64,000 bases of DNA from Paractinoplanes maris (GTDB lineage: Bacteria; Actinomycetota; Actinomycetes; Mycobacteriales; Micromonosporaceae), in contig NZ_JALPVL010000009.1 in NCBI RefSeq assembly GCF_023544465.1, positions 372,001 through 436,000 on the forward strand, read 5' to 3'. Below the pieces are notes generated by a model that worked only from the letters and a program-made list of their open reading frames with translations, ran no database searches and was not told the origin of the DNA. Positions 1-64,000 of the stretch are shown here, piece after piece. Positions within the stretch are counted from its first letter, which is position 1; each line of letters begins with the position of its first letter. Made by a program: the position numbers and the translations under genes.

Positions 1-1
1 G

Positions 2-331
2 ATCCTGCTCTTCATTCACCTGGTCGGCTTCGCGCTGCTGCTCGGCGGGGCGATCGCTCAGTTCCTCACCGGCAAGTTCCGGATCAATCCGGCCGTGCTG
101 TGGGGCTCGATCATCCAGTTGCTGTCCGGCCTCGCGCTGGCGGCCCCGCTGCGGGGCGGCGGCGACGCCGAGCCCAGCCCGATCAAGCTCGGCGTCAAGC
201 TCCTGCTGGCCATCCTGATCTTCATCATGGTGTTCGTCCCGCGCAGGCGGGAGGCCGTGAACAAGGGCCACTTCATCGGCATCATCACCCTGACCCTGGC
301 CAACGCCGCGGTCGCCGTCTTCTGGCGCTGA
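2..331 (+). CDS. Integral membrane protein, C-terminal part (5' end outside window)
   Basis: The reading frame is open from the first bases of the window and stops at TGA 329-331, so about 109 C-terminal residues are visible. They form three hydrophobic stretches: a first one ending in LLLGGAIAQ, a second around WGSIIQLLSGLALA, and a third around LLLAILIFIMVFV. A short basic loop and a final hydrophobic segment ending AAVAVFWR follow. This is a small multi-pass membrane protein. I do not recognise the family, and the start lies upstream of the window. A strong terminator follows 13 bases after the stop, so this gene ends its transcription unit. Confidence 0.7.
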   Translation: MLLFIHLVGFALLLGGAIAQFLTGKFRINPAVLWGSIIQLLSGLALAAPLRGGGDAEPSPIKLGVKLLLAILIFIMVFVPRRREAVNKGHFIGIITLTLANAAVAVFWR

Positions 332-343
332 CTCCTTTTTCCC

Positions 344-384
344 TGACGACTGTCACGCTCCGTGCATGACAGTCGTCACTTTTT
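344..384 (+). terminator. Rho-independent terminator
   Basis: TGACGACTGTCA (344-355) and TGACAGTCGTCA (367-378) form a perfect 12-bp stem with an 11-base loop, followed by CTTTTT. The stem is AT-richer than its surroundings, and the T run makes it a textbook intrinsic terminator for the upstream membrane protein. Confidence 0.85.
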
Positions 385-848
385 GTACGCCTGATTTCCC
401 GCCGCCTCGCCCGGGTCGGTGATGTGTGCGACAACGTCGGCGCTGAATGCCCGACCATTTCTGTGTGCGTGCACGCCGTTGAGCGAAAAAGGCATCGGTC
501 GAACGGTGAATCATGGCCGGGACGACTGGCGGCCGGCGACGGCATTCCGGGGACCGTCCCCGCCCGGGAACGGTCACTGATTCGTACATCGAGTATTCGA
601 CCTGCTAAAACGCGGGCCCATGTCCGGCCTGCGGGCTTAGGAGGGTAACTGGGACGGGTTGCGGGTGTTTCGGCGTGCGCGTCGCAAAGAACGCCATTGC
701 CCGGAGCGTTTCCCGGGCCGAAACAATGGCGTCAGAACTGTAAATCATGGCCGGGCAGACTCTTATCCCATTCATAGGAAAGATCGGTATGGTCCCGGCC
801 ACGGGTTGATCAACTGCCTTGCTTCGCCACTTTCAGGAGCGCCTCGCC
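385..848. other. Non-coding leader region with a stem-loop
   Basis: No convincing gene lies here; the short open frames lack ribosome sites and family resemblance. The clearest structure is at 692-731: CGCCATT (692-698) pairs with AATGGCG (725-731), and inside it GTTTC (708-712) pairs with GAAAC (720-724) around a CCGGGCC loop. It sits about 120 bases before the glycosyltransferase start, so it could be part of that gene's untranslated leader. No T run follows it. Confidence 0.4.
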
Positions 849-1796
849 ATGACTGACAGCATCGACGCCAGCGTCGTCATCCCTACGCACAGCGAGCGTC
901 GCTGGGATTCGCTGCGGCGCACGGTTGCGTCCGCCCAGGAGCAGAAGGTGACCCCGGCGGAGATCATCGTCGTGGTCGACCACAACCCCGGGCTGTTCGA
1001 GCGGGCCACGGCGGAGTTCGCCGGCGTCACCGTGCTCGAGAACGAGTCGGCCCGCGGTGCTTCCGGCAACCGCAACACCGGCGCCTTCCACGCCCGGTCC
1101 GAGCTGATCGCGTTCCTCGACGACGACACCGTCGCCCACGACACCTGGCTGGGTCACCTCGCCGCGCCGTTCGCCGACCCGGCGGTGGTCGGCGCCGGTG
1201 GCCTCATCGTCCCGGCGTGGGAGAGCAACCGCCCGCGCTGGATGCCCGACGAGCTGCTGTGGACGGTCGGCGTCTCGTACGCGGGCATGCCGACCTCGGT
1301 CGCCGAGATCCGCAACGTGTGGTCGGCCAGCATGATGATCCGCCGGGACGCGTTCGAGAAGGTGGGCGGCTTCCGGGTCGGCTTCGGCAAGCTGGGCGAC
1401 CAGAACCGGCCCGAGGACACCGAGCTGTGCCTGCGGATCAGCGCCGAGACCGGTGGCCACTGGATGTACGTCCCCGACTCGGTCATCGAGCACGACGTTC
1501 CGCTCGACCGGTCGACGTTCCGCTTCTTCCTGCGCCGCTGCTATGCCGAGGGGCGCGGCAAGGTGCAGATGGCCGGCCTGCTCCCGCGCGACCAGAAGCT
1601 CGGCGCCGAGCAGGACTACTTGCGCCGCACCCTGCCCCGCGCGGTCGCCCACAACATCAAGGCCGCCACCCTGGGCCACGGCGGTCACCACGCCCTGCGC
1701 GCGGCCACGGTGATCGCCGCGGTCGCCGCCGCCGGCTTCGGGGGCGGCGTCGAGACGATCCACTCGCTCGGGGAAGCCGAGACGGCCACCCGCTGA
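849..1796 (+). CDS. Family 2 glycosyltransferase
   Basis: A 315-residue GT-A fold glycosyltransferase that should move a sugar from a nucleotide-sugar donor to an unknown acceptor. The start is ATG 849, with AGGAG at 835-839. The N-terminus has the GT2 opening (ASVVIPTHSERRWDSLRRT, about residues 7-25), then VVVDHNP near residue 44, the RGASGNRNTG stretch at 69-78, and the metal-binding DDD at 91-93 (FLDDDT). GNRNTG followed by FLDDD is typical of family 2 enzymes. There is no long hydrophobic segment except a weak Ala/Gly-rich tail, so it is probably cytoplasmic or peripheral. It stands alone, with no other cell-envelope genes beside it, so the acceptor cannot be guessed. Confidence 0.88.
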   Translation: MTDSIDASVVIPTHSERRWDSLRRTVASAQEQKVTPAEIIVVVDHNPGLFERATAEFAGVTVLENESARGASGNRNTGAFHARSELIAFLDDDTVAHDTWLGHLAAPFADPAVVGAGGLIVPAWESNRPRWMPDELLWTVGVSYAGMPTSVAEIRNVWSASMMIRRDAFEKVGGFRVGFGKLGDQNRPEDTELCLRISAETGGHWMYVPDSVIEHDVPLDRSTFRFFLRRCYAEGRGKVQMAGLLPRDQKLGAEQDYLRRTLPRAVAHNIKAATLGHGGHHALRAATVIAAVAAAGFGGGVETIHSLGEAETATR

Positions 1797-1875
1797 GCTC
1801 ACCTTTTGATCATTACGCGTGCCCGCGCAAGCCATTGGTCGGTCCCGATTAACCCGGGGCCCCTAGCCTGCGGCC

Positions 1876-3063
1876 ATGCGAAAGATCGTCCGCAACGTTC
1901 TCGCCGGGACCGGCGTCCTGGCGCTCACCCTGCCGCTGGCCGGCACCGCGTCCTACGCCGGCGGCCACCAGGTCACCAAGCCCACGCTGACCGGCTGGGC
2001 CGCGCTGCCCGCCGGCACGTTCGTCCCGGGCAGTGAGCAGTCCGGCGCGCTGGCCACCGGCAACCTCAACGGCTTCACCGTGCCCTTCGCCGACCAGCCG
2101 ATCCAGGGCTTCTCGGGCATCGTCGACAACGGTGACGGCACCTTCGACGTGCTCTCCGACAACGGGTACGGCAACCAGGCCAACTCGGGCGACTTCCTGC
2201 TGCGCGTCCAGAAGCTGGCCCCGGTCCCGCGGACCCAGCAGGTCGACGTGCTCGGCGGCATCAACCTGACCGACCCCGGCCAGCTGGTCCCGTGGGCGCT
2301 GACCCGCACCGACCGGGTGCTCACCGGCGCCGACTTCGACCCCGAGTCGATCCAGAAGGGGGCCGACGGCTCCTACTGGATCGGTGACGAGTTCGGCCCG
2401 TACCTGCTGCACTTCGACCGGGCCGGCCGAATGCTCGACGCGCCGGTCGCACTCGACGGCGTGATCGCGCCCGAGACGGCCGCCCGCACCGGGGTCACGG
2501 CGACCGCGCGCAGCAGCAAGGGCTTCGAGGGGCTGGCCCAGTCGCCCGACGGGCGCTACCTCTACGGGCTGCTCGAGGGCACGGTCGCCGGCGATCCGGC
2601 CGGGGAGCTGCGGCTCAACGAGTTCGACGTACGGGCGAAGAAGTACACCGGCAAGCGCTGGACCTATCAGCTGGACAACCCGGATTTCGCCATCGGTGAC
2701 GCGATCGCGGTCGACAAGAACCGGTTCCTGGTCATCGAGCGGGACAACGGCCAGGGGGCGACGGCGGTCGTCAAGAAGATCTACCTCGCCGAGAAGCGCG
2801 GCACCCAGCTGCGCAAGACCCTGCTGGTGGACCTCATGAACATCGCCAACCCGCGCCGGATCGGCGGCTTCGGCCCGACGTTCACGTTCCCCTTCCAGAC
2901 CATCGAGGACGTGGTCATCCTCGACGACCGGACGATCGCCGTCCTCAACGACAACAACTTCCCGTTCTCGACCGGCCGCAGCGCCACCGCCGCCGACAAC
3001 AACGAGTGGATCACCATCGCGCTGCCCAAGTCCTTGAACGCGGACAAGCGCCTGCTCAAGTAA
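1876..3063 (+). CDS. Secreted esterase-like phytase-family protein
   Basis: A 395-residue protein of the esterase-like activity of phytase family (PF13449 type), a beta-propeller fold found in secreted actinobacterial proteins. Residues 1-28 form a clear Sec signal peptide (MRKIVRNVLAG, hydrophobic core, then GTASYAGG). The mature part has the family hallmarks: an early IQGFSGIV stretch, FDVLSDNGYG, a central SYWIGDEFGPYLLHFD block, SKGFEGLA and, near the end, FPFQTIEDV with VLNDNNFPFS. The family name reflects sequence similarity; the substrate (phosphoester or carboxyl ester) cannot be read from the sequence. It is followed 16 bases later by a strong terminator, so it is monocistronic. Confidence 0.85.
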   Translation: MRKIVRNVLAGTGVLALTLPLAGTASYAGGHQVTKPTLTGWAALPAGTFVPGSEQSGALATGNLNGFTVPFADQPIQGFSGIVDNGDGTFDVLSDNGYGNQANSGDFLLRVQKLAPVPRTQQVDVLGGINLTDPGQLVPWALTRTDRVLTGADFDPESIQKGADGSYWIGDEFGPYLLHFDRAGRMLDAPVALDGVIAPETAARTGVTATARSSKGFEGLAQSPDGRYLYGLLEGTVAGDPAGELRLNEFDVRAKKYTGKRWTYQLDNPDFAIGDAIAVDKNRFLVIERDNGQGATAVVKKIYLAEKRGTQLRKTLLVDLMNIANPRRIGGFGPTFTFPFQTIEDVVILDDRTIAVLNDNNFPFSTGRSATAADNNEWITIALPKSLNADKRLLK

Positions 3064-3079
3064 GTCGTCGTCCCAGAGC

Positions 3080-3112
3080 GCCCGGTGCCGTCCCACGGCA
3101 CCGGGCGTTTTT
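3080..3112 (+). terminator. Rho-independent terminator
   Basis: GCCCGGTGCCGT (3080-3091) and ACGGCACCGGGC (3095-3106) form a perfect 12-bp stem with a three-base loop, followed by GTTTTT. It ends the phytase-like gene. Confidence 0.9.
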
Positions 3113-3260
3113 GCGCGCCCCGGCCGTCGAGCGACTCGGGCCGGGATCGTCTGGCCGGAGCCGGCCGCGGTCTGCGAGCTGAGCCACAGCCGCAAGCCCG
3201 GTCGCCGAAGATCATTACCTAGCCTCCTAGGATGCTGGAGGAGGGGTCGCCTTTGGCTAG

Positions 3261-3311
3261 AAAGACCGGGTCTTTGTCGGCGTTCAGTGTCTAAAGTGGA
3301 GTGATCACTCC
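3261..3311. promoter_or_regulatory. Palindromic operators upstream of the TetR gene
   Basis: GGAGTGATCACTCC at 3298-3311 is a perfect 14-bp palindrome of the kind bound by TetR-family dimers. It lies 73 bases before the TetR start, where it could overlap the promoter and allow autoregulation. A second near-palindrome, AAAGACC-G-GGTCTTT at 3261-3275, lies just upstream. There is no other gene between the terminator at 3112 and the TetR start. Binding is inferred. Confidence 0.6.
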
Positions 3312-3384
3312 GTTACAAAGGGGACGCTAGGCTGATGAACGGTCAACCGGCTGTCAAAGCCCCAAAACGGACGGAGAGTGAACC

Positions 3385-3945
3385 ATGGCCGCACGCGCGC
3401 CGCGTGCTGATGCGTTGCGTAACAGGTCCCGCGTTCTCGCGGCGGCCGAGCAGGTGTTCGTGGCGCGAGGCACGGCAGTCTCCACCGAGGAGGTGGCTCG
3501 CGCGGCGGGCGTCGGCATCGGCACCGTCTTCCGGCACTTCCCGACCAAGGCGGCACTGATCGAAGCGGTTTTCCGCGAACGCTTACGCCGCTTCGGCGAG
3601 GAAGCCGACCAACTGGTCCAGGCCGACGACCCGAGCCAGGCGATCTGGGTCTTCCTCAACCGGGTGGCCGAGGTGGCCGCGGGCAAGCAGGCCTGGGCCG
3701 ACGCCTTCGCCGCGACGAACGTACGAGATGCTCTGACCCCGGCCCGTGAGCAGCTGCCGCTGGCCCTGGGCACCCTGCTCGAACGAGCCCAGCAGCAGGG
3801 CGCCATCCGCCCCGACGTCACGGTCGGCGAACTGGTGGCCCTCATGCTGGCCGTCTCCCGGGTTCCCGAGCTCGACGCCGACGGCGCCGCCCTGCGGGCC
3901 CGTGTGCTCGCCATCGTCTTCGACGGGCTCCGGGCCAGGGCCTAA
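3385..3945 (+). CDS. TetR/AcrR family transcriptional regulator
   Basis: A 186-residue one-domain repressor. Residues 10-60 carry the TetR helix-turn-helix: RVLAAAEQVFVARG, then TEEVARAAGVGIGTVFRHFPTKAALIEAV, with the recognition helix around GVGIGTVFRHF. The rest is the helical ligand-binding and dimer domain, which has no predictive motif. The start is ATG 3385, with a GGAGAG ribosome site at 3373-3378. A perfect palindrome upstream (3298-3311) is the likely operator. The next gene starts 9 bases after the stop, so the regulator heads an operon with a hypothetical protein, a MatB-type synthetase and a membrane protein. It probably responds to a fatty or dicarboxylic acyl compound, but this is a guess from context. 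Confidence 0.9.
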   Translation: MAARAPRADALRNRSRVLAAAEQVFVARGTAVSTEEVARAAGVGIGTVFRHFPTKAALIEAVFRERLRRFGEEADQLVQADDPSQAIWVFLNRVAEVAAGKQAWADAFAATNVRDALTPAREQLPLALGTLLERAQQQGAIRPDVTVGELVALMLAVSRVPELDADGAALRARVLAIVFDGLRARA

Positions 3946-3954
3946 GGTGGGCGG

Positions 3955-4533
3955 ATGGCTCCGTCGAGCGTCGCCTGGATCGACCATCACTACGACCGGG
4001 AGAACGCGGGGCTGGGACGCAGCCGGTTCGCCGAGCACGTGTGGGTGAACGCCAAGGAGTTCGACGACTGCTGGGGTGACATCTCGCCGGTCGGCTTCGC
4101 CTGCGTGGCCTGGCGGCTCGCCACCGCGCCGCACCTCGACCCGGGCTTCGTGCGATTCCATCGCCGCGTGCTGAGCGCCGCCTGCCGGCGCAACACCTGG
4201 GACGGTTCGCTGACCGCCGCCGTCGAGCTGGTCGCGCCCTGGCCGGCCGCGCTGAGCGGATCGCAGGCCTGGACGCAGGATCGCGGCTGGCGCGGCTGGC
4301 CGGAGACGTTCGGGCAGTTCCTCGCCCCGTCGCAGCAGGAGCTGAGCCGCACCCCGCACCTGCGCTCGACGCTGACCGCCGAGGCCCCGCTGGCCTTGAC
4401 CGAGCTGCCCAAGCTGCCCGAAAGCCCCGGCCCCGAGCTGCCCGACCTGGCCGAACGCACCGTGACCGTCCTCGTCCGCGAGCTGAACGACCTGCTCGCA
4501 CCCATGCTCACCCAGCTCGGGGGTGCTCGGTGA
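3955..4533 (+). CDS. Hypothetical protein in the matB operon
   Basis: A 192-residue soluble protein of unknown family. It has a Trp/His-rich N-terminal half (VAWIDHHYDRENAG, HVWVNAKEFDDCWGDISP), no signal peptide and no membrane segment. The second half is proline- and leucine-rich, ending in a helical VTVLVRELNDLLAPMLTQLG stretch. It starts 9 bases after the TetR gene, and its last four bases (GTGA) overlap the start of the acyl-CoA synthetase gene. It is therefore surely translated and coupled to that enzyme. I cannot assign a function. Confidence 0.75.
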   Translation: MAPSSVAWIDHHYDRENAGLGRSRFAEHVWVNAKEFDDCWGDISPVGFACVAWRLATAPHLDPGFVRFHRRVLSAACRRNTWDGSLTAAVELVAPWPAALSGSQAWTQDRGWRGWPETFGQFLAPSQQELSRTPHLRSTLTAEAPLALTELPKLPESPGPELPDLAERTVTVLVRELNDLLAPMLTQLGGAR

Positions 4534-5852
4534 CGCGGCTGCTGCGGGCGCTGCACGACGACGCCGATCAGGCCGAGGCTGTGCGGGACGAGCACTCGGC
4601 GATCTCCCGGCACGAGCTGCTGGGCCGGGCGTCCGCGCTGGCCGCCGAGCTGGCCGGCCGCCGCATGATCGCCGTGGACGCCACCCCCACGATCGACACC
4701 GTCATCCGGATCACCGCCGCGCTGCTGGCGGGCGTTCCCGCCGTACCCGTGCCGCCCGACGCCGGCGAACTGGAGCGAGCCCACCTCCTCCGCGACTCCG
4801 GCGCCGAGCTGGTCGACGGGCCGACCACCCGGACTGCCACCACGGTGCCCGCCGAGCCCGGCCCCGACGCCCCCGCGCTGATCCTCTACACCAGCGGCAC
4901 CACCGGACCGCCCAAGGGCGCCGTCATCTCCCGCCGGGCGCTCGCCGCCGACCTCGACGCCCTGGCCGAGGTGTGGCAATGGACGCCGGACGACACACTG
5001 GTCCACGGCCTGCCGCTCTTCCACGTCCACGGGCTGGTGCTGGGCGTGCTCGGTCCGCTCCGGCTCGGGTCGCGGCTGGTTCACACCGGCCGGCCCACAC
5101 CCCAGGCGTACGCGGCCACGCCCGGCACCATGTATTTCGGCGTGCCCACGGTGTGGTCGCGGGTCTGCGCCGCCCCCACTGAGGCCCGCGCCCTCAGCCA
5201 CGCCCGCCTGCTGGTCTCCGGCAGCGCACCGCTGCCCGTCCCGGTCTTCGACGACCTGGTCGCGCTGACCGGTCAGGCGCCGGTCGAGCGGTACGGCATG
5301 ACCGAGACCCTGATCACCGTGAGCGCCCGCGCCGACGGCGAACGCCGCCCCGGCCAGGTCGGCCTGCCCGTTCCGGGCGTCGAGACCCGGCTGGTCGGCG
5401 AAGCGGGCGAAGCCGTGCCACCGGGCGACATCGGTCACCTGCAGGTCCGCGGGGCCACACTCTTCGACGGCTACCTGGGTCAGGAAAGGACCGAGGGCTG
5501 GTACGCGACCGGTGACGTCGCCACAATCGGGGCCGACGGCTGGCACCGGATCGTCGGCCGGGCCTCCACCGACCTGATCAAGACCGGCGGCTACCGGGTC
5601 GGCGCGGGAGAGGTCGAGGACGCGCTGCTGCTGCACCCGGCGGTGCGCGAGGCAGCCGTGATCGGCACCCCGCACCCCGACCTGGGCGAGCAGATCACCG
5701 CGTACGTGGTGGCCGAAGGCGCCCGCGAGGGCGACCTGATCGCCTGGGTCGCCGACCGCCTGGCCGCCCACAAACGGCCGCGCGCCGTGCATCTGGTCGA
5801 CGCCCTGCCGCGCAATGCGATGGGCAAGGTTCAAAAGGGAGCGTTGCGGTGA
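4530..5852 (+). CDS. matB: MatB-type malonyl-CoA synthetase (AMP-forming acyl-CoA ligase)
   Basis: A 440-residue member of the ANL adenylating superfamily. The phosphate-binding loop YTSGTTGPPKG is at residues 120-130. The order of further blocks matches actinobacterial MatB closely: VWQWTPDDTLVHGLPLFHVHGLVLG, a GR signal after the LVHTGR segment, ERYGMTETL, and DLIKTGGYRVGAGEVEDALL. The catalytic lysine region GKVQKG lies at the extreme C-terminus. MatB activates malonate, and often methylmalonate, with ATP and CoA, supplying extender units for fatty acid or polyketide synthesis. At 440 residues it is slightly shorter than usual because the N-terminal domain is compact. The GTG start overlaps the upstream stop, and its own stop overlaps the next GTG. 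A close alternative is another short-chain dicarboxylate ligase. Confidence 0.83.
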   Translation: MTRLLRALHDDADQAEAVRDEHSAISRHELLGRASALAAELAGRRMIAVDATPTIDTVIRITAALLAGVPAVPVPPDAGELERAHLLRDSGAELVDGPTTRTATTVPAEPGPDAPALILYTSGTTGPPKGAVISRRALAADLDALAEVWQWTPDDTLVHGLPLFHVHGLVLGVLGPLRLGSRLVHTGRPTPQAYAATPGTMYFGVPTVWSRVCAAPTEARALSHARLLVSGSAPLPVPVFDDLVALTGQAPVERYGMTETLITVSARADGERRPGQVGLPVPGVETRLVGEAGEAVPPGDIGHLQVRGATLFDGYLGQERTEGWYATGDVATIGADGWHRIVGRASTDLIKTGGYRVGAGEVEDALLLHPAVREAAVIGTPHPDLGEQITAYVVAEGAREGDLIAWVADRLAAHKRPRAVHLVDALPRNAMGKVQKGALR

Positions 5853-6601
5853 GGGTGGGTCTGAGTCCGCAGTGGTGGTTGCGGGTGCTGATCGTCGGCT
5901 GCGGACTGGCCGGTCTGCTGATCGGCGAGCATCGGCTCGCGTACTACACCAGCCAGAGCAACATCATCACGCTCGGCTACTTCGGCGGCGTCCTCTACTG
6001 GATGATCCGCCGCCGCACGACCGCCCCAGCAGCGCCCCGGCTGCGCGGCGCGGTCACCCTGTGGATCGTCATCACCGGCCTGATCTCCCACTTCATGCTC
6101 CAGAACGGCGAGAACCCGCTGCCCGGCCTGCTGATCGACGACCCGTCCCGGCAAGTGCTCAACTGGTCCCGCTTCCTGGTCCACTACGCCGTCCCGGTGC
6201 TCGTCCTGACCGACTGGCTTGCATTCGGGCCGCGCCGCGTCTCCCCATGGCGAGACCTTCCGCTGTGGATCCTCTACCCACTGGGCTACGGAGCGACCTC
6301 GGTGGCCCGGGCGGTCGCGTTCCCCACGGTCAGCGACCGCTACCCCTACTTCTTCCTGGACCCCACTTCCCAGGGGTACGGCTGGGTGGCCGGCCAGTTC
6401 GTCAAGCTCGGCGTCATCTTCGCGATCCTGGGAGCGGTCTTGCTGGCCTACGACCGCCTGGCCGCCCGCCTCACCCACACCATCCCCGAACCTCCCACCG
6501 ACGCCACAGCCCCTACCCAGGCCACAGCCCCCGCTGCCGCGACTGACCCGGCAGGCGCACCCAAAGCCGCGCCCGCCGAGTCCCAGCCCGCCCGGTCCTA
6601 G
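5849..6601 (+). CDS. Pr6Pr (FAR-17a/AIG1-like) family membrane protein
   Basis: A 250-residue membrane protein with six hydrophobic segments, near residues 11-30, 39-55, 67-88, 108-128, 137-160 and 185-206. Family-like features include YYTSQSNIITLGYFGG, LISHFMLQN, LVHYAVPVLVLTDWLAF with an HY pair, and YPYFFLD near the end of the fifth loop. FAR-17a/AIG1 relatives in eukaryotes hydrolyse fatty-acid esters through conserved Thr/His residues; in bacteria the role is unknown. The GTG start (5849) overlaps the matB stop. After residue 207 the tail is Pro/Ala/Thr-rich, and its last ten codons are the first units of the downstream repeat array. The stop TAG 6599-6601 itself sits in a repeat unit. 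Confidence 0.8.
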   Translation: MRVGLSPQWWLRVLIVGCGLAGLLIGEHRLAYYTSQSNIITLGYFGGVLYWMIRRRTTAPAAPRLRGAVTLWIVITGLISHFMLQNGENPLPGLLIDDPSRQVLNWSRFLVHYAVPVLVLTDWLAFGPRRVSPWRDLPLWILYPLGYGATSVARAVAFPTVSDRYPYFFLDPTSQGYGWVAGQFVKLGVIFAILGAVLLAYDRLAARLTHTIPEPPTDATAPTQATAPAAATDPAGAPKAAPAESQPARS

Positions 6602-7322
6602 CGTGCCGAGTCCTAGCGTGCCGAGTCCTAGCGTGCCGAGTCCTAGCGTGCCGAGTCCGAGCGTGCTGAGTCCTAGCCTGCGCGGTCCGAGCGTGCTGAG
6701 TCCTAGCCTGCGCGGTCCGAGCGTGCTGAGTCCTAGCCTGCGCGGTCCGAGCGTGCTGAGTCCTAGCCTGCGCGGTCCGAGCGTGCTGAGTCCTAGCCTG
6801 CGCGGTCCGAGCGTGCTGAGTCCTAGCCTGCGCGGTCCGAGCGTGCTGAGTCCCAGCCTGCGCGGTCCCAGCCTGCGCGGTCCCAGCCTGCGCGGTCCCA
6901 GCCTGCGCGGTCCCAGCCTGCGCGGTCCCAGCCTGCTGAGTCCCACCCGCGCGGCCCTAGCGTGCTGAGTCCTAGCTTGCACGGTCCCAGGGTGCCGAGT
7001 CACAGCCCGCGCTCCTAGGGTGCTGAGTCCGAGCCTGTGCGGTCCGAGCGCGCCGAGTCCCAGCGTGCGCGGTCCGAGGGTGCCGAGTCACAGCCCGCGC
7101 TCCTAGGGTGCTGAATCCCAGCCCGTGCGGTGCGGACGCGCCGAGTCCCAGCGTGCGCGGTCCTAGGGTGCCGAGTCACAGCCCGCGCTCCTAGGGTGCT
7201 GAATCCCAGCCGGTGCGGTGCGGTGCGGTGCGGACGCGGCGAGTCCTAGCTTGCGCGGTCCCAGCGTGCGAGTCCCAGCTCGCGCCGCCCCGGCGTGCCG
7301 GAGTTCAGCCTGCAGACTCCGA
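6571..7322. repeat. Nested tandem-repeat array (15-bp unit, 30-bp and 88-bp higher-order repeats)
   Basis: About 49 head-to-tail copies of a 15-bp unit close to GCGTGCCGAGTCCTA. Four plain units (6601-6660) are followed by six identical 30-bp dimers (6661-6840), each pairing GCGTGCTGAGTCCTA with GCCTGCGCGGTCCGA. Then come runs of GCCTGCGCGGTCCCA (6856-6930). From 6990 three 88-bp higher-order copies start at 6990, 7078 and 7166, each containing a shortened GCCCGCGCTCCTA unit. A GCGGT pentamer repeat lies at about 7212-7232, and units decay towards 7322. The array is unusually rich in CTAG. It begins inside the Pr6Pr coding end and fills the space before the convergent NlpC gene. The many ORFs across it are explained by the 15-bp period. 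Confidence 0.95.
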
Positions 7323-7345
7323 GGCGGAGCCGGCGAGGATGGGGC

Positions 7346-7891
7346 TCAGCTTCCGATCCGGGCGAACCTGACCTGGCTCGCGGACCAGATCCTGGCCAGC
7401 TTGACGCGGTCGCCGGGCTTGGGGGCGTGCCACACCCGGCCGGCGCCGGCGTAGACGGCCACGTGGTAGGCGCGGCCCCCGGACATCCAGAACACCAGGT
7501 CGCCCGGGCGAGCGGCGGCCTGGGAAATCTTGCGGGCCGCTGTGTACTGCGCCTGGGCGGTCCGCGGCAGCGTGAGGCCGACTTTCCCGTACGCGAATCC
7601 GGACAACCCGGAGCAGTCGAACGCGCCGGGACCTCGAGCCCCGTATTTATACGGCTTGCCCTGCTGAGCCCGGGCCACCGCGACGATCTTGTTGCCACGG
7701 ATGATCCCCGCGGCCACGGGAGTCAGTTTCGGCGTGGCCCCGGCCCGGGCGGCTGACGGGGTGGCTGCGGCTTGGGCGGCCGACGGGGTGGCCTCGGCCC
7801 GGGTGGCCGACGGGGTGATGAGCAGCGTGGTGGCGATGGCCGTCGCGGCGATGAGCAGCAGTAGGCGGCGCAGTGGCAGTGGGAAAGACAA
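7346..7891 (-). CDS. Secreted NlpC/P60 family peptidoglycan endopeptidase
   Basis: A 181-residue exported cysteine peptidase that should cut peptide stems of peptidoglycan. Residues 1-32 are a Sec signal peptide (basic start, long Leu/Ala/Ile core, then TRA). Residues 33-58 are a low-complexity linker with ATPSAA-type repeats. The NlpC/P60 domain spans about 64-181. The catalytic Cys is C93 (FDCSGLSGFAYG), the catalytic His is H143 (AYHVAVYAG) and the third polar residue is H155. The spacing is normal for the family. It stands alone on the minus strand with its 3' end facing the repeat array. Confidence 0.9.
   Translation of the reverse strand: MSFPLPLRRLLLLIAATAIATTLLITPSATRAEATPSAAQAAATPSAARAGATPKLTPVAAGIIRGNKIVAVARAQQGKPYKYGARGPGAFDCSGLSGFAYGKVGLTLPRTAQAQYTAARKISQAAARPGDLVFWMSGGRAYHVAVYAGAGRVWHAPKPGDRVKLARIWSASQVRFARIGS
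7741..7818. repeat. 27-bp direct repeat inside the NlpC/P60 linker
   Basis: Three near-identical units start at 7741, 7768 and 7795, each close to CGGCCCGGGCGGCCGACGGG plus GTGGCCT. In the encoded protein they give the repeated ATPSAA(Q/R)A linker between signal peptide and catalytic domain. The unit is nine codons, so expansion or loss keeps the frame. Confidence 0.75.
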
Positions 7892-8336
7892 GACGATCCT
7901 CGGTCCTTCAACCGCCTGCGAGGTTAGCTGTCGGATTAGGCCTGAAGGCGGCCCGTCGCTCGCGCGACCTCACCCCGAGCCGGCCCGTCACGGCGCCGGC
8001 GATTTGGTTCCCCCGTTCCCGCCCACTGAAGTTCCTGTCGGTGTCAGGTCGGGCCGCCCTCAGGTGGGCGGGACTCGGCGTCCCGGAGCGGCCACGGTTG
8101 GACGATCGGCCGGGTTTCGCGAACCTGACGCTTTCCCGGGCGCCCCACCGGACACTTCCGTCCCGGATCGGAATCTTCGTCCGATGTCTTTCCGGACATC
8201 CGGGATCAACAGCGGGTAACCAGCGCGATATCCGGCGCTCATCGCGGTGAGGCTCGTCACCGAATTGCCGCTGCCCAACCGCGGGATCGAGTCGCCGGCA
8301 CTCCCGAGCCGCACCGCTCGCGGTTACGCAGAGCAA
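7892..8336. other. Divergent intergenic region, no gene seen
   Basis: About 445 bases separate the NlpC gene (minus) from the cox operon (plus). Several overlapping open frames exist on both strands, but none has a ribosome site or recognisable product. I see no repeat or strong terminator. The stretch must hold the NlpC promoter and the upstream part of cox control. Confidence 0.4.
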
Positions 8337-8354
8337 CCTAAGACATCCCTTAGG
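8337..8354. promoter_or_regulatory. Inverted repeat upstream of the cox promoter (candidate operator)
   Basis: CCTAAG (8337-8342) and CTTAGG (8349-8354) form a perfect 6-bp inverted repeat with a 6-base spacer, CCTAAGACATCCCTTAGG overall. It ends 6 bases before a TTGACA hexamer, the position where an activator would contact RNA polymerase. The AT-rich arms stand out from the GC-rich surroundings. A LysR-type regulator is a plausible binder by analogy with CutR control of mycobacterial CO dehydrogenase. Confidence 0.5.
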
Positions 8355-8360
8355 TAGCTG

Positions 8361-8388
8361 TTGACATTGGACGGCGCTCAGGAAAGAT
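8361..8388 (+). promoter_or_regulatory. Candidate sigma-70 promoter of the cox operon
   Basis: A perfect -35 hexamer TTGACA (8361-8366) is followed after 16 bases by AAAGAT (8383-8388), a weak -10 match. Transcription would start near 8395, giving a short leader with AGGAGG at 8402-8407 and the coxM GTG at 8414. The weak -10 suits a promoter that needs an activator. Confidence 0.4.
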
Positions 8389-8413
8389 GCTCGGCAATCG
8401 CAGGAGGTGCAGC

Positions 8414-9289
8414 GTGCAGGTGCCCGCGCCGTTCGAGTACGAGCGTGCCACCAGTGTGGACCAGGCCATCGGTCTGCTGGAACGTCTGGGCAGCTCAGCG
8501 CGTCTGGTGGCGGGCGGTCACAGCCTGCTGCCGATGATGAAGCTACGGCTGGCCAATTTCGACTATCTGATCGACATCAACCCGCTGCACGCCGAGCTCG
8601 GCTACATCCGGCTCACCGCTGACGACGTACGGATCGGGGCCCTGACCCGGCACCGCGAGCTGCTCGAGTCCGATGAGCTGGCCGCCGCGTTCCCGATCTT
8701 CCGGGACGCCGAGCGGGTGATCGCCGACCCCGTGGTGCGCAACCGCGGCACCCTCGGCGGTTCGCTGTGCCAGGCCGACCCGTCCGAGGATCTGTCCGCG
8801 GTGTGCACGACGCTCGACGCGAGCTGTGTGATCCGTGGCCCGGGCGGCGCCGAGCGGGTCGTGACGATGGAGGAGTTCCACGTCGGGCCGTACGAGACGG
8901 CGGTCGGCGACGACGAGATGCTCACCGAGGTGCGGTTGCCGCTGCGCGCGGGTGGGGGCAGCGCGTACGAGAAGGTCGAGCGCCGGGCCGGGGACTGGGC
9001 CGTGGTGTCGGCCGGCGCCGCGGTCTGGCTGGCCGCCGACGGCACGATCGCCGACGCGCGGGTGGGGCTGGCCGCGGTCGGTCCCAACACGACCGGCATC
9101 CCGCAGATCTCGGCCGCGTTGCGCGGGCGCGCGCCGGCTGAGGAACTCTACGAGCAGGCCGGGGCGATCGCGGCGCGCAGCTGCGACCCGGCCACCGACC
9201 AGCGGGGCAGCGCCGACTACAAGCGCCACCTGGCCGACGAGCTGACCCGGCGGACGCTGCGCACCGCCGTGGTCCGGGCGAGGAGCTGA
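8414..9289 (+). CDS. coxM: Carbon monoxide dehydrogenase medium subunit (FAD)
   Basis: A 291-residue FAD-binding subunit of the molybdenum hydroxylase family. It passes electrons from the 2Fe-2S centres of CoxS to the respiratory acceptor. The FAD signature VAGGHSLLPMMKLRLA lies near residues 36-51. A second FAD contact, RNRGTLGGSLCQADPSED, lies near 107-124, and the C-terminal CO_deh_flav_C domain follows (EKVERRAGDWAVVSAGAAV). I chose GTG 8414 because a full AGGAGG sits 6 bases before it; an upstream in-frame start at 8387 would include the ribosome site. It is the first gene of the operon and ends 4 bases before coxS. Confidence 0.92.
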   Translation: MQVPAPFEYERATSVDQAIGLLERLGSSARLVAGGHSLLPMMKLRLANFDYLIDINPLHAELGYIRLTADDVRIGALTRHRELLESDELAAAFPIFRDAERVIADPVVRNRGTLGGSLCQADPSEDLSAVCTTLDASCVIRGPGGAERVVTMEEFHVGPYETAVGDDEMLTEVRLPLRAGGGSAYEKVERRAGDWAVVSAGAAVWLAADGTIADARVGLAAVGPNTTGIPQISAALRGRAPAEELYEQAGAIAARSCDPATDQRGSADYKRHLADELTRRTLRTAVVRARS

Positions 9290-9293
9290 ACCC

Positions 9294-9766
<473 letters not shown>

Positions 9767-9770
<4 letters not shown>

Positions 9771-12160
9771 CCACAGTCGAGGAGCCGAAGACCACCACCT
9801 TCGACGACAACGATCAGACGCCGGTCGGGTTCGGCCGGATGCTGCGCAAGGAAGACCCGCGCCTGCTGCGGGGCCGCGGCCGCTTCACCGACGACGTGCA
9901 GCTGCCGGGCATGCTCCACCTGGCCATCCTGCGCTCGCCGTTCGCCCACGCGCGGGTGGTCAGCGTCGACACCAGCGCCGCCGAGGCCGCGCCGGGTGTC
10001 AAAGCCGTGGTCACCGGCGAGACCCTCAAGGGGCTCGGCCTGGCCTGGATGCCCACGCTGTCCAACGACGTGCAGGCCGTGCTGGCCACCGACAAGGTGC
10101 GCTTCCAGGGTCAGGAGGTCGCGTTCGTCGTCGCCGAGGACCGGTATGCCGCCCGCGACGCGCTCGAGCTGATCGACGTGGAGTACGAGGTCCTCGACCC
10201 GGTCATCGATGTGCGCCGGTCGCTCGAGCCGGGGGCGCCGCTGATCCGCGACGACCTCGAGGGCAAGACCGACAACCACTGCTTCGACTGGGAGACCGGC
10301 GACGAGGCCGAGACCGAGGCCGTGTTCGCCCGGGCCGACGTGGTGGTCAAGGAGGACATCGTCTACCCCCGCGTGCACCCGGCGCCGATGGAGACGTGCG
10401 GCGCGGTCGCCGACTTCGACGCGGTCGAGGGCAAGCTCAAGCTGTGGTCGACCACCCAGGCCCCGCACGCCCACCGCACTCTCTACGCGATCGTGGCCGG
10501 CCTGCCCGAGCACAAGATCCAGGTGATCGCGCCGGACATCGGCGGCGGCTTCGGTAACAAGGTGCCGATCTACCCCGGTTACGTCTGCGCGATCGTCGGC
10601 TCCATCGTCACCGGCAAACCGGTGAAGTGGATGGAGGACCGGTCGGAAAACCTGATCAGTACGGGATTCGCCCGCGACTACATCATGCGGGGCGAGATCG
10701 CGGCCACCCGCGACGGCAAGATCCTGGCCATCCGCACCAATGTGCTGGCCGACCACGGCGCCTTCAACGGCACCGCGGCGCCGGTGAAATACCCGGCCGG
10801 CTTCTTCGGCGTCTTCACCGGCAGCTACGACATCGAAGCGGCCTACTGCAAGATGACCGCGGTCTACACCAACAAGGCACCCGGCGGGGTCGCGTACGCG
10901 TGCAGTTTCCGCATCACCGAGGCCGTCTATCTGGTCGAGCGCATCGTCGACTGCCTGGCCGCCGAGCTCGACATGGACCCGGCCGAGCTGCGCCTGAAGA
11001 ACTTCATCCAGCCCGACCAGTTCCCCTACACGACCAAGACCGGCTGGGTCTACGACTCCGGCAATTACGAGCCCACGATGCGCCAGGCCATGGACATCGC
11101 CGGCTACGCCGAACTGCGCGCCGAGCAGGCCGAGAAACGGGCCCGCGGCGAGCTGATGGGCATCGGCATCTCGTTCTTCACCGAGGCTGTCGGGGCCGGG
11201 CCGCGTAAGAACATGGACATCCTCGGCCTCGGCATGGCCGACGGGTGTGAGCTGCGGGTGCACCCGACCGGCAAGGCCGTCGTCCGGCTGTCGGTGAAGA
11301 CGCAGGGGCAGGGGCACGAGACGACGTTCGCCCAGATCGTGGCGGAGGAGATCGGCATCCCGCCGGCCGACATCGAGGTCGTGCACGGGGACACCGACCA
11401 GACCCCGTTCGGCCTGGGGACGTACGGAAGCCGGTCGACCCCGGTCTCGGGAGCCGCCGCCGCCCTGGTCGCGCGCAAGGTTCGCGACAAGGCGCAGATC
11501 ATCGCGTCGGCCATGCTCGAGGTGACGGTGGCCGACCTGGAGTGGGCCAAGGGCGCGTTCCAGGTCAAGGGCGACCCGGGCAAGTCGGTGACCATCCAGC
11601 AGATCGCCATGCGGGCGCACGGGGCGGGCGACCTGCCCGAGGGCATCGAGGGTGGGCTCGAGGCCCAGATCTGCTACAACCCGTCCAACCTGACCTACCC
11701 GCACGGGGCGTACATCTGCGTCGTCGACATCGACCCCGGGACAGCCCAGGTCAAGGTGCGGCGCTTCATCGCGGTCGACGACTGCGGCACCCGCATCAAC
11801 CCGATGATCATCGAGGGTCAGGTGCACGGCGGGCTCACCGACGGCGTCGGCATGGCGCTGATGGAGATGATCGCCTTCGACGAGGACGGTAACTGTCTCG
11901 GCGCGTCCCTGATGGACTATCTGATCCCGACCGCGCTCGAGGTGCCCGACTGGGAGACCGGATACACGGTCACGCCGTCGCCGCACCACCCGATCGGAGC
12001 CAAGGGCGTGGGGGAGTCGGCCACCGTCGGCTCGCCCCCGGCCATCGTCAACGCCGTCGTCGACGCGCTCAAGCCCTTCGGGGTGCGGCACGCCGACATG
12101 CCGCTCACCCCCTCGCGGGTGTGGGACGCCATGCGCGGCCGCGCCACCCCGCCGATCTGA
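9767..12160 (+). CDS. coxL: Form I aerobic carbon monoxide dehydrogenase large subunit
   Basis: A 797-residue catalytic subunit carrying the Mo-Cu molybdopterin-cytosine-dinucleotide centre that oxidises CO to CO2. The diagnostic form I loop AYACSFR is at residues 377-383 (bases 10892-10912), and C379 is the predicted Cu ligand. Other landmarks are GRGRFTDDV near the N-terminus, the DIGGGFGNKV stretch, and the C-terminal GAKGVGESATVGSPPAI with the active-site glutamate. The GTG start overlaps the coxS stop (GTGA). The reading frame is open further upstream, but that part overlaps coxS and is not expected to be translated. Form II paralogues have AYRGAGR in the loop; this one clearly does not. 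Confidence 0.95.
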
Positions 12161-12167
12161 GGTCCCG

Positions 12168-13040
12168 ATGACGATCAGCATCTCCTCGCGGGCGGCCGAG
12201 CTCACGATCTCCCGGCGCCCGTTCGTGCACGCGACGGTCGTCCGCGCCCAGGAGCCGACCTCGGCCCGCCCCGGCGACGACGCGGTCATCCTGGACGACG
12301 GCTCGATCGAGGGTTTCGTGGGCGGGGTGTGCGCCGAGAGCTCGGTGCGGGCGGCGGCGCTCGACACGCTGAAGGACGGCAACACGCTGCTGCTCCGGGT
12401 GCTGCCGGACGACGGGGCCGCGTTCCCCGAGACGCCGGGCGCGCTGGTCGTGGTCAACCCGTGCCACTCCGGCGGGGCGATCGAGATCTTCCTGCAGCCG
12501 GTGCTGCCCAAGCCGCTGCTCGGCGTCGTGGGCGGCACGCCGATCGGGCGGGCGGTGGCGTCGCTGGCCGAGTTCCTGGACTTCGAGGTCGCGCCGGGCA
12601 CGTCGTTCGACGGCGCGGCGGCCGTGGTGGTGGCGGGGCTCGGGCGCGATGAGGAAGAGGCGATCCGGATCGCCCTGGACGCCGGGATTCCGTACGTGGC
12701 CCTGGTGGCCAGCCACAAGCGGGGCGCGATCGTCCTGGACGGGATGAGGCTGACGCCGGCGGAACGGGGCCGGGTGCGCGCGCATGCGGGGCTGGACATC
12801 GGTGCGCGGACGCCGAAGGAGATCGCGCTGTCGATCCTGGCCGAGATAGTCCGGGAGCTCCGGGCCGACGTCCCCGCGCCCACGGTGGTCACGCTCTCGG
12901 CCTCCGCCCCCCGGCAGGCGATCGACCCGGTCTGCGGCATGACCGTCATCATCGATGACGACACCCCGCACGCCGTCGTGGACGGGCAGGACTACTGGTT
13001 CTGCCGGGTGGGGTGCCGCGACAGCTTCGTGGCCGGCTGA
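12168..13040 (+). CDS. coxF: XdhC/CoxF-family maturation factor with C-terminal YHS domain
   Basis: A 290-residue accessory protein. The N-terminal half is XdhC/CoxI-like (DDGSIEGFVGGVCAESSVRAAAL, about residues 44-66), followed by a Rossmann-like XdhC_C segment (LLGVVGGTPIGRAVASLAEFL). XdhC proteins bind the molybdenum cofactor and help its sulfuration and insertion. In CO dehydrogenase CoxF has a related role in finishing the CuSMoO2 site. Residues about 251-290 form a YHS domain with DPVCGM and a later CRVGC, a small domain often linked to copper or other metals. It starts 7 bases after coxL. The fusion is of interest because the active site needs copper. Confidence 0.82.
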   Translation: MTISISSRAAELTISRRPFVHATVVRAQEPTSARPGDDAVILDDGSIEGFVGGVCAESSVRAAALDTLKDGNTLLLRVLPDDGAAFPETPGALVVVNPCHSGGAIEIFLQPVLPKPLLGVVGGTPIGRAVASLAEFLDFEVAPGTSFDGAAAVVVAGLGRDEEEAIRIALDAGIPYVALVASHKRGAIVLDGMRLTPAERGRVRAHAGLDIGARTPKEIALSILAEIVRELRADVPAPTVVTLSASAPRQAIDPVCGMTVIIDDDTPHAVVDGQDYWFCRVGCRDSFVAG

Positions 13041-13043
13041 CCG

Positions 13044-13616
13044 ATGGGGGTCACCGGGCTGGTGCTGGCCGCGGGCGGTTCACTGCGGCTGGGGGAGGCC
13101 AAGCAACTGCTTCCCTACCGCGGCCGTACGCTGCTCGACGCCACCCTCGACGTCGCGCGCTCGTGCGGTTTCGATCAGCTGCTGGTCACGCTCGGCGGGT
13201 CGGCCTCCGACGTCCGGGAGCGGGTCGACCTCACCGGCTGCACGGTGATCGAGAATCCGGCGTACTCGTCGGGCTGTGGCTCCTCGGTCAGCTCGGCGAT
13301 CCCGTCGGTCGCCGGTGACACGCTGGTGTTGCTGCTCGGCGATCAGCCGGGCGTCACCCGGGCCGACGTCCTCTTCCTTCTGGCCGCGCCGACCCCGCTC
13401 GCCGTCTGCCGCTACGACGACGGTCTCGGTCACCCCTTTCTCTTCCGCCGCGCCACGTTCGCCGGCCTGTCCGACCTGCACGGCGACAAGGCGGTCTGGA
13501 AAATGCTGCACTCCGGCGCCCATCCGGTGACCGAGGTGCCGGTCGACGGGCCGGTGCCGATCGACGTCGACACCCGCGACGACTACGAGCGGCTGCTGGC
13601 CGGTGAGGCCCGGTGA
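13044..13616 (+). CDS. mocA: Molybdenum cofactor cytidylyltransferase (MocA-like)
   Basis: A 190-residue nucleotidyltransferase of the MobA/MocA group. The nucleotide-binding signature LVLAAGGSLRLGEAKQLLPYRG is near residues 6-27, GCGSSVSSA follows, and the metal-binding LLLGDQPGVT is near 95-104. A GHPFLFRR block completes the pattern. MocA attaches CMP to molybdopterin to make the cytosine dinucleotide cofactor used by CO dehydrogenase and xanthine dehydrogenase relatives. Its place between coxF and coxD supports this substrate. The normal LAAGxSxRMG loop reads LAAGGSLRLG here, a conservative change. The end overlaps the coxD GTG by 4 bases. Confidence 0.83.
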   Translation: MGVTGLVLAAGGSLRLGEAKQLLPYRGRTLLDATLDVARSCGFDQLLVTLGGSASDVRERVDLTGCTVIENPAYSSGCGSSVSSAIPSVAGDTLVLLLGDQPGVTRADVLFLLAAPTPLAVCRYDDGLGHPFLFRRATFAGLSDLHGDKAVWKMLHSGAHPVTEVPVDGPVPIDVDTRDDYERLLAGEAR

Positions 13617-14473
13617 ACTCGGCCGAGCAGGTGCGGACCCGGCTCGACGCCGTGGACTACCTCGTCGACGACGGCCTGGCCATGGCGATGTTCCTCGCGT
13701 TGCGGCTGGGCAAGCCGCTGCTGCTCGAAGGGGAACCCGGCGTCGGCAAGACCGCGGCCGCCAAAGCTCTCGCGCTCGTGCTCGAGACGCCGCTGATCCG
13801 GCTGCAGTGCTACGAGGGGCTGACCGCGGGCGAGGCCCTCTACGAGTGGAACTACCAGCGGCAGCTGCTGGCGATCCGGCTCGCCGAGGCCCGCCAGGAG
13901 AAACTGGGCGACGCCGACCTGTTCACCGCCGAGTTCCTGCAGGAACGGCCCATCCTGCGCGCCGTCCGGCACCGCGGGCCGACCCCGCCGGTGCTGCTGA
14001 TCGACGAGATCGACCGGGCCGACGACGAGTTCGAGGCGCTGCTGTTCGAGTTCCTCGGCGAAGCCGCGATCACCGTGCCCGAGCTGGGCACCTTCACCGC
14101 GCTGCGGCCGCCGGTCGTGGTGCTCACCTCCAACCGCAGCCGCGACCTGCACGACGCGCTGCGGCGCCGCTGTCTCTACCACTGGATCGAGTTCCCGGCC
14201 CCGGCCCGCGCCGCCGAGATCGTCCGCCGGTCGGTTCCCGGCGCGACCGAGCCGCTGATCCGCAGCACCGCTGACTTCATCCGACGCGTACGCGGTCTGG
14301 AGCTCGACAAGGCACCCGGCCTGGCCGAGACCATCGACTGGGTGTCGGCCCTGTCGGCATTGGGCGTCACCGACCTGACCGACGCCGCGGTCGTCAGCAC
14401 CCTCGGCACCATCGCCAAAACCCCCGACGACCGGACAGCGGTGGCCCTCGCCGCCCACCAGGAGACCCCATGA
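13613..14473 (+). CDS. coxD: MoxR-type AAA+ ATPase CoxD
   Basis: A 286-residue AAA+ chaperone-like ATPase. The Walker A motif GEPGVGKT is at residues 40-47 and Walker B LLIDEID has D131/E132. Sensor 1 is the SNRSRDLHDALRRRC block, where ALRRRC provides the arginine finger typical of MoxR proteins. CoxD of Oligotropha builds the copper-sulfur bridge of the CO dehydrogenase active site using ATP; this protein should do the same together with CoxE. The GTG start overlaps mocA, and the ATGA at its end overlaps coxG. Confidence 0.9.
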   Translation: MNSAEQVRTRLDAVDYLVDDGLAMAMFLALRLGKPLLLEGEPGVGKTAAAKALALVLETPLIRLQCYEGLTAGEALYEWNYQRQLLAIRLAEARQEKLGDADLFTAEFLQERPILRAVRHRGPTPPVLLIDEIDRADDEFEALLFEFLGEAAITVPELGTFTALRPPVVVLTSNRSRDLHDALRRRCLYHWIEFPAPARAAEIVRRSVPGATEPLIRSTADFIRRVRGLELDKAPGLAETIDWVSALSALGVTDLTDAAVVSTLGTIAKTPDDRTAVALAAHQETP

Positions 14474-15585
14474 AGATCACCAACGAGTTCACCGTGCACA
14501 CCTCGATCGACCGCGCCTGGCAGGTGCTGACCGATCTGCCGGGCATCGCCCCCTGCCTGCCCGGGGCCCAGCTGACCGGCGTGGACGGCGACGTGTACCA
14601 GGGCAAGGTGAAGGTGAAGGTCGGCCCGGTGATCTCCGACTTCGCCGGGACGGCCCGGTTCACCGAGAAGGACGACGAGGCCTACCGCGCGGTCATCGAC
14701 GCCAAGGGCCGCGACGCCCGGGCCGGCGGCAACGCCTCGGCCCTGGTCACCGCCGTCCTGACCCCGGCCGGCGACAGTACGCTGGTCAACGTCGACACCG
14801 ACCTGAAGATCAGTGGAAAGCTGGCCCAGTTCGGCAGCGGCATGATCAAGGAGATCTCCGGCAAACTGCTGGCCCAGTTCGTCACCAACCTGGAAGCCAA
14901 GCTGGCCACCGACTCCTCGCCGAACGCCGCCGAGACCTCCACAGCCGCCGACTCCCCAGCGGCGGCGCCGGCCAGTCCTGTCGTTGCCACGTCGGCCAGT
15001 CCTGCGGTCGCGGCGTCGGACGGACTCTCGGTTGCGGCGTCGGCCGGATCCGCGGCTGCGTCCTCTGTCCCGTCGGCTGCCGCGGTGGAGACGGTTCCGG
15101 GGACGGCCGCCGTGGTGGCGCCCGGCCCGCCCGCTGCGGCGCCGGGCCCGGACGCTCCCAGCCCGGGCTCTCTCACCGCCAACCTGGTGCCCGCCGACCC
15201 GGGCGCGGCCGAGCCGGCGACCCCGGCCGTCGCCGGGAGCGAGCCCCTGGCCGCCTCGACCACGACGGAGCCGGCAGCGCCCGCCGGGCACACCACAACG
15301 GCCGGCGGCCACAACACGACGGCGGCGGGGCAGGCGACGGCGGCCGAGCCGGCGGATTCGACGATCCGGGATCCGCACGAGGCGGTGAACGGAGCCGTCG
15401 CCGGTCGGCCGGCCACTCTCGCGAAGCCGGTTCCCCGGTCGGCCGCGCCCGCCGCCGACGGTGAGCCGGAAGCGCTCGACCTGTTGGCGATCGCCGGTGG
15501 CTCCGTCTACAAGCGACTGATCCCGCTGGGCGTCGTCGTGGCCGCGCTCGTCGCCTTCATCGTGTGGCTCGTTGGCCGGCGCTGA
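14470..15585 (+). CDS. coxG: CoxG: SRPBCC-domain membrane anchor of CO dehydrogenase
   Basis: A 371-residue protein in three parts. Residues 1-148 are the CoxG SRPBCC domain (ITNEFTVHTSIDRAWQVLTD, PGIAPCLPGAQLTG, KVGPVISDFAGTARF). About 150-340 is a long Ala/Pro/Ser/Thr-rich disordered linker. About 347-366 is a single membrane helix (LIPLGVVVAALVAFIVWLV) ending in basic GRR, so the SRPBCC domain faces the cytoplasm. CoxG recruits CO dehydrogenase to the membrane and has been linked to handing electrons to quinone. Many CoxG proteins are far shorter, so the 190-residue linker is notable. ATG 14470 overlaps the coxD stop. Confidence 0.9.
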   Translation: MKITNEFTVHTSIDRAWQVLTDLPGIAPCLPGAQLTGVDGDVYQGKVKVKVGPVISDFAGTARFTEKDDEAYRAVIDAKGRDARAGGNASALVTAVLTPAGDSTLVNVDTDLKISGKLAQFGSGMIKEISGKLLAQFVTNLEAKLATDSSPNAAETSTAADSPAAAPASPVVATSASPAVAASDGLSVAASAGSAAASSVPSAAAVETVPGTAAVVAPGPPAAAPGPDAPSPGSLTANLVPADPGAAEPATPAVAGSEPLAASTTTEPAAPAGHTTTAGGHNTTAAGQATAAEPADSTIRDPHEAVNGAVAGRPATLAKPVPRSAAPAADGEPEALDLLAIAGGSVYKRLIPLGVVVAALVAFIVWLVGRR

Positions 15586-16825
15586 GCTTCCCTCCGGTGC
15601 GGCGGCCGGGCACCCCGGCCCGGACCGCCCGCCGCCGGCCCGGCCGGTGCTGCTCCGTGGCACCGACCGGGCCGCCTTGGCCGTGGCGTTGGTCGACCGC
15701 CTGCGCCGGGCCGGGCTGCCCACCGGCCTGACCGAGGCCGGCGACCTGGTCCACGCGCTCGACGTGAGCCCGCCGCTGACCGTCGGCGCGCTCTATTGGA
15801 CGGCCCGGGTGGCCCTGGTCCGCCGCCAGCCCGACCTGGCCGTCTTCGACGAGGTCTTCGCCGCCGTCTTCGCGGACGCCCCACCGCTGCCCCTGACTCG
15901 GGCCTCCGGCCCCCTTGTCGCGCGGCGGGACGACGTACACGTGCCTGTCCCGGCCCAAGCCGGTGACCCGGCCGACGGCGGTGGCCTGCCGTGGGCCACC
16001 CTGCCGCCCGCGGTCGCTCCGGCCGATCCGACCGACTCGGCGCTCGCCACTCCCGAGCGCCGCCCCAGCGCGCTGGCCGCCCTGGCCGAGCTGCCGTTCG
16101 AGGATCTCGACGCGAGCCAGACCGACCAGCTCGGCGAGGCCTTGCGAGCCACCCTCACCCGCTGGCCCACCCGCCGGACCCGCCGCCAGGCGGCCGACCC
16201 GTCCGGTCGCCGCATCGCGTTACGCCCCACCATCGCCCGTGCCCGCCGCACAGCCTGGGAGCCCGTGGCCCTCGTCCGGGAACGCCCGATCCGCCGCCCG
16301 CGCCGGGCCGTCCTGCTCTGCGACGTGAGCGAATCCATGCGCGCCCAGGCCACCGCCTACTTGCACTTGATGCGCGCCTTCACCCTGGTGGCCGACGCCG
16401 AGGTCTTCGCCTTCGCCACCACGCTGACCCGCCTGACCCCGGCTCTGCGGCACACCTCAGCCACCGAAGCCGTCGCCCGCGCCGGCACCTTGGTGACCGA
16501 CCGCTTCGGCGGCACCAGGATAGCCACGAACATTTCCGCGGTCCTCAACTCCCACCACGGCAACGCCCTGCGCGGCGCCCTGGTGATCGTCGCCTCCGAC
16601 GGCTGGGACAGCGACCCGGCCGACCAGATGGATGCCGCGATGGCCCGCCTGCGCCGCCGGGCCCACCGCATCCTCTGGCTCAACCCCCGCGCCGGAGCCC
16701 CGGGTTTCATTCCGAGCGTGGCCGGCATGGCCGCCGCCCTCCCTTATTGCGACCGCCTGCTGCCCGCGGCGACGTTCCACGATCTGACCCGCGCCGCCCA
16801 CCTCCTGCAAGAGGTGGGCGGCTGA
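15572..16825 (+). CDS. coxE: CoxE: VWA-domain CO dehydrogenase maturation protein
   Basis: A protein of up to 417 residues with a C-terminal von Willebrand A domain. The metal site DVSES (D251, S253, S255) opens the domain at RRAVLLCDVSESMRAQA, followed by the helical FAFATTLTRLTPAL and the later VIVASDGWDSDPADQM. The N-terminal half is a variable helical region found in CoxE proteins. CoxE works with CoxD in building the active site. The longest frame begins with TTG 15572 and overlaps coxG by 14 bases; GTG 15647 is a possible later start. It is the last gene of the operon and ends 15 bases before a convergent hydrolase. Confidence 0.87.
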   Translation: MAGAELPSGAAAGHPGPDRPPPARPVLLRGTDRAALAVALVDRLRRAGLPTGLTEAGDLVHALDVSPPLTVGALYWTARVALVRRQPDLAVFDEVFAAVFADAPPLPLTRASGPLVARRDDVHVPVPAQAGDPADGGGLPWATLPPAVAPADPTDSALATPERRPSALAALAELPFEDLDASQTDQLGEALRATLTRWPTRRTRRQAADPSGRRIALRPTIARARRTAWEPVALVRERPIRRPRRAVLLCDVSESMRAQATAYLHLMRAFTLVADAEVFAFATTLTRLTPALRHTSATEAVARAGTLVTDRFGGTRIATNISAVLNSHHGNALRGALVIVASDGWDSDPADQMDAAMARLRRRAHRILWLNPRAGAPGFIPSVAGMAAALPYCDRLLPAATFHDLTRAAHLLQEVGG

Positions 16826-16840
16826 GGAATACGACCGGTG

Positions 16841-17701
16841 TCAGCGCGGCATCCGGGCGATCACGTCGTCCCAGATTCCCTCGGGCAGGTCGTGGCCCAC
16901 GCCGGGGTAGACCACGAACTCGGCCCCCGGGATCTGGGCGGCCAGGTCGCGGCCTCCGCTGGGTTTGATGAGCTGATCTTCGGCGCCCGAGACGACCAGA
17001 GTGGGCGCGGTGATGGTGGACAGCGGGGGCAGCTTCACGGCCCGGCCCGCGGCGAGGTGCCGCTGTGTCGTGCGGGGGTCGCGGGGCGCGCGGTTGTGGC
17101 TGAGCGTCGCCGCCTCGCGAACCCACTCCTCGGGGAAGGGGTAGCCGGGCGAGGACTGCGCGCGGTAGATCGCGATCAGGTTGTCGATCTCCTGCTCCGG
17201 CGTGGTCGCCTTCGGCAGCTTGCGGAACTCGCGGAAGACGCCGAATTTCAGGTATCGCAGGATCTGCAGTGCCCGCGCGGTGGCTGGGAAACTCATACAG
17301 AGGGTGAGGCCGCTGACCCGCTCGGGGTGCAGCAGCACCAGGCCCTGGGCGTAGGCCGACGCACCGCCCAGGACGTGCGCGGAGTCCCAGCCCAGCGCGT
17401 CCATCACCGCCAGCCCGTCATCGATCATGTCGGCCATGGTGTAGAGGGGCGGGGTGCGGCCCAGAAGCGCGCGCCACGGGTGGCCGTCCGCCGGTGGGGG
17501 GTAATGCGTGGACAGGCCGGTGTCCCGGTTGTCGTAGCGGGCCACGTGGTAGCCCGCCTCGACCAGGCGCTCGCAGAACGCGTCGGGCCACCAGACCATC
17601 TGATAGTCGATGCCGAGCACCAGCAGCAGTGGTTCACCGCCCGTGCCGAAGGTCTCGTACGCGATTCTGGCGTCCTTGTTCACGGCGTATTCGATGCCCA
17701 T
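16841..17701 (-). CDS. Alpha/beta hydrolase with a modified nucleophile elbow
   Basis: A 286-residue alpha/beta-hydrolase fold protein. The oxyanion region is LLLVLGIDYQMVWWPD. The strand-turn YDNRDTGLST is typical of the group that includes aclacinomycin methylesterase RdmC-like enzymes. The nucleophile serine is expected in LGGASAYAQGL, about residues 113-123. The usual GxSxG is altered because the residue four after the first Gly is Tyr, not Gly. The acid is probably the Asp of SGAEDQLI and the base His of PGVGHDLP. It is divergent from a TetR gene with two operator-like copies between them, so it is the likely target of that regulator. Confidence 0.82.
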   Translation of the reverse strand: MGIEYAVNKDARIAYETFGTGGEPLLLVLGIDYQMVWWPDAFCERLVEAGYHVARYDNRDTGLSTHYPPPADGHPWRALLGRTPPLYTMADMIDDGLAVMDALGWDSAHVLGGASAYAQGLVLLHPERVSGLTLCMSFPATARALQILRYLKFGVFREFRKLPKATTPEQEIDNLIAIYRAQSSPGYPFPEEWVREAATLSHNRAPRDPRTTQRHLAAGRAVKLPPLSTITAPTLVVSGAEDQLIKPSGGRDLAAQIPGAEFVVYPGVGHDLPEGIWDDVIARMPR

Positions 17702-17724
17702 ACCAGCCTCCCCGTGGCTTTTTC

Positions 17725-17775
17725 ATGCGAGTGCATGGTAACGGTGGTCACCCGTCGTTAGCAATGCGCTCGCAT
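17725..17775. promoter_or_regulatory. Pair of oppositely oriented operators between hydrolase and TetR genes
   Basis: ATGCGAGTGCAT (17725-17736) and ATGCGCTCGCAT (17764-17775) lie in the 90-bp divergent gap. Reversing the first gives ATGCACTCGCAT, so both are copies of ATGCRCTCGCAT, one per strand, 39 bases apart start to start. Each is also a near palindrome. One copy lies next to each gene, as expected if one TetR protein controls both promoters. Confidence 0.65.
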
Positions 17776-17791
17776 GAGATAAGTTCGGAGC

Positions 17792-18397
17792 GTGCCGAAG
17801 CAGGTCGACCATGAACAGCGCCGCCGCCTTCTGGCCGAGGCGGTCTTCGCAGTCATCGGCACGCAAGGGTTCGAGGCGGTGAGCCTGCGCGACGTCGCCG
17901 AACAGGCCGGTGTCTCGATGGGCACTGTGCAGTACTACTTCCCGACCAAGCGGCAGATGCTGTCGTTCGCGCTGGCGCACATGCGCGAACGCGTGCTGGC
18001 CCGGCTCCAGGGCGCCGTCACCGCGTTGCGCGAGCCCACCCGCCGCGACCTGATCCGGGCCGCCACCGCGGTGATGCTCCCGGTCGACGCGGCCGGCCGC
18101 GAAGAGGCCTGCGTAAATATCGCGTTCTTCTCAGCCGCCACGGTCACGCCGGCGTACGCCGAGCAGCTCCGCGACGGATACGGGCGCATCCTGACGGTGT
18201 CGGTCGCCAGTTTCCGCGAGGCGTCCCGGTTGGGCGAACTGCGCGACGGAGTCGACCCCGACGTCGAGGCGCCGGCGCTCTACTTCCTCACCCAGGGTCT
18301 GGTCGGCCCGATTCTCGTCGGCCTCTACCGCCCGGACGAGGCACTGGCCCTCGTCGACGCCCAGCTGGACCGGGTGTTCCGCCCGGCACCACCGTGA
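17792..18397 (+). CDS. TetR family transcriptional regulator
   Basis: A 201-residue repressor. The helix-turn-helix covers about residues 10-58: LLAEAVFAVIGTQGFEAVSLRDVAEQAG, then VSMGTVQYYFPTKRQML, where the recognition helix MGTVQYYF is typical. The C-terminal part resembles the TetR_C group with a YFLTQGLVGPILVGLY segment lining a ligand pocket. GTG 17792 is the only sensible start. It is divergent from the alpha/beta hydrolase, with two matched operator copies between them. It ends 5 bases before the convergent LysR gene. Confidence 0.9.
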   Translation: MPKQVDHEQRRRLLAEAVFAVIGTQGFEAVSLRDVAEQAGVSMGTVQYYFPTKRQMLSFALAHMRERVLARLQGAVTALREPTRRDLIRAATAVMLPVDAAGREEACVNIAFFSAATVTPAYAEQLRDGYGRILTVSVASFREASRLGELRDGVDPDVEAPALYFLTQGLVGPILVGLYRPDEALALVDAQLDRVFRPAPP

Positions 18398-18402
18398 ACG
18401 GG

Positions 18403-19359
18403 TCAGCTCCACAGCGTGACGTGCACCGACGGCCGGAAGTGGCCGACCTTGGCCCCCGCGCCGCGCATCATGGCCTGGATGGCCCGGGGCGTGCAGGCGA
18501 AGCGGGCCAGTTCGGCGGCGGCCGACGGGGCCCCCTGCTCGGCCAGCGTCATGGCCTGCCAGCCCGCCTCGAGCACCGCATGCGGCGACGCCAGCTGGAT
18601 CAGCGTGCCGTTGCGGACGTCCGGAGCCACCGCGAAGGACAGTGCCGGCGCCAGGCCCTTGCCGCGCTTGGCCTCCTCGAGCGCGGCCGCGTTGCTCTGG
18701 TAGATCTGCTGGCGCTCCTCGGGCACCCCCAGCCGGGCCAGCAGGTCGGGGATCGCGCCCGCGGTGGCCGTGGCGGACGGGCCCAGCAACCACGTCTGGT
18801 CACGCAGCTGGGACGCCGACGGTCGCAGGTGGACGATCGGGTGGTCGGGGCCGGCCACGACCACGATGCGGTAATTCATGACCGGCCGGGCGGCGAACGC
18901 CGGGTCGAGCACCGGGGGCGGCGGCCCGATCGCGATGTCGATCGTGCGGCTCACCAGCAGTGCCTCGAAGGAGCCGGAGTCGCGCACGCTCAGCTCCAGG
19001 TCGAGGTCGTCGGCACGGGCGGCGAAACGCTCGATCAGGCCGGGTGCGGCGTGCTCGGCGAACAGGCTCGACGCGCCGACCCGCAGCAGGCGGCGTCCCC
19101 GCCCGGCCGCGCTCACCTCGAGCACCGTGATGTCCTGCAGCCCGAGCAACTCGGTGGCCCGGCTGGCCAGACGCAGGCCACCCGGCGTGAAGGCGAGCCC
19201 GGCCGCCGTACGGGAAAAGAGCTGATCGCCCAGCTCGCGCCGCAACTGACCGATGTGCAGGGAGACCGCCGACTCGGAGACGGCCAGATGGGCCGCGGCC
19301 TGTTTGACCGAGCCGAGCCGGACGACGGTGGAGTAGGCGCGCAGCTGGGTCGGAGTCAT
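18403..19359 (-). CDS. LysR family transcriptional regulator
   Basis: A 318-residue LysR-type regulator. Residues 1-60 hold the winged helix-turn-helix (LRAYSTVVRLGSVKQAAAHLAVSESAVSLHIGQLRRELG followed by LFSRTAAGLAFTPGG). Residues about 90-300 are the periplasmic-binding-protein-like sensor. I chose ATG 19359; a GTG directly before it adds one residue. It lies 1.6 kb beyond the end of the cox operon. LysR regulators (CutR) control CO dehydrogenase in mycobacteria, so this is a candidate cox activator. The two genes between weaken that idea, and its target is not otherwise evident. Confidence 0.88.
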   Translation of the reverse strand: MTPTQLRAYSTVVRLGSVKQAAAHLAVSESAVSLHIGQLRRELGDQLFSRTAAGLAFTPGGLRLASRATELLGLQDITVLEVSAAGRGRRLLRVGASSLFAEHAAPGLIERFAARADDLDLELSVRDSGSFEALLVSRTIDIAIGPPPPVLDPAFAARPVMNYRIVVVAGPDHPIVHLRPSASQLRDQTWLLGPSATATAGAIPDLLARLGVPEERQQIYQSNAAALEEAKRGKGLAPALSFAVAPDVRNGTLIQLASPHAVLEAGWQAMTLAEQGAPSAAAELARFACTPRAIQAMMRGAGAKVGHFRPSVHVTLWS

Positions 19360-19415
19360 CACGGGCGTTCACCACGTCGAGCCACGATCGCCCCCATGCC
19401 GTCTCCGAGCTGTTC

Positions 19416-19811
19416 TCACAACCTATCGCGCCTGGTGCTCTCTTCCTCGTCCTCCGGCGGCGGCGGAAACGTCTCCGCGTAGGCCGACCCGATGAACCCG
19501 GCCGTGTCCGACCCCTCGCCGTAGATGTCGGTGACGAGCTCGTTCATCCGCGACGCGAGCTGAGCCTGAGCCCGCCGGCTGGTCTCCAGAATGGCCCGGG
19601 ACAGCTCGCCGGGGGAGAGGCGCAGCGCCCGCTCGCTCAGCTCGAGCCCGGCCAGCCCGCCCGAGTGGTCGACGGTCACCTCGACCTCGCCGCCGTGGGC
19701 CGACGCCGACGCGCGGACGTGCTGCATGCGGCGGCTCAGCTCGGTCGTCTGCGTGGTCTGCTGCTCGACCCGGCGCTGCCACTCGGTCAGGAAGTCCTCG
19801 GGATCCGGCAC
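19416..19811 (-). CDS. YbaB/EbfC-like nucleoid-associated protein
   Basis: A 131-residue small protein of the YbaB/EbfC DNA-binding group as found in actinomycetes. A helical start (EDFLTEWQRRVEQQTTQTTELSRRM) leads into the beta pair EVEVTVDHSGGLAGLELSERA and a final long helix LSRAILETSRRAQAQLASRMNEL, then an acidic proline-rich tail. I chose GTG 19811 because GAAGGA lies 6 bases before it; the longer frame to 19868 has no ribosome site. Such genes often accompany ESX-like or WXG100 loci, but none is here. Confidence 0.75.
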   Translation of the reverse strand: MPDPEDFLTEWQRRVEQQTTQTTELSRRMQHVRASASAHGGEVEVTVDHSGGLAGLELSERALRLSPGELSRAILETSRRAQAQLASRMNELVTDIYGEGSDTAGFIGSAYAETFPPPPEDEEESTRRDRL

Positions 19812-19879
19812 CGCACATCCTTCGCAGAGATCGACGTCCGCATCGTACCCAACCGGCACCCGGCGCACTGCCCGTGAAG

Positions 19880-19909
19880 TGGACAGCCTCGTGCGCTGTC
19901 ATCTAACAT
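19880..19909 (+). promoter_or_regulatory. Promoter of the GntR-acdS operon, predicted leaderless
   Basis: TGGACA (19880-19885) and TAACAT (19904-19909) form a good sigma-70 pair with an 18-base spacer. The start codon GTG is at 19917, only 7 bases after the -10, and no ribosome site precedes it. The mRNA is therefore predicted to begin at or next to the start codon. Confidence 0.6.
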
Positions 19910-19916
19910 TTCAGTT

Positions 19917-20561
19917 GTGGAACGGGTGCACCGCAGACTGCTGCGCGAGACGGCGTACGAGGCCATTCGGGACGCCGTCGTGCGCGGCGAGCTGGCCCCG
20001 GGCGCCGCTGTGAACAGCGCCGAGCTGGCCGACCGGCTCGGCCTGTCCCGGGCCCCGGTCCGCGACGCGCTGTCCCGGCTGGCCGACGAGGGTCTGGTCG
20101 AGACCAAGCCGCAGAGCTACACGCGGGTCACCCAGGTCGCGCCGCACGAGGCCCGCGATGCCGCCGCGGTGGTGCGGGCCATGCACGAGCTGGCCGCCGC
20201 CGCGACCGTCGGCTCGCTGTCGCCCGGCGACCTCGCCGACATGCGCGCGGCCAACCAGCGGTTCGAGGCCGCCACCCGCACCGGCGACATCGACGCCGCC
20301 CTGGCCGCCGACGACGAGCTGCACGGCGTGCTCGTGCGGGCCAGTGGCAACCGGGCGCTGGCCGCGACCATCGAGCGCTACACCCCGCTGATCCGCCGGC
20401 TCGAGCGCCGGCAGTTCGCGCAGCACCACGCGCGCCGCTCGGTCGAGCGGCACGACGACCTGATCGCCGCCTGCGCGGCCGGCGATGCCGCCACGGCAAC
20501 CGAGCTGACCGGCCTGATCTGGCGGTCGCTGGAACACCTAGGAGACGATCATGGCGATTGA
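19917..20561 (+). CDS. GntR family (FadR/FCD type) regulator of acdS
   Basis: A 214-residue regulator. The N-terminal winged helix is [52 protein letters not shown] (about residues 10-61). The C-terminal FCD helical domain (about 80-205) has [16 protein letters not shown] and the [18 protein letters not shown] end that usually supplies metal- and ligand-binding histidines. Its last bases overlap the acdS start by 11 bases, so the two are co-transcribed. GntR regulators next to acdS are reported in Actinobacteria, in place of the Lrp-type AcdR of proteobacteria. The likely effector is ACC or a product. Confidence 0.88.
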
Positions 20562-21567
20562 GTTCGACCGTTACCCGCTGCTCTTCGGCCCGTCCCCGGT
20601 GCACCGGCTCGACCGGCTCACCGCGCACCTGGGCGGCGCGGCCGTCTGGGCCAAGCGGGAGGACTGCAACTCCGGCATCGCCTACGGCGGCAACAAGACC
20701 CGCAAACTCGAATACCTGGTGGCCGACGCGCTGGCCCAGGGCTGCGACACGCTCGTCTCGATCGGCGGGGTCCAGTCCAACCACACCCGCCAGGTGGCCG
20801 CGGTCGCCGCCCGGGCCGGCCTCAAGTGCGTGCTCGTGCAGGAGAGCTGGGTCGACTGGCCCGACCCGGTCTACGACAAGGTCGGCAACATCCTGATCAG
20901 CCGGCTGGCCGGGGCCGAGGTGCGCCTGGTGCGCTCCGAGTTCGGCATCGGCTTCAAACAGAGCTGGGAGCAGGCGCTGCGCGACATCGAGGACTCCGGC
21001 GGCAAGCCGTACGCGATCCCGGCGGGCGCCTCCGACCACAAGCTCGGCGGTCTGGGCTTCGCCAACTGGGCGTACGAGGTGCAGGCGCAGGAGGAGCAGC
21101 TGGGCGTCTTCTTCGACACCGTCATCGTCTGCTCGGTCACCGGCAGCACCCAGGCCGGCATGATCGCCGGGTTCGCCGCCCTGCGGGACGCCGGTGCCCG
21201 CCCCCGCCGCGTGCTGGGCATCGACGCCTCGGCCAAGCCCACCGAGACCCGCGCGCAGGTCGCCCGGATCGCCCGTGACACCGCGTCGCTGATCGGCCTG
21301 CGACGCGACCTCACCGAGGACGAGATCCTGCTCGACGAGCGTTACCACGCCGGCGTCTACGGCATCCCCGACGAGGCCACGCTCGACGCGATGCGCCTGG
21401 CCGCCCGCACCGAAGGCATGGTCACCGACCCGGTCTACGAGGGCAAGTCGATGGCGGCCCTGATCGACCTGGTCACCCGCCGCGAGGTCCCGGCCGACTC
21501 CACGGTCCTCTACGCCCACCTCGGCGGCCAGCCCGCGCTGAACGGCTACAGCGCCCTGTTCTCCTGA
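20551..21567 (+). CDS. acdS: 1-aminocyclopropane-1-carboxylate (ACC) deaminase
   Basis: A 338-residue PLP enzyme that opens ACC, the plant ethylene precursor, to 2-oxobutanoate and ammonia. The length equals that of characterised AcdS. The PLP lysine is K49 in [12 protein letters not shown]. The nucleophilic serine is S76 in [12 protein letters not shown]. The glycine-rich phosphate loop is VTGSTQAGM. The C-terminal DPVYEGKSM and [15 protein letters not shown] match true AcdS, including the Tyr-Glu pair, rather than D-cysteine desulfhydrase. It suggests life with plants or use of ACC as nitrogen source. It overlaps the GntR gene. Confidence 0.92.
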
Positions 21568-21595
21568 AGAGTGTCGCGTCGGGCAGCATGGTGCG

Positions 21596-22699
21596 ATGCC
21601 CTTCGCCGATCAGCTCATCAGCCGCGGGACGGCCGAGAGCCTCACCCGAGCCCTCCAGCCGGCCGCGCCGGACGAACCCCTGACGGCGTTGCGGGCCGCC
21701 GTCCGGCAGCTCGACGGGCTGGCCCTGCGGGAACGCGCCGACCTGCTCCGCGACGCCCTGCTGGCCGACCTGCCGGGCGGCTATCCCGAGCTGGCCCGGA
21801 CGGTGCGGTCGGCCCGGGCCGGTGCGCCGGAGTTCGGTGGGTGGATGATCTGGCCGGTCACCGCCGCGGTGGCCGGCCGGGCCGTGGCCGACGGCGGGCC
21901 CGAGGCGTTCGACGACGCCCTGGCGCTGCTGGCCGAGCTCACCGGTCTGCTCACCGCCGAGTTCGCGATCCGGACGCTGCTGCGGCACGACCTCGACCGG
22001 GCGCTGGCGGCGGCGCTCGGGTGGACCCGGTCGGGCGACACCGACGTACGCCGGTTGGCCTCGGAGGGCACCCGGCCCTATCTGCCGTGGTCGGTGCGGG
22101 TGCCCGAGATCCTGCGCCGGCCGGGCGTCACCGTGCCGATCCTGGACGCGCTCTACCGCGACCCCAGCGAGTATGTCCGCCGCTCGGTCGGCAACCACCT
22201 CAACGACCTCAGCCGCGATCACCCGGCCCTGGTCGTCGAGACCGCGACCCGCTGGTTGGCCGACCCCGACGGGAACACCGCCCCGATGGTGCGCCGCAGC
22301 CTGCGTACGCTGATCAAACGCGGTGACCCGGGAGCGCTGGCGTTGCTGGGGTTCAGCGCCGCCGCGACCACCCTGGAGATCGACCAGGTCTCGCTGGACC
22401 GCACGGTGGTACCCATCGGCGAGGCCGTCGAGTTCCGCTCGGCCATCCGCAACACCGGCGACGAGCCCGCCCGGCTGGCGATCGACTACGTCGTCCACCA
22501 CCGGAAGGCGAACGGCACCCAGACCGCCAAGACCTTCAAGCTGACGACCGCGACCCTCGCCCCGGGCCAGAGGTTGGAGGTGCGGCGCACCCACCAGTTC
22601 CGGGTGATCACCACCCGCCGCTACTACCCGGGCCCGCACGCGATCGCGTTGCAGGTCAACGGTGTCGCCACCGACAGCGTGACGTTCGAGCTCAGCTAA
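21596..22699 (+). CDS. alkC: AlkC-type DNA alkylation repair glycosylase
   Basis: A 367-residue HEAT-like repeat protein of the DNA alkylation repair (PF08713) group. Helical repeats fill about residues 1-255, with the telling stretch VRRLASEGTRPYLPWSVRVPEIL and the repeat YRDPSEYVRRSVGNHLNDLSRDHP. Residues about 258-367 form an immunoglobulin-like beta domain (IGEAVEFRSAIRNTGDEPARLAIDYVV). This is the feature that separates AlkC from AlkD. AlkC removes 3-methyladenine and 1-methyladenine type lesions. The stop TAA shares four bases (CTAA) with the stop of the convergent serine hydrolase. Confidence 0.85.
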   Translation: MPFADQLISRGTAESLTRALQPAAPDEPLTALRAAVRQLDGLALRERADLLRDALLADLPGGYPELARTVRSARAGAPEFGGWMIWPVTAAVAGRAVADGGPEAFDDALALLAELTGLLTAEFAIRTLLRHDLDRALAAALGWTRSGDTDVRRLASEGTRPYLPWSVRVPEILRRPGVTVPILDALYRDPSEYVRRSVGNHLNDLSRDHPALVVETATRWLADPDGNTAPMVRRSLRTLIKRGDPGALALLGFSAAATTLEIDQVSLDRTVVPIGEAVEFRSAIRNTGDEPARLAIDYVVHHRKANGTQTAKTFKLTTATLAPGQRLEVRRTHQFRVITTRRYYPGPHAIALQVNGVATDSVTFELS

Positions 22700-24015
22700 G
22701 CCGTGAGGCGGCGGGCCAGCCGTCCACCGTAGAGATACTGCCCGTCGTCCAGGATCGTGAACGTGTCGAACCGGCCCTGGGACGGCTCGGTGCTGATGAA
22801 CGTGGTCCCCGCGAGGGCGACGTAGCGGCGGGTGGACGGGCTTTCGCCGGCGGCGGCGGCCGGTCCCCGCGGCGTGGCGGTCACCTCCAGGCCGTCGTCG
22901 GTCGGGGTTATCTCGTACGTGCCCAGGGGGAACCCGTAGCGGCCGGCGAACCGGGCCGGGCCGGGCTCGTGCGGCCCGGCCGGCGGGACCGGGCGGGCCG
23001 GCACGGTGAGACCGGTCAGTTCCCGGACGACCGTGGTGAGCACCTCGTCGAAGAAGGCAACCGACCGGGCGCCGGTCGAGCAGATCGCCACAACGAGGCG
23101 GTGGCCGGGCACCACCCGCCACACCGTGGCCTGGCCGATCACGTCGCCGTCGTGGCCGTGGACCGCGGCGCCGTCCCAGTCGTAGATCTCGAAACCCAGG
23201 CCACGCCGGCCGCCGCCCGGCACCCCGGCGCCGGGCAGGGTGAGCTGGGCCGACGTCATGGCCGCGACCGCCCCGGCCGACAGCAGATCCGCCCCGTCGT
23301 CGAGGAAGAGCCGGCCGAAACGGACCAGCTCGCGGGGAGCGGCGCAGGCGGTGGTTCCGGCCGGCGCCAGGGACCGGGGCAGCTGCCACGGCCGCACCAC
23401 CGCACCACCCACGTGACCGGCCGCGGCCCGGAACAGGATCGCCTCCTCGGCCAGCAGGGCCATGTGGCGGGCGCCCAGCGGCTCGATCAGGCGCTCACGC
23501 AGCACCGACTCCCAGGTGCCGCCGCGCAGATGCGCGGCCAGGGCGCCGAGCACGGCGAAACCGGCGTTGCTGTACGAGTAGAGGGCCCCCGGCGGCGACA
23601 CCTGGGTCGCGTGGTCGCGCAGGTGAGCCACGTACCGATCGAGGGCGTCGTCACCGCGGCCGGTGTCCTCGAACAGGTCGCCGTCGAAGCCCCCGGTGTG
23701 CAGAAGCAGCTGGCGGACGGTCACCGTCTCGCTTGCCGTGCGGTCGACCACCCCGAACGTCGGCAGGTAGCGCCGCACCGGCTCGTCGAGCTCGACCAGG
23801 CCCTCGTCGACGAGCTGCATCACCAGCGCGGCGGTCCAGACCTTGGCCACCGAGCCGATCTGGAACACGCTGTCGGGGGTGGCCTCGACGCCGGTGTCCC
23901 GGTTGAGCACCCCGGTGGCCGCCTCGATCAGCGTGTCGCCGTGGCCCACCGCGACCGCCGCCCCGGTCACGTCATGCCGGGCGGCCGCCTCATCGAGCAG
24001 CTCGGGCAGATCCAT
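22696..24015 (-). CDS. Serine hydrolase, beta-lactamase/class C penicillin-binding fold
   Basis: A 439-residue protein of the beta-lactamase (PF00144) family. The active-site serine and lysine are S55 and K58 in IGSVAKVW. The second motif is the Tyr-Ser-Asn of LYSYSNAG, and the third is HGHDGD in place of the KTG box, as in esterases and D-aminopeptidases of this group. No signal peptide is seen, so it is probably cytoplasmic and not a true resistance enzyme. A C-terminal beta-rich domain begins near residue 340. The ATG at 24015 lies one base from the end of the SnoaL-like gene, so the two form an operon. Confidence 0.85.
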   Translation of the reverse strand: MDLPELLDEAAARHDVTGAAVAVGHGDTLIEAATGVLNRDTGVEATPDSVFQIGSVAKVWTAALVMQLVDEGLVELDEPVRRYLPTFGVVDRTASETVTVRQLLLHTGGFDGDLFEDTGRGDDALDRYVAHLRDHATQVSPPGALYSYSNAGFAVLGALAAHLRGGTWESVLRERLIEPLGARHMALLAEEAILFRAAAGHVGGAVVRPWQLPRSLAPAGTTACAAPRELVRFGRLFLDDGADLLSAGAVAAMTSAQLTLPGAGVPGGGRRGLGFEIYDWDGAAVHGHDGDVIGQATVWRVVPGHRLVVAICSTGARSVAFFDEVLTTVVRELTGLTVPARPVPPAGPHEPGPARFAGRYGFPLGTYEITPTDDGLEVTATPRGPAAAAGESPSTRRYVALAGTTFISTEPSQGRFDTFTILDDGQYLYGGRLARRLTA

Positions 24016-24016
24016 C

Positions 24017-24379
24017 TCAGGCCGGCGGCGGGTCGAGCAGCGTGTAGAGGTGAACGATCCGGTCGTTCTCGATGATCGAGACGTCCAGGCCGCTGGCCAC
24101 CGGCGGCTGCCCGGCCGGCCCCAGGTGCCAGGCCAGCATGGCCAGGTTGCCGCTGACCCGGACCTCACCGGCCGGGCTGAAGACAAAATCGGGCGCCCGA
24201 TCGAGCAGCTGCTGTGCTTTCTCGTTGAGCGCGTCGCGCCCCACCACCGTCTCGTCCGGGTCGGCGAACGTCACCCGCTCGGCATAGATCTCGGCGACGA
24301 CGGCCGCACGCTTCTGCGGGTCGCGCTCGGCGAAAACGCCCAGCAGATTGCGGTGCGCGAGGTCAGCGATACGGCTCAT
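24017..24379 (-). CDS. SnoaL-like / nuclear transport factor 2 fold protein
   Basis: A 120-residue small alpha+beta barrel protein. The helix RNLLGVFAERDPQKRAAVVAEIYAERVTFADPDETVVGRDAL, then LLDRAPDFVFSPAGEV and LAMLAWHLGP, follow the usual order of SnoaL-like domains. These may be cyclases, isomerases or simple ligand-binding proteins. It is transcribed ahead of the serine hydrolase with a single base between stop and next start. Substrate unknown. Confidence 0.78.
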   Translation of the reverse strand: MSRIADLAHRNLLGVFAERDPQKRAAVVAEIYAERVTFADPDETVVGRDALNEKAQQLLDRAPDFVFSPAGEVRVSGNLAMLAWHLGPAGQPPVASGLDVSIIENDRIVHLYTLLDPPPA

Positions 24380-24398
24380 CCGGCCAGCAGATCATGAT

Positions 24399-24987
24399 TC
24401 AACCGGCGACGTCCAGGCGCTGGGTGCCGACCACGGACAGCAGGCGCAGCGCCTGCTCATCGGCCGAGCCCGGGACGGCGGTGTAGATCACCACGCGCTG
24501 GTCGCGGTCGGTGATGTCGAGCACGTCGCAGTTCACCGTGATCGGGCCCACCACCGGATGCCGGAACGTCTTGCGCAGCACGGACTCGTCGGTCACGTCG
24601 TGCGACGCCCACAGCTCGCGGAACAGCTCGCTGCCGGCCTGCAACTCCCGGATCAGCGACGTCACGGCGAGGTCATCGGGATAGCGCGCGGCCGTCGCCC
24701 GCAGGCGCTGGGCGCAGTGCCGCGCGAAGTTCTGATGATCGGAGACCCCGTAGAGGAGCCGGCCGTGCCGATCAGGCCCGAGGAAGGCCCGCCGGGCCAG
24801 ATTGCGCTCGCGCACGGGCAGTGCCGTGAAGTCCTCCAGCAGGGCGGCGGCCAGCTCGTTCCACGCGAGGACGTCGAAGGTGGCCGAGATGACGGTGGCG
24901 GCGGCCTGCGGCGGGCAGGCCCACGTCGACCGGGGTGATGCGCTCGCGTCTCGACCGCAGAAAAGCGGCCAGCTCCTGCCGGTCCAT
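24399..24987 (-). pseudogene. Internally deleted MmyB-type XRE transcriptional regulator
   Basis: The start ATG (24985-24987) and first 27 codons are the normal opening of this family (MDRQELAAFLRSRRERITP, then VDVGLPA). Near 24899-24907 the frame breaks. After the break a different frame continues with the normal C-terminal ligand-binding part (SATFDVLAWNELAAALLEDF, then RRAFLGPDRHGRLLYG) to a normal stop at 24399. The expected RRRTPGLRREEVA helix-turn-helix and linker, about 85-90 codons, are missing. Only 589 bases remain, not a multiple of three. GC-rich GCCGCC repeats at the junction suggest slippage deletion. The divergent SDR gene is the usual target of such regulators and would now be uncontrolled. 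Confidence 0.8.
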
Positions 24988-25073
24988 GGCGATCAGTCTC
25001 CCCGGACCGGGCCGGGCTATCCAGGTACCGGCGCTCCCTGGCTCAGCCCGGCCGGCCCGGCCACTCTCGGGGC

Positions 25074-25835
25074 ATGACAAATCTGCTGCAGGACAAGGTC
25101 GCCTTCGTCAGCGGTGCCGGTCGCGGCATCGGGGCCGCGGCGGCGCGGTTCTTCGCTCGCGAGGGCGCCCAGGTGCTCCTGACGGCGAGGAGCGAGGACC
25201 AGCTCGAGGCGGTGACCGAGGAGATCCGGGCGGCGGGTGGCCGCGCGGAGTTCGTGCCGGCCGACCTGGCCGACCCGGCGAGTGTGCGGGCGGCCGTCGA
25301 CCGGGCGGTCGCGGCCTTCGGGCGGCTCGACGTGGCCTTCAACAACGGGGCCACCATCTCGCCGCCCGGGCCGCTGGGCGAGGTCGAGCTGGACGATTTC
25401 GACCGGCTCTACGAGGTCAACCTGAGGGGCGTCTGGCTGGCCATGTCGGCCCAGGTGGCGGCCATCCGGGCCACCGCCGGGCGCGGCGCGATCGTCAACA
25501 ACTCCAGCGTGGGCAGTCTGCGCGGCAACCCCCAGCTGCCGGCGTACGGGGCGATGAAGCGCGCGGTCAACAGCCTCACCGAGTCGGCCGCCATCACCTA
25601 CGGGCCCGAGGGCATCCGAGTCAACGCTGTCGCCCCCGGCAACACCCGCACCGAGATGATCGAGGCCTGGCAGGCGAGCTCACCCGGGCTGGTCGAGCGG
25701 CTGGTGGCGGCCACCCCACTGCGCAGGCAGGCCGAGCCGGACGAGATCGCCCAGGCCGCAGGGTGGCTGCTCAGCGATCGCGCGTCTTTTGTGACCGGCA
25801 CGGTCCTGCGCGTGGACGGCGGCGCCGGCACCTGA
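25074..25835 (+). CDS. Short-chain dehydrogenase/reductase
   Basis: A 253-residue classical SDR. The cofactor loop SGAGRGIG is near residues 14-21 and NNGATIS near 90. The catalytic serine is in VNNSSVGS, and the catalytic Tyr and Lys are in YGAMK, near 159-163. The C-terminus GTVLRVDGGAGT is standard. TARSED after beta-2 includes an Arg that would favour NADPH. The substrate is unknown. It is divergent from the deleted MmyB-type regulator with 86 bases between, the normal arrangement for this regulator type. The GH1 gene follows 13 bases later and may share its transcript. Confidence 0.92.
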   Translation: MTNLLQDKVAFVSGAGRGIGAAAARFFAREGAQVLLTARSEDQLEAVTEEIRAAGGRAEFVPADLADPASVRAAVDRAVAAFGRLDVAFNNGATISPPGPLGEVELDDFDRLYEVNLRGVWLAMSAQVAAIRATAGRGAIVNNSSVGSLRGNPQLPAYGAMKRAVNSLTESAAITYGPEGIRVNAVAPGNTRTEMIEAWQASSPGLVERLVAATPLRRQAEPDEIAQAAGWLLSDRASFVTGTVLRVDGGAGT

Positions 25836-25848
25836 TTAGCTCGGAGGC

Positions 25849-27162
25849 ATGGTGGATCCGCTGCCCCAGTTCCCGGACGGATTTCTCTTCGGCTGCTCGA
25901 CGGCCTCTTATCAGATCGAGGGGGCGGTGCACGAGGACGGGCGCGGGCCCTCCATCTGGGACACGTTCTCGCACACCGGCGGCAAGACGCTCAACGGTGA
26001 CACCGGCGACGTGGCGTGCGACCACTACCACCGCTATCCCGAGGACATCGCTCTGCTCGGCGACTTGGGCGTCGGGGCCTACCGGTTCTCGATCGCCTGG
26101 CCGCGGGTGCAGCCGACCGGGTCGGGGCGGCCCGACAAGGCGGGTCTGGACTTCTACGACCGGTTGGTCGACGCGCTGCTCGAGCGGGGCATCGTGCCCC
26201 TGCCGACGCTGTTCCACTGGGATCTGCCGCAGGCGCTGGAGGACAAGGGCGGCTGGCTGGCGCGGGACACCGCCTCCTACTTCGCGGACTACACGTCGCA
26301 CGTGGTGACCCGGCTCGGTGACCGCGTCCGGCGGTGGATCACGCTGAACGAGCCCGTGGTGCACATGGCGCAGGGGTATGCCTACGGCACGCATGCCCCG
26401 GGCCGCACCCTGCTGCTCGACGCCCTGCCGGTCGCCCATCACCAGTTGCTGGCGCACGGCCTGGCCACCCGCGCGTTGCGGGCCGCGGGCGCGACCGAGG
26501 TGATGATCACCAACAACTGCACACCGGTCTGGCCGGCCGGCGAGGACGCGGGTGACGTCACCGCCGCCGCCGTCTACGACGCCTTCCACAACCGGCTCTT
26601 CAACGACCCGGTGCTGCTCGGCTCCTACCCCGACTTCCTGGCCGGAGCTCTGGGCGACGTGGTCCGTGACGGCGACCTCGAGACGATCAGCACGCCGCTC
26701 GACGCGCTGGGCATCAACTATTACAACCCCACGCAGGTCGGCGCCCCGTCCGGCGACTCGCCGCTGCCGTTCGAGCTGCGGGAGATCGAGGGCTACCCGA
26801 CCACGTCCTTCGGCTGGCCCGTCGTCCCGGCCGGCCTGACCGACCTGCTGACCGGGCTGCGGGAGATCTACGGCGACGCGCTGCCGCCGGTCTACATCAC
26901 CGAGAACGGCTGCTCCACCGAGGCCGGCATCCAGGATCAGTTCCGCATCGACTACCTCGACGCCCACCTGCGCGCGGTGCACGACGCCATCACCGCCGGC
27001 GTCGACGTGCGCGGGTATTTCGTCTGGTCCCTGCTCGACAACTTCGAGTGGGCCGAGGGTTACAGCCAGCGCTTCGGCCTGGTCCACGTCGATTTCCAAG
27101 ACCTTTCCCGTACGCCGAGGGCGTCCTACCACTGGCTGCGCGCCGCCCTGACAGGTTCCTGA
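25849..27162 (+). CDS. bgl: GH1 beta-glucosidase
   Basis: A 437-residue glycoside hydrolase family 1 enzyme that releases glucose from cellobiose and other beta-glucosides. N-terminal FPDGFLFGCSTASYQIEGA is the family signature. The acid/base is E168 in TLNEP and the nucleophile is E352 in YITENG. DNFEWAEGYSQRFGLVHVDF near the C-terminus forms the sugar-binding lid. There is no signal peptide, so it acts inside the cell on imported sugars. Its last bases overlap the first copy of the lipoprotein promoter repeat, so the duplication starts exactly at its 3' end. Confidence 0.93.
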   Translation: MVDPLPQFPDGFLFGCSTASYQIEGAVHEDGRGPSIWDTFSHTGGKTLNGDTGDVACDHYHRYPEDIALLGDLGVGAYRFSIAWPRVQPTGSGRPDKAGLDFYDRLVDALLERGIVPLPTLFHWDLPQALEDKGGWLARDTASYFADYTSHVVTRLGDRVRRWITLNEPVVHMAQGYAYGTHAPGRTLLLDALPVAHHQLLAHGLATRALRAAGATEVMITNNCTPVWPAGEDAGDVTAAAVYDAFHNRLFNDPVLLGSYPDFLAGALGDVVRDGDLETISTPLDALGINYYNPTQVGAPSGDSPLPFELREIEGYPTTSFGWPVVPAGLTDLLTGLREIYGDALPPVYITENGCSTEAGIQDQFRIDYLDAHLRAVHDAITAGVDVRGYFVWSLLDNFEWAEGYSQRFGLVHVDFQDLSRTPRASYHWLRAALTGS

Positions 27163-27222
27163 CGTCGTGTCGTGAGGCTGACCGCTCGGCCCGGGACCGT
27201 CCTGGGGCGGGGAGGGAACCTC

Positions 27223-27771
27223 ATGCGCGGAGAAGTGCTGGCGGCCACCGTGATCGCGTCGATCGCGCTGTCCGGATGCGGATCGCCGGCGAAACGGGAG
27301 GGCTCCAGGGTGGCCACGCTGGTCAGCACGGCACCCTCGTCCTCGCCGTCGAAGGTCTCGCAGCGACCGCGGGAACGCCTCGACACCACGCCCGAGGAGT
27401 TCGAGGCCATGCTCGAGCCGTACAACAAATGCATGGAAGACCAGGGCGGCTACACCAAGGGCGGCGCCGCGGGCAGCCGGCCCAAACCGGCGTCGAAGGC
27501 CGACAGCGCGAAGACCGAGGCGGCCAACCGGATCTGCGAGCCGCAGTTCATGCCGCTGCCGCCCTGGGAGAAGGACCCGGCCAACCCGGAGGCGCGGGAC
27601 TTCGCCCGGGATGTGGTCGCCTGTCTCAAAAAACGCGGCATCAGGTTCGTGGCGGTCTCCGACGACGGCCTGAGCGTGGCCCTGGGCGGCGACCAGAACG
27701 ACTCCCGGTCGATCACCCGGGGTATGGAACTGGCCCCCGAGTGCGAACGCGAGGTGGCCGCCCGCCGCTGA
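27223..27771 (+). CDS. Duplicated lipoprotein of unknown function, copy A
   Basis: A 182-residue exported lipoprotein. The signal peptide ends in the lipobox ALSGC with C19 as lipidated residue. The mature part opens with a Ser-rich linker, then RPRERLDTTPEEFEAMLEPYNKCMED, a NRICEP segment, PLPPWEKDPANPEARDFARDVVACLKKRG and a final PECEREVAA. Four cysteines outside the lipobox are shared with copy B. ATG 27223 is chosen because GGAGG is 8 bases upstream; a longer frame to 27172 lacks a ribosome site and a signal peptide start. No known family recognised. The CLKKRGI...DDG pattern recurs in other actinomycete lipoproteins. Confidence 0.82.
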   Translation: MRGEVLAATVIASIALSGCGSPAKREGSRVATLVSTAPSSSPSKVSQRPRERLDTTPEEFEAMLEPYNKCMEDQGGYTKGGAAGSRPKPASKADSAKTEAANRICEPQFMPLPPWEKDPANPEARDFARDVVACLKKRGIRFVAVSDDGLSVALGGDQNDSRSITRGMELAPECEREVAARR

Positions 27772-27860
27772 CAGCCCGGTCTGACACGTTCCTGACGTCG
27801 GCTCGCCAGGCTGACCGCTCGGCCCGGGACAGTCCCGGGCCGGGACAGGAGGACGGGATC

Positions 27861-28409
27861 GTGCGCAGAAGCCACGTTCTATTGGCCACCACCATCGCCC
27901 TGACGGTGTTGCCGGGTTGCGGGTCACCGGCGAAGGAGGGCGCGAAAGTCGCCACTCTGGCCAGTGCTGCCGCGTCACCGTCGGCGAAAGCGAAGCCCGA
28001 CCGTCCCCGCGAGCGGCTCGACACCACGCCCGAGGAGTTCGAAGCGTTGCTCACGGCGTACTACAAATGCATGGACGACAAGGGCGTCCTCGCCGTGCGG
28101 GTGGCCACCGGCGGCCGGAAGAAGGCCATGACGCCCGAGGACATCGCCCAGGGGGAGGCGGCCGACCGGATCTGCGAGCCGCTTCATTACCCGCTGCCGC
28201 CGTGGGAGAAGGACCCGGCCAACCCGGAGGCCGTCGACTTCACCCGCGCCGTCGTGAAATGCCTGAAGGGCAAGGGCATCAAGAACGCGACGGTCGGCGA
28301 CGACGGCGTCAGCGTGTCGCTGGGCTCCGACGACCAGAACCTGCCGGTGGTCCGCAAGTTCCTCGACCTCACCCCGGACTGCGAGCGCGAGGCCGCAGCC
28401 GCGAAATAG
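27861..28409 (+). CDS. Duplicated lipoprotein of unknown function, copy B
   Basis: A 182-residue paralogue of copy A. GTG 27861 follows a perfect AGGAGG (27847-27852). The signal peptide ends LTVLPGC, lipidated at C20. It shares RPRERLDTTPEEFEALL, a KCMDDKG segment, RICEPLHYPLPPWEKDPANPEA, CLKGKGI and DCEREAA with copy A, in the same order and spacing. The Ser/Gly linker and the stretch around VATGGRKKAM differ. It ends 7 bases before the convergent ABC permease gene, so the two units finish head-on. A link to the exporter is possible but not shown. Confidence 0.82.
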   Translation: MRRSHVLLATTIALTVLPGCGSPAKEGAKVATLASAAASPSAKAKPDRPRERLDTTPEEFEALLTAYYKCMDDKGVLAVRVATGGRKKAMTPEDIAQGEAADRICEPLHYPLPPWEKDPANPEAVDFTRAVVKCLKGKGIKNATVGDDGVSVSLGSDDQNLPVVRKFLDLTPDCEREAAAAK

Positions 28410-28416
28410 CGGCGGT

Positions 28417-29595
28417 TCAGACGGCGGCCAGGGCTTGGGTGGGGGTCAGGCGGGCGGCCCGTACGCAGGGGTAGACGCCGGCCAGGACGCCGATGACCAC
28501 GGCGCCGGCCACCCCGGCCAGGGCCGCCTCGGCCGGCACGACCAGCGGCCAGCTCTGCCAGCGGGCGTAGCCGACCGTGGCCAGCAGGCCCAGCGTCGTA
28601 CCGCCCAGGCCGCCGATCGTCGCGAGCACGACCGACTCGGTGAGGAACTGGCCGCGGATCTGCCCGCGGGTGGCCCCCAGCGCACGGCGCAGGCCGATCT
28701 CCGAGCGGCGCTCCAGCACCGAGACGACCATCGTGTTGGCCACCCCGATGCCGCCGACCACCAGGGCCACCCCGGCCAGCGCCAGGAACAGCACCGAGAA
28801 GCTGCTCTCGGTGGCCCGCTTGGCCGCCAGCGCGTCCGAGGGCCGGGTCACCACCACCGCGCCCGGCCGTTCCGGGGACACCGTCTCGGCCAGGACCGCC
28901 CGCACCGCCTCGATCTGCGGCTCGTCGGCCCGGACATAGAGGACGGTGGGGCCGCCGTCGAAGCCCAGCTGAGCTTGGGCGACCGGCCAGCCGATCAGCA
29001 CCGAACGGTCGACGTCGGGCGACAGCGGGGTGGTGGCCAGGATCCCGACCACGGCGAACCGCCGGTCGGCGATCATCACCTGCGGTGTCGGGCCGCCCGG
29101 CGGCAGGTCGGTCAGGCCCAGGCGGGTGGCGGCGACCGACCCGAGCACCACCGCCGGGAAGCGCTCGGTGGCCGGGGTCAGCCACCGGCCCGCCCGGACC
29201 CGGGCGTCGATCGTGGGCAGCAGGTCGAGGCGGCTGGCCAGGACGGTCAGGCCCAGGCCGTCGTCCGGGGCGGTGTGGTCGTTGCGGCGTACGAGGGCAT
29301 GGGTGTTGCCCACCGCGCTGGCCGCCGTGACCGGGCCGATCCGGCGGGCCATGGCCGCCGCCGACTCGGGCAGCCGGGCCGGCGGCTCGACGTCCTGCCG
29401 GGCCACCGCCTGCAACGAGTTCGTGCCCAGCGCGCTCAGCTCGTCGACCAGCGCCGCCTGGCTGGACGCCGGAATGCCGGTCACCACCAGCATCGTGGCG
29501 ATCCCGATGGCGATTCCCAGCCCGGACAGCGCCGCCCGCCCCGGCCGGGTCCGCAACCCGATCACGCCCAGCCCGAGCAGATCCAGCACCCTCAC
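28417..29595 (-). CDS. MacB-like ABC transporter permease (FtsX superfamily)
   Basis: A 392-residue permease. One membrane helix lies near the N-terminus ([25 protein letters not shown]). A large extracellular MacB-type domain follows (residues about 45-265), then three C-terminal helices: [46 protein letters not shown] and [39 protein letters not shown] is the cytoplasmic coupling loop of FtsX permeases. Together with the ATPase and adaptor it forms a tripartite-like exporter. GTG 29595 overlaps the ATPase stop by 4 bases. Confidence 0.9.
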
Positions 29596-30281
29596 CGCCG
29601 CACCTCCGCGATCTCGTCCCGGACCAGGCGACCGTCGCGGATCTCGATCCGGCGCGGCATCGAGGCGGCGATGTCCCGGTCGTGGGTGATCAGCGCGATG
29701 GTGGTGCCCTCCTCGTTGAGGCGGCGCAGCAGATCCAGGACCGCGTGGCCGGTGGCGGTGTCGAGCGCGCCGGTGGGTTCGTCGGCCAGCACCAGGGACG
29801 GGCGGTTGACCAGCGCCCGGGCGATCGCCACCCGCTGGCGCTCGCCGCCGGAGAGCTGCTGCGGGCGGTGGGACGCGCGGTGGGCCAGGCCGACCCGGTC
29901 GAGCGCGTGCCGGGCCCGCTCCCGGCGGTGGCGGCGCGGGACCCCGGCGTACAGCAGGCCGGTGGCCACGTTGTCGGCGGCGCTCAGCCCGTCGGTCAGG
30001 TGGAACTGCTGGAACACGAAGCCGATCTCGCGGGCCCGCAGGGACGACAGGTGACGATCGCGCATCGTGGCGACGTCCCGGCCGGAGATCAGGACCGTGC
30101 CCGAGGTGGGCTTGTCGAGCGTGCCGACGATGTGCAGCAGCGTCGACTTGCCCGACCCGGACGGCCCGACGATGGCCACCAGCTCGCCCGCCGCGATGTC
30201 CAGGCTCACCCGGTCCAGCGCGGTCACCCCGCCCGGATAGACCATGCTCGCGTCCCGGACCGACAGCACCGGCGCCGTCAC
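29592..30281 (-). CDS. MacB/LolD-type ABC transporter ATP-binding protein
   Basis: A 229-residue ATPase. Walker A is GPSGSGKS, the Q-loop is FVFQQFHL, the signature is [15 protein letters not shown], Walker B is [12 protein letters not shown], and the H-loop is [13 protein letters not shown] is characteristic of the MacB/LolD group, which drives substrate movement by mechanotransmission rather than translocating it through the permease. The start is GTG 30281 ([10 protein letters not shown]). The longer open frame upstream is only the 21-bp repeat and should not be translated. Confidence 0.92.
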
Positions 30282-30293
30282 GAGACCACCCCG

Positions 30294-30377
30294 CCGCCGC
30301 AGCGCCGAAGCACACCGCCGCAGCGCCGAAGCACACCGCCGCAGCTCCGAAGCGCGCCGCCGCAGCTCCGAAGCCCG
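30294..30377. repeat. 21-bp tandem repeat between exporter genes
   Basis: Four head-to-tail 21-bp units at 30294, 30315, 30336 and 30357. The first two are identical (CCGCCGCAGCGCCGAAGCAC plus A); the last two differ by a few bases. They fill the gap between the adaptor stop (30385) and the ATPase start (30281) on the minus strand, where they would be in the transcribed operon leader. Confidence 0.92.
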
Positions 30378-30384
30378 GCGCCGA

Positions 30385-31440
30385 TCATGAGGCCACCACC
30401 ACGTCCAGGCCCTCGGCCAGCCCGTCACCGGTGACCTGGACCCATCCCTCGGCGAACATTCCGGTCTTGACGGCGACCAGCCCGGCCGGCCCCTGCACGG
30501 CATAACCGCCCTCCGTCAGCGCGACCAGTGCCTCGATCGGCGCGGCGAGAACCTTTTTCACCGTACGGCCGGGGAAGTTGACCTTGACCTCGGCCGAGTC
30601 GAGCCGGGCGATGCTCGCCGGGTTGCCCACGGCCACCGAGACCGTCAGCCGCTGCTCCTCGCCCTCGCCCGCCGCGGCCAGGGTGCGGCCGACCGCGCTG
30701 ACCCGGGCCGGGACGGTCTTGTCGCCGGGCAGCGTGACGGTCACCCGGAGCCCCTTCGTGATCTTCGCCGCGTCGGCCGGCTCGGCCGGCACGGTGATCA
30801 CCTTGCGGGTCGAGGTGACCGACATCAGCGGCGCGTCGGCCGTCGCGCCGGGCTGCACGGCCAGCGACTCCACCCGCACCGCGCCCGGCAGCACCTCGAG
30901 GTCGCCCACGGCGATCCCCCCGGTGACCGGGCGGCCGAGGTCGCGCTGCCACCGCTTGATCGCCGCGACCAGGCCCGGGGTGAGCACGCTCTCGCCGGCC
31001 GGGGTGTTCGCGGGCCGGCGGCCGACCCGGTATCCCAGCGCCCGCAGGTTGTCGGCGACGATCCGCACGTCCCGCCCGGACAGGCCGGCCGTGGCGATCG
31101 GCCGGTAGAGCGGCATCCCGCCGTAGAACAGCACGACCGGCTCGTCGTCGGCCCGGAACAACTGACGCCCGCGCCGGACCGTGCTGCCCACCGCGGGCAG
31201 CCACGTCACCGTGGCCGTGGTGTGGCCGGCCAGGGGACGGGCCGAGCCGTAGCCGATCTGCCCCGGCAGCGAGGTCGTGGTCGACAGGTCCCGGCGCTCG
31301 AGCTTCACGGTGGCGGCCTGGGGCGTCTCCTCGACCGCCACCGGCTTCGCGGCGGGCCGCCACTCGTGGGTCAGGACGAGAGCCGCCGCGGCCGCCAGGA
31401 CGACGACGAGCACGGCACCCATGGTGGTTTTGCGGGGCAT
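30385..31440 (-). CDS. Periplasmic-adaptor-like ABC exporter subunit with peptidoglycan-binding domain
   Basis: A 351-residue membrane fusion-type protein. Residues 5-24 form an N-terminal membrane anchor ([19 protein letters not shown]). A lipoyl/barrel-type half ([41 protein letters not shown]) is followed by a peptidoglycan-binding domain ([34 protein letters not shown]). A C-terminal beta-barrel region ends [24 protein letters not shown]. In actinobacteria such proteins pair with MacB-like ATPase and permease, as here. It is the first gene of the exporter operon and lies divergent from the response regulator, with 91 bases between. Confidence 0.85.
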
Positions 31441-31531
31441 GGTCGAGCAGCGTGTCCGTTGATCGTCAGGATCCTGTCAGGTCTGGCGGCATCGGAGCCC
31501 GGCCTTTCCCGGCCCGCCTATCATCGCCGCC

Positions 31532-32221
31532 ATGTGTGCGAAGGTCCTGGTTGCCGAGGACGACCCCCGCCAGGCCGAGGTGGTGCGGCGCTACCTGGCC
31601 GCCGAGGGGCACGAGACGGTGGTCGTGCACGACGGGCGGACCGCGCTCGACGAGGCCCGGCGGTGGCAGCCCGGCCTGATCGTCCTCGACGTGATGATGC
31701 CGGGCCTGGACGGTCTGCGGGTGTGCCGGACGCTGCGGGAGGAGTCGGACGTGCTGGTGCTGATGCTGACCGCCCGGGCCACCGAGGACGACCTGCTGCT
31801 CGGGCTGGAGCTCGGCGCGGACGACTACCTGACCAAGCCGTACAGCCCGCGGGAGCTGATGGCCCGGGTCCGGACGCTGCTGCGGCGCTCCACCCGGGCC
31901 GCGCCCGAGCCCGGCCCCCGCCCGGTCGGCCGGCTGCTGATCGACCCGGTCCGTCACCGGCTGAGCGTCGACGGGGTGCCGGTCGAGTGCACCCGCGGCG
32001 AGTTCGCGATCCTGGCCGCCATGGCCGGTCAGCCGGAACGGGTGTTCACCCGGGCCCAGCTGCTGCACCACACCCGCGGCATCGACCGCAGCTCGACCGA
32101 GCGGACCATCGACATGCACGTGGTCAACCTGCGCCGCAAGATCGAGACCGACCCGCAGCGGCCGAGCCAGCTGGTCACCGTCTACGGGGTGGGCTACAAG
32201 CTCTCCGCCGGCACGCCGTGA
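31532..32221 (+). CDS. OmpR/PhoB-family response regulator
   Basis: A 229-residue response regulator. The receiver domain covers residues 1-118. The acidic pocket is AEDD near residues 8-11, the phosphoacceptor is D53 in VLDVMMPG, the conserved Thr is in MLTARA, and the Lys is in LTKPYSPREL. The C-terminal winged helix (about 133-226) ends with the ERTIDMHVVNLRRKIE and VYGVGYKL signatures. It overlaps the histidine kinase start by 4 bases. It is divergent from the MacB-like exporter, so it likely controls the exporter in response to an envelope or antibiotic signal. Confidence 0.93.
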   Translation: MCAKVLVAEDDPRQAEVVRRYLAAEGHETVVVHDGRTALDEARRWQPGLIVLDVMMPGLDGLRVCRTLREESDVLVLMLTARATEDDLLLGLELGADDYLTKPYSPRELMARVRTLLRRSTRAAPEPGPRPVGRLLIDPVRHRLSVDGVPVECTRGEFAILAAMAGQPERVFTRAQLLHHTRGIDRSSTERTIDMHVVNLRRKIETDPQRPSQLVTVYGVGYKLSAGTP

Positions 32222-34011
32222 GCGCGGCCCGGGTGCCGCTGCGGCACAGCCTGGTGACCCGGCTGCTGGTCACCTCGGTGCTGATCGCGGTGGCCGCCAT
32301 CGCCGCGACCGCCTGGCTGGCCACCCGGACGGCCACCCGGGCGATCACCCAGGAGCAGGGCCGGTCGCTGACCGAGGAGAAGGGCGTCTACGACCTGCTG
32401 GTGGGCTACGCGGCCATGCACGGCGACTGGTCCGGCGCCACCACCCTGATCGACGCTCGAGCGGCCAAGCTGGGTCGCCGGATCACGCTGATGACCCAGG
32501 ACCGGACGGTGATCGCCGACTCCGGGGGTGGGCCCTCCCTGCGTACGGCTCGCCCGTCCGCCCTGATCGACCCGCTCAACCTGGATCTCGGCCTGGTCGG
32601 GGGCGACGAACGGATCGACCCGCGGGCGGCCGGACCGTTCCGGGTGCCGGCGGCCGAACGCCCGCTGCTGCAGAGAGCGGCGGCCGATGTACTGTCCTGT
32701 GTCCGCAAGACCGGCGCGCAGGGCACCGTCGAGCAGTTGCCGAGCGGCCGGCCCACGGTCAGGCTCAGCAGCGCCGCCCCGGAGGCAGCCGGCTGCCTCT
32801 ACCGCTTGAACGACCTGAGGACGGCCTCCGAGGCGAAAGCCCTGCGCACGTTGAGCCGGTCGACGACGCGCTGCCTCACGATGCCGTCGACCTTCGAGGT
32901 GCTGGTCGCCCCCGACTTCTCCTTCGTGCTGGGCAAGACCGGCGTCGCCGAGGAACGGGTCAGTGAGCAGGTCACCCCCATGCTGGCCCTGTTCGAGCCG
33001 ACCAACGTCGCGGGGGCCGTCCGCGTCCGCGGCTGCGTCGAGAAGTCGCGCCGGGCCATGCTTCAGGAGTACGTCGCCCCGCCCGCCCTGCTCTTCGTCA
33101 CCGACCCGAGGCTGGGGGCCGACGAGACCCGCTTCACGCTGTCCCGCGAGAACACGACCCGGATCGCGACCACCACGGGCGCGGTGCTGCTGGTCACCAT
33201 CGTCGTCACCGTGCTCGTCGGGCGGCGCCTGGTCCGCCCGTTGCGCGCGCTCACCGAGGCGGCCGACCGGCAGACCCCGGCGCCGGTGTCGGGCCACGAC
33301 GAGATCGGCCGCCTGGCCCGGGCCCTCAACGACTCGGCCGAGCGCCGCGAGCAAGCGGAGACCCAGCGGCGGGCGATGGTCAGCGACGTGGCGCACGAGC
33401 TGCGCACCCCACTGACCAATATCCGGAGCTGGCTGGAAGCGGCCCAGGACGACCTGGCTCCGACCGACGCCCAGCTGCTGTCCCTGCTGCACGAGGAGGC
33501 GGTGCTGCTCCAGCACATCATCGACGACCTGAGCGACCTGTCCGCGGCCGACGCCGGCACACTGCGGGTGCACCCTTCGCCAACCCCGCTGCCAGACCTG
33601 CTGACCCAGGTCGTGGACAGCCACCGGGCGGCCGCGGAGACCGCCGGGGTCCGGCTGACGATCGCGGTCGAGGGCGACCCGGTGGTCACCGCCGATCCCG
33701 TACGCCTGCGTCAGCTCATCGGCAACCTGGTGTCCAACGCGATCCGCTACACCCCGTCCGGCGGCACGGTGACGGTCGAGGCCCACGACACGACGGTCAC
33801 CGTCCGCGACACCGGCGTCGGCATCGCCCCCGGCCACCTGCCCAAGATCTTCGACCGCTTCTGGCGAGCCGACGAGTCCCGCAGCCGGGCCACCGGTGGC
33901 AGCGGCCTCGGCCTGCCGATCGCCCGCAAACTGGCCGAGGCCCACGGCGGCACCCTGACCGCGCAGAGCACCCCCGGCGCCGGCACAGTCTTCACCCTCC
34001 ACCTGCCGTGA
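32218..34011 (+). CDS. Sensor histidine kinase
   Basis: A 597-residue membrane sensor kinase. A first helix lies near residues 12-35 (LVTRLLVTSVLIAVAAIAATAWLA). A long extracellular domain spans about 36-315 with several cysteines, and a second helix is near 318-337 (GAVLLVTIVVTVLVG). HAMP follows. The dimerisation domain has H393 in SDVAHELRTPLTNI. The ATPase domain has the N-box QLIGNLVSNAIRYTP, then DTGVGI and GGSGLGLPI. The large sensor region suggests direct sensing of an extracellular molecule. GTG 32218 overlaps the regulator stop. The 39-bp repeat array begins 24 bases after its stop. Confidence 0.93.
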   Translation: MSAARVPLRHSLVTRLLVTSVLIAVAAIAATAWLATRTATRAITQEQGRSLTEEKGVYDLLVGYAAMHGDWSGATTLIDARAAKLGRRITLMTQDRTVIADSGGGPSLRTARPSALIDPLNLDLGLVGGDERIDPRAAGPFRVPAAERPLLQRAAADVLSCVRKTGAQGTVEQLPSGRPTVRLSSAAPEAAGCLYRLNDLRTASEAKALRTLSRSTTRCLTMPSTFEVLVAPDFSFVLGKTGVAEERVSEQVTPMLALFEPTNVAGAVRVRGCVEKSRRAMLQEYVAPPALLFVTDPRLGADETRFTLSRENTTRIATTTGAVLLVTIVVTVLVGRRLVRPLRALTEAADRQTPAPVSGHDEIGRLARALNDSAERREQAETQRRAMVSDVAHELRTPLTNIRSWLEAAQDDLAPTDAQLLSLLHEEAVLLQHIIDDLSDLSAADAGTLRVHPSPTPLPDLLTQVVDSHRAAAETAGVRLTIAVEGDPVVTADPVRLRQLIGNLVSNAIRYTPSGGTVTVEAHDTTVTVRDTGVGIAPGHLPKIFDRFWRADESRSRATGGSGLGLPIARKLAEAHGGTLTAQSTPGAGTVFTLHLP

Positions 34012-34035
34012 CCCGCCACGCCCGGTCGCAGCACT

Positions 34036-34268
34036 TCAGCGCGCGGAGGGCCGGTTCAGCGGCGGGCGGGCCGGTCAGCGCGCGGAGGGCCGGTTCAGCG
34101 GCGGGCGGGCCGGTCAGCGCGCGGAGGGCCGGTTCAGCGGCGGGCGGGCCGGTCAGCGCGCGGAGGGCCGGTTCAGCGGCGGGCGGGCCGGTCAGCGCGC
34201 GGAGGGCCGGTTCAGCGGCGGACGGGCGGTCAGCGCGTGGAGGGCGGCTCAGCGCGGGACGGGCTGGT
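34036..34268. repeat. 39-bp tandem-repeat array between convergent genes
   Basis: Five 39-bp units start at 34036, 34075, 34114, 34153 and 34192, each beginning TCAGCGCGCGGAGGGCCGGT followed by TCAGCGGCGGGCGGGCCGG. The first four are identical; the fifth has small changes, and two half-units decay to 34268. Each unit is itself two related halves, so an older 19-20-bp duplication underlies it. It lies between the ends of the kinase and DoxX genes, and its last part encodes the DoxX C-terminus. An ORF overlapping the kinase stop (34008-34316) reads a 13-residue repeat. I do not consider it a gene. Confidence 0.95.
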
Positions 34269-34671
34269 CAGCGCGGACGAGCCGGCGGATCGAGGCGCGG
34301 CGCCCCCACGCGATGAAGGCGACCAGCGCGAACAGCAGCACGGGCGTGACCACCAGCGCGCCGCCGTCCAGGATGAACGCCTGGGTGATCGCGGCTCCCA
34401 CCATCAGCAGCGCCAGACCCACCGCGGCCGCCCCGGCCAGGCGCGGCACGAGCAGCCCGATCCCACCGGCCAGCTCCACCACCCCGATGAAGTAGCGGAA
34501 CCAGGGCGCGGCCCCCATGTCCTCGAAAATCTGCACCGCGTTCGCTTCACCGAACAGCTTCGGCGCCGCCGAGCCGACGATCAGGAAGACCCCGATCAGG
34601 ATCTGGAGCACCCACAGTGTGCGGTTCAGCGCGGGCGCGACCGGTGCGGACGCGGTGTCGATGGCAGTCAT
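34249..34671 (-). CDS. DoxX family membrane protein
   Basis: A 140-residue four-helix membrane protein of the DoxX group: helices near LWVLQILIGVFLIVGSA, WFRYFIGVVELAGGIGLLVP, AAAVGLALLMVGAAITQAF and LVVTPVLLFALVAFIAWG. The APKLF and GVVELAGGIGLL signatures are standard. DoxX proteins have been tied to thiosulfate-quinone oxidation and redox membrane complexes, but most are uncharacterised. The last ten residues are encoded by the decayed end of the 39-bp array, so the native C-terminus may have been altered by repeat growth. Confidence 0.85.
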   Translation of the reverse strand: MTAIDTASAPVAPALNRTLWVLQILIGVFLIVGSAAPKLFGEANAVQIFEDMGAAPWFRYFIGVVELAGGIGLLVPRLAGAAAVGLALLMVGAAITQAFILDGGALVVTPVLLFALVAFIAWGRRASIRRLVRADQPVPR

Positions 34672-34956
34672 GGCGTGTCCTTCGCTCGTCGAGTGCAGCC
34701 GCGGGAAACGAATGCCTTCACCAGACCAGCGAGCCCAGCCGAACTCATCGCCCCGCCGTCAGCGAACGCCAAAATGTCGATCACGCTGATATCGGGGGCG
34801 GGCCGCGGTCGGTCTTCGCCGCTGACCGGCCGCGGCCGGTGACGGAGGCTGCAACGGCCGTCACGGAGGCTTCTGCGGCCGGTCAGCGCGGGTCTTCGCG
34901 GGCGCTCACCCGGGCGCGGTGCGTAAGCGGCGTGTGACCGGGTAGAGAGAGCAGCC
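34672..34956. other. Divergent intergenic region with palindrome and short repeats
   Basis: This 285-bp gap separates DoxX (minus) from the RsbW-like gene (plus). ACCGGCCGCGGCCGGT (34825-34840) is a perfect 16-bp palindrome. It is followed by two 21-bp related units, GTGACGGAGGCTGCAACGGC and GTCACGGAGGCTTCTGCGGC, from about 34840 to 34881. A GGGTA box at 34940-34944, 12 bases before the next ATG, resembles a SigB/F-type -10, but no clear GTTT partner is seen. No gene recognised. Confidence 0.5.
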
Positions 34957-35325
34957 ATGGATTCGCTGCGGGTTCCGTTCACCGACAGCACCGATCTCGG
35001 CTCCCTGCGCGGGGACGCTCGCCGGGCTCTGAGCCCACTGCACAGCCCCGACCTGGTCGAGGACGTCCTTCTGGTGATCACCGAGCTGGTCGAGAACGTC
35101 ATGCAACACACCGGCGACGGCGGAGAACTGGTTCTCCGCCGTCGCGATGATGCCGTTCGTATCGAGGTGGCCGACTCCAGCCCGGTGCTGCCCCGGCAGT
35201 ACGCGCCGGACCCGCGCCGCATCGGCGGCCGCGGGATGCTGCTGGTCGCCGCGATGACCCGTGCGTGGGGCAGCAGCCGGCTCGACGGCGGCAAGGTCGT
35301 CTGGGCCGAGGTGCCGCTGACCTGA
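34957..35325 (+). CDS. RsbW-like ATP-binding anti-sigma/regulatory kinase
   Basis: A 122-residue GHKL ATPase domain protein of the HATPase_c_2 group. The N-box is ITELVENVMQHTG (about residues 41-53), the G1 region is VADSSPVLPRQ, and GGRGMLLVAAMTRAWG is the G2-like segment. Such proteins phosphorylate anti-sigma antagonists or bind sigma factors. It lies convergent to a SigB/F-type sigma factor 41 bases away, which makes that sigma factor a possible partner. Confidence 0.85.
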   Translation: MDSLRVPFTDSTDLGSLRGDARRALSPLHSPDLVEDVLLVITELVENVMQHTGDGGELVLRRRDDAVRIEVADSSPVLPRQYAPDPRRIGGRGMLLVAAMTRAWGSSRLDGGKVVWAEVPLT

Positions 35326-35366
35326 CGCGGCGCGAAGGCCGGCGCGGAGGCGGTGCCGAGCCGGTC

Positions 35367-36170
35367 TCAGTCCTCGCCGAGCTGCCCGCGCAGCTTGGCC
35401 AGCGCCTTGGTGAGCAGCCGCGAGACGTGCATCTGGGAGATCCCGACCTGCTCGGCGATCTGGCTCTGGGTCAGGTTGCCATAGAAGCGCAGGTGCACGA
35501 TCCGCTGCTCACGCTCGTCGAGGGTGGCCAGGGCCGGGCTCAGCGAGGCCCGGAACTCGGCGATCTCGAACTCCCGGTCCTCGCCGCCCAGGGTCTCGCC
35601 GAGCTCGGTGTTGCCGTCCGCGCTGACCGGGGTGGACAGGCTCGTGGCGTTGTAGGCGCGGGCGCCCTCCAGGCCTTCCAGCACCTCTTCCTCGGTGATC
35701 CCGAGGTGGACGGCGATGTCGGCCACGGTCGCCGACCGGCCGAGCTGGTGGCTCAGCGCCGCGTTGGCGGCGGTGATGGCCAGGCGCAGCTCCTGCAGGC
35801 GGCGCGGCACCCGGATGGACCAGGTGCGGTCGCGGAAGTGGCGCTTGATCTCGCCGACGATGGTAGGGATGGCGTACCCGGCGAAGTCGACGCCGCGGTC
35901 GGCCTCGAACCGGTCGACCGACTTGATCAGGCCGACCACGGCCACCTGGAACAGGTCGTCGGCCGGTTCGCCGCGCCCGGCGTAGCGCTGGGCGAGGTGC
36001 CGGGCCATCGGCAGCCACGCCTCGATCGCACGGTCGCGCAGAGCCGGCCGCGACGGGTGCCCGGTGGGCAGCGCAGCCATCGCCGCGATCAGCTCACTGG
36101 CGGTGTCGGTGCTGGTCGAGTCGACCGTGCCGGTGCCGGCGGTGCGGGGCGATGCGGTGACGACGCTCAT
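35367..36170 (-). CDS. SigB/SigF/SigG-type stress sigma factor
   Basis: A 267-residue group 3 sigma factor. Region 2 is RAIEAWLPMARHLAQRYAGRGEPADDLFQVAVVGLIKSVDRFEADRGVDFAGYAIPTIVGEIKRHFRDRTWSIRVPRRLQEL. This block, with YAIPTIVGEIKRHFRD, is diagnostic of the SigB/F/G family. Region 3 and region 4 follow, the latter ending REQRIVHLRFYGNLTQSQIAEQVGISQMHVSRLLTKALAKLR. I chose ATG 36170, with GGAG 10 bases upstream. Relatives in Streptomyces control stress and differentiation and are held by RsbW-type anti-sigma factors; a candidate lies convergent next door. Confidence 0.93.
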   Translation of the reverse strand: MSVVTASPRTAGTGTVDSTSTDTASELIAAMAALPTGHPSRPALRDRAIEAWLPMARHLAQRYAGRGEPADDLFQVAVVGLIKSVDRFEADRGVDFAGYAIPTIVGEIKRHFRDRTWSIRVPRRLQELRLAITAANAALSHQLGRSATVADIAVHLGITEEEVLEGLEGARAYNATSLSTPVSADGNTELGETLGGEDREFEIAEFRASLSPALATLDEREQRIVHLRFYGNLTQSQIAEQVGISQMHVSRLLTKALAKLRGQLGED

Positions 36171-36292
36171 GTACGAGGCTCCTTCGGAACGGATGGCCCG
36201 CCTGTCATGCCCGCGGGCCACATATCCCCAAACTCACCCGAACAGGTGGGGAATGCCAACATTCAGCCAACTTAGATCATCCGAAAGGTTGA

Positions 36293-37078
36293 TCAGGCGG
36301 CCGCTCGAACCAGTTTCGACAGCGCCGGCCACAGCTCCGGGGCGGCCCCGATGGTGAGCTCGGTGGTGAACTCGTCCGCCGGCCCGCCGAGGATCACCCC
36401 GGCCTCGCGGGCGACCAGGGCCCCGGCGGCGATGTCCCACAGGTTCGTGTCGAGGGCCAGGCCGCCGTCCAGCCGGCCGGCGGCCAGGTAGACCAGGGTG
36501 AGCGCCGCCGGGAGCCGCCGGATGTCGCCCGACACCGGGAGCAGCTCGCGGATCACCCGGCCCGCGCGCTCCTTGGTCCGCGGGTTGGGCTGGAAACTGA
36601 CCCCGACCAGAGCTTTGTCCAGCGAGGGCCCGCCCGAAACGGTGAGCCGCTCACCGTTCAGAAAGGCCCCGCCGCCGTCGATCGCGCTGAACGTCTCGTC
36701 GGCCACCGGCTCGTGCACGACCGCCACCCGGGGCTGGTCACCTTGGTAGAGCGCGATGCAGACCGACCAGGGACCCGTACGGCTGATGTAGTTGCGGGTC
36801 CCGTCGAGCGGGTCGACGACCCACGTCCAGCCGCTCGTGCCGGCCCGGCCGCTGCCCTCCTCGGCCTGCATCGCGTCGTCGCCGTAGGCGGCGTGGACGG
36901 CGTCGGCGATGAGCCGCTCACTGGCGATGTCGACGTCGGAGACGACGTCGTTGGCGTGTGCCTTGGGGGCGCCGACGCGCAGGGTGTCGCGGCGCTCGAT
37001 CTGCAGCCGGCCGGCCCGGACGGCCAGGTCGGAGGCGAGGTCGCGTACGGCAAGAAGGTCTCGATCCACCCCGGCCAC
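36293..37078 (-). CDS. Inositol monophosphatase family protein
   Basis: A protein of about 261 residues of the IMPase/CysQ fold. The metal-binding motifs are present: the first glutamate in QAEEGSG, WVVDPLDGTRNYI with the catalytic aspartates, and the C-terminal LWDIAAGALVAREAG. It dephosphorylates inositol monophosphate or a related sugar or nucleotide phosphate. The proposed GTG 37078 start gives MAGVDRDLLAVRDLA; a longer frame to 37123 lacks support, and the choice is not firm. It may be co-transcribed with the sigma factor gene, which starts 122 bases after its stop. Confidence 0.87.
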   Translation of the reverse strand: MAGVDRDLLAVRDLASDLAVRAGRLQIERRDTLRVGAPKAHANDVVSDVDIASERLIADAVHAAYGDDAMQAEEGSGRAGTSGWTWVVDPLDGTRNYISRTGPWSVCIALYQGDQPRVAVVHEPVADETFSAIDGGGAFLNGERLTVSGGPSLDKALVGVSFQPNPRTKERAGRVIRELLPVSGDIRRLPAALTLVYLAAGRLDGGLALDTNLWDIAAGALVAREAGVILGGPADEFTTELTIGAAPELWPALSKLVRAAA

Positions 37079-37162
37079 GCTAGCCCAGAGCCGGTGACAC
37101 AGTCGCGCCCGGCGGGTGCTCAACCGCCGGGCGCGCCCCCGATGTGGTGCGAGTTCGGCTTG

Positions 37163-37975
37163 TTACTTGGTGGTGCCCGGCGAGAGCGAGCCCGGGATCG
37201 CGGCGGTCTTGCCACCGTCCGGCTTGATGGCGAACCACTTGCCGTTCAGGCCCTGGCCGTTGAGGTCGCCCGCCTTGGCGTCGGCCACGAAGTAGTAGAC
37301 CGGCCAGCCGTTGATCGTGACCTGGCAGTGGCCGTCGGCCCGCTCGACGTACCCGACGATCTTGGGGTCGATGCCCTGGGGGAAGATCTTGCCCGGGGAC
37401 TTGATGAGCAGCGGCGGCCAGGCGGTCGCGCAGTCGCCGTTGCAGACCGACTTCGGCGGCTTGTTGGAGTCGTTGTCGAAGCGGTAGAGCGTGCGCCCGG
37501 CGCCGTCGGTGACGTACGTGCCGATCTGCTGGTTCTCGGTGGCGTTGAGCTCGACGACGTTGCTGCCGGTGAGGCGCGACTTCGGCGGGGTGATGTCCTT
37601 CTGCGACGGACCGCTGAAGATCTTGACCCACCGCTGCTTCTTGGCCACCGTCGGCGACGCGGCGGGTTCCGGAGCGGCCTGCTCCTCTTCCTGGACGTCG
37701 GCCTGGGCGTCGGCCGAGGCGGTCGGGGCCGCGGTGGCCGGCAGTTCGTCCACCGCCGGGGGCTCGTCCACCGCCGGAGGCTCGTCCGCGCCGGCCAGCT
37801 CCGGCAGCTCACCCGGGCCCTGCGGATTGACCGGGGCCTCGGACTCCTGCACGGCCACCGGCACCGGCAGGTCGGCCGCGGTGCCGGCCGGCGTCTCCTG
37901 GCTGCCACAGGCGGCCACACTGGCCAGACCGGCCAGCATGGCCGCGACGTAGATCGTCCTGCTCCGCTTGATCAT
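37163..37975 (-). CDS. COG4315-type secreted-repeat lipoprotein
   Basis: A 270-residue lipoprotein. The lipobox VAAC lipidates C23. Residues about 24-115 are a Pro/Ala/Glu-rich linker with two DEPPAV repeats. Two Lipoprotein_15 (PF03640) units follow: GRTLYRFDNDSNKPPKSVCNGDCATAWPPLL and later the GYVERADGHCQVTINGWPVYYFVAD stretch. The two-Cys CNGDCA pattern is typical. The role is unknown; these proteins sit outside the membrane and are often tied to redox stress. It is divergent from an ECF sigma gene, 218 bases apart, so it may be the target of that sigma factor. Confidence 0.85.
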   Translation of the reverse strand: MIKRSRTIYVAAMLAGLASVAACGSQETPAGTAADLPVPVAVQESEAPVNPQGPGELPELAGADEPPAVDEPPAVDELPATAAPTASADAQADVQEEEQAAPEPAASPTVAKKQRWVKIFSGPSQKDITPPKSRLTGSNVVELNATENQQIGTYVTDGAGRTLYRFDNDSNKPPKSVCNGDCATAWPPLLIKSPGKIFPQGIDPKIVGYVERADGHCQVTINGWPVYYFVADAKAGDLNGQGLNGKWFAIKPDGGKTAAIPGSLSPGTTK

Positions 37976-38193
37976 GACTCGCTCCGTCTCGGTGCCCGTC
38001 CAATGGGGATGGCCTCCACACGCCGCGCCCCGGGCCGCGGTTCACCGGGATGTGCCACTTTCCCGAAAATCTTGATCCGCGCCGGTCATGGGGCACGTAT
38101 TCCCGGTAGCCGCGGCGCAGTACTTTCATCGATGTCGTCACACGCCTGCAAAAGCAGACGGCACGGGTGAGAGTGCCGCGGGGAGAGAGACGG

Positions 38194-38727
38194 ATGCCGT
38201 CGAGCAGACAGAGACCGCACCGGGAGGTGGCCGATGAGGCACTGGTCAGATCGTTGTTCTCCGAACACGGCCGGGCCATGCTCGCGTATGCCACGCAGCT
38301 GACCCGCGACCGGGCCGCCGCCGAGGACGTGGTCCAGGAGGCGCTGGTGCGGGCCTGGCGGCACCCCGACAGCCTCAACAACGGCAAGGGCTCCGTCCGC
38401 GGCTGGCTGCTCACGGTCTGCCGCAACATCGTGCTCGACCAGATCCGGGCGCGGAACAGGCGGCCTCCCGAGGTGGCCGAGAGCCCGCCCGACGCCGCGG
38501 TGGAGCAGGACCACTCCGACCGCGTGGTCACGTCGATGGTTGTCGTCGACGCGCTCAGCCGGCTCTCGCCCGAGCACCGTGAAGTGCTCGAACAGGTCTA
38601 TCTGAAAGGCAACACGGTGGCCGAGGCGGCCGAGGTGCTCGGGATCCCGCCGGGCACAGTGAAATCGCGGTCCTTCTATGCGCTGCGGGCCTTGCGCGAG
38701 GCCGGCACGGAACGGTTGGCATCATGA
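38194..38727 (+). CDS. ECF RNA polymerase sigma factor
   Basis: A 177-residue ECF sigma factor. Region 2 is LVRSLFSEHGRAMLAYATQLTRDRAAAEDVVQEALVRAWRHP, followed by GWLLTVCRNIVLDQIRA. Region 4 is LSPEHREVLEQVYLKGNTVAEAAEVLGIPPGTVKSRSFYALRAL. Sequence style points to the SigL/SigK-type group that pairs with zinc anti-sigma factors. ATG 38194 is chosen because GGAGAG lies 6 bases upstream; GTG 38167 would be longer. It overlaps the anti-sigma gene by 4 bases (ATGA). Confidence 0.92.
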   Translation: MPSSRQRPHREVADEALVRSLFSEHGRAMLAYATQLTRDRAAAEDVVQEALVRAWRHPDSLNNGKGSVRGWLLTVCRNIVLDQIRARNRRPPEVAESPPDAAVEQDHSDRVVTSMVVVDALSRLSPEHREVLEQVYLKGNTVAEAAEVLGIPPGTVKSRSFYALRALREAGTERLAS

Positions 38728-39440
38728 GTACGCCGGAGAGCGCGCCGATCGACGACCACGTCGACCTGGCGGGCTACCTGCTGGAAATGCTCTCCGATCA
38801 GGAGAGGGCCGAGGCCGACGAGCACCTGGCGGGCTGCGCCGAGTGCCGGGCCGAGCGTGATTCGCTGCGCCAGTGGTCCGATCAGCTGGGCGAGGTGCCC
38901 GAGGAGATGCTTCTCGACGGGCCGCCCGACGACGCCGACCTCCTGCTGCAGCGCACGCTGCGCCAGGTGCGGCGCGAGTCTTCCGGTCACCGCTACCGCC
39001 GGTTGGCCGCGGTCACGTCGATCGCCGCCGCGGCCGCCGCCGTCGCGATCGCCGGCGGCGTGCTGGTCGGGCGGGGCACCGCCCCCGCGCCGGATCCGGT
39101 CGCACAACCCTCGGCGACGCTGTCGGTGCCCGCCGGGGCCCGGCTCGGGTCGGCCACCGACGCGTCCACCGGTGCGCGGATGGAAGTGGCGATGTCGCCG
39201 GCCGCGGGCTGGGTGCGGGTGACGGCCACCGTCGGGGGCATCCCGGCGGGGGAGAAGTGTGTGCTCGAGGTCGTCGCCGAGGACGGCTCGACGGCCTTCG
39301 CCGGCAGCTGGCTGGTGTCGGCCGCGGGCGAGTCGGGCGGCACGACGCTCAACGGCAGCGCCCTGATCGACCCCGAGCAGGTCCAAGCCGTCCGGGTGGT
39401 CAACACCAGCGGCCGGAAGTTCGTGACGGTCGACGTCTAG
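38724..39440 (+). CDS. Anti-sigma factor with zinc-finger and membrane helix
   Basis: A 238-residue membrane anti-sigma factor. The N-terminal cytosolic domain has a ZAS-like motif, EHLAGCAECRAE, near residues 33-44 with His and two Cys as zinc ligands. A single helix near 96-113 (AAVTSIAAAAAAVAIAGGVLVG) crosses the membrane. The extracellular part carries an RskA_C-like domain (VEVAMSPAAGWVRVTATV, GTTLNGSALIDPEQVQAVRV). It should hold the upstream ECF sigma factor until a redox or envelope signal releases it. Its stop TAG shares bases with the stop of the next convergent gene (CTAG). Confidence 0.9.
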   Translation: MSTPESAPIDDHVDLAGYLLEMLSDQERAEADEHLAGCAECRAERDSLRQWSDQLGEVPEEMLLDGPPDDADLLLQRTLRQVRRESSGHRYRRLAAVTSIAAAAAAVAIAGGVLVGRGTAPAPDPVAQPSATLSVPAGARLGSATDASTGARMEVAMSPAAGWVRVTATVGGIPAGEKCVLEVVAEDGSTAFAGSWLVSAAGESGGTTLNGSALIDPEQVQAVRVVNTSGRKFVTVDV

Positions 39441-40054
39441 AAACGGCCGGTCAGGGCCTCGGCCAGGACGTCCTTGGCGTGGAAGACGTCGACCTCGGTC
39501 CGCTGGAGCGGGCCGCCGGGCTCGGTGAGACGGGCGGTCTCGGCGCCGCCGGCATAGAACGGCGCGAAGCCCATGTCGCGGATCAACGTCGACGCGGCCT
39601 GGCGGGCGTCGCGCAGGTCGGTGCAGACGAATTCGGCCAGCAGCGGGTCGTGACCGCGGCGGCGCTGGAGCACGTTGGCCGGCAGAGTGTTCAGTGCCTT
39701 GGCCCAGTGCGCCTGAGGGGCCAGGCTCATCAAGGTCTCGAACCCGCTGGTGGCGCCGCCGAGCAGCGGGCCGGTCGGGTTGGTGGCGTCGATGACGATC
39801 TTGCCGTCGAGCGTCGTGCCGGCCAGCTCGATCGCCTCGGGAGCCGATTCCCAGTTGGGTGCGAAGAGCACCACGTCGGCGAAGTCGACCGCCTCGGCCA
39901 CCGGCAGCGCCGTACCATGCCCGCCGAGGTGAGTGACCACGTCGCCCAGCCGCTCCGGGTGGCGTGACGTGACGGCCACGTCGTGCCCGCCCTCCACACA
40001 CCACTCGGCGAGAGTTGCGCCGAGTTGTCCTGCCCCGATCACGCCGATGTGCAT
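39437..40054 (-). CDS. F420/NADP-dependent oxidoreductase (NADPH:F420 reductase-like)
   Basis: A 205-residue Rossmann protein of the F420-dependent NADP reductase (NADP_oxidored F420) family. The start is ATG 40054 followed by MHIGVIGAGQLGATLAEWCVEGGHDVAVTSR, where GAGQLG is the dinucleotide-binding loop. VVLFAPNWES, ATNPTGPLL and AKALNTLPANVL are family blocks. The longer upstream frame lacks a Rossmann-type start. Enzymes of this group reduce F420 or other substrates using NADPH. The isolated location gives no substrate clue. Confidence 0.82.
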   Translation of the reverse strand: MHIGVIGAGQLGATLAEWCVEGGHDVAVTSRHPERLGDVVTHLGGHGTALPVAEAVDFADVVLFAPNWESAPEAIELAGTTLDGKIVIDATNPTGPLLGGATSGFETLMSLAPQAHWAKALNTLPANVLQRRRGHDPLLAEFVCTDLRDARQAASTLIRDMGFAPFYAGGAETARLTEPGGPLQRTEVDVFHAKDVLAEALTGRF

Positions 40055-40180
40055 GTCCTCAGCGTGCCCGCTCCCGGCCCCGGACGAGTGGCGAACTGTC
40101 ATTTTCGCCGACCCGGATCCGGGGCCTGACCTGCGTCGTTTCGCGGAGTGCGGTGACTGCCGCGTCGATTCGGTCGCTTC

Positions 40181-41446
40181 TCAGCGGAGGATGCGGCGGA
40201 TGCCGGCGCCCGCGCTGACGAGCACCGGCACGAGGACGGTGGGGTCGAGACGCGTACGCAGGGAGGGCGTCCAGCCGGCGTCGGGAGCCAGATCGGGATC
40301 GTGCGCGGCGTTGTAGGCCGCCACCAGGTCGACCGGCTGGGGCGCACGACCCGAGACCTGCACGAGAGAGCCGCGCGCGGTGATGCGGGTCCCCTTCCAG
40401 TACGCGATGACGTCCGAGGCCGGCACGTCGGCGCTCAGCCGGAAGTAGTTGTTCTCGGCGTAGATGCTGGACTCGACCCCCACGCCGAGCGAGTAGCCGT
40501 ACTCCTCGTCCGTGGCCACGTAAAGGTTGTTGTAGACGTCGACCTGGCCGAACCGGACCCGTGGCGCGCGCTGGATGACATTGCCGAAACGGTTGTGGTG
40601 CACGGTCACCCGCAGTTTGCCCACGTCGACCCCGGGGGTGTCGGTCGAGCCGATCAGCATGGTCTTGTCGTGGTCGTAGTAGTCGTTCCAGGAGACCGTG
40701 ATCAGGTCGGAGCCGCGGATGAAGTCGGTCGCGCCGTCGTGCACCTGGTAGGGCCGGCCGAAATACAGCGGCTGATCGGCGTCATGGTTGTTGCCGTCGC
40801 TGAAGGTGTTGTGGTCGAGCCACACCTTGGTCGCGCCGCTGAGCGAGACCAGATCGTAGAGGGAGTTCCAGTTGCCGGCCGAGCCGTCGGTCGGGTCCCA
40901 GGCCGGGAAGCAGTCGGCGGCGTCGGTCACCTCGAGGTTCCGCACGATCACGTTGCTCACGTTGGTGAGCACCAGACTGCCGTGCTCCAGGCGGCCGCCG
41001 TCGAGGCCGATGATCGTCGTGTTGCTGCCGACCGGCACCCGGATCTGGTCGGACTGGGCGCGGGCCGAGCGCACCCGGGCGTCCTCCAACGGGCCGGCCG
41101 GGCGGGTCGGGACACCCTCGTACGCGGTGAGGAAGGCGTCCAGCGAGTACTCCGGGTCGGCGAAGTCGTCGCAGCTCAGGCCCTCGCGCAGGTCGATGCG
41201 GCCCCGCACCAGGACGATCTTGGGCGTGTCCCCGGCGACCGCCTCGACGAGCTCGTCCCGGCTGCGGACCACCCGGATGTGCGCGTCGTCGGCGGCCGAG
41301 CCGCCGGTCGTGCCCGCGGCCCAGCCGTCATCAGGGGCGGCCACCTGCCGGGCGACCGCGAGTGCCACCGGTGACACCGGTGGCGCCGCCGGTGGGGGAG
41401 CGAAGGTGAGCAGCAAGGCGGCGACGAGCGGAGCGGCGACGGGCAT
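40181..41446 (-). CDS. Secreted pectate lyase (polysaccharide lyase family 1)
   Basis: A 421-residue parallel beta-helix lyase that cuts polygalacturonate by beta-elimination. Residues 1-33 are a signal peptide (MPVAAPLVAALLLTFAPP...). Family blocks: SNTTIIGLDGGRLEHGSLVLTNVSNVIVRNLEV, KVWLDHNTFSDGNNHDADQ (Ca2+ aspartates), LITVSWNDYYDHDKTMLIGS and VTVHHNRFGNVIQRAPRVRFGQVDVYNN with the catalytic arginine in RAPRVR. AAGG-rich GGGGAA is the ribosome site. A palindromic CAGGAAAG operator lies 23 bases before the start and is shared with the pectinesterase and the LacI-controlled operon. Confidence 0.92.
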   Translation of the reverse strand: MPVAAPLVAALLLTFAPPPAAPPVSPVALAVARQVAAPDDGWAAGTTGGSAADDAHIRVVRSRDELVEAVAGDTPKIVLVRGRIDLREGLSCDDFADPEYSLDAFLTAYEGVPTRPAGPLEDARVRSARAQSDQIRVPVGSNTTIIGLDGGRLEHGSLVLTNVSNVIVRNLEVTDAADCFPAWDPTDGSAGNWNSLYDLVSLSGATKVWLDHNTFSDGNNHDADQPLYFGRPYQVHDGATDFIRGSDLITVSWNDYYDHDKTMLIGSTDTPGVDVGKLRVTVHHNRFGNVIQRAPRVRFGQVDVYNNLYVATDEEYGYSLGVGVESSIYAENNYFRLSADVPASDVIAYWKGTRITARGSLVQVSGRAPQPVDLVAAYNAAHDPDLAPDAGWTPSLRTRLDPTVLVPVLVSAGAGIRRILR

Positions 41447-41468
41447 GGCGGTTCCCCTTCTTGACGTG

Positions 41469-41486
41469 CAGGAAAGCGTTTGCCGC
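41469..41486. promoter_or_regulatory. LacI-type operator upstream of pectate lyase
   Basis: CAGGAAAGCGTTTGCCGC at 41469-41486 is an imperfect palindrome centred on CG, in the leader just before the pectate lyase start. It shares CAGGAAAG, a central CG/GC pair and T-T-x-C-C with sites at 44442 and 54905, so it is proposed as a site of the LacI regulator of this region. Confidence 0.6.
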
Positions 41487-41659
41487 CACGGTCACACGCC
41501 GTTCGACCACCGTCAATGGATGCGGCAACGCAAGAAATTTGCAGACTGTCCGCTGAAATAAGCGTCTCGTGAACGAATATTTCACAACGGGGTAGATCGA
41601 TGCAGTTCCGCCGTGATATCCACTGAGGACGTTGTTTCGAGACACCACGGGGGAAAGTC

Positions 41660-43309
41660 ATGAAACGTTGGGTCGCCGCACTGTGGTGCGGCCTGTTGCT
41701 GGCGTCGGGGATGGCCGGCCCGGCCCACGCCGCCGACCCGGCACCGGCGGCTTCGGCCGACTGTGTGCCGCTGAAGGAGGGCCGCCTGGGCATTCTGGCC
41801 GACGACGAGAAGGCGACCGGCCGGGCCGTCACCGGCGCGCGGACCTGCCACGCTGTCCACCTGTCGGCCGGCACCCACTTCATCCAGATCGCGACGCCCA
41901 GCGTCGGCGGTTTCACCGGCTGGGTCACCTCGGTCGCCGACGGCCGGCGGGTCTGCCTCAAACCGGCGGGCACCTTCTGGTCGTGCTCGATCGCGACGGC
42001 CGGCGACTACACGATCGACGTCGACACCTATGCGAGCACCCCGCCCTTCGATTACCGGGTGGCCGCGGTCCTGGTCGACCCGATCGGCTGCACGCCTGTG
42101 ACCGGCACGCGGTGGGACTCCCCGACGACCAAGGTGCCGCACAGCGACCCGCTCGAGTCGCACTGCGCCACCTTCCCCGGTGAGCCGGGCGGCAAGGTCT
42201 ACGCCTACACCGACGACGGCCTGTCCCGGATCAGCGACGCCGCCGGTCAGGCCATCTGCTGGTTCCCCAACAAATACCAGAACCCGCCGTGCGTGCTGAC
42301 CGGCGACGGGCCGTACACGGCTGTGTTCACCACCCGCAGCGTGCCGGCCGACGAGCCGGCCGGCATCCAGGTCGCCTCGGTGGCGCCGTTCGAGGGCTGC
42401 CCGGTCGTGACGCCCGCGCGCCGCTTCGGCGTCGCGCCGGCCGACCCGGCCAGTGGCATCCGCTGTCGCGAGCTGCATGTGCCAGCGGCCGGCACCTACG
42501 CTTTGCGGGCCCGGGCGGTGGCCAACGAACCGCGCGACTACTGGGTGGTCGACGCCGACGTGAACGTCCTCCGCGACTGCGGCGAGTTGCAGCTGCTGTG
42601 CACGTTCCCGGCCGCCGGCACCTATTACCTCTTCGCCGGCCAGCGATGGTCGGGCCTCGACGAGCGGCCGTACCGGACGACCTTCACCCCCGCCTCGGCC
42701 GCGGGCTGCCGGTCGATGGACGACCAGGGTGCGCACGGCCCGGCCCGGCGCGGTTCCTTCGCCACGATCGGCGAGATCGACTGCTACACGGTGGAGACCG
42801 ATGCCGAATACCTCAGCATCCTGACGGCGCGCACCCAGCGTCCCGACGTCGCGCTGCTGACCAGTTCCGGCGAGCCCCGGTGTGGCCGTCCCGGTTACTG
42901 CATCGGTGAGGAGACCGGCGGCCCCTACCGGGTGCTGGCGTCCCCCAAGATCGGTCAGGCCGCGGGCGACTATGTGATCGGCCTGCAGCGCCAGGACCGG
43001 TTCGAGGGCTGCCGCCCGTGGCGCCCGGACGTGACCGTCTCGTTCGGCCCCCACCGCTTCACCGAGTGCTTCACCTTCACCAACCAGGCGGAGGGTGACA
43101 TGGCCGTGGCCATCGAGCGCACGTCCGGCTCGGGTGCGGCCACCGGCGAGGTCAACACCGATGCCGGACGGGTGTGCGAGGTCATGGACGAGGCTAGCTT
43201 CACGTGCATGGCGTTCCCCGGAGCGCCCACCACGCTCACCGTGACGGCCGATCCGGAAGTCAGCACGTATCGCGTGACCCGCTCGTATGTGACACCGCCG
43301 GCCGGCTGA
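41660..43309 (+). CDS. Secreted five-module cysteine-rich protein of unknown function
   Basis: A 549-residue secreted protein. Residues 1-24 are a signal peptide (MKRWVAALWCGLLLASGMAGPAHA). The rest is five successive modules of 101-109 residues. Their first cysteines are C35, C144, C247, C350 and C451. Every module holds exactly four cysteines in the same order: the first in GC or DC, a second near HC/RC/DC/EC, then a final pair. This makes 20 cysteines, presumably two disulfides per module. Repeating AG.Y or GTH/GTY turns suggest a beta-sandwich like the PPC-type domain. No catalytic motif is visible. It lies between the pectate lyase and pectinesterase. ATG follows GGGGGAAAG. Confidence 0.87.
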   Translation: MKRWVAALWCGLLLASGMAGPAHAADPAPAASADCVPLKEGRLGILADDEKATGRAVTGARTCHAVHLSAGTHFIQIATPSVGGFTGWVTSVADGRRVCLKPAGTFWSCSIATAGDYTIDVDTYASTPPFDYRVAAVLVDPIGCTPVTGTRWDSPTTKVPHSDPLESHCATFPGEPGGKVYAYTDDGLSRISDAAGQAICWFPNKYQNPPCVLTGDGPYTAVFTTRSVPADEPAGIQVASVAPFEGCPVVTPARRFGVAPADPASGIRCRELHVPAAGTYALRARAVANEPRDYWVVDADVNVLRDCGELQLLCTFPAAGTYYLFAGQRWSGLDERPYRTTFTPASAAGCRSMDDQGAHGPARRGSFATIGEIDCYTVETDAEYLSILTARTQRPDVALLTSSGEPRCGRPGYCIGEETGGPYRVLASPKIGQAAGDYVIGLQRQDRFEGCRPWRPDVTVSFGPHRFTECFTFTNQAEGDMAVAIERTSGSGAATGEVNTDAGRVCEVMDEASFTCMAFPGAPTTLTVTADPEVSTYRVTRSYVTPPAG

Positions 43310-43314
43310 GAACC

Positions 43315-43346
43315 GGGGTGCGTCGGCCCGCCAGCCGGCGCACCCC
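43315..43346. terminator. Hairpin terminator between convergent genes
   Basis: GGGGTGCG-T-CGGC (43315-43327) pairs with GCCG-G-CGCACCCC (43334-43346), a 12-bp stem with one mismatch and a 6-base loop. No T run follows, as is common for actinobacterial terminators. It serves both the secreted protein and the convergent pectinesterase gene. Confidence 0.7.
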
Positions 43347-43369
43347 CCGGCCTCTCCGTCGGGCCGGTG

Positions 43370-44422
43370 TCAGGGCCGGCGGTCGGGGGCCCAGCCGTCG
43401 GTGCCGCGCAAGAAGGCCGGGATCGTCCGGGTGGCCGCCTCGGCCGCGGTGAGCTGAGGGCGGTCCTGGGTGACCAGGGCGCCCGGTCCGAAGTTCCGGA
43501 ACTCGCCGAAGCGCGCCGCACGCCACGGCCACGTGCCGAAGTCGCTCCAGGCCGTCGCTCCGATGTGGACGTCGATCCGGGAGTCGCGGATGATGGTCTG
43601 CCCGATCGCGTCCGGGTCCTGGCTGGGATGCCAGGGCCGGCCGAAGAAGACCGTCGCGGGCGGGGCGTCGGTGGTGAAGGCGCACCGGGTGAAGAGGAAG
43701 CCGTGCGGGTTGGCGATGTCGGTGCTGGGCGCGGTCACATAGCCGGCCGGCGTCGACTGCCGGTCGAGTGAGTGCACCCGGCAGCGGTCGAAGACGGCGG
43801 TCGCCCGGCCGAAGATGAAGTCGACGTCGCCCTCGATGTGACAGTCGCGGAAGTAGGCGCGGGCCACCGTCGCGGCCGAGGTGCTGTTGGCGTAGAGCGT
43901 GTCCTGGTTGCCGAGGAACCGTACGCGGGAGAAGGCCACCCGATCGGCCCGGGTCAGCACCGCGACGGCCTGCCGCCCGGTGATCTCGGGGTGGGCCGCC
44001 TCGTCGAAGAGGTTGGCGAACGTCAGGTTGTGCGCCCGGAACCCGGCCCCGTCGACGGTCACCGAGGCGCTGCCGCTCGTCCCCCAGGTGCCGCCGTCGG
44101 GGTGGGGCGTCCCGTTGGCCCGATCGTCCGCGATCACCACGTCCTGCGGCCGCCGCCCCAGCCCGGCCACCGTGACGAACGGCCGGTCAGCCGGGACGAC
44201 CACCCGTCCCCGGTACGTGCCGGGCCGGACCCCGATGACGAACGGCGAGCCGTCCGCGGCGTCCACAGCCTCCTGTACGGACGTGAAGTCCCCACTGCCG
44301 TCGGCGGCGACGACGACATCCGCGCGATGGCCGGCCGGCGCCGCGGACGCGGCCCGCCCGCTGAGGGCCGACACCGACGCGACCGCGCCCGTGGTGATCC
44401 CGAGAAACGTCCGTCTGCGCAT
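43370..44422 (-). CDS. Secreted pectinesterase (CE8), Tat-exported
   Basis: A 350-residue pectin methylesterase of carbohydrate esterase family 8. It frees carboxyl groups on pectin so that pectate lyase can act. Residues 1-32 are a twin-arginine signal (MRRRTFLGITTGAVASVSALSG), which marks export of a folded protein. The mature enzyme has GSGDFTSVQEAVDAA, then GRQAVAVLT, the oxyanion Gln in GNQDTLY, the catalytic Asp in DVDFIFG, and the GRPW block with its Arg. ATG 44422 follows GAGGAGG. A perfect 18-bp palindrome lies 19 bases upstream. The longer frame to 44479 would run through that operator. Confidence 0.92.
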   Translation of the reverse strand: MRRRTFLGITTGAVASVSALSGRAASAAPAGHRADVVVAADGSGDFTSVQEAVDAADGSPFVIGVRPGTYRGRVVVPADRPFVTVAGLGRRPQDVVIADDRANGTPHPDGGTWGTSGSASVTVDGAGFRAHNLTFANLFDEAAHPEITGRQAVAVLTRADRVAFSRVRFLGNQDTLYANSTSAATVARAYFRDCHIEGDVDFIFGRATAVFDRCRVHSLDRQSTPAGYVTAPSTDIANPHGFLFTRCAFTTDAPPATVFFGRPWHPSQDPDAIGQTIIRDSRIDVHIGATAWSDFGTWPWRAARFGEFRNFGPGALVTQDRPQLTAAEAATRTIPAFLRGTDGWAPDRRP

Positions 44423-44441
44423 GCCGCCTCCTCGAACCGGC

Positions 44442-44459
44442 CAGGAAAGGCCTTTCCTG
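44442..44459. promoter_or_regulatory. Perfect 18-bp palindrome upstream of pectinesterase
   Basis: CAGGAAAGGCCTTTCCTG at 44442-44459 is a perfect palindrome 19 bases before the pectinesterase start. The same half-site CAGGAAAG occurs before the pectate lyase and in the LacI/oxidoreductase gap, so it is the best operator of the proposed regulon. A repressor bound here would block pectinesterase transcription. Confidence 0.75.
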
Positions 44460-44687
44460 CGCAACTTAGAGTTCTTCATCGGCGTAAGTCAATGGATCAG
44501 GCGGGTCTGTCGTAGATCGAATCGATTGGCACACATCATTCCCCCTGAGGCCCCGGAAGCCACGTAACCTAGCGACGTTCGTCTATGCGGGGGCTGACGA
44601 ACAGGCCGGCTCGGCGCAGGCAACGCCGCGCTCGCCGGCTGGTGACTGGTGCGCCTCCGATATCCGCACGCGATAACGGGAGGTCAC

Positions 44688-47027
44688 GTGCACCACCACG
44701 AATCATCGCGAGACAGAAGGATCGCCGGCGCCGCGTTGTTGGCGCTGGCGGTCGGCTCGTTCGGGCTGCCGGCGCCGGTCGCCGCCGCCGAGGCCGTGCC
44801 CACCTCCGCCGACTGCACGTCGGTCGCCTCGGAGTGGGCCCGCTGCGCCACCGTGGCGGCGACGTTGAGCAAGGCCCCGGCCGTCGGGCAGCAGGCCCGG
44901 CTCAGCATCACCGTGGACACCCAGATACCCGTCGACGACCTCACGGTGCGGGTCGCCCTGCCGGCGCCGCTCACCTGGGCCACCGTCCCGACCGGCTTCA
45001 CCAAGGCCGGCACGGCGTCGAAACGGCCGTCCGACCTGGGCTCGGTCAGCACCATCACCGCCAAGGTGGCCGCCGTTCCCGGCCGCACCCAGCGGTTCGA
45101 GGCCGACGTCACCGCCGTCGCGGCCGGAGCGACCGTGCTCCGCGCGCAGGCCACGTCGGCCCGGGGCCCGGAGTACGGCAGCACCGAGTTCCACCTGCCC
45201 CTCACGATCGGAGCCTCGGCGCAGCAGTCGCGGCTGGGGCTGAGCGAGAGCGACGTGGCGAAGGCGAGCCCGCCGGGCACCGTGGCGGTGCCGGCCTACC
45301 CCTCGGTGCCGTACCGGCCCGCGAGCACGGCTCACCTGCCCAAGCCGTTCAGTGACGACCCGCCGGCCGCACCGGGGGCGGCGATCGAACAGCCGACCTG
45401 TGTCACCGCGACGCTCATCTACGCCGACAACACCGGCGCTCCCCACCCGTCCAAGAACCTGCAATACCAGGTCTGGGACGAGGATCTGCTCGGTGACGAC
45501 CTGCTCGCCTCCGGTCTGGCCGACGCCCAGGGCTCCTTCCGTGCCTGCTTCTCGAACAACGACGGTCTCGGTGGCGGCGGCCAGGACGTCTACCTCCGGG
45601 CGGTCACCGAGGGTTCGCAATACAAGGTCGAGAACGATGACGACGACCCGTACCAGTACGACACGGCCACCAGGAACAACGTCGGCACCGGCCGGACGAT
45701 CGGGTTCGGCACCCTGCAGCCGACCAACGCCGCGCAGATGCCGGCCTACCACGCGTTCGACACGGCCGACACCGCCGCCGCCTGGACGCCGGGCGACTGC
45801 TGGGACGATCGCGACACCAACTGCCAGAACATCGACATCGAGTGGGAACCGGGCATCAACCGGGGCGCGTTCTACGACCCCGGCTCCGACGAGGTCCGGC
45901 TGGGCGCGCCCGACCCGGCCGAACCGTGGGTGGTCATCCACGAGCTCGGGCACGGCGTGATGGACGACGTCTACGAGGACAACATGCCGCCGAGCGAGCA
46001 GCCGGCCTGCCGCACCCACTTCGTCAACCAGCAGTCCGGGCCCATCTGTGCCTGGGTCGAGGGCTTCGCCGACTGGTACGGCACGGCCGTGCTCAACAAC
46101 CCCGACATCCCCGGTAACCGCGGCAACATCGACACCGCCACCTGGGGCACCCCCGGCTGGAACGACGGCGACCAGGTCGAGGGTCGTGTGGCCGGCTCGC
46201 TGTGGGACCTGCTGGACACGACCGACGACGGCACCGACACCTACAACGACACCCTGGCCAACGTCTGGGACACCTTCCTCAACGGCCGGGTCACCACGTT
46301 CGCGGCCTACTGGGCGGCCCGCGGACGCGAGGGCAAGCAGGTCGGCGACCCCGCGCTGGGCTCGCTGTTCCAGAACACGATCGACTACGGCTTCCGTCAG
46401 CCGCTCACCAGCGGCGCGGCCGTCCAGGGCACCACCCCGCCCAACGATCACAACTACCGCTACGACACCCAGCACCAGGCGTGGTCGGTGGTGGCTGTGC
46501 GGCCGCCGACGGGTGCGGACGACGACCTGCGCCTCTACGACGACCGGGCACTGACCCAGCTGCTCGGCACCAGCGCGATCGGAACCGACACCGTCGACTT
46601 CCTCGCGGTCAACTCGTCACCGGGACACCGCCCGCTCGGCGACTACTACCCGCAGGTCCGCCGGCTGGCCGGCACCGGGGCCTACACCGTCCAGCTCTTC
46701 GACACCGGTGAGTTGCTGACCGGCACGGCGACCCGGCAGCTGGGCGCGGGCGACGTGGTCACGTCGTGGACCTCGTGCCTGACGGCGAACCAGCAGGTGA
46801 CGTTCACGGTCACCCCGGGCGCTGCCACGCAGGACCCGGAGCTGTTCGTGGTCGAGTCCGGTGGCGCCGAGCCGGACGTCAAGTCGCGGGGCGCGGCCAC
46901 CGCGGCCACCCCGGCCGGCCCGGGCCAGCCGGAGCAGGTCGGCTACACGGCACCGGCCGACGGCTGCGTCGGCGTGATCGTGGTCAACAAGGCGGGCGCG
47001 GGCACCTACACAGTGACCCGGTCCTGA
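44688..47027 (+). CDS. Secreted zinc metalloprotease (HELGH) with C-terminal PPC-like domains
   Basis: A 779-residue secreted protein. Residues 1-33 are a signal peptide (MHHHESSRDRR, hydrophobic core, PVAAA). The middle has a gluzincin-like site with H418, E419 and H422 in VVIHELGHGVM. The third ligand is probably E458 in WVEGFADWYG. The N-terminal 250 residues are beta-rich with a CVTATLIYADNTGAPHPSKN stretch like carboxypeptidase regulatory or adhesion domains. Two C-terminal PPC-like beta domains end in GTGAYTVQLFDTG and GAGTYTVTRS. GTG 44688 follows GGGAGG (44678-44683). The substrate is unknown; the pectin-region setting suggests a role in breaking down plant or microbial surface protein. 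Confidence 0.87.
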   Translation: MHHHESSRDRRIAGAALLALAVGSFGLPAPVAAAEAVPTSADCTSVASEWARCATVAATLSKAPAVGQQARLSITVDTQIPVDDLTVRVALPAPLTWATVPTGFTKAGTASKRPSDLGSVSTITAKVAAVPGRTQRFEADVTAVAAGATVLRAQATSARGPEYGSTEFHLPLTIGASAQQSRLGLSESDVAKASPPGTVAVPAYPSVPYRPASTAHLPKPFSDDPPAAPGAAIEQPTCVTATLIYADNTGAPHPSKNLQYQVWDEDLLGDDLLASGLADAQGSFRACFSNNDGLGGGGQDVYLRAVTEGSQYKVENDDDDPYQYDTATRNNVGTGRTIGFGTLQPTNAAQMPAYHAFDTADTAAAWTPGDCWDDRDTNCQNIDIEWEPGINRGAFYDPGSDEVRLGAPDPAEPWVVIHELGHGVMDDVYEDNMPPSEQPACRTHFVNQQSGPICAWVEGFADWYGTAVLNNPDIPGNRGNIDTATWGTPGWNDGDQVEGRVAGSLWDLLDTTDDGTDTYNDTLANVWDTFLNGRVTTFAAYWAARGREGKQVGDPALGSLFQNTIDYGFRQPLTSGAAVQGTTPPNDHNYRYDTQHQAWSVVAVRPPTGADDDLRLYDDRALTQLLGTSAIGTDTVDFLAVNSSPGHRPLGDYYPQVRRLAGTGAYTVQLFDTGELLTGTATRQLGAGDVVTSWTSCLTANQQVTFTVTPGAATQDPELFVVESGGAEPDVKSRGAATAATPAGPGQPEQVGYTAPADGCVGVIVVNKAGAGTYTVTRS

Positions 47028-47033
47028 CCGGAG

Positions 47034-47065
47034 GGTTCCGGCGGGCCGACCGGCCCGCCGGAACC
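47034..47065 (+). terminator. 14-bp perfect hairpin terminator
   Basis: GGTTCCGGCGGGCC (47034-47047) and GGCCCGCCGGAACC (47052-47065) pair perfectly around a four-base loop, six bases after the metalloprotease stop. There is no T run, but the stem is strong enough for an actinobacterial terminator. The next gene (47094) then needs its own promoter, or is expressed by read-through. Confidence 0.75.
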
Positions 47066-47093
47066 GCTCTGCCCCGAGGAGCGTCCGACCACG

Positions 47094-47840
47094 ATGAGTC
47101 GCAGACTGCCGCTGTACGCCGTACTGATGCTGTCACTGCTGGTGGCGTGCGGCCCGGGCGAACCACCCGCTGCTCCGGCCGGCCCGGCCACCGTGATCGT
47201 GACGGTCGACCGGGGTGGTGGCCTGGCGCCGCCGGTCGAGCGGTGGACGCTCCCGGACCTGACCCTCTTCGGCGACGGAACCGCGGTGGTGCGGGGCGAG
47301 ACCCGCGGCGCCGTGCTGACCGGCATCCGGCGTACCGTCCCGCCCGACCGGATCACCGAGCTGTACCGGCTCGCCGACCGGGCCGGCCTCTTCGAGGACC
47401 ACGTCTACGACCGCGACATCCAGGACGGTGACGTGCTGACCGTCCGGATCGCTGACCAGGCCGGAATCCACGAGACCACGGTGGTGGGCCCGGGCGAGGA
47501 CGACGGCGGCGATCGCGGCGAGGTCCGGGAGTTCGCCGACGCGGCCCTCGGCAGCGGCACCGACGCGGGCGACTACCAGCCCGAGCAGTACGCGGTGCTG
47601 GTCATGGCCGGTTCGGACGGCCGGGGCGAGGCTCGCCCGTGGCCCCTCGCCGTGCCGCTGTCCGCGCTGCCCGGCGCCCCGGCGCAACCCTGCCAGGTGC
47701 TCGGGCGCAGCGAAGCCGAGCCGCTGCTGCCCGCGCTGCGCGACGCCGGCCCGGACACCCGCTGGGACGCCGAAGGCCACCGCGTGACGCTGGTGGTCCG
47801 CCCGCTGCTACCCGGCGAACAGACCTGCGCCGACCTGTGA
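47094..47840 (+). CDS. Lipoprotein of unknown function
   Basis: A 248-residue lipoprotein. The lipobox LVAC lipidates C19. The mature part is a single beta-rich domain: VERWTLPDLTLFGDGTAVV, ILRRTVPPDRITELYRLADRAGLFED-like and VLTVRIADQAGIHETTVVG. A Pro-rich end with two late cysteines follows (AQPCQV and EQTCADL). The layout resembles uncharacterised actinomycete lipoproteins with an UG/wing-like start. No function assigned. It follows the metalloprotease by 66 bases across a terminator. Confidence 0.8.
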   Translation: MSRRLPLYAVLMLSLLVACGPGEPPAAPAGPATVIVTVDRGGGLAPPVERWTLPDLTLFGDGTAVVRGETRGAVLTGIRRTVPPDRITELYRLADRAGLFEDHVYDRDIQDGDVLTVRIADQAGIHETTVVGPGEDDGGDRGEVREFADAALGSGTDAGDYQPEQYAVLVMAGSDGRGEARPWPLAVPLSALPGAPAQPCQVLGRSEAEPLLPALRDAGPDTRWDAEGHRVTLVVRPLLPGEQTCADL

Positions 47841-47880
47841 GCGGGTCGTGCTCCTTCGGCCGGTCCGTCCGCAATGGATG

Positions 47881-47928
47881 ACTCCACGCCCGGAACGGGG
47901 GCTCCGGGCGGCATCGCGCGTGTGGAGT
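47881..47928. terminator. Bidirectional hairpin between lipoprotein and LuxR gene
   Basis: The inner stem GCCCGGA (47888-47894) pairs with TCCGGGC (47903-47909). An outer stem ACTCCAC (47881-47887) pairs with GTGGAGT (47922-47928). The structure lies between two convergent ends and can stop transcription from both sides. Confidence 0.6.
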
Positions 47929-47953
47929 AGGACTCCCGCCGGGTTGGTGAAGC

Positions 47954-50737
47954 TCAGCCGTCCAGGTCGTGCAGCATGTTGGCGAGCTGGATGCGGGACG
48001 TGATGCTGAGCTTGGTGAAGGCGTGCCGCAGGTGGGTGCTGACCGTGTGCGGCGAGAGGCAGAGCCGGCGGGCTGCGTCCCGGTTCGTGGCACCGGAGGC
48101 GACCAGACGCACCACCTGCAGCTCGGCGTTGGTCAGGCTCGCCCAACCGGTGCTGGGCCGGGTGGTGGTGGTGACCCGGCGCGGCGTCCCGTTCGACCGC
48201 AGGAGCCGGCCGGTCCGCTGGGCGTCGGCGACGGCCCCGGTGGCGGAGAAGGCGTCGAAGGCGTCGTTGAGCAGATCCAGGCCCTCGGCGTACGGGCCTT
48301 CGCGCAGCATCATCTCGGCGGCGTCCTGTGCGGCCTGCGCGGCCAGCAAGGGACGTTCCGCGGTCGTGTGCATCCGGCCGGCCGCACGCAGCCGGGGGAC
48401 GTCCTCGGTGAACAGGCCGAACAGGTGCTCCGCGGTGGCGGCATAGGCCGGGGCCTTGCCGGTCCCGGCAGCCAGCGTCATTGCCACGGCCGTGAGGCGC
48501 TCGACGAGGACGCGGTCCTGGCCGGCTATGGCGGCGCGGGCGACCGCGATGAGGAACGCCATGTCGGCCGGGAGCGGCATCGGGGCCGGCAGCAGCGGTT
48601 CGCCGGCGAGCAACCGGCAGGACTGCGCCGGGTCGCCCCGGCGGGCCGCGGTCATCGCCAGGACCCGGGTGGCCCAGCACCGTTCGACGGTGTTGCCGGT
48701 GGTGCGCAGTTGCCGGGCCACACCGGCGGCCGACTTGGCCAGGTCCTTGTCGCCCACGTGGGCGGCCAGCCCGGCCGCGGTGACCATCCGCAGGACCGCG
48801 ACGACACCCCGGTCCCGGTCCGTCCCGGCGCCGTCGAGACCGGCCCGGGCCGCGGCCAGCCGGCCCGACGCCAGGTGGGCCTGAGCGCGGATCTGGGTGG
48901 CCAGGTCGGCCTGGGGTCCGTTCCGTTCCCGCCGGGCCTGACGCAGGCATTCGGTCGCCGCGGCGTCACCCTCCGGCCCCCGTCCGAGGCAGTGCCACAG
49001 GTCCGCGGCGAACGGGTCGAGCCCTGGCCGGGGATCCGCACAGCGGTCGAGCAGGGCCGCTGCCGCGTCGCCGTGACCCCGGGCGGCCTCCGCCCCGGCC
49101 AGGGCGAGCCGGGCGTACGTCGTGGTGTCGGTGTCGGTGTCGCCCAGCTCGGCTGCCTCGGCCAGCGCCTGACGAGCGGAGCGGCCGGCCGCCTCGTGGT
49201 CACCGCTCAGCATCAGGTGGCAGGCGAGCCGGCCGCGATGCCGGGCCCGGACGAGAGGGGGGAGATGCGGAAGATCAAGGCTGATCCGGTTGTCCCGCAG
49301 GCGCGCGACCAGTGGCCGGGCCGCCATGCCGGACAGGGCCAGTCGCAGCGCGGCCTCCTGCTCGGCCGGTGGCGGCCCGGCCAGGGCCCGCTCGGTGAGC
49401 TGCGTGGCCTCCGCCGTCCGGTGAGCGCGATGCAGCAGGTCGGCGGCGTCCGTCAGCGTCGGCAGGTGGGCCGGGTCGTCCGCGGCCAGCAGGTCGAGGG
49501 CCCGCAGGCACAAGTCGGCCGCGGCCGAGGCGTCGGAGCAGGCCAGCCTGCGGGCCAGGTCACGCAGGGTGGCGGCCGCGGCCCGATCGCCCGGTCCGGC
49601 TCCCTCGGTGAACGCCGCGGCGATGTCGGACGGGTCGGCCCCGGTGTCCACCAGCACGTCGGCTGCCGCCCGTTGCAGGGCCCGGCGCAGCGATCCCGGC
49701 AGGGCCTCGCGGGTGGCGTGGCGAAGCAGCTCCGGGCTGAACCGCATCGCACCGTGGTCGATGGCCAGAAGACCCGCGCGGATCGCCTCGTCGAGGGGCT
49801 CGATCAGGTCGGCCGGATGGATCCGCATCAGCCCGGCCAGTTGCTCCGCCGTGAACCGGGCGGGCAGGACGGCCGCGACCTGGATGAGCAGCCGGGTCTC
49901 GCGGCTCAGTGGCGTGAGTTGCTCGTCCACGGCCCGGGCGAGGCGGCGCGGCAGTCGTCCGCCGACCACGGTGGCGCACCCGTCGGCGACGAGCAGCCGG
50001 TCGTCCTCGCGGAGCCCGTGCACCAGCGCCAGGAGCCAGTAGGGATGCCCGTCGACCCGGCCCACCAGGTCGAGCAACGGGGGCGAGGCGACCGCGCGGG
50101 TGACGTCCTCGACCACGCTGACCACGGCCGGCGGCGGTAGGGAAGCGAGCCGGAGGGTCTCGGCACCGGCGCTGGACAGGTGCCCGAACAGATCGCCGAC
50201 CTCCGGAGCGGCCTGGCCGAGCCGGGCGGCCAGCACCCAGAGGATCGCCGCCCGGGCGAGCTGGGCCGCCAGCACCCGGACAGCGGCGACCGTGCCGGCG
50301 TCGGCCCATTGCAGATCGTCCAGGACGACGACGAGCGGGGTGCCCGCCGCCTGCTTCTCCAGAGCGTGCCGCAGGTCGTGCACCATCCAGTAGGACAGAT
50401 CGTCGCGACGGCTCAGGTCCCGGGCCGACCGGAGGTCGCCGATCGGTGGCTCGGCGTTCAGCATGGCGGTGAGCAGGGGAGCGAACGGCATCGCGGGCCG
50501 GCCGGGGATCGCCTGGGCGTGCAGGACCCGCAGTCCGGCCCGCCCGGCCCGGTGGCGCAACTCCTCCAGCAGCCGCGTCTTGCCCAGGCCCGGAGCGCCG
50601 TCGAGCAGCAGGACGCCGCCCCACCCGCCCCGCACGGCCGCCAGACGCTCGTCGACGACCTCCAGTTCCGCCTCCCGCCCGCGCAGTCCGGGGAGCCGGG
50701 CCGGTCGGGCCGGATCGGTCAGTGTCTGTTCGGTCAT
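47954..50737 (-). CDS. LAL-type LuxR family transcriptional regulator 1
   Basis: A 927-residue large ATP-binding LuxR regulator (MalT/LAL class). Residues 25-300 form a STAND-type NTPase: Walker A GAPGLGKT at 47-54, Walker B VVVLDDLQWAD, and a sensor arginine in VRVLAAQLARAAIL. Residues about 430-850 are Ala/Arg-rich helical TPR-like repeats for ligand sensing. The C-terminus has the LuxR helix-turn-helix LTNAELQVVRLVASGATNRDAARRLCLSPHTVSTHLRHAFTKLSI. ATG 50737 follows GAGGAGC. It is transcribed in the same direction as a second LAL gene 101 bases upstream. Confidence 0.92.
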   Translation of the reverse strand: MTEQTLTDPARPARLPGLRGREAELEVVDERLAAVRGGWGGVLLLDGAPGLGKTRLLEELRHRAGRAGLRVLHAQAIPGRPAMPFAPLLTAMLNAEPPIGDLRSARDLSRRDDLSYWMVHDLRHALEKQAAGTPLVVVLDDLQWADAGTVAAVRVLAAQLARAAILWVLAARLGQAAPEVGDLFGHLSSAGAETLRLASLPPPAVVSVVEDVTRAVASPPLLDLVGRVDGHPYWLLALVHGLREDDRLLVADGCATVVGGRLPRRLARAVDEQLTPLSRETRLLIQVAAVLPARFTAEQLAGLMRIHPADLIEPLDEAIRAGLLAIDHGAMRFSPELLRHATREALPGSLRRALQRAAADVLVDTGADPSDIAAAFTEGAGPGDRAAAATLRDLARRLACSDASAAADLCLRALDLLAADDPAHLPTLTDAADLLHRAHRTAEATQLTERALAGPPPAEQEAALRLALSGMAARPLVARLRDNRISLDLPHLPPLVRARHRGRLACHLMLSGDHEAAGRSARQALAEAAELGDTDTDTTTYARLALAGAEAARGHGDAAAALLDRCADPRPGLDPFAADLWHCLGRGPEGDAAATECLRQARRERNGPQADLATQIRAQAHLASGRLAAARAGLDGAGTDRDRGVVAVLRMVTAAGLAAHVGDKDLAKSAAGVARQLRTTGNTVERCWATRVLAMTAARRGDPAQSCRLLAGEPLLPAPMPLPADMAFLIAVARAAIAGQDRVLVERLTAVAMTLAAGTGKAPAYAATAEHLFGLFTEDVPRLRAAGRMHTTAERPLLAAQAAQDAAEMMLREGPYAEGLDLLNDAFDAFSATGAVADAQRTGRLLRSNGTPRRVTTTTRPSTGWASLTNAELQVVRLVASGATNRDAARRLCLSPHTVSTHLRHAFTKLSITSRIQLANMLHDLDG

Positions 50738-50838
50738 GGCGGCGCTCCTCGACTTCGATGAGGTGGGGCGACCGTCATCGTCGGACCGGGCCCGCCGTGC
50801 TCGCGTCCGCCAAGTGCACAGTCCAGGCCGTGCGTGAC

Positions 50839-53601
50839 TCAGCGCACAAAGGCCCCGGCCGGCTCGCCGGGCAGACTCCGATGGAGCTGTCCGCGGGAGC
50901 TGATGCCGAGCTTGGTGAAGACCTTGCTCAGGTGATATTGGACGGTACGGGTGCTGAGGAAGAGCCGGGCGCCGATCTCGGGGTTGGACAGGCCGTCGCG
51001 GGCCAGACGCGCGACCTCGGTCTCCTGCGCGGTGAGGAGTCCGTCGGTCCGGACGGCCGGGGCGGTCCGTTTCCGGACGCTCTCGCCGGTGGCTCGGAGT
51101 TCGCGGCGGGCCCGTTCGGCGAAACCGGCCAGCCCCATCTCGTCCAGCATCCGGTGGGCGGTGCGAAGCTGATGCCGGGCGTCCACCCGGCGGCCCTGCC
51201 GGCGCAGCCACTCGCCGTGGAGCAGATGCGAGCGAGCCAGCTGGGTGCGGATCGGTGTCCGGCCCAGGCGCTCGATCGACTCGAGGTAGAGGGAGCCGGC
51301 GGCGTCACCGTCGGCGGCCAGGGCCCGGATGCGGGCGTCCAGCCCCAGCGCCCAGTCGGTCCGGGTCACCATGGTGCGCCCGGCCATCCACCGCAGCGCG
51401 GCTCGCAGGGACGCGGTGTCACCGGTCCGGGCGGCCGCCTCGGCCAGCTCGGGCAGGACCTGGGGGCCGTACCCGTAGTGATCGGCGCGGAAGGCCCGCG
51501 ACGCGGCCTCCAATGCGGCGTCGTGCCGGCCCAGACCGTTGTTGAGGACGGCACGCGCGTACTCGGCCGATCCGCTCGACCGTCCACTGCCCGAAGCGGC
51601 CGCCTCGCGCGACTCGCGCGCGATCAGAGCCGAGGCCTCCTGGCCACGCCCCCGCCAGGCCAGCAGGATCGTCGTCGTGTAGGGATCGGGGCGATTGCCG
51701 GTGACCTCGGCCACCATCCGGTACTCGTCCATCAGCCGTTCCGCGGCGCTCAGCTCACCGGAGAGCAGACGAACCCCGGCGAGGTGGTTGAGTGCCCCCT
51801 GCAGTTGAATCAGCGCGCCCAACTCGCGGGCGGCCCGCACCTCCCGGTCGGCGAAGGCCCGCCACGACTCGAAGTCCCAGACCTCGAGGGCCATGGCGGA
51901 CGGCCCGCGTTCGCTGGCTATCGCGAGCCAGCCGTGCGCGTCGGTGTCCAGCTCGTGGAGCAGCTCGATCGCCCGGATCATCGCCGGTGCGGCTCCGGCA
52001 TGCCCCGATATCGGCCAGGCGGCATGCGCGTCGAGCATCAGATCGAGCAGACGTGGCGGTCCGGGCAGGCGCGGCGCGGCCTGAGCGGCCTCGGCGGCCC
52101 GGCGCACACCGTCGGGTGCGCCGAGATCGCCGGCTCCGACCGAGGCCAGAACGGCGTCCAGGTGGGTCTGCCGAGCCAGCTCGAGATCGAGGGGGGTCAG
52201 CATCCGGGCCGCTTTCATCAGCAACGGCACGGACTCGGTGAAGAGTTGCCGGTCCGCGGCCACCAGCCCCCGCAGGCGCTGGAGTTGTGCGGAGCGCAGA
52301 GGATCGGGCGGTCCGGTCTCGGCCACAGCCACCGCCTTCAGCGCCGACTCCAGATCACCGGCCTCCCGCAAGGCGTGGGCCGCGGCCAGGAATCGCTGGG
52401 CCCGGCGGCCCGGGTCGGGGGTCAGCAGGGCCGCCTGGTCGTGGAAGGCCGCGGCTGCGGCCAGCCCGCCGCGACCTTGCGCGCGGCCCGCCAGCCGGTC
52501 CAGGTCGGCCGCGACCTCCTCGTCCGGACCGGCGGCGGCCTGCGCCCGGTGCCAGGCGCGCCGGTCGGGGTCGAGGGACGCATCGGTGGCCCAGGCCAGC
52601 GCCGCGTGGGCCTGCCGCCTTTCCGCCAGGGGCGCCGATCGGTAGGCGGCCGACCGGACGAGCGGATGCCGGAACCGCACCCGGGCACCGAACTCCGCGT
52701 GGCCCGCCTCGATCGCCGGCGCCGCGGCCGTCGACGGTATGCCCCACCGGCCCGCGGCCCGCCACACGAGCAGCGGGTCGCCCGACGGGTCGGCGGCGGC
52801 CAGGGTGAGCAGACGCCGGGTCGGCGCCGGCAGGTCGCCGAGCCGGCGCTCGAAGGTCTCCTCGATCCGGGCCGGCAGCGGCATCGCCCCGAGCAGCCCG
52901 AAGCCGCCGGCCAGCTCGGCCGGCGTCAACCCGCGCGGCAATTCCAGCAGAGCCAGGGGGTTGCCCCGGGTCTCGGCGACGATCAGATCCCGGACCCGCT
53001 CGTCCACCGGCATGGCCAGAGCCGCGTCGAGCACCGCGCGGGCGTCCGCGTCGCGCAGCCCGGTCACGGTCAGCTGGGGGAGCGGGGCCAGATCGTCGCC
53101 CGCATCCCGGCCCCCGAAGACCAGGCCGATCGGGTCGGCCGACAGGCGGCGCGCCACGAAGGAGAGCACCCGCACCGACTCGCGGTCCAGCCACTGCACG
53201 TCATCGACCACGCACAGCAGGGGAGGGTCACCAGCCACCTCCGACAACAGCCCCAGCACCGCGAGACCGACCAGGAACTTGTCCGGTGCGGGGCCGGCGC
53301 CGAGACCGAACGCGACCCGGAGCGCGTCCTGCTGGGGGCCGGGCAGCCGATCCAGGCCGTCGAGCACCGGCGCCACCAGCTGGTGCACCCCGGCGAAGGC
53401 CAGCTCCATCTCGGACTGCACACCCGCCGCCCGCAGCACCCGGAAACCGGCGGCCCGCGTGATCAGCTGCTCGAGCAACGACGTCTTGCCCACGCCGGCC
53501 TCGCCGCGCACCATCAGCACCCGGCTCTCGCCGGTCCGCACGGCCGCGGTCAGTCGATCGAGCTCGGTCGATTCGCCGTCCCGCCCCGTCAAGCCGGCCA
53601 T
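50839..53601 (-). CDS. LAL-type LuxR family transcriptional regulator 2
   Basis: A 920-residue LAL regulator. Walker A is GEAGVGKT at residues 33-40 and Walker B is LCVVDDVQWLD. TPR-like helical repeats fill the centre, and the C-terminal helix-turn-helix is LTAQETEVARLARDGLSNPEIGARLFLSTRTVQYHLSKVFTKLGI. I chose ATG 53601, with GGAGG about 10 bases before; a second ATG at 53661 gives 20 more residues with no better ribosome site. The ligand is unknown. The two LAL genes are only distantly similar in their ATPase domains. Confidence 0.9.
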   Translation of the reverse strand: MAGLTGRDGESTELDRLTAAVRTGESRVLMVRGEAGVGKTSLLEQLITRAAGFRVLRAAGVQSEMELAFAGVHQLVAPVLDGLDRLPGPQQDALRVAFGLGAGPAPDKFLVGLAVLGLLSEVAGDPPLLCVVDDVQWLDRESVRVLSFVARRLSADPIGLVFGGRDAGDDLAPLPQLTVTGLRDADARAVLDAALAMPVDERVRDLIVAETRGNPLALLELPRGLTPAELAGGFGLLGAMPLPARIEETFERRLGDLPAPTRRLLTLAAADPSGDPLLVWRAAGRWGIPSTAAAPAIEAGHAEFGARVRFRHPLVRSAAYRSAPLAERRQAHAALAWATDASLDPDRRAWHRAQAAAGPDEEVAADLDRLAGRAQGRGGLAAAAAFHDQAALLTPDPGRRAQRFLAAAHALREAGDLESALKAVAVAETGPPDPLRSAQLQRLRGLVAADRQLFTESVPLLMKAARMLTPLDLELARQTHLDAVLASVGAGDLGAPDGVRRAAEAAQAAPRLPGPPRLLDLMLDAHAAWPISGHAGAAPAMIRAIELLHELDTDAHGWLAIASERGPSAMALEVWDFESWRAFADREVRAARELGALIQLQGALNHLAGVRLLSGELSAAERLMDEYRMVAEVTGNRPDPYTTTILLAWRGRGQEASALIARESREAAASGSGRSSGSAEYARAVLNNGLGRHDAALEAASRAFRADHYGYGPQVLPELAEAAARTGDTASLRAALRWMAGRTMVTRTDWALGLDARIRALAADGDAAGSLYLESIERLGRTPIRTQLARSHLLHGEWLRRQGRRVDARHQLRTAHRMLDEMGLAGFAERARRELRATGESVRKRTAPAVRTDGLLTAQETEVARLARDGLSNPEIGARLFLSTRTVQYHLSKVFTKLGISSRGQLHRSLPGEPAGAFVR

Positions 53602-53818
53602 GTCCCCATCGCCTCCCGCCCGCGCCCACGCGCGCGGGACGTGGTCGCCGATCACCGCCATCAGCAGGGTAGGCCGCACTGAGTGATCGAGTTGCGACCG
53701 TGGGCGGACTTTTCTGACCGACGCCCGAAACGGGCGTTTCGCGGCGCCTGCCGGGGCGAAGTGGTGAGGTCGGGCACCGCGTCTGCCCGGGCCGCACTCT
53801 TGGGAGGCCGAGGGTGGC

Positions 53819-54829
53819 TCAGGTGGGCCGGGACAGCGGCCACGTGCTTTCGCGGCGGATCAGTTCGGCCGGGATGTGCTCGACCCGGGGGGACGAGCCG
53901 GTCGGGGGAGTGAGAGCCAGCTCCATGGCTCGCTCGCCGAGCTCGGTCAGCGGTAGCCGTACGGAGGTCAGCGCGGGTGTCACGTCGCGGGCCACGGGCA
54001 TGTCGTCGAAGCCGACGACGCTCAGCGTGCGGCCGCAGGTGCGCATGGCGGAGAGGGCACCGACGGCCATCGAGTCGTTGAGGGCGGCCACCGCGGTCAG
54101 GGCCGGTTCGTCGGCGAGCAGCTTCAGGGTCGCGGCCTCGCCGCCGTCGCGGGTGAAGTCGGCGTGGACCACGGTGAGGGTGGCGCCGTGGGCGGCGGCG
54201 GCCCGGTGCAGGCCGGCCAGCCGGTCGGCCGTGGTGGTCAGGGCGGCCGGTCCGGCGATCACCCCGACCGCGGTGTGGCCCAGCGCGAAGAGGTGATCGC
54301 CGGCCAGGAAGCCGCCCTCCTCGTTGGCCGGCAGCACGGCGTCGGACGTGTGGGAGTGGCGGCCGATCACCGCGATGCGCCCGCCGGTCGTCTCGAAGGC
54401 GGCCATCCGCTCGTGCAGCTCGGTCTCGGCGTCCGACGACAGGTAGCCCGAGCCGGCCACCACGATCGCGGCGACCTGATGGGCGTGCAGCAGGTCGATG
54501 TATTCCAGCTCGCGGGCCGGCTCGCGGAACGTGTTGCAGATGATGACCAGGCGGCCGTGGGCCGTGGCCACCCGTTGCAGGCCGCGGGTGATCTCGGCGA
54601 AGTAGGGGTCGGACACGTCGTGCACGAGGACGCCGACCGCGTTGCGGTTGGAGCGGGCCAGCATCTGGGCGTGCGCGTTGGGCACGTAGCGCAGCTCGGC
54701 CACCGCCGCCAGCACCCGGGTCCGCAGCTCCTCGGTCACCGGCTTGGAGCTGCCATTGATGATCCGTGATGCCGTCGCGGTGGACACCCCGGCCCGGCGC
54801 GCCACGTCCGCCAAGGTAGCCACGCCCAC
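53819..54829 (-). CDS. LacI family regulator of a sugar/pectin regulon
   Basis: A 336-residue LacI-type repressor. The N-terminal helix-turn-helix is ATLADVARRAGVSTATASRIINGSSKPVTEELRTRV with hinge helix YVPNAHAQMLA. The periplasmic-binding-protein-like core follows (GVLVHDVSDPYFAEITRGLQ, GFDDMPVARDVTPALTSVRLPLTELGERA) and binds the inducer. GTG 54829 gives MGVATLAD; GTG 54823 two codons on is possible. It is divergent from the Gfo/Idh/MocA gene, with a palindrome CAGGAAAGCGCTTACCT in the gap. The same half-site lies before the pectate lyase and pectinesterase, so it likely controls all three. Confidence 0.92.
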   Translation of the reverse strand: MGVATLADVARRAGVSTATASRIINGSSKPVTEELRTRVLAAVAELRYVPNAHAQMLARSNRNAVGVLVHDVSDPYFAEITRGLQRVATAHGRLVIICNTFREPARELEYIDLLHAHQVAAIVVAGSGYLSSDAETELHERMAAFETTGGRIAVIGRHSHTSDAVLPANEEGGFLAGDHLFALGHTAVGVIAGPAALTTTADRLAGLHRAAAAHGATLTVVHADFTRDGGEAATLKLLADEPALTAVAALNDSMAVGALSAMRTCGRTLSVVGFDDMPVARDVTPALTSVRLPLTELGERAMELALTPPTGSSPRVEHIPAELIRRESTWPLSRPT

Positions 54830-54904
54830 CCCCGCCCCAGATCCAAAGAAGCCGAGGATACCGCCGTCGGTCTTGCCCGCCCGGCGGCACGCCCCGTACG
54901 GTAT

Positions 54905-54922
54905 CAGGAAAGCGCTTACCTC
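54905..54922. promoter_or_regulatory. LacI operator between the LacI gene and its divergent operon
   Basis: CAGGAAAGCGCTTACCTC at 54905-54922 is a near-perfect palindrome centred on the CG/GC step, in the 127-bp gap between the LacI gene and the oxidoreductase. It is built like classical LacI/CcpA-type sites (AAGCGCTT core) and shares its left half with sites at 41469 and 44442. Confidence 0.75.
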
Positions 54923-54956
54923 AAGGTTTTCAGACCTGGCCGGAGGCAATGAAGTT

Positions 54957-56108
54957 ATGGACCGCACCCCCCTCGGCATCGTCCTCAACGGCGTCACCGG
55001 CCGCATGGGCCTGCGACAACACCTGATCCGCTCGATCCTCGCCATCCGCGAGGACGGCGGTCTGCCGCTGCGTGACGGCACCGTCCTCTGGCCCGAACCG
55101 GTGCTCGTCGGCCGCAGCGAGAGCAAGCTCCGCGCGCTCGCCGACCAGCACGGTCTCACCGACTGGACCACCGATCTGCCCGGTGCGCTGGCCCGCCCCG
55201 ACGTCCAGATCTACTTCGACGCCCAGGTCACCTCGGCCCGGGTCAAGGCGCTGCGGGCGGCGATCGAGGCCGGCAAGCACATCTACACCGAGAAGCCGGT
55301 GGCCGAGAGTCTGGCCGAGGCGGTCGACCTGGCCCGGACCGCGGACGAGGCCGGCATCAAGCACGGTGTGGTGCAGGACAAGCTCTTCCTGCCCGGCCTG
55401 CAGAAGCTGCACCGGCTGGTGCGGGGCGGCTTCTTCGGGCGCGTTCTCTCCGTACGCGGGGAATTCGGTTACTGGGTCTTCGAAGGCGACTGGCAGGGGG
55501 CGCAGCGCCCGTCGTGGAACTACCGGGCGGCCGACGGCGGCGGCATCACGCTCGACATGTTCCCGCACTGGCACTACGTGCTGGAGCAGATCTTCGGCTC
55601 GGTCAACGCGGTCACCGCCCGCTCGGTGACCCACATCGACCGCCGCTGGGACGAGTCCGGCGAGCCCTACCCGGCCACCGCCGACGACGCCGTCTACGGC
55701 CTGTTCGAGCTCGACGGCGGCGTCATCGCCCAGATCAACTCGTCCTGGGCGGTCCGGGTCAACCGCGACGAGCTGGTCGAGTTCCAGGTCGACGGCACCC
55801 ACGGCAGCGCGGTCGCGGGCCTGCACCACTGCCGCATCCAGCCGCGGGCCGGCACTCCGAAGCCGGTGTGGGACCCGGACGTGCCGACCGCGCAGCGCTT
55901 CCGCGAGCAGTGGCAGGAGGTGCCCGACAACGAGGTCTTCGTCAACGGCTTCCGCGCCCAGTGGGAGCAGTTCCTGCGGTACGTGGCCGAGGACGGCCCC
56001 TACACCGGTGACCTGTGGGCCGGTGCCCGCGGCGTCCAGGTGGCCGAGCTGGGCCTGCAGTCGTCGCGCGAGGGCCGTCGCCTGGAGATCCCGGAGCTCG
56101 GGCGATGA
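54957..56108 (+). CDS. Gfo/Idh/MocA family oxidoreductase
   Basis: A 383-residue NAD(P)-dependent sugar oxidoreductase. The N-terminal Rossmann fold begins IVLNGVTGRMG, with the coenzyme loop NGVTGRMG, and HIYTEKPVAESLAEAVDLA is the family EKP block. The C-terminal domain has DMFPHWHYVLEQIFGSVNAV with its His pair, then an AVYGLFELDGGVIAQINSSW sheet. It oxidises a sugar or inositol-like compound; which one is unclear. ATG 54957 follows GGAGG. It heads a four-gene operon, and its last four bases (ATGA) overlap the next start. Confidence 0.9.
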   Translation: MDRTPLGIVLNGVTGRMGLRQHLIRSILAIREDGGLPLRDGTVLWPEPVLVGRSESKLRALADQHGLTDWTTDLPGALARPDVQIYFDAQVTSARVKALRAAIEAGKHIYTEKPVAESLAEAVDLARTADEAGIKHGVVQDKLFLPGLQKLHRLVRGGFFGRVLSVRGEFGYWVFEGDWQGAQRPSWNYRAADGGGITLDMFPHWHYVLEQIFGSVNAVTARSVTHIDRRWDESGEPYPATADDAVYGLFELDGGVIAQINSSWAVRVNRDELVEFQVDGTHGSAVAGLHHCRIQPRAGTPKPVWDPDVPTAQRFREQWQEVPDNEVFVNGFRAQWEQFLRYVAEDGPYTGDLWAGARGVQVAELGLQSSREGRRLEIPELGR

Positions 56109-57205
56109 CCGTCGAGTTCAGTGGCCACGGCGCCCAATTCCAGCCGACCACCCCCTTCACGAGCCGGATCGCGTACGCGGCCGCGCCCGTCACGGCCGAC
56201 CCGCGCGCCGAGAACATCCCGGGCGCACCGGCCACCCTCGACTGGGACACGACGCTGCGATTCCGGCATCACCTGTGGTCGTACGGCTTCGGGGTGGCCG
56301 AGGCGATGGACACCGCCCAGCGCGGTGCCGGGCTCGACTACCCGGCCACCCGCGAGCTGATCCGGCGCAGTGCCGGCGAGGCCCGGTCGGTCGGCGGGGC
56401 CATCGTGGCCGGCGTGGGCACCGATCAGCTGCCGCCCGGCCCGGCCACCATCGACGAGATCACCAAGGCCTATCTGGAGCAGCTGCACGACGTCCACGAG
56501 GCCGGCGCGACCCCCGTGCTGATGTGCAGCCGGCATCTGGCCGCGGCCGCCCGCGACGCCGACGACTACCGGCGGGTCTACGGCGAGTTGCTGACCCAGT
56601 CGGACAAGCCGGTGCTGCTGCACTGGCTGGGCGAGGCGTTCGACCCGGCGCTGGCTGGATACTGGGGCCGCCGCGAGACGGTGCTCGAGATCATCGAGCA
56701 GCACCGCGACCGGATCGACGGGATCAAGCTGTCGCTGCTCGACGCCGACTACGAGATCGAGATGCGGCGGCGGCTGCCCGCGGGTGTGCGCATGTATACC
56801 GGCGACGACTTCAACTACCCGTCGCTGATCCTCGGGGACGAGCAGGGGCACTCCGAGGCGTTGCTCGGCGTGCTGGCGGTCATCGCTCCGCCCGCGGCGG
56901 CGGCACTCCGGGCGCTCGACGAGGGCGACGTCGACACGTACGAGAAGATCTTGGGCCCGACGTTGCCGCTGGCCCGCCATCTCTTCGCGGCGCCGACCTA
57001 CCACTACAAGACCGGCATCGTCTTCCTCAACTGGCTGGCCGGCCACCAGGATCACTTCACGATGGTCAACGGAGCCCAGTCCGGCCGGTCGCCGCAGCAT
57101 CTGCTGACCCTCATGAAGCTGGCCGACGAAGCCGGGTTGCTGCCGGACGCCTCGCTCGCGGCGCACCGGGCCGGCGCGTGGCTGACGACGGTGGGACTGG
57201 CATGA
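56105..57205 (+). CDS. DUF993 / dihydrodipicolinate synthase-like protein
   Basis: A 366-residue TIM-barrel protein of the DUF993 family, distantly like dihydrodipicolinate synthase. Marked stretches are LRFRHHLWSYGFGVAEAMDTAQRG, VGGAIVAGVGTD, DKPVLLHWLGEAFDP, the IDGIKLSLLDADYE strand with the barrel lysine, and MYTGDDFNYPSLI. DUF993 genes commonly sit in operons with Gfo/Idh/MocA and xylose-isomerase-like genes, as here. It is probably an aldolase or dehydratase in the same pathway; the reaction is unknown. ATG 56105 overlaps the previous stop and its end overlaps the next ATG. Confidence 0.85.
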   Translation: MTVEFSGHGAQFQPTTPFTSRIAYAAAPVTADPRAENIPGAPATLDWDTTLRFRHHLWSYGFGVAEAMDTAQRGAGLDYPATRELIRRSAGEARSVGGAIVAGVGTDQLPPGPATIDEITKAYLEQLHDVHEAGATPVLMCSRHLAAAARDADDYRRVYGELLTQSDKPVLLHWLGEAFDPALAGYWGRRETVLEIIEQHRDRIDGIKLSLLDADYEIEMRRRLPAGVRMYTGDDFNYPSLILGDEQGHSEALLGVLAVIAPPAAAALRALDEGDVDTYEKILGPTLPLARHLFAAPTYHYKTGIVFLNWLAGHQDHFTMVNGAQSGRSPQHLLTLMKLADEAGLLPDASLAAHRAGAWLTTVGLA

Positions 57206-58005
57206 AGGGCTTCGCGCTGAACCAGGCGACCACCAAACGATGGCCACTCGACGACCTGGTGGCGGGCTGCGTCTCGGCCGGCGTCGAAGCGGTCGGGCTG
57301 TGGCGCGAGGAGGTGTCGGAATACGGGACGGAGAAGGCAGCCGCGCTCGTCCGCGACGCCGGGCTCACCGTGTCGTCGCTGTGCCGCGGCGGTTTCTTCC
57401 ACGAGGCCCACTGGTACGACGAGAACCGGCGCGCGATCGAGCAGGCTGCCACGCTCGGCACCGACACACTCGTCCTGGTCAGCGGCGGCCTCCCGGGCAC
57501 GAGCCGCGACCTCGACGGAGCCCGCCGCCACGTCGGTGACGCCATCGGCGCGCTGGTGCCGGACGCGCTGGCCGCGGGCGTACGGCTGGCGATCGAACCG
57601 CTGCACCCGATGTTCTGCTCGGACCGCTGCGTGGTGGCCACCCTCGGCCAGGCGCTCCAGCTCGCGTCGCCCTACCCGGCCGAGGCCGTCGGCGTGGTCA
57701 TCGACACCTACCACCTGTGGTGGGACGACACGGTCTGGGACGGGATCGCCACGGCCGGACGCGAGGGGCGGCTGGCCGCGTTCCAGCTCGCCGACTGGAT
57801 CACGCCGCTCCCCTGGGGGGTCCTTCTCGGGCGCGGCCTGCCCGGCACCGGTTCGGTCGACATGCGACGGTTCGCGCGGGCCGTGCGCGAGACCGGCTAC
57901 GACGGGTACGTCGAGGTGGAAGTCTTCCACGAGGACGTGTGGGCGCGGCCCGGAGCCGACGTGCTGGCCGAGGCGATCGCGGGCTACGAGGCGGCGGTCG
58001 CGTGA
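57202..58005 (+). CDS. Xylose isomerase-like TIM-barrel sugar isomerase/epimerase
   Basis: A 267-residue sugar phosphate isomerase/epimerase (AP endonuclease 2 fold). Family blocks are VEAVGLWREEVSEYG, VSSLCRGGFFH, RLAIEPLHPMFCSD with the metal-binding Glu, IDTYHLWWDD with Asp and His metal ligands, and AFQLADWITPLPWG. YDGYVEVEVFHED carries the last metal Glu. It would interconvert ketose and aldose, or epimerise, in the pathway with the two upstream genes. It starts 4 bases before the DUF993 stop and overlaps the DUF6807 gene. Confidence 0.88.
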   Translation: MKGFALNQATTKRWPLDDLVAGCVSAGVEAVGLWREEVSEYGTEKAAALVRDAGLTVSSLCRGGFFHEAHWYDENRRAIEQAATLGTDTLVLVSGGLPGTSRDLDGARRHVGDAIGALVPDALAAGVRLAIEPLHPMFCSDRCVVATLGQALQLASPYPAEAVGVVIDTYHLWWDDTVWDGIATAGREGRLAAFQLADWITPLPWGVLLGRGLPGTGSVDMRRFARAVRETGYDGYVEVEVFHEDVWARPGADVLAEAIAGYEAAVA

Positions 58006-58835
58006 CGTCGCTGCGCGTCGGCGGTGTCGACGTGGCCACCTACGTCGTCGACCCGCCGCTCGACATCCGGCTGGCGCCCCGGCCCTATCTGCATCCGGTG
58101 CGGACCCTCGGCGGCACGGTCGTCACGGACGAGTTGTGCTTCGACCACCCGTGGCACCTCGGCGCCTCGGTCACGCTGGCCGACGTCAACGGCTGGAACT
58201 TCTGGGGCGGCCGCACGTTCGTTCGCGATCAGGGCTACACCTGGCTGCCGGACCACGGCACCGTCCGGCACGACCGCTGGGAGGGCGACACCGAGGTCCT
58301 GCGCTGGTGCGACGGGCAGGAGCGCACGGTGCTGACCGAACGCCGGCTGCTCTCGGCGGCGGCGGCTCCCGGCGGGTGGGAGCTTTCCTTCCGGTACGCC
58401 CTGACGGCGCCCCCGGACCAGCCGGTGACGATCGGCAGCCCCGCCACCAACGGCCGCACCGGCGGAGCGGGTTACGGCGGCTTCTTCTGGCGCTGCCCCT
58501 CGGCCGCCGGAGCCGTCGCGTCGCCGGCCGGCCAGGTAGTCGCGTCGCCGGCCGGCCAGGCAGTCGCGTCGCCGGGCGGTCAGGCAGTCGCGTCGCCGGG
58601 CGGTCGCGCGGTCGCGTCGGAGGAGAACGGCAGCAGCGCCGAGTCGCTGACGCTGACGGTCGATGACCGCTACACGCTCGTTTTCCGGGGTCTGGCCGGT
58701 GACGACCGCTGGTTCACCCGGACCGACGACTACATCGGAGTGTGCGCCGCCCTGGCGTACGAGAAGCCGTTGCTCATCCCGCCCGGCGACACCCTTTCCC
58801 GGCACATCCGCGTGCTCGTCCTCGACCAGACCTAA
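58002..58835 (+). CDS. PmoA-like (DUF6807) protein with a repeated insert
   Basis: A 277-residue beta-sandwich protein of the DUF6807 family (annotated PmoA by history, not a methane oxygenase). Stretches typical of the family are RPYLHPVRTLGG, DHPWHLGASVTLADVNGWNFWGG and GGAGYGGFFWR. Residues about 171-202 are an insert of four AVASP(A/G)GQ octapeptides encoded by a 24-bp tandem repeat. The insert interrupts the domain between GGFFWRCPS and LTLTVDD, so it probably loops out. It is the last gene of the operon, and its stop (CTAA) is shared with the convergent P450. Function unknown; relatives are linked to sugar acid catabolism. Confidence 0.85.
   Translation: MTSLRVGGVDVATYVVDPPLDIRLAPRPYLHPVRTLGGTVVTDELCFDHPWHLGASVTLADVNGWNFWGGRTFVRDQGYTWLPDHGTVRHDRWEGDTEVLRWCDGQERTVLTERRLLSAAAAPGGWELSFRYALTAPPDQPVTIGSPATNGRTGGAGYGGFFWRCPSAAGAVASPAGQVVASPAGQAVASPGGQAVASPGGRAVASEENGSSAESLTLTVDDRYTLVFRGLAGDDRWFTRTDDYIGVCAALAYEKPLLIPPGDTLSRHIRVLVLDQT
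58512..58607. repeat. 24-bp in-frame tandem repeat in DUF6807
   Basis: Units start at 58512, 58536, 58560 and 58584, each close to GCAGTCGCGTCGCCGGCCGG plus CCAG. A truncated fifth follows at 58608. They encode repeats of AVASPAGQ. The unit is eight codons, so copy changes would keep the frame. Confidence 0.92.
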
Positions 58836-60130
58836 GAGTCCAGAACGACCGGCAGCGCGTCGAGGCCGAAGACGATCGAGGCCCGGCGCAGCGGCAGGCT
58901 CGCCGGGTCGACCGCCGGGCGCATTGCCGGGAAGCGCCGGACCAGCGCCGGATAGGCCGTACGCAACTCCATCCGGGCCAGCTCGGCGCCGACACAGCGG
59001 TGCAACCCGTGCCCGAAGGCCAGGTGCGACCGGCTCGTCGCGCGGCCGGCGTCGATCCGGTCCATCCCCGGGCCCAGCACGGCATCCCGGTCGGCCCCGC
59101 TCAGCGAGCACATGACCAGGTCACCCGCCTTGATCGAGGCGCCGGCGAGCTCCAGGTCGCGGGCGGCGAACCGGGGGAACCCGACCTGCACCACGGTCAG
59201 GTAGCGCAGCAGCTCCTCGACCAGCGCGTCGGCCGGTTGACCGGACCGCAGCGGATCGGCCAGCTCGGGCTGGGTCATCAGCACCAGGGCGCCCAGCGCG
59301 AGCATGCTGGCGCTGGTCTCCAGCCCGCCGGTCAGCACCCCGTCGGCCAGCCCGGCCAGCTCCTGGTCGCCGAGCTCGTCGCCGTGGGCCCGGATCAGCG
59401 ACCCGATCAGCCCGTCACCCGGGTGCCGGCGCTGGTCGGCGACCAGGCCGCGCAGATAGGCCCGGGACTCGTTGATGGCCTCGAGCGGAGCGTAGGCACC
59501 GTCGCCGAGGTCGAAGCGGGCGGTGCTGAACCGCTGCACGAGCGCGCGGTCGGCGTACGGGATCCCGAGCAGCTCGCAGATGGTGAGCGCGGGCACCGGC
59601 AGGGCGAACTCCTGCAACAGGTCGACCGGGCCGTCGATCCCGGCCATCGCCTCGAGCCGGTCGGCCACAATGGACTCGATCCGTGGCTGCAGGCGGGCCA
59701 GCCGGTGCATGGTGAACTCGGGCATGATCATGCGGCGCAGCCGGGTGTGCATCGGCGGGTCGGTCATGCCGAGGCCGCCGGGCTCGACGGCCGCCGTCAG
59801 CCCGACCCGCGCGGCGAACCGGCCGAAGTCGTTGCTGAACCCGTCCGGACTGCCCAGCACGGCCCGCACCGGCTCGTATCCCGTCACCAGCCAGGCCCGG
59901 ACGCCCAACGGCAACGGCAGCCGGCTGACCGGTGCCCGCTCGCGCCAGGCGGCCACCTGATCGACCGGGTCGAGGCCGTCCCGGAAGAGCGGGAACAGGG
60001 ACTGGTCGGGCAGCCGCGACAGGCTGCCGCCGAAGGACACCGGGCCGGCCCCGGCGAACCGGCGGGCCACCCATCCGAGCAGTCGGAGGCGGACGGACGA
60101 AACCGTCGTACCGGCACTGGCGATGGGCAC
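58832..60130 (-). CDS. Cytochrome P450
   Basis: A 432-residue bacterial class I P450. The heme-binding loop FGHGLHRCVG has the proximal cysteine C379. The ExxR motif is EELLRY, and the I-helix oxygen motif is GGLETS. The substrate-recognition regions are unlike those of well-known biosynthetic P450s, so the substrate is unknown. No ferredoxin gene lies beside it. GTG 60130 is the start with GGAGG upstream. Its stop shares CTAA with DUF6807. Confidence 0.92.
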   Translation of the reverse strand: MPIASAGTTVSSVRLRLLGWVARRFAGAGPVSFGGSLSRLPDQSLFPLFRDGLDPVDQVAAWRERAPVSRLPLPLGVRAWLVTGYEPVRAVLGSPDGFSNDFGRFAARVGLTAAVEPGGLGMTDPPMHTRLRRMIMPEFTMHRLARLQPRIESIVADRLEAMAGIDGPVDLLQEFALPVPALTICELLGIPYADRALVQRFSTARFDLGDGAYAPLEAINESRAYLRGLVADQRRHPGDGLIGSLIRAHGDELGDQELAGLADGVLTGGLETSASMLALGALVLMTQPELADPLRSGQPADALVEELLRYLTVVQVGFPRFAARDLELAGASIKAGDLVMCSLSGADRDAVLGPGMDRIDAGRATSRSHLAFGHGLHRCVGAELARMELRTAYPALVRRFPAMRPAVDPASLPLRRASIVFGLDALPVVLDS

Positions 60131-60226
60131 GTCGCCCTCCAGACAGCCGTTGTCCCCGTGTGGAACGGCTCGTCTGATAGTGGTCGCAAGATCTGGCCCG
60201 CGCAGTGAGGCCGATCACGACCGGTC

Positions 60227-61162
60227 TCAGAACCGGATCCGCGCGGCGATCGGCCGGTGGTCACTTCCGGTGCGGGGCAACGACCACAGCGACGTGACGG
60301 TCAGGCCGCGGGCCAGGATCTGGTCGATGCGGGCCACCGGCGCCCGGGCGGGCCAGCTGAAGGCGAACGCCGGGTGGGTGCGGAGCTGCTCGGTGACCGG
60401 CCGCAGGCCCCGATCCTGGACGGTGCCGTTGAGGTCGCCCAGCAGCAGCACCCGCTCGGTCGGCTCGGTTGTCAGGGCGGAACCGAGCCGGGCCGCGCTC
60501 TCGTCCCGGGGCCCGGTGGCAAAACCTTGCAACCCCATGCGTACGGAGGGAAGGTGCGCCACAAAGACGGCGACATCACCACCCGGGGTGCGAACCACCG
60601 CCCGCAGCCCCCGGTTCCAGTCGTCCCCGAAGGCCCGCGGCCGGATGTCGAGCGCTCCCTCCGCGACGAGGGGATAACGCGACCACAACGCCACCGTGCC
60701 GTACGCGGCGCGATAGGGGTAGGCCGCACCGAACGCCGCCGCATACGTGGGAAGGACTTCCGGGAGCACCTCGCCCAGCGCCACCAGATCGGGCGACACC
60801 CGCAGCAGCTCCCGCACCGTGCCGGCCGGATCGGGATTCTCGTCGCTCGCGTTGTGCTGCACCGCGATCAGGTCGTGCCGGTCATCGTCGGGCAGCAGCA
60901 CCGGCCCGAAGACGACCATCCAGGCGACCAGCGGCAGCAACACCGCCGGCAGCGCCACCGCGGGCCGCCGCCACCAGCCCAGCACCGCCAGCACCGGAAT
61001 GCTCAAACCCGACCACGGTAGGAACGTCTCCACGATGCTGCCCGGGTTCCCGCTCACCTCCGGGATGAGCCGATGCCCCACCACCACCCCGGCCACCAGC
61101 ACAGCTGCCGCCGCCACCCCGTATCCCCGCCCGCGCACCGATGGATCGTCGCAGCACCGCAC
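60227..61162 (-). CDS. Membrane-anchored endonuclease/exonuclease/phosphatase (EEP) family protein
   Basis: A protein of about 311 residues. Three hydrophobic segments near the N-terminus (YGVAAAAVLVAGVVVGH, GLSIPVLAVLGWW, VALPAVLLPLVAWMVVFGPVLL) are followed by an EEP domain. It has LIAVQHNASDENPDP, DLVALGEV, VFVAHLPSVRMG, LLLGDLNGTVQD and SDHRPIAARI. These blocks carry the Asn/Glu/Asp/His metal-site residues of the family. The long frame to 61681 overlaps the divergent DUF664 gene, so the start is nearer 61162 (GTG) or 61138. Substrate (DNA, phosphoinositide or sphingolipid) is unknown. Confidence 0.82.
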   Translation of the reverse strand: MRCCDDPSVRGRGYGVAAAAVLVAGVVVGHRLIPEVSGNPGSIVETFLPWSGLSIPVLAVLGWWRRPAVALPAVLLPLVAWMVVFGPVLLPDDDRHDLIAVQHNASDENPDPAGTVRELLRVSPDLVALGEVLPEVLPTYAAAFGAAYPYRAAYGTVALWSRYPLVAEGALDIRPRAFGDDWNRGLRAVVRTPGGDVAVFVAHLPSVRMGLQGFATGPRDESAARLGSALTTEPTERVLLLGDLNGTVQDRGLRPVTEQLRTHPAFAFSWPARAPVARIDQILARGLTVTSLWSLPRTGSDHRPIAARIRF

Positions 61163-61210
61163 AACCCGGGCGTTTGCTGTGGCGCGCCGGCTCTTGGCAG
61201 GATCGACCGA

Positions 61211-61726
61211 ATGACATGGACAGCCCCGGATGTGGAACGCCCCCTTCCTCCTCGGCCGGCGAAGGAGAGGGAGAGCCTGGACGGCTTCCTCGAGCTGCAC
61301 CGCGCGACTCTGCTGCACAAGTGCGCCGGCCTGGACGGCGAGCAGTTGACCCGTCGCCCGGTCCCGTCGTCCCGGCTGTCGTTGCTGGGCCTGGTGCGGC
61401 ACCTGACCGAGGTGGAGCGCATCTGGTTCCGCTTCCGCTTCGCGGGCGAGCCGTTGGGGCCGCTCTACGAGGGCGTGCCGGACGCCGACTTCGAGCTGGT
61501 CGACGCCGCGCGGGCGGAGCAGGACCTCGCCACGTATCTCGAGCAGGTCGAGATCGTCCGCCGGACCGTCCGCGACCGGCCGTTGGACGAGACGTTCGTC
61601 TTCGGGAAGGAGCGGAAGACGTGCGACCTGCGATGGGTGTATGTGCACATGATCGAGGAGTACGCGCGGCACAACGGCCATGCCGACCTCATCCGGGAGC
61701 TCATCGACGGAACGACCGGCAGCTGA
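61211..61726 (+). CDS. DUF664 / DinB-like mini-circle protein
   Basis: A 171-residue DinB-superfamily protein. ERESLDGFLELHRATLLHKCAGLDGEQLTRRPVPSSRLSLLGLVRHLTEVERIWFR is the DUF664 hallmark, including the His of VRHLTEVE. The later HMIEEYARHNGHADLIRE supplies two more metal-binding histidines (EYARHNGHAD). These four-helix metalloproteins include thiol transferases and unknowns. ATG 61211 is the start. It is divergent from the EEP protein gene, 48 bases apart, and convergent with the MFS gene. Confidence 0.88.
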   Translation: MTWTAPDVERPLPPRPAKERESLDGFLELHRATLLHKCAGLDGEQLTRRPVPSSRLSLLGLVRHLTEVERIWFRFRFAGEPLGPLYEGVPDADFELVDAARAEQDLATYLEQVEIVRRTVRDRPLDETFVFGKERKTCDLRWVYVHMIEEYARHNGHADLIRELIDGTTGS

Positions 61727-61741
61727 GTCCCGGCCGCTCGG

Positions 61742-62995
61742 CTACGCCGTCTGTGGCACCCGGATGACGCCGTTGCGGGGGGTCCGGGTGACCCAGGCCA
61801 GGATCGGGCCGGTGGCCGCGGCGGCGAGGGCGAAGATACCGGCGATCACCCACCAGCCCCAGCCGCCGGTGTGGATGGCCAGGAAGGTCAGCGAGGCGGG
61901 GCCGAGCATCTTGGAGACGCCGCCCACCGATTTGCTGGCTCCCATATAGGCGCCTCGCTGCTCGGGAGGCGGGATCTCGGTCTGCAGATACCACTGGGCG
62001 CCCGACATCCACAGCTCGGTCGCGGTGACCAGCACGATCGAGAGGGCCAGCAGGCCGATCGTGACCCAGCCGTGGGTGGAGCCGCTGAGGGCGAGCACCG
62101 GGCAGGCGACCACGCTGGCCAGGGCGGCCCAGCGCAGCATCCGGGTCGAGCCGGCGATGCTGTCGGCGCCGCGGGTGGCCCGCACCTGCAACGCCACGGC
62201 CATCACCGTGTTGAGGGCGAACAGCGCGCCCAGCAACGGCTTCGGGGCGTCGGTCATCGTGATCGCCCACAACGGGATCACCTCGCCGAACAACGTCGCG
62301 TTCAGCCACAGCACGCCGAAGAGCCCGGCCAGGGCCGTGTACGGGTGGTCACGCAGCACACCCCACGGGCTGGGCCGCGACCCGGCGGCGACCGGATCGG
62401 CGTGGACCGCGGGCATCCGGGCCACAAAGATCGCGTTCAGCACGAGCCCGACCGCGTTGGCCAGCACCAGGGTCAGCAGGCCGGCCCGCGAGTCGAGGGC
62501 GAGCGCGGCCGCGCCGAGCCCCGAGCCGACGGTGAAGCCGACGTTGAGGTACGCCCGGTTGAATGCCATCGCCCGCACCCGGTCCTCCCGCGGCAGCGCG
62601 GCCGCCGTGTAGACCATCCGTCCCGAGTTGGCCAGCGTGTCGGCCACCGCTTCGGCCGCGATGACCAGCAGGAACGTCCAGAATCCGCCCGCGAACGGGT
62701 ACGCCGCGAACGCCGCCGCCCCGGCCAGCGCGCCGATCACCCAGGCCCGCTGCCCGCCGACCCGGTCGGCCAGGTGACCCAGCGGCAGCGAGCCGAGCAA
62801 CCCGATCAGCCCGGCCAATGAGAAACCGAGCCCCACCTGCACCGGCGTCAGTCCCACATAGAGCGTGAAGAACACCACGCTGCCGGTCAGGTAGGTGCCG
62901 CTGCCGACCCCGAGCACCGCCGACTGGGTGGCCAGCCGTCTCGGCAGCCCGGGCGGCGGCAGGACTTTCTCGATCGACCTTCGTAAGTCCCCCAT
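61742..62995 (-). CDS. Major facilitator superfamily (MFS) transporter
   Basis: A 417-residue transporter with about twelve membrane segments. The first half has GLIGLLGSLPLGHLADRVGGQRAW, with the conserved GxLADRxGG loop of MFS proteins, and the pair RVRAMAFNRAYLNVGFTVGSGLG. The second half holds GPASLTFLAIHTGGWGWWVIAGIFALAA. It should export a drug or metabolite, or import a solute. ATG 62995 is the start. A LysR gene lies 42 bases upstream in the same direction and may control it. Confidence 0.9.
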   Translation of the reverse strand: MGDLRRSIEKVLPPPGLPRRLATQSAVLGVGSGTYLTGSVVFFTLYVGLTPVQVGLGFSLAGLIGLLGSLPLGHLADRVGGQRAWVIGALAGAAAFAAYPFAGGFWTFLLVIAAEAVADTLANSGRMVYTAAALPREDRVRAMAFNRAYLNVGFTVGSGLGAAALALDSRAGLLTLVLANAVGLVLNAIFVARMPAVHADPVAAGSRPSPWGVLRDHPYTALAGLFGVLWLNATLFGEVIPLWAITMTDAPKPLLGALFALNTVMAVALQVRATRGADSIAGSTRMLRWAALASVVACPVLALSGSTHGWVTIGLLALSIVLVTATELWMSGAQWYLQTEIPPPEQRGAYMGASKSVGGVSKMLGPASLTFLAIHTGGWGWWVIAGIFALAAAATGPILAWVTRTPRNGVIRVPQTA

Positions 62996-63037
62996 GCCTC
63001 GATCGCAACATGATCATCGATGGGCGCGCAACTCGAT

Positions 63038-63937
63038 TCAGCCGCCGAGGACGCCGGCGAAGGCGGCGCGTACTTGGTCGCGCAGCCAGGTGTGGGCCGG
63101 GTCGGTGTCGTGGCGCTGATGCCAGCCGCAGATGATCGGCGGGGCCGGCAGGGAGAACGGCAGTGGCAGGGTGACCAGCCCGAACGCCTCGGCCAGCGGG
63201 CGCCAGGTCAGTTCGGGAGCGGTCAGCACGGCGTCGGAGCGGGCGATGAGGTGCGCCGCGGTGGCGATCGTGCCGACCGTGGCCAGGACGCGCCGCCGCC
63301 GGTCGTGCGCCTCGAGAATGGCATCGACTGGGTCGGTGAGCCGGCCGCGACGGGACACCAGCACGTGCGGCTGGGCCGCGTAGGCGTCCAGATCAAGCCC
63401 GCCGGCGTACGGGTGATCCCGGCGCACCAGCACGGCGAACCGGTCGTGGCCGACGGTCTCGTGGCGGATCTCGGGCCGCGCCGGCACGTCGGCCCCGATC
63501 TCCAGGTCGACCCGGCCGTGCCGCAGCTCGTCGGTGTCGACCGCCGCCTCGGCCAGGAACCGCAGGCGTACGCCGGGAGCGTGCTCGGCCACGTCGGCCA
63601 TCAGTGGCGGCGCGAGCGCGGTGGCCAGCGCGTCGTGGCACTGCAGGGTGAAGACCCGGTCGAGTCCGCCCAGGTCCAGCTCCCGGCTCGGCGCCAGCAC
63701 GTCGTGGGCCTGACGCAGCAGCTCACCGACCTGGTCGCGCACGGCCAAGGCGTACGGGGTCGGGGTCATCGTCCGCCCGGTGCGCACCAGGATGTCGTCG
63801 CCGGTCAGCTTGCGGAGCCGGCCGAGGTTGCGGCTCACCGCGGGCGACGACAGCCGCAGCCGCTGGGCCGCCCCGGCCACGCTGCCCTCCTCGAGCAGCG
63901 CGTCCAGCGCCGTGAGCAGGTTCAAATCCAGTTGCAT
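63038..63937 (-). CDS. LysR family transcriptional regulator (NodD/LinR-like)
   Basis: A 299-residue LysR regulator. The N-terminal winged helix is NLLTALDALLEEGSVAGAAQRLRLSSPAVSRNLGRLRKLTGDDILVRTGRTMTPTPYA. DDILVRTGRTMTPTPYA is typical of the NodD/LinR-like subgroup with a nucleotide-free DNA-binding wing. The sensor domain covers about residues 90-290. ATG 63937 starts the gene. The 63-base tail of the window beyond it has no visible terminator and reaches the window edge. It probably regulates the MFS gene or an unseen gene upstream. Confidence 0.9.
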   Translation of the reverse strand: MQLDLNLLTALDALLEEGSVAGAAQRLRLSSPAVSRNLGRLRKLTGDDILVRTGRTMTPTPYALAVRDQVGELLRQAHDVLAPSRELDLGGLDRVFTLQCHDALATALAPPLMADVAEHAPGVRLRFLAEAAVDTDELRHGRVDLEIGADVPARPEIRHETVGHDRFAVLVRRDHPYAGGLDLDAYAAQPHVLVSRRGRLTDPVDAILEAHDRRRRVLATVGTIATAAHLIARSDAVLTAPELTWRPLAEAFGLVTLPLPFSLPAPPIICGWHQRHDTDPAHTWLRDQVRAAFAGVLGG

Positions 63938-64000
63938 GGTGGTAAATCGTAACCTAACAACGTTGCACTGGACTTAATCCAGGCCCGCGGTGACAGTGGA

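Follow-up and report, generated by a model that had tools for sequence, protein, structure and literature searches.

One of the closest described counterparts of the array reported here is VNTR3239/ETR-F of M. tuberculosis, which lies between rnc and fpg1 and consists of 55- and 79-bp units that are themselves built of parts of 37, 26, 18 and 16 bp (PMC2734929). The gap that it occupies measures 358 bp in H37Rv as against 1-54 bp in the tabulated species outside the complex, and its copy number differs among isolates and has been linked to fpg1 expression (PMC2734929). On a broader scale, prokaryotic satellites have been surveyed as local tandem repeats with a unit of 10-200 bp that are often unique in sequence and arise in place (Subirana and Messeguer 2019; PMC6749651). 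A further class of gene-end repeats, the REP-type palindromic elements, mainly takes positions downstream of a gene, in gaps of the same-strand and convergent type (PMC3733652).

The array described here lies in a stretch of 64,000 nucleotides of Paractinoplanes maris (C31:372001-436000, in the following the window), which is part of a 462,808-bp contig of a draft genome of 9.35 Mb in 31 contigs. Cut unit by unit, it comprises 49 units of ~15 bp that span 6579-7298. TRF reports a period of 15 at 6571-7089 and a period of 30 at 6578-7219 (21.6 copies, score 706), with a tail to 7298, whereas 20 windows randomised with a second-order Markov model scored 93 at most; the array is no chance feature. 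Read on the + strand, it begins with a part that still codes for the C-terminus of the Pr6Pr protein, this part ending in a TAG stop inside a unit (6579-6601, from the ORF and the unit cut). Four identical 15-bp units (GTCCTAGCGTGCCGA; 6595-6654) are followed by six perfect 30-bp dimers (GTCCGAGCGTGCTGA + GTCCTAGCCTGCGCG; 6655-6834, with copies at 6655, 6685, 6715, 6745, 6775 and 6805) and by five identical 15-bp units (GTCCCAGCCTGCGCG; 6850-6924). A degenerate stretch (6940-7012) contains the first 14-bp units and closes with 59 bp that approximate a shortened 88-bp block, after which come three 88-bp higher-order blocks starting at 7013, 7101 and 7189 (7013-7100, 7101-7188 and 7189-7286) and a degenerate final unit (7287-7298). 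The third block is 10 bp longer, the additional bases deriving from a pentamer run of four copies at 7212-7231. Altogether 23 consecutive units (6595-6939) are each exactly 15 bp long, those further on measure 10-15 bp, and units are divergent at the array edges and identical inside. Nested order with divergent edges and an identical interior is the footprint of repeated slippage or unequal exchange. The preliminary description had given the same anatomy of units, dimers, 88-bp copies and pentamer run, and had likewise called the array CTAG-rich, which agrees with 17 CTAG in 6571-7322 vs 10 in the remaining window.

The two flanking genes are convergent. To the left lies the gene of a Pr6Pr family membrane protein (5849-6601, + strand), an ORF that matches NCBIfam NF038065 over residues 30-203 (E 4.4e-24) and carries a variable tail beyond residue ~205, the tails differing among relatives. 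To the right, an NlpC/P60 peptidase gene (7346-7891, - strand; ORF, Pfam PF00877, E 1.9e-22) ends with its stop at 7346-7348. The gap between them measures 744 bp, of which the array occupies 697; that the array fills the gap had been claimed before and stands, but it ends near 7298 and not at 7322. The Pr6Pr stop TAG (6599-6601) lies inside a unit, as the earlier account also had it, namely the second, and the end of Pr6Pr is indeed encoded in the array, by about one and a half units rather than by two. The gene order of AMP-binding enzyme, Pr6Pr, convergent NlpC/P60 and FAD-binding dehydrogenase subunit is kept in five named relatives. Just upstream of the NlpC/P60 gene, a c-di-AMP (ydaO/yuaA) riboswitch was detected at 7897-8053 on the minus strand (42.2 bits vs a gathering score of 38), a position from which it may place this gene under c-di-AMP control.

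The same gap was inspected directly in 11 relatives that possess the convergent Pr6Pr-NlpC/P60 pair, and the array was found in none of them (0/11); absence or shortness in sister species is a supporting, not a defining, mark of a VNTR. The gaps measure -26, 4, 8, 15, 80, 98, 210, 234, 1760, 1765 and 2020 bp. The negative value belongs to Actinoplanes sp. M2I2, the nearest relative seen (81% identity of the Pr6Pr protein; the other named relatives are likewise Actinoplanes or Paractinoplanes), where the pair shares 26 bp of overlap. The M2I2 flanks align across the gap, and a single sequence at the site is loosely unit-like, a weak resemblance judged by eye on the alignment. The one BLAST match in M2I2 (40 bp, 77.5%, in reverse orientation) looks like chance GC-rich similarity. 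When the array was used as query against 67 genomes of the genus, its own included, matches at E <= 1e-8 were obtained in nine; among the 8 candidate places scored per genome, no foreign match lay near Pr6Pr and its own genome alone matched at the locus. Since this search scored just 8 places per genome, absence is taken from the direct inspection of the gaps; the comparison covers one genome per species, and the age and instability of the array are bounded by M2I2 only.

In four of the 11 relatives the gap contains or adjoins unrelated tandem repeats: P. pyxinae has a stretch with a period of 125 bp, G050 has pairs of 22 and 32 bp, G019 has a 22-bp unit in three copies and G012 a 58-bp unit in 2.5 copies. 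The other seven gaps are without any repeat; as background, TRF reports some array in 48/355 convergent gaps. The repeats of G019 and G012 start in the final Pr6Pr codons and contain the Pr6Pr stop codon, as in the window. This gap, and convergent gaps generally, collect arrays repeatedly. In the preliminary description, lack of the array in relatives was to mark it as local noise; it is local to its lineage, but it goes beyond isolated noise, convergent gaps having gathered arrays again and again. As separate observations on this gap, a putative transposase gene, presumably of IS30 type as judged by eye from its sequence, lies beside the repeat array of P. pyxinae (L060:7240-8460), and the G003 assembly has Pr6Pr at one contig's end and the NlpC/P60 relative where the following contig begins (C18 and C19), so that it may break in this gap as well.

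The P. maris genome holds further arrays of this kind. Two more lie in convergent gaps (C31 L163:6282-6912 and C28 L137:7649-8370). Neither has a counterpart in M2I2, which does carry both flanking genes in each case, 52 bp apart or overlapping. The surroundings of the second (L137:7459-8460) consist of ~1 kb of CCTAGG-rich repeats of ~14-16 bp between convergent genes, which in M2I2 overlap by a few bases. Within the window itself, a second array of 39-bp period and 95% match occupies a convergent gap at 34036-34285; in the M2I2 stretches examined, no match to its right-hand gene was found next to the left one, and for this reason the array was not used as an empty-site case. At L137:9301-9560, a 58-bp repeat starts where a 152-aa plus-strand ORF ends, has the TGA stop of this ORF in its unit and precedes a minus-strand gene; the simple caller did not list the ORF among its genes. 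Long period-15 arrays also occur at L007:4347-5028, inside a large minus-strand gene, and at L008:3552-3985, where the array reads as pentapeptides and was not classed as coding by the caller. The three longest gap-placed arrays in the sample of this genome, that of the window included, are all in convergent gaps.

Taken together, the array is probably a young lineage-specific minisatellite that grew by slippage or unequal exchange and has been tolerated since convergent gaps are little constrained. The seed would have been a short, GC-rich piece of the variable 3' tail of Pr6Pr that was duplicated in tandem; replication slippage or unequal exchange between copies would then have amplified it anew at scales of 15, 30 and 88 bp. 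With TAG present in amplified unit variants, Pr6Pr would have come to end in the first copies and the remainder to be non-coding; because the array beyond the first copies is non-coding, later length changes would have been freed from multiples of three. Amplification went on after the stop arose, since 10 of the 23 exact 15-bp units from 6595 carry TAG in the Pr6Pr frame. The array would then persist because neither a promoter nor a ribosome-binding site is required where two genes meet with their 3' ends, which makes insertions there cheap. Growth by repeated slippage or unequal crossover at a gene end had been proposed at the outset and is supported by the homogenised dimers, the nested 88-bp period and the lack of an array in M2I2. 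As it is not conserved and shows no known signals, the array is most likely neutral; a species-specific effect on the Pr6Pr and NlpC/P60 genes may nevertheless exist.

An alternative origin would be a decayed coding tail, in which Pr6Pr once carried an in-frame pentapeptide tail that was cut by a change of CAG or GAG to TAG. The 23 consecutive 15-bp units do keep the Pr6Pr frame, which stays open across them if TAG is read through, and a coding period-15 array exists elsewhere in the genome (C1:671346-672027). A 15-bp unit, however, preserves any frame, the C-terminal tails of relatives are without a pentapeptide run (35 loci, with 15 left out as wrong-strand frames), and the TAG-bearing units place much of the amplification after the stop, which makes this origin unlikely.

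How arrays are distributed over gap classes was assessed in a sample of 2.464 Mb, made up of 1.264 Mb of the P. maris genome (window included, taken in regular steps along six of the 31 contigs and not at random) and 0.4 Mb each of G064 and G009, two other Actinoplanes, and of G035, from another family of the same order. Arrays were called by TRF and genes by a simple codon-usage caller, not taken from curated annotation; gaps of <=1500 bp and arrays of >=60 bp were counted, and 12 arrays of the P. maris sample were left out as 'edge'. An array is present in 41/365 convergent, 40/1222 same-strand and 8/353 divergent gaps, the convergent excess being significant over both divergent (Fisher p 1e-6) and same-strand gaps (3e-8). 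With the window left out, the fractions become 39/353, 39/1186 and 8/342, and the share of gap bases taken up by arrays is 15.6% in convergent, 4.4% in same-strand and 1.2% in divergent gaps. By share of bases, convergent gaps rank above both other classes in each of the four genomes, while in G064 alone convergent vs divergent is not significant (p 0.17). Arrays of the sampled genomes thus seem to sit preferentially in convergent gaps. Counted per gene 3' end, the rate is 5.6% for convergent vs 3.3% for same-strand gaps (only 1.7-fold), so that position at a gene end explains much of the pattern. Within same-strand gaps the lean towards the end of the upstream gene is not significant (29/46, p 0.10). 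Among the 294 arrays are 28 that run across a stop codon and four that run across a start codon, a comparison that is biased because the masked caller cannot start a gene inside an array; two unmasked variants with other start rules gave 29:2 and 28:11. The periods of convergent-gap arrays are divisible by three in 15/46 cases, matching chance. The consulted portions of the literature on tandem repeats in Actinoplanes and other actinobacteria and on convergent-gap repeats, among them the genome report of Actinoplanes SE50/110 (PMC3364876), contain no report of this pattern.

From these counts a wider reading could be drawn, according to which gene ends in GC-rich actinobacteria, above all convergent gaps, would repeatedly give rise to independent minisatellites with unrelated units and stop codons in their units, amounting to about one sixth of the sampled convergent intergenic DNA, with convergent transcription perhaps promoting their birth; we put this forward tentatively and regard it in this full form as rather doubtful. 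Somewhat less likely still is that birth is driven by transcription itself, head-on RNA polymerases or R-loops raising slippage or breakage such that convergent gaps make arrays instead of only tolerating them. The first rank of convergent gaps in all four genomes and their higher rate per 3' end are what such a mechanism would produce, but the same ranking is predicted by a lack of constraint, and the excess per end is modest.

The preliminary description had considered a transcription-collision zone or a protein-binding platform, roles that find no support in computations on folding, terminators, promoters, Rfam families or shared units. RNA folding of either strand was no better than that of its shuffled versions (z +1.70 and +0.65, 20 per strand), simple scans found neither an intrinsic terminator (a GC-rich stem with a T run behind it) in 6300-7700 nor a sigma-70-like promoter in the array, and the sole Rfam match falls outside it. 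Beyond the Pr6Pr tail no protein code was detected in the array. Coding in another frame was considered and rejected, several frames being open because the 15-bp unit gives each of them five codons only. It is thus very unlikely that the array is a functional spacer or terminator zone that parts the two transcripts and blocks read-through. A gap of which all but a small remainder is array, where M2I2 has an overlap, would suit such a role; neither folding excess, terminator nor promoter accompanies it, and in four relatives the two genes overlap or stand 4-15 bp apart.

Nor does the unit recur. GGTCCCAG and CTAG each occur in just one of the 71 non-coding arrays sampled from the P. maris genome, which come from ~1.26 of its 9.35 Mb and were not picked by similarity; a CTAG-based function was set aside on this count. 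As units are not shared, the arrays seem to arise independently of one another. A shared core motif, suggested by GTCCCAGC matches, was dropped after a test on the non-coding arrays of three genomes (71, 39 and 24 arrays): the commonest shared 7-mers reach or slightly exceed the null (15 in P. maris vs a maximum of 13 in 300 draws) and are generic GC-rich triplet runs, and the earlier impression of a common core had arisen because the search query was the array itself. That the array belongs to a mobile or dispersed family of minisatellites built on a common core is therefore highly improbable; partly similar GTCCCAGC-type arrays do turn up in DNA searches at two other loci of the genome and in eight other species, but these matches carry the bias of the array query, and a family with the same unit at several loci does not fit a core seen once in 71 arrays. 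An assembly artefact is equally hard to credit: the genome is a draft, the perfect-dimer run of ~195 bp exceeds typical short-read length and the unit count there could be wrong, yet the units diverge, the array sits in a long contig with unique flanks, and G009 and G064, each assembled as a single contig, have similar arrays too.

The locus offers a clean case in which an overlap in the nearest relative corresponds to a 0.74 kb gap that tandem copies fill, the stop codon lying inside the repeat, and the sample yields a testable rule, namely that bacterial minisatellites favour gene 3' ends and convergent gaps. This rule bears on the evolution of intergenic space and of protein C-termini, and such gaps are natural sites to ask if head-on transcription raises slippage. 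The array itself is of a known kind and ordinary for it, the preference for this type of gap being the interesting part. With units of 10-200 bp in at least four head-to-tail repeats, and being mostly non-coding (697 bp intergenic, ~23 bp coding), it agrees with minisatellites as delimited in the survey of prokaryotic satellites, and like these it is local, has a sequence of its own and has arisen in place; unlike it, the repeats emphasised in the sections consulted are coding ones and short satellites (PMC6749651). A term search of the main text of that survey did not return the word "convergent" (PMC6749651). With REP-type elements it has in common a similar preference for gene ends, but these are dispersed palindromes with a shared sequence, whereas the window holds direct repeats that lack inverted repeats of >=15 bp and excess folding and so are not palindromic units of REP/BIME type (PMC3733652). 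That no named bacterial element has this structure, as the preliminary description held, is too strong a statement in view of VNTR3239/ETR-F (PMC2734929). The latter lies between rnc and the fpg1 start codon and its variation is known from isolates, whereas the array of the window lies between two convergent 3' ends and is known from one genome; both are nested and lineage-specific, and in both cases related species have a short gap at the site (PMC2734929).
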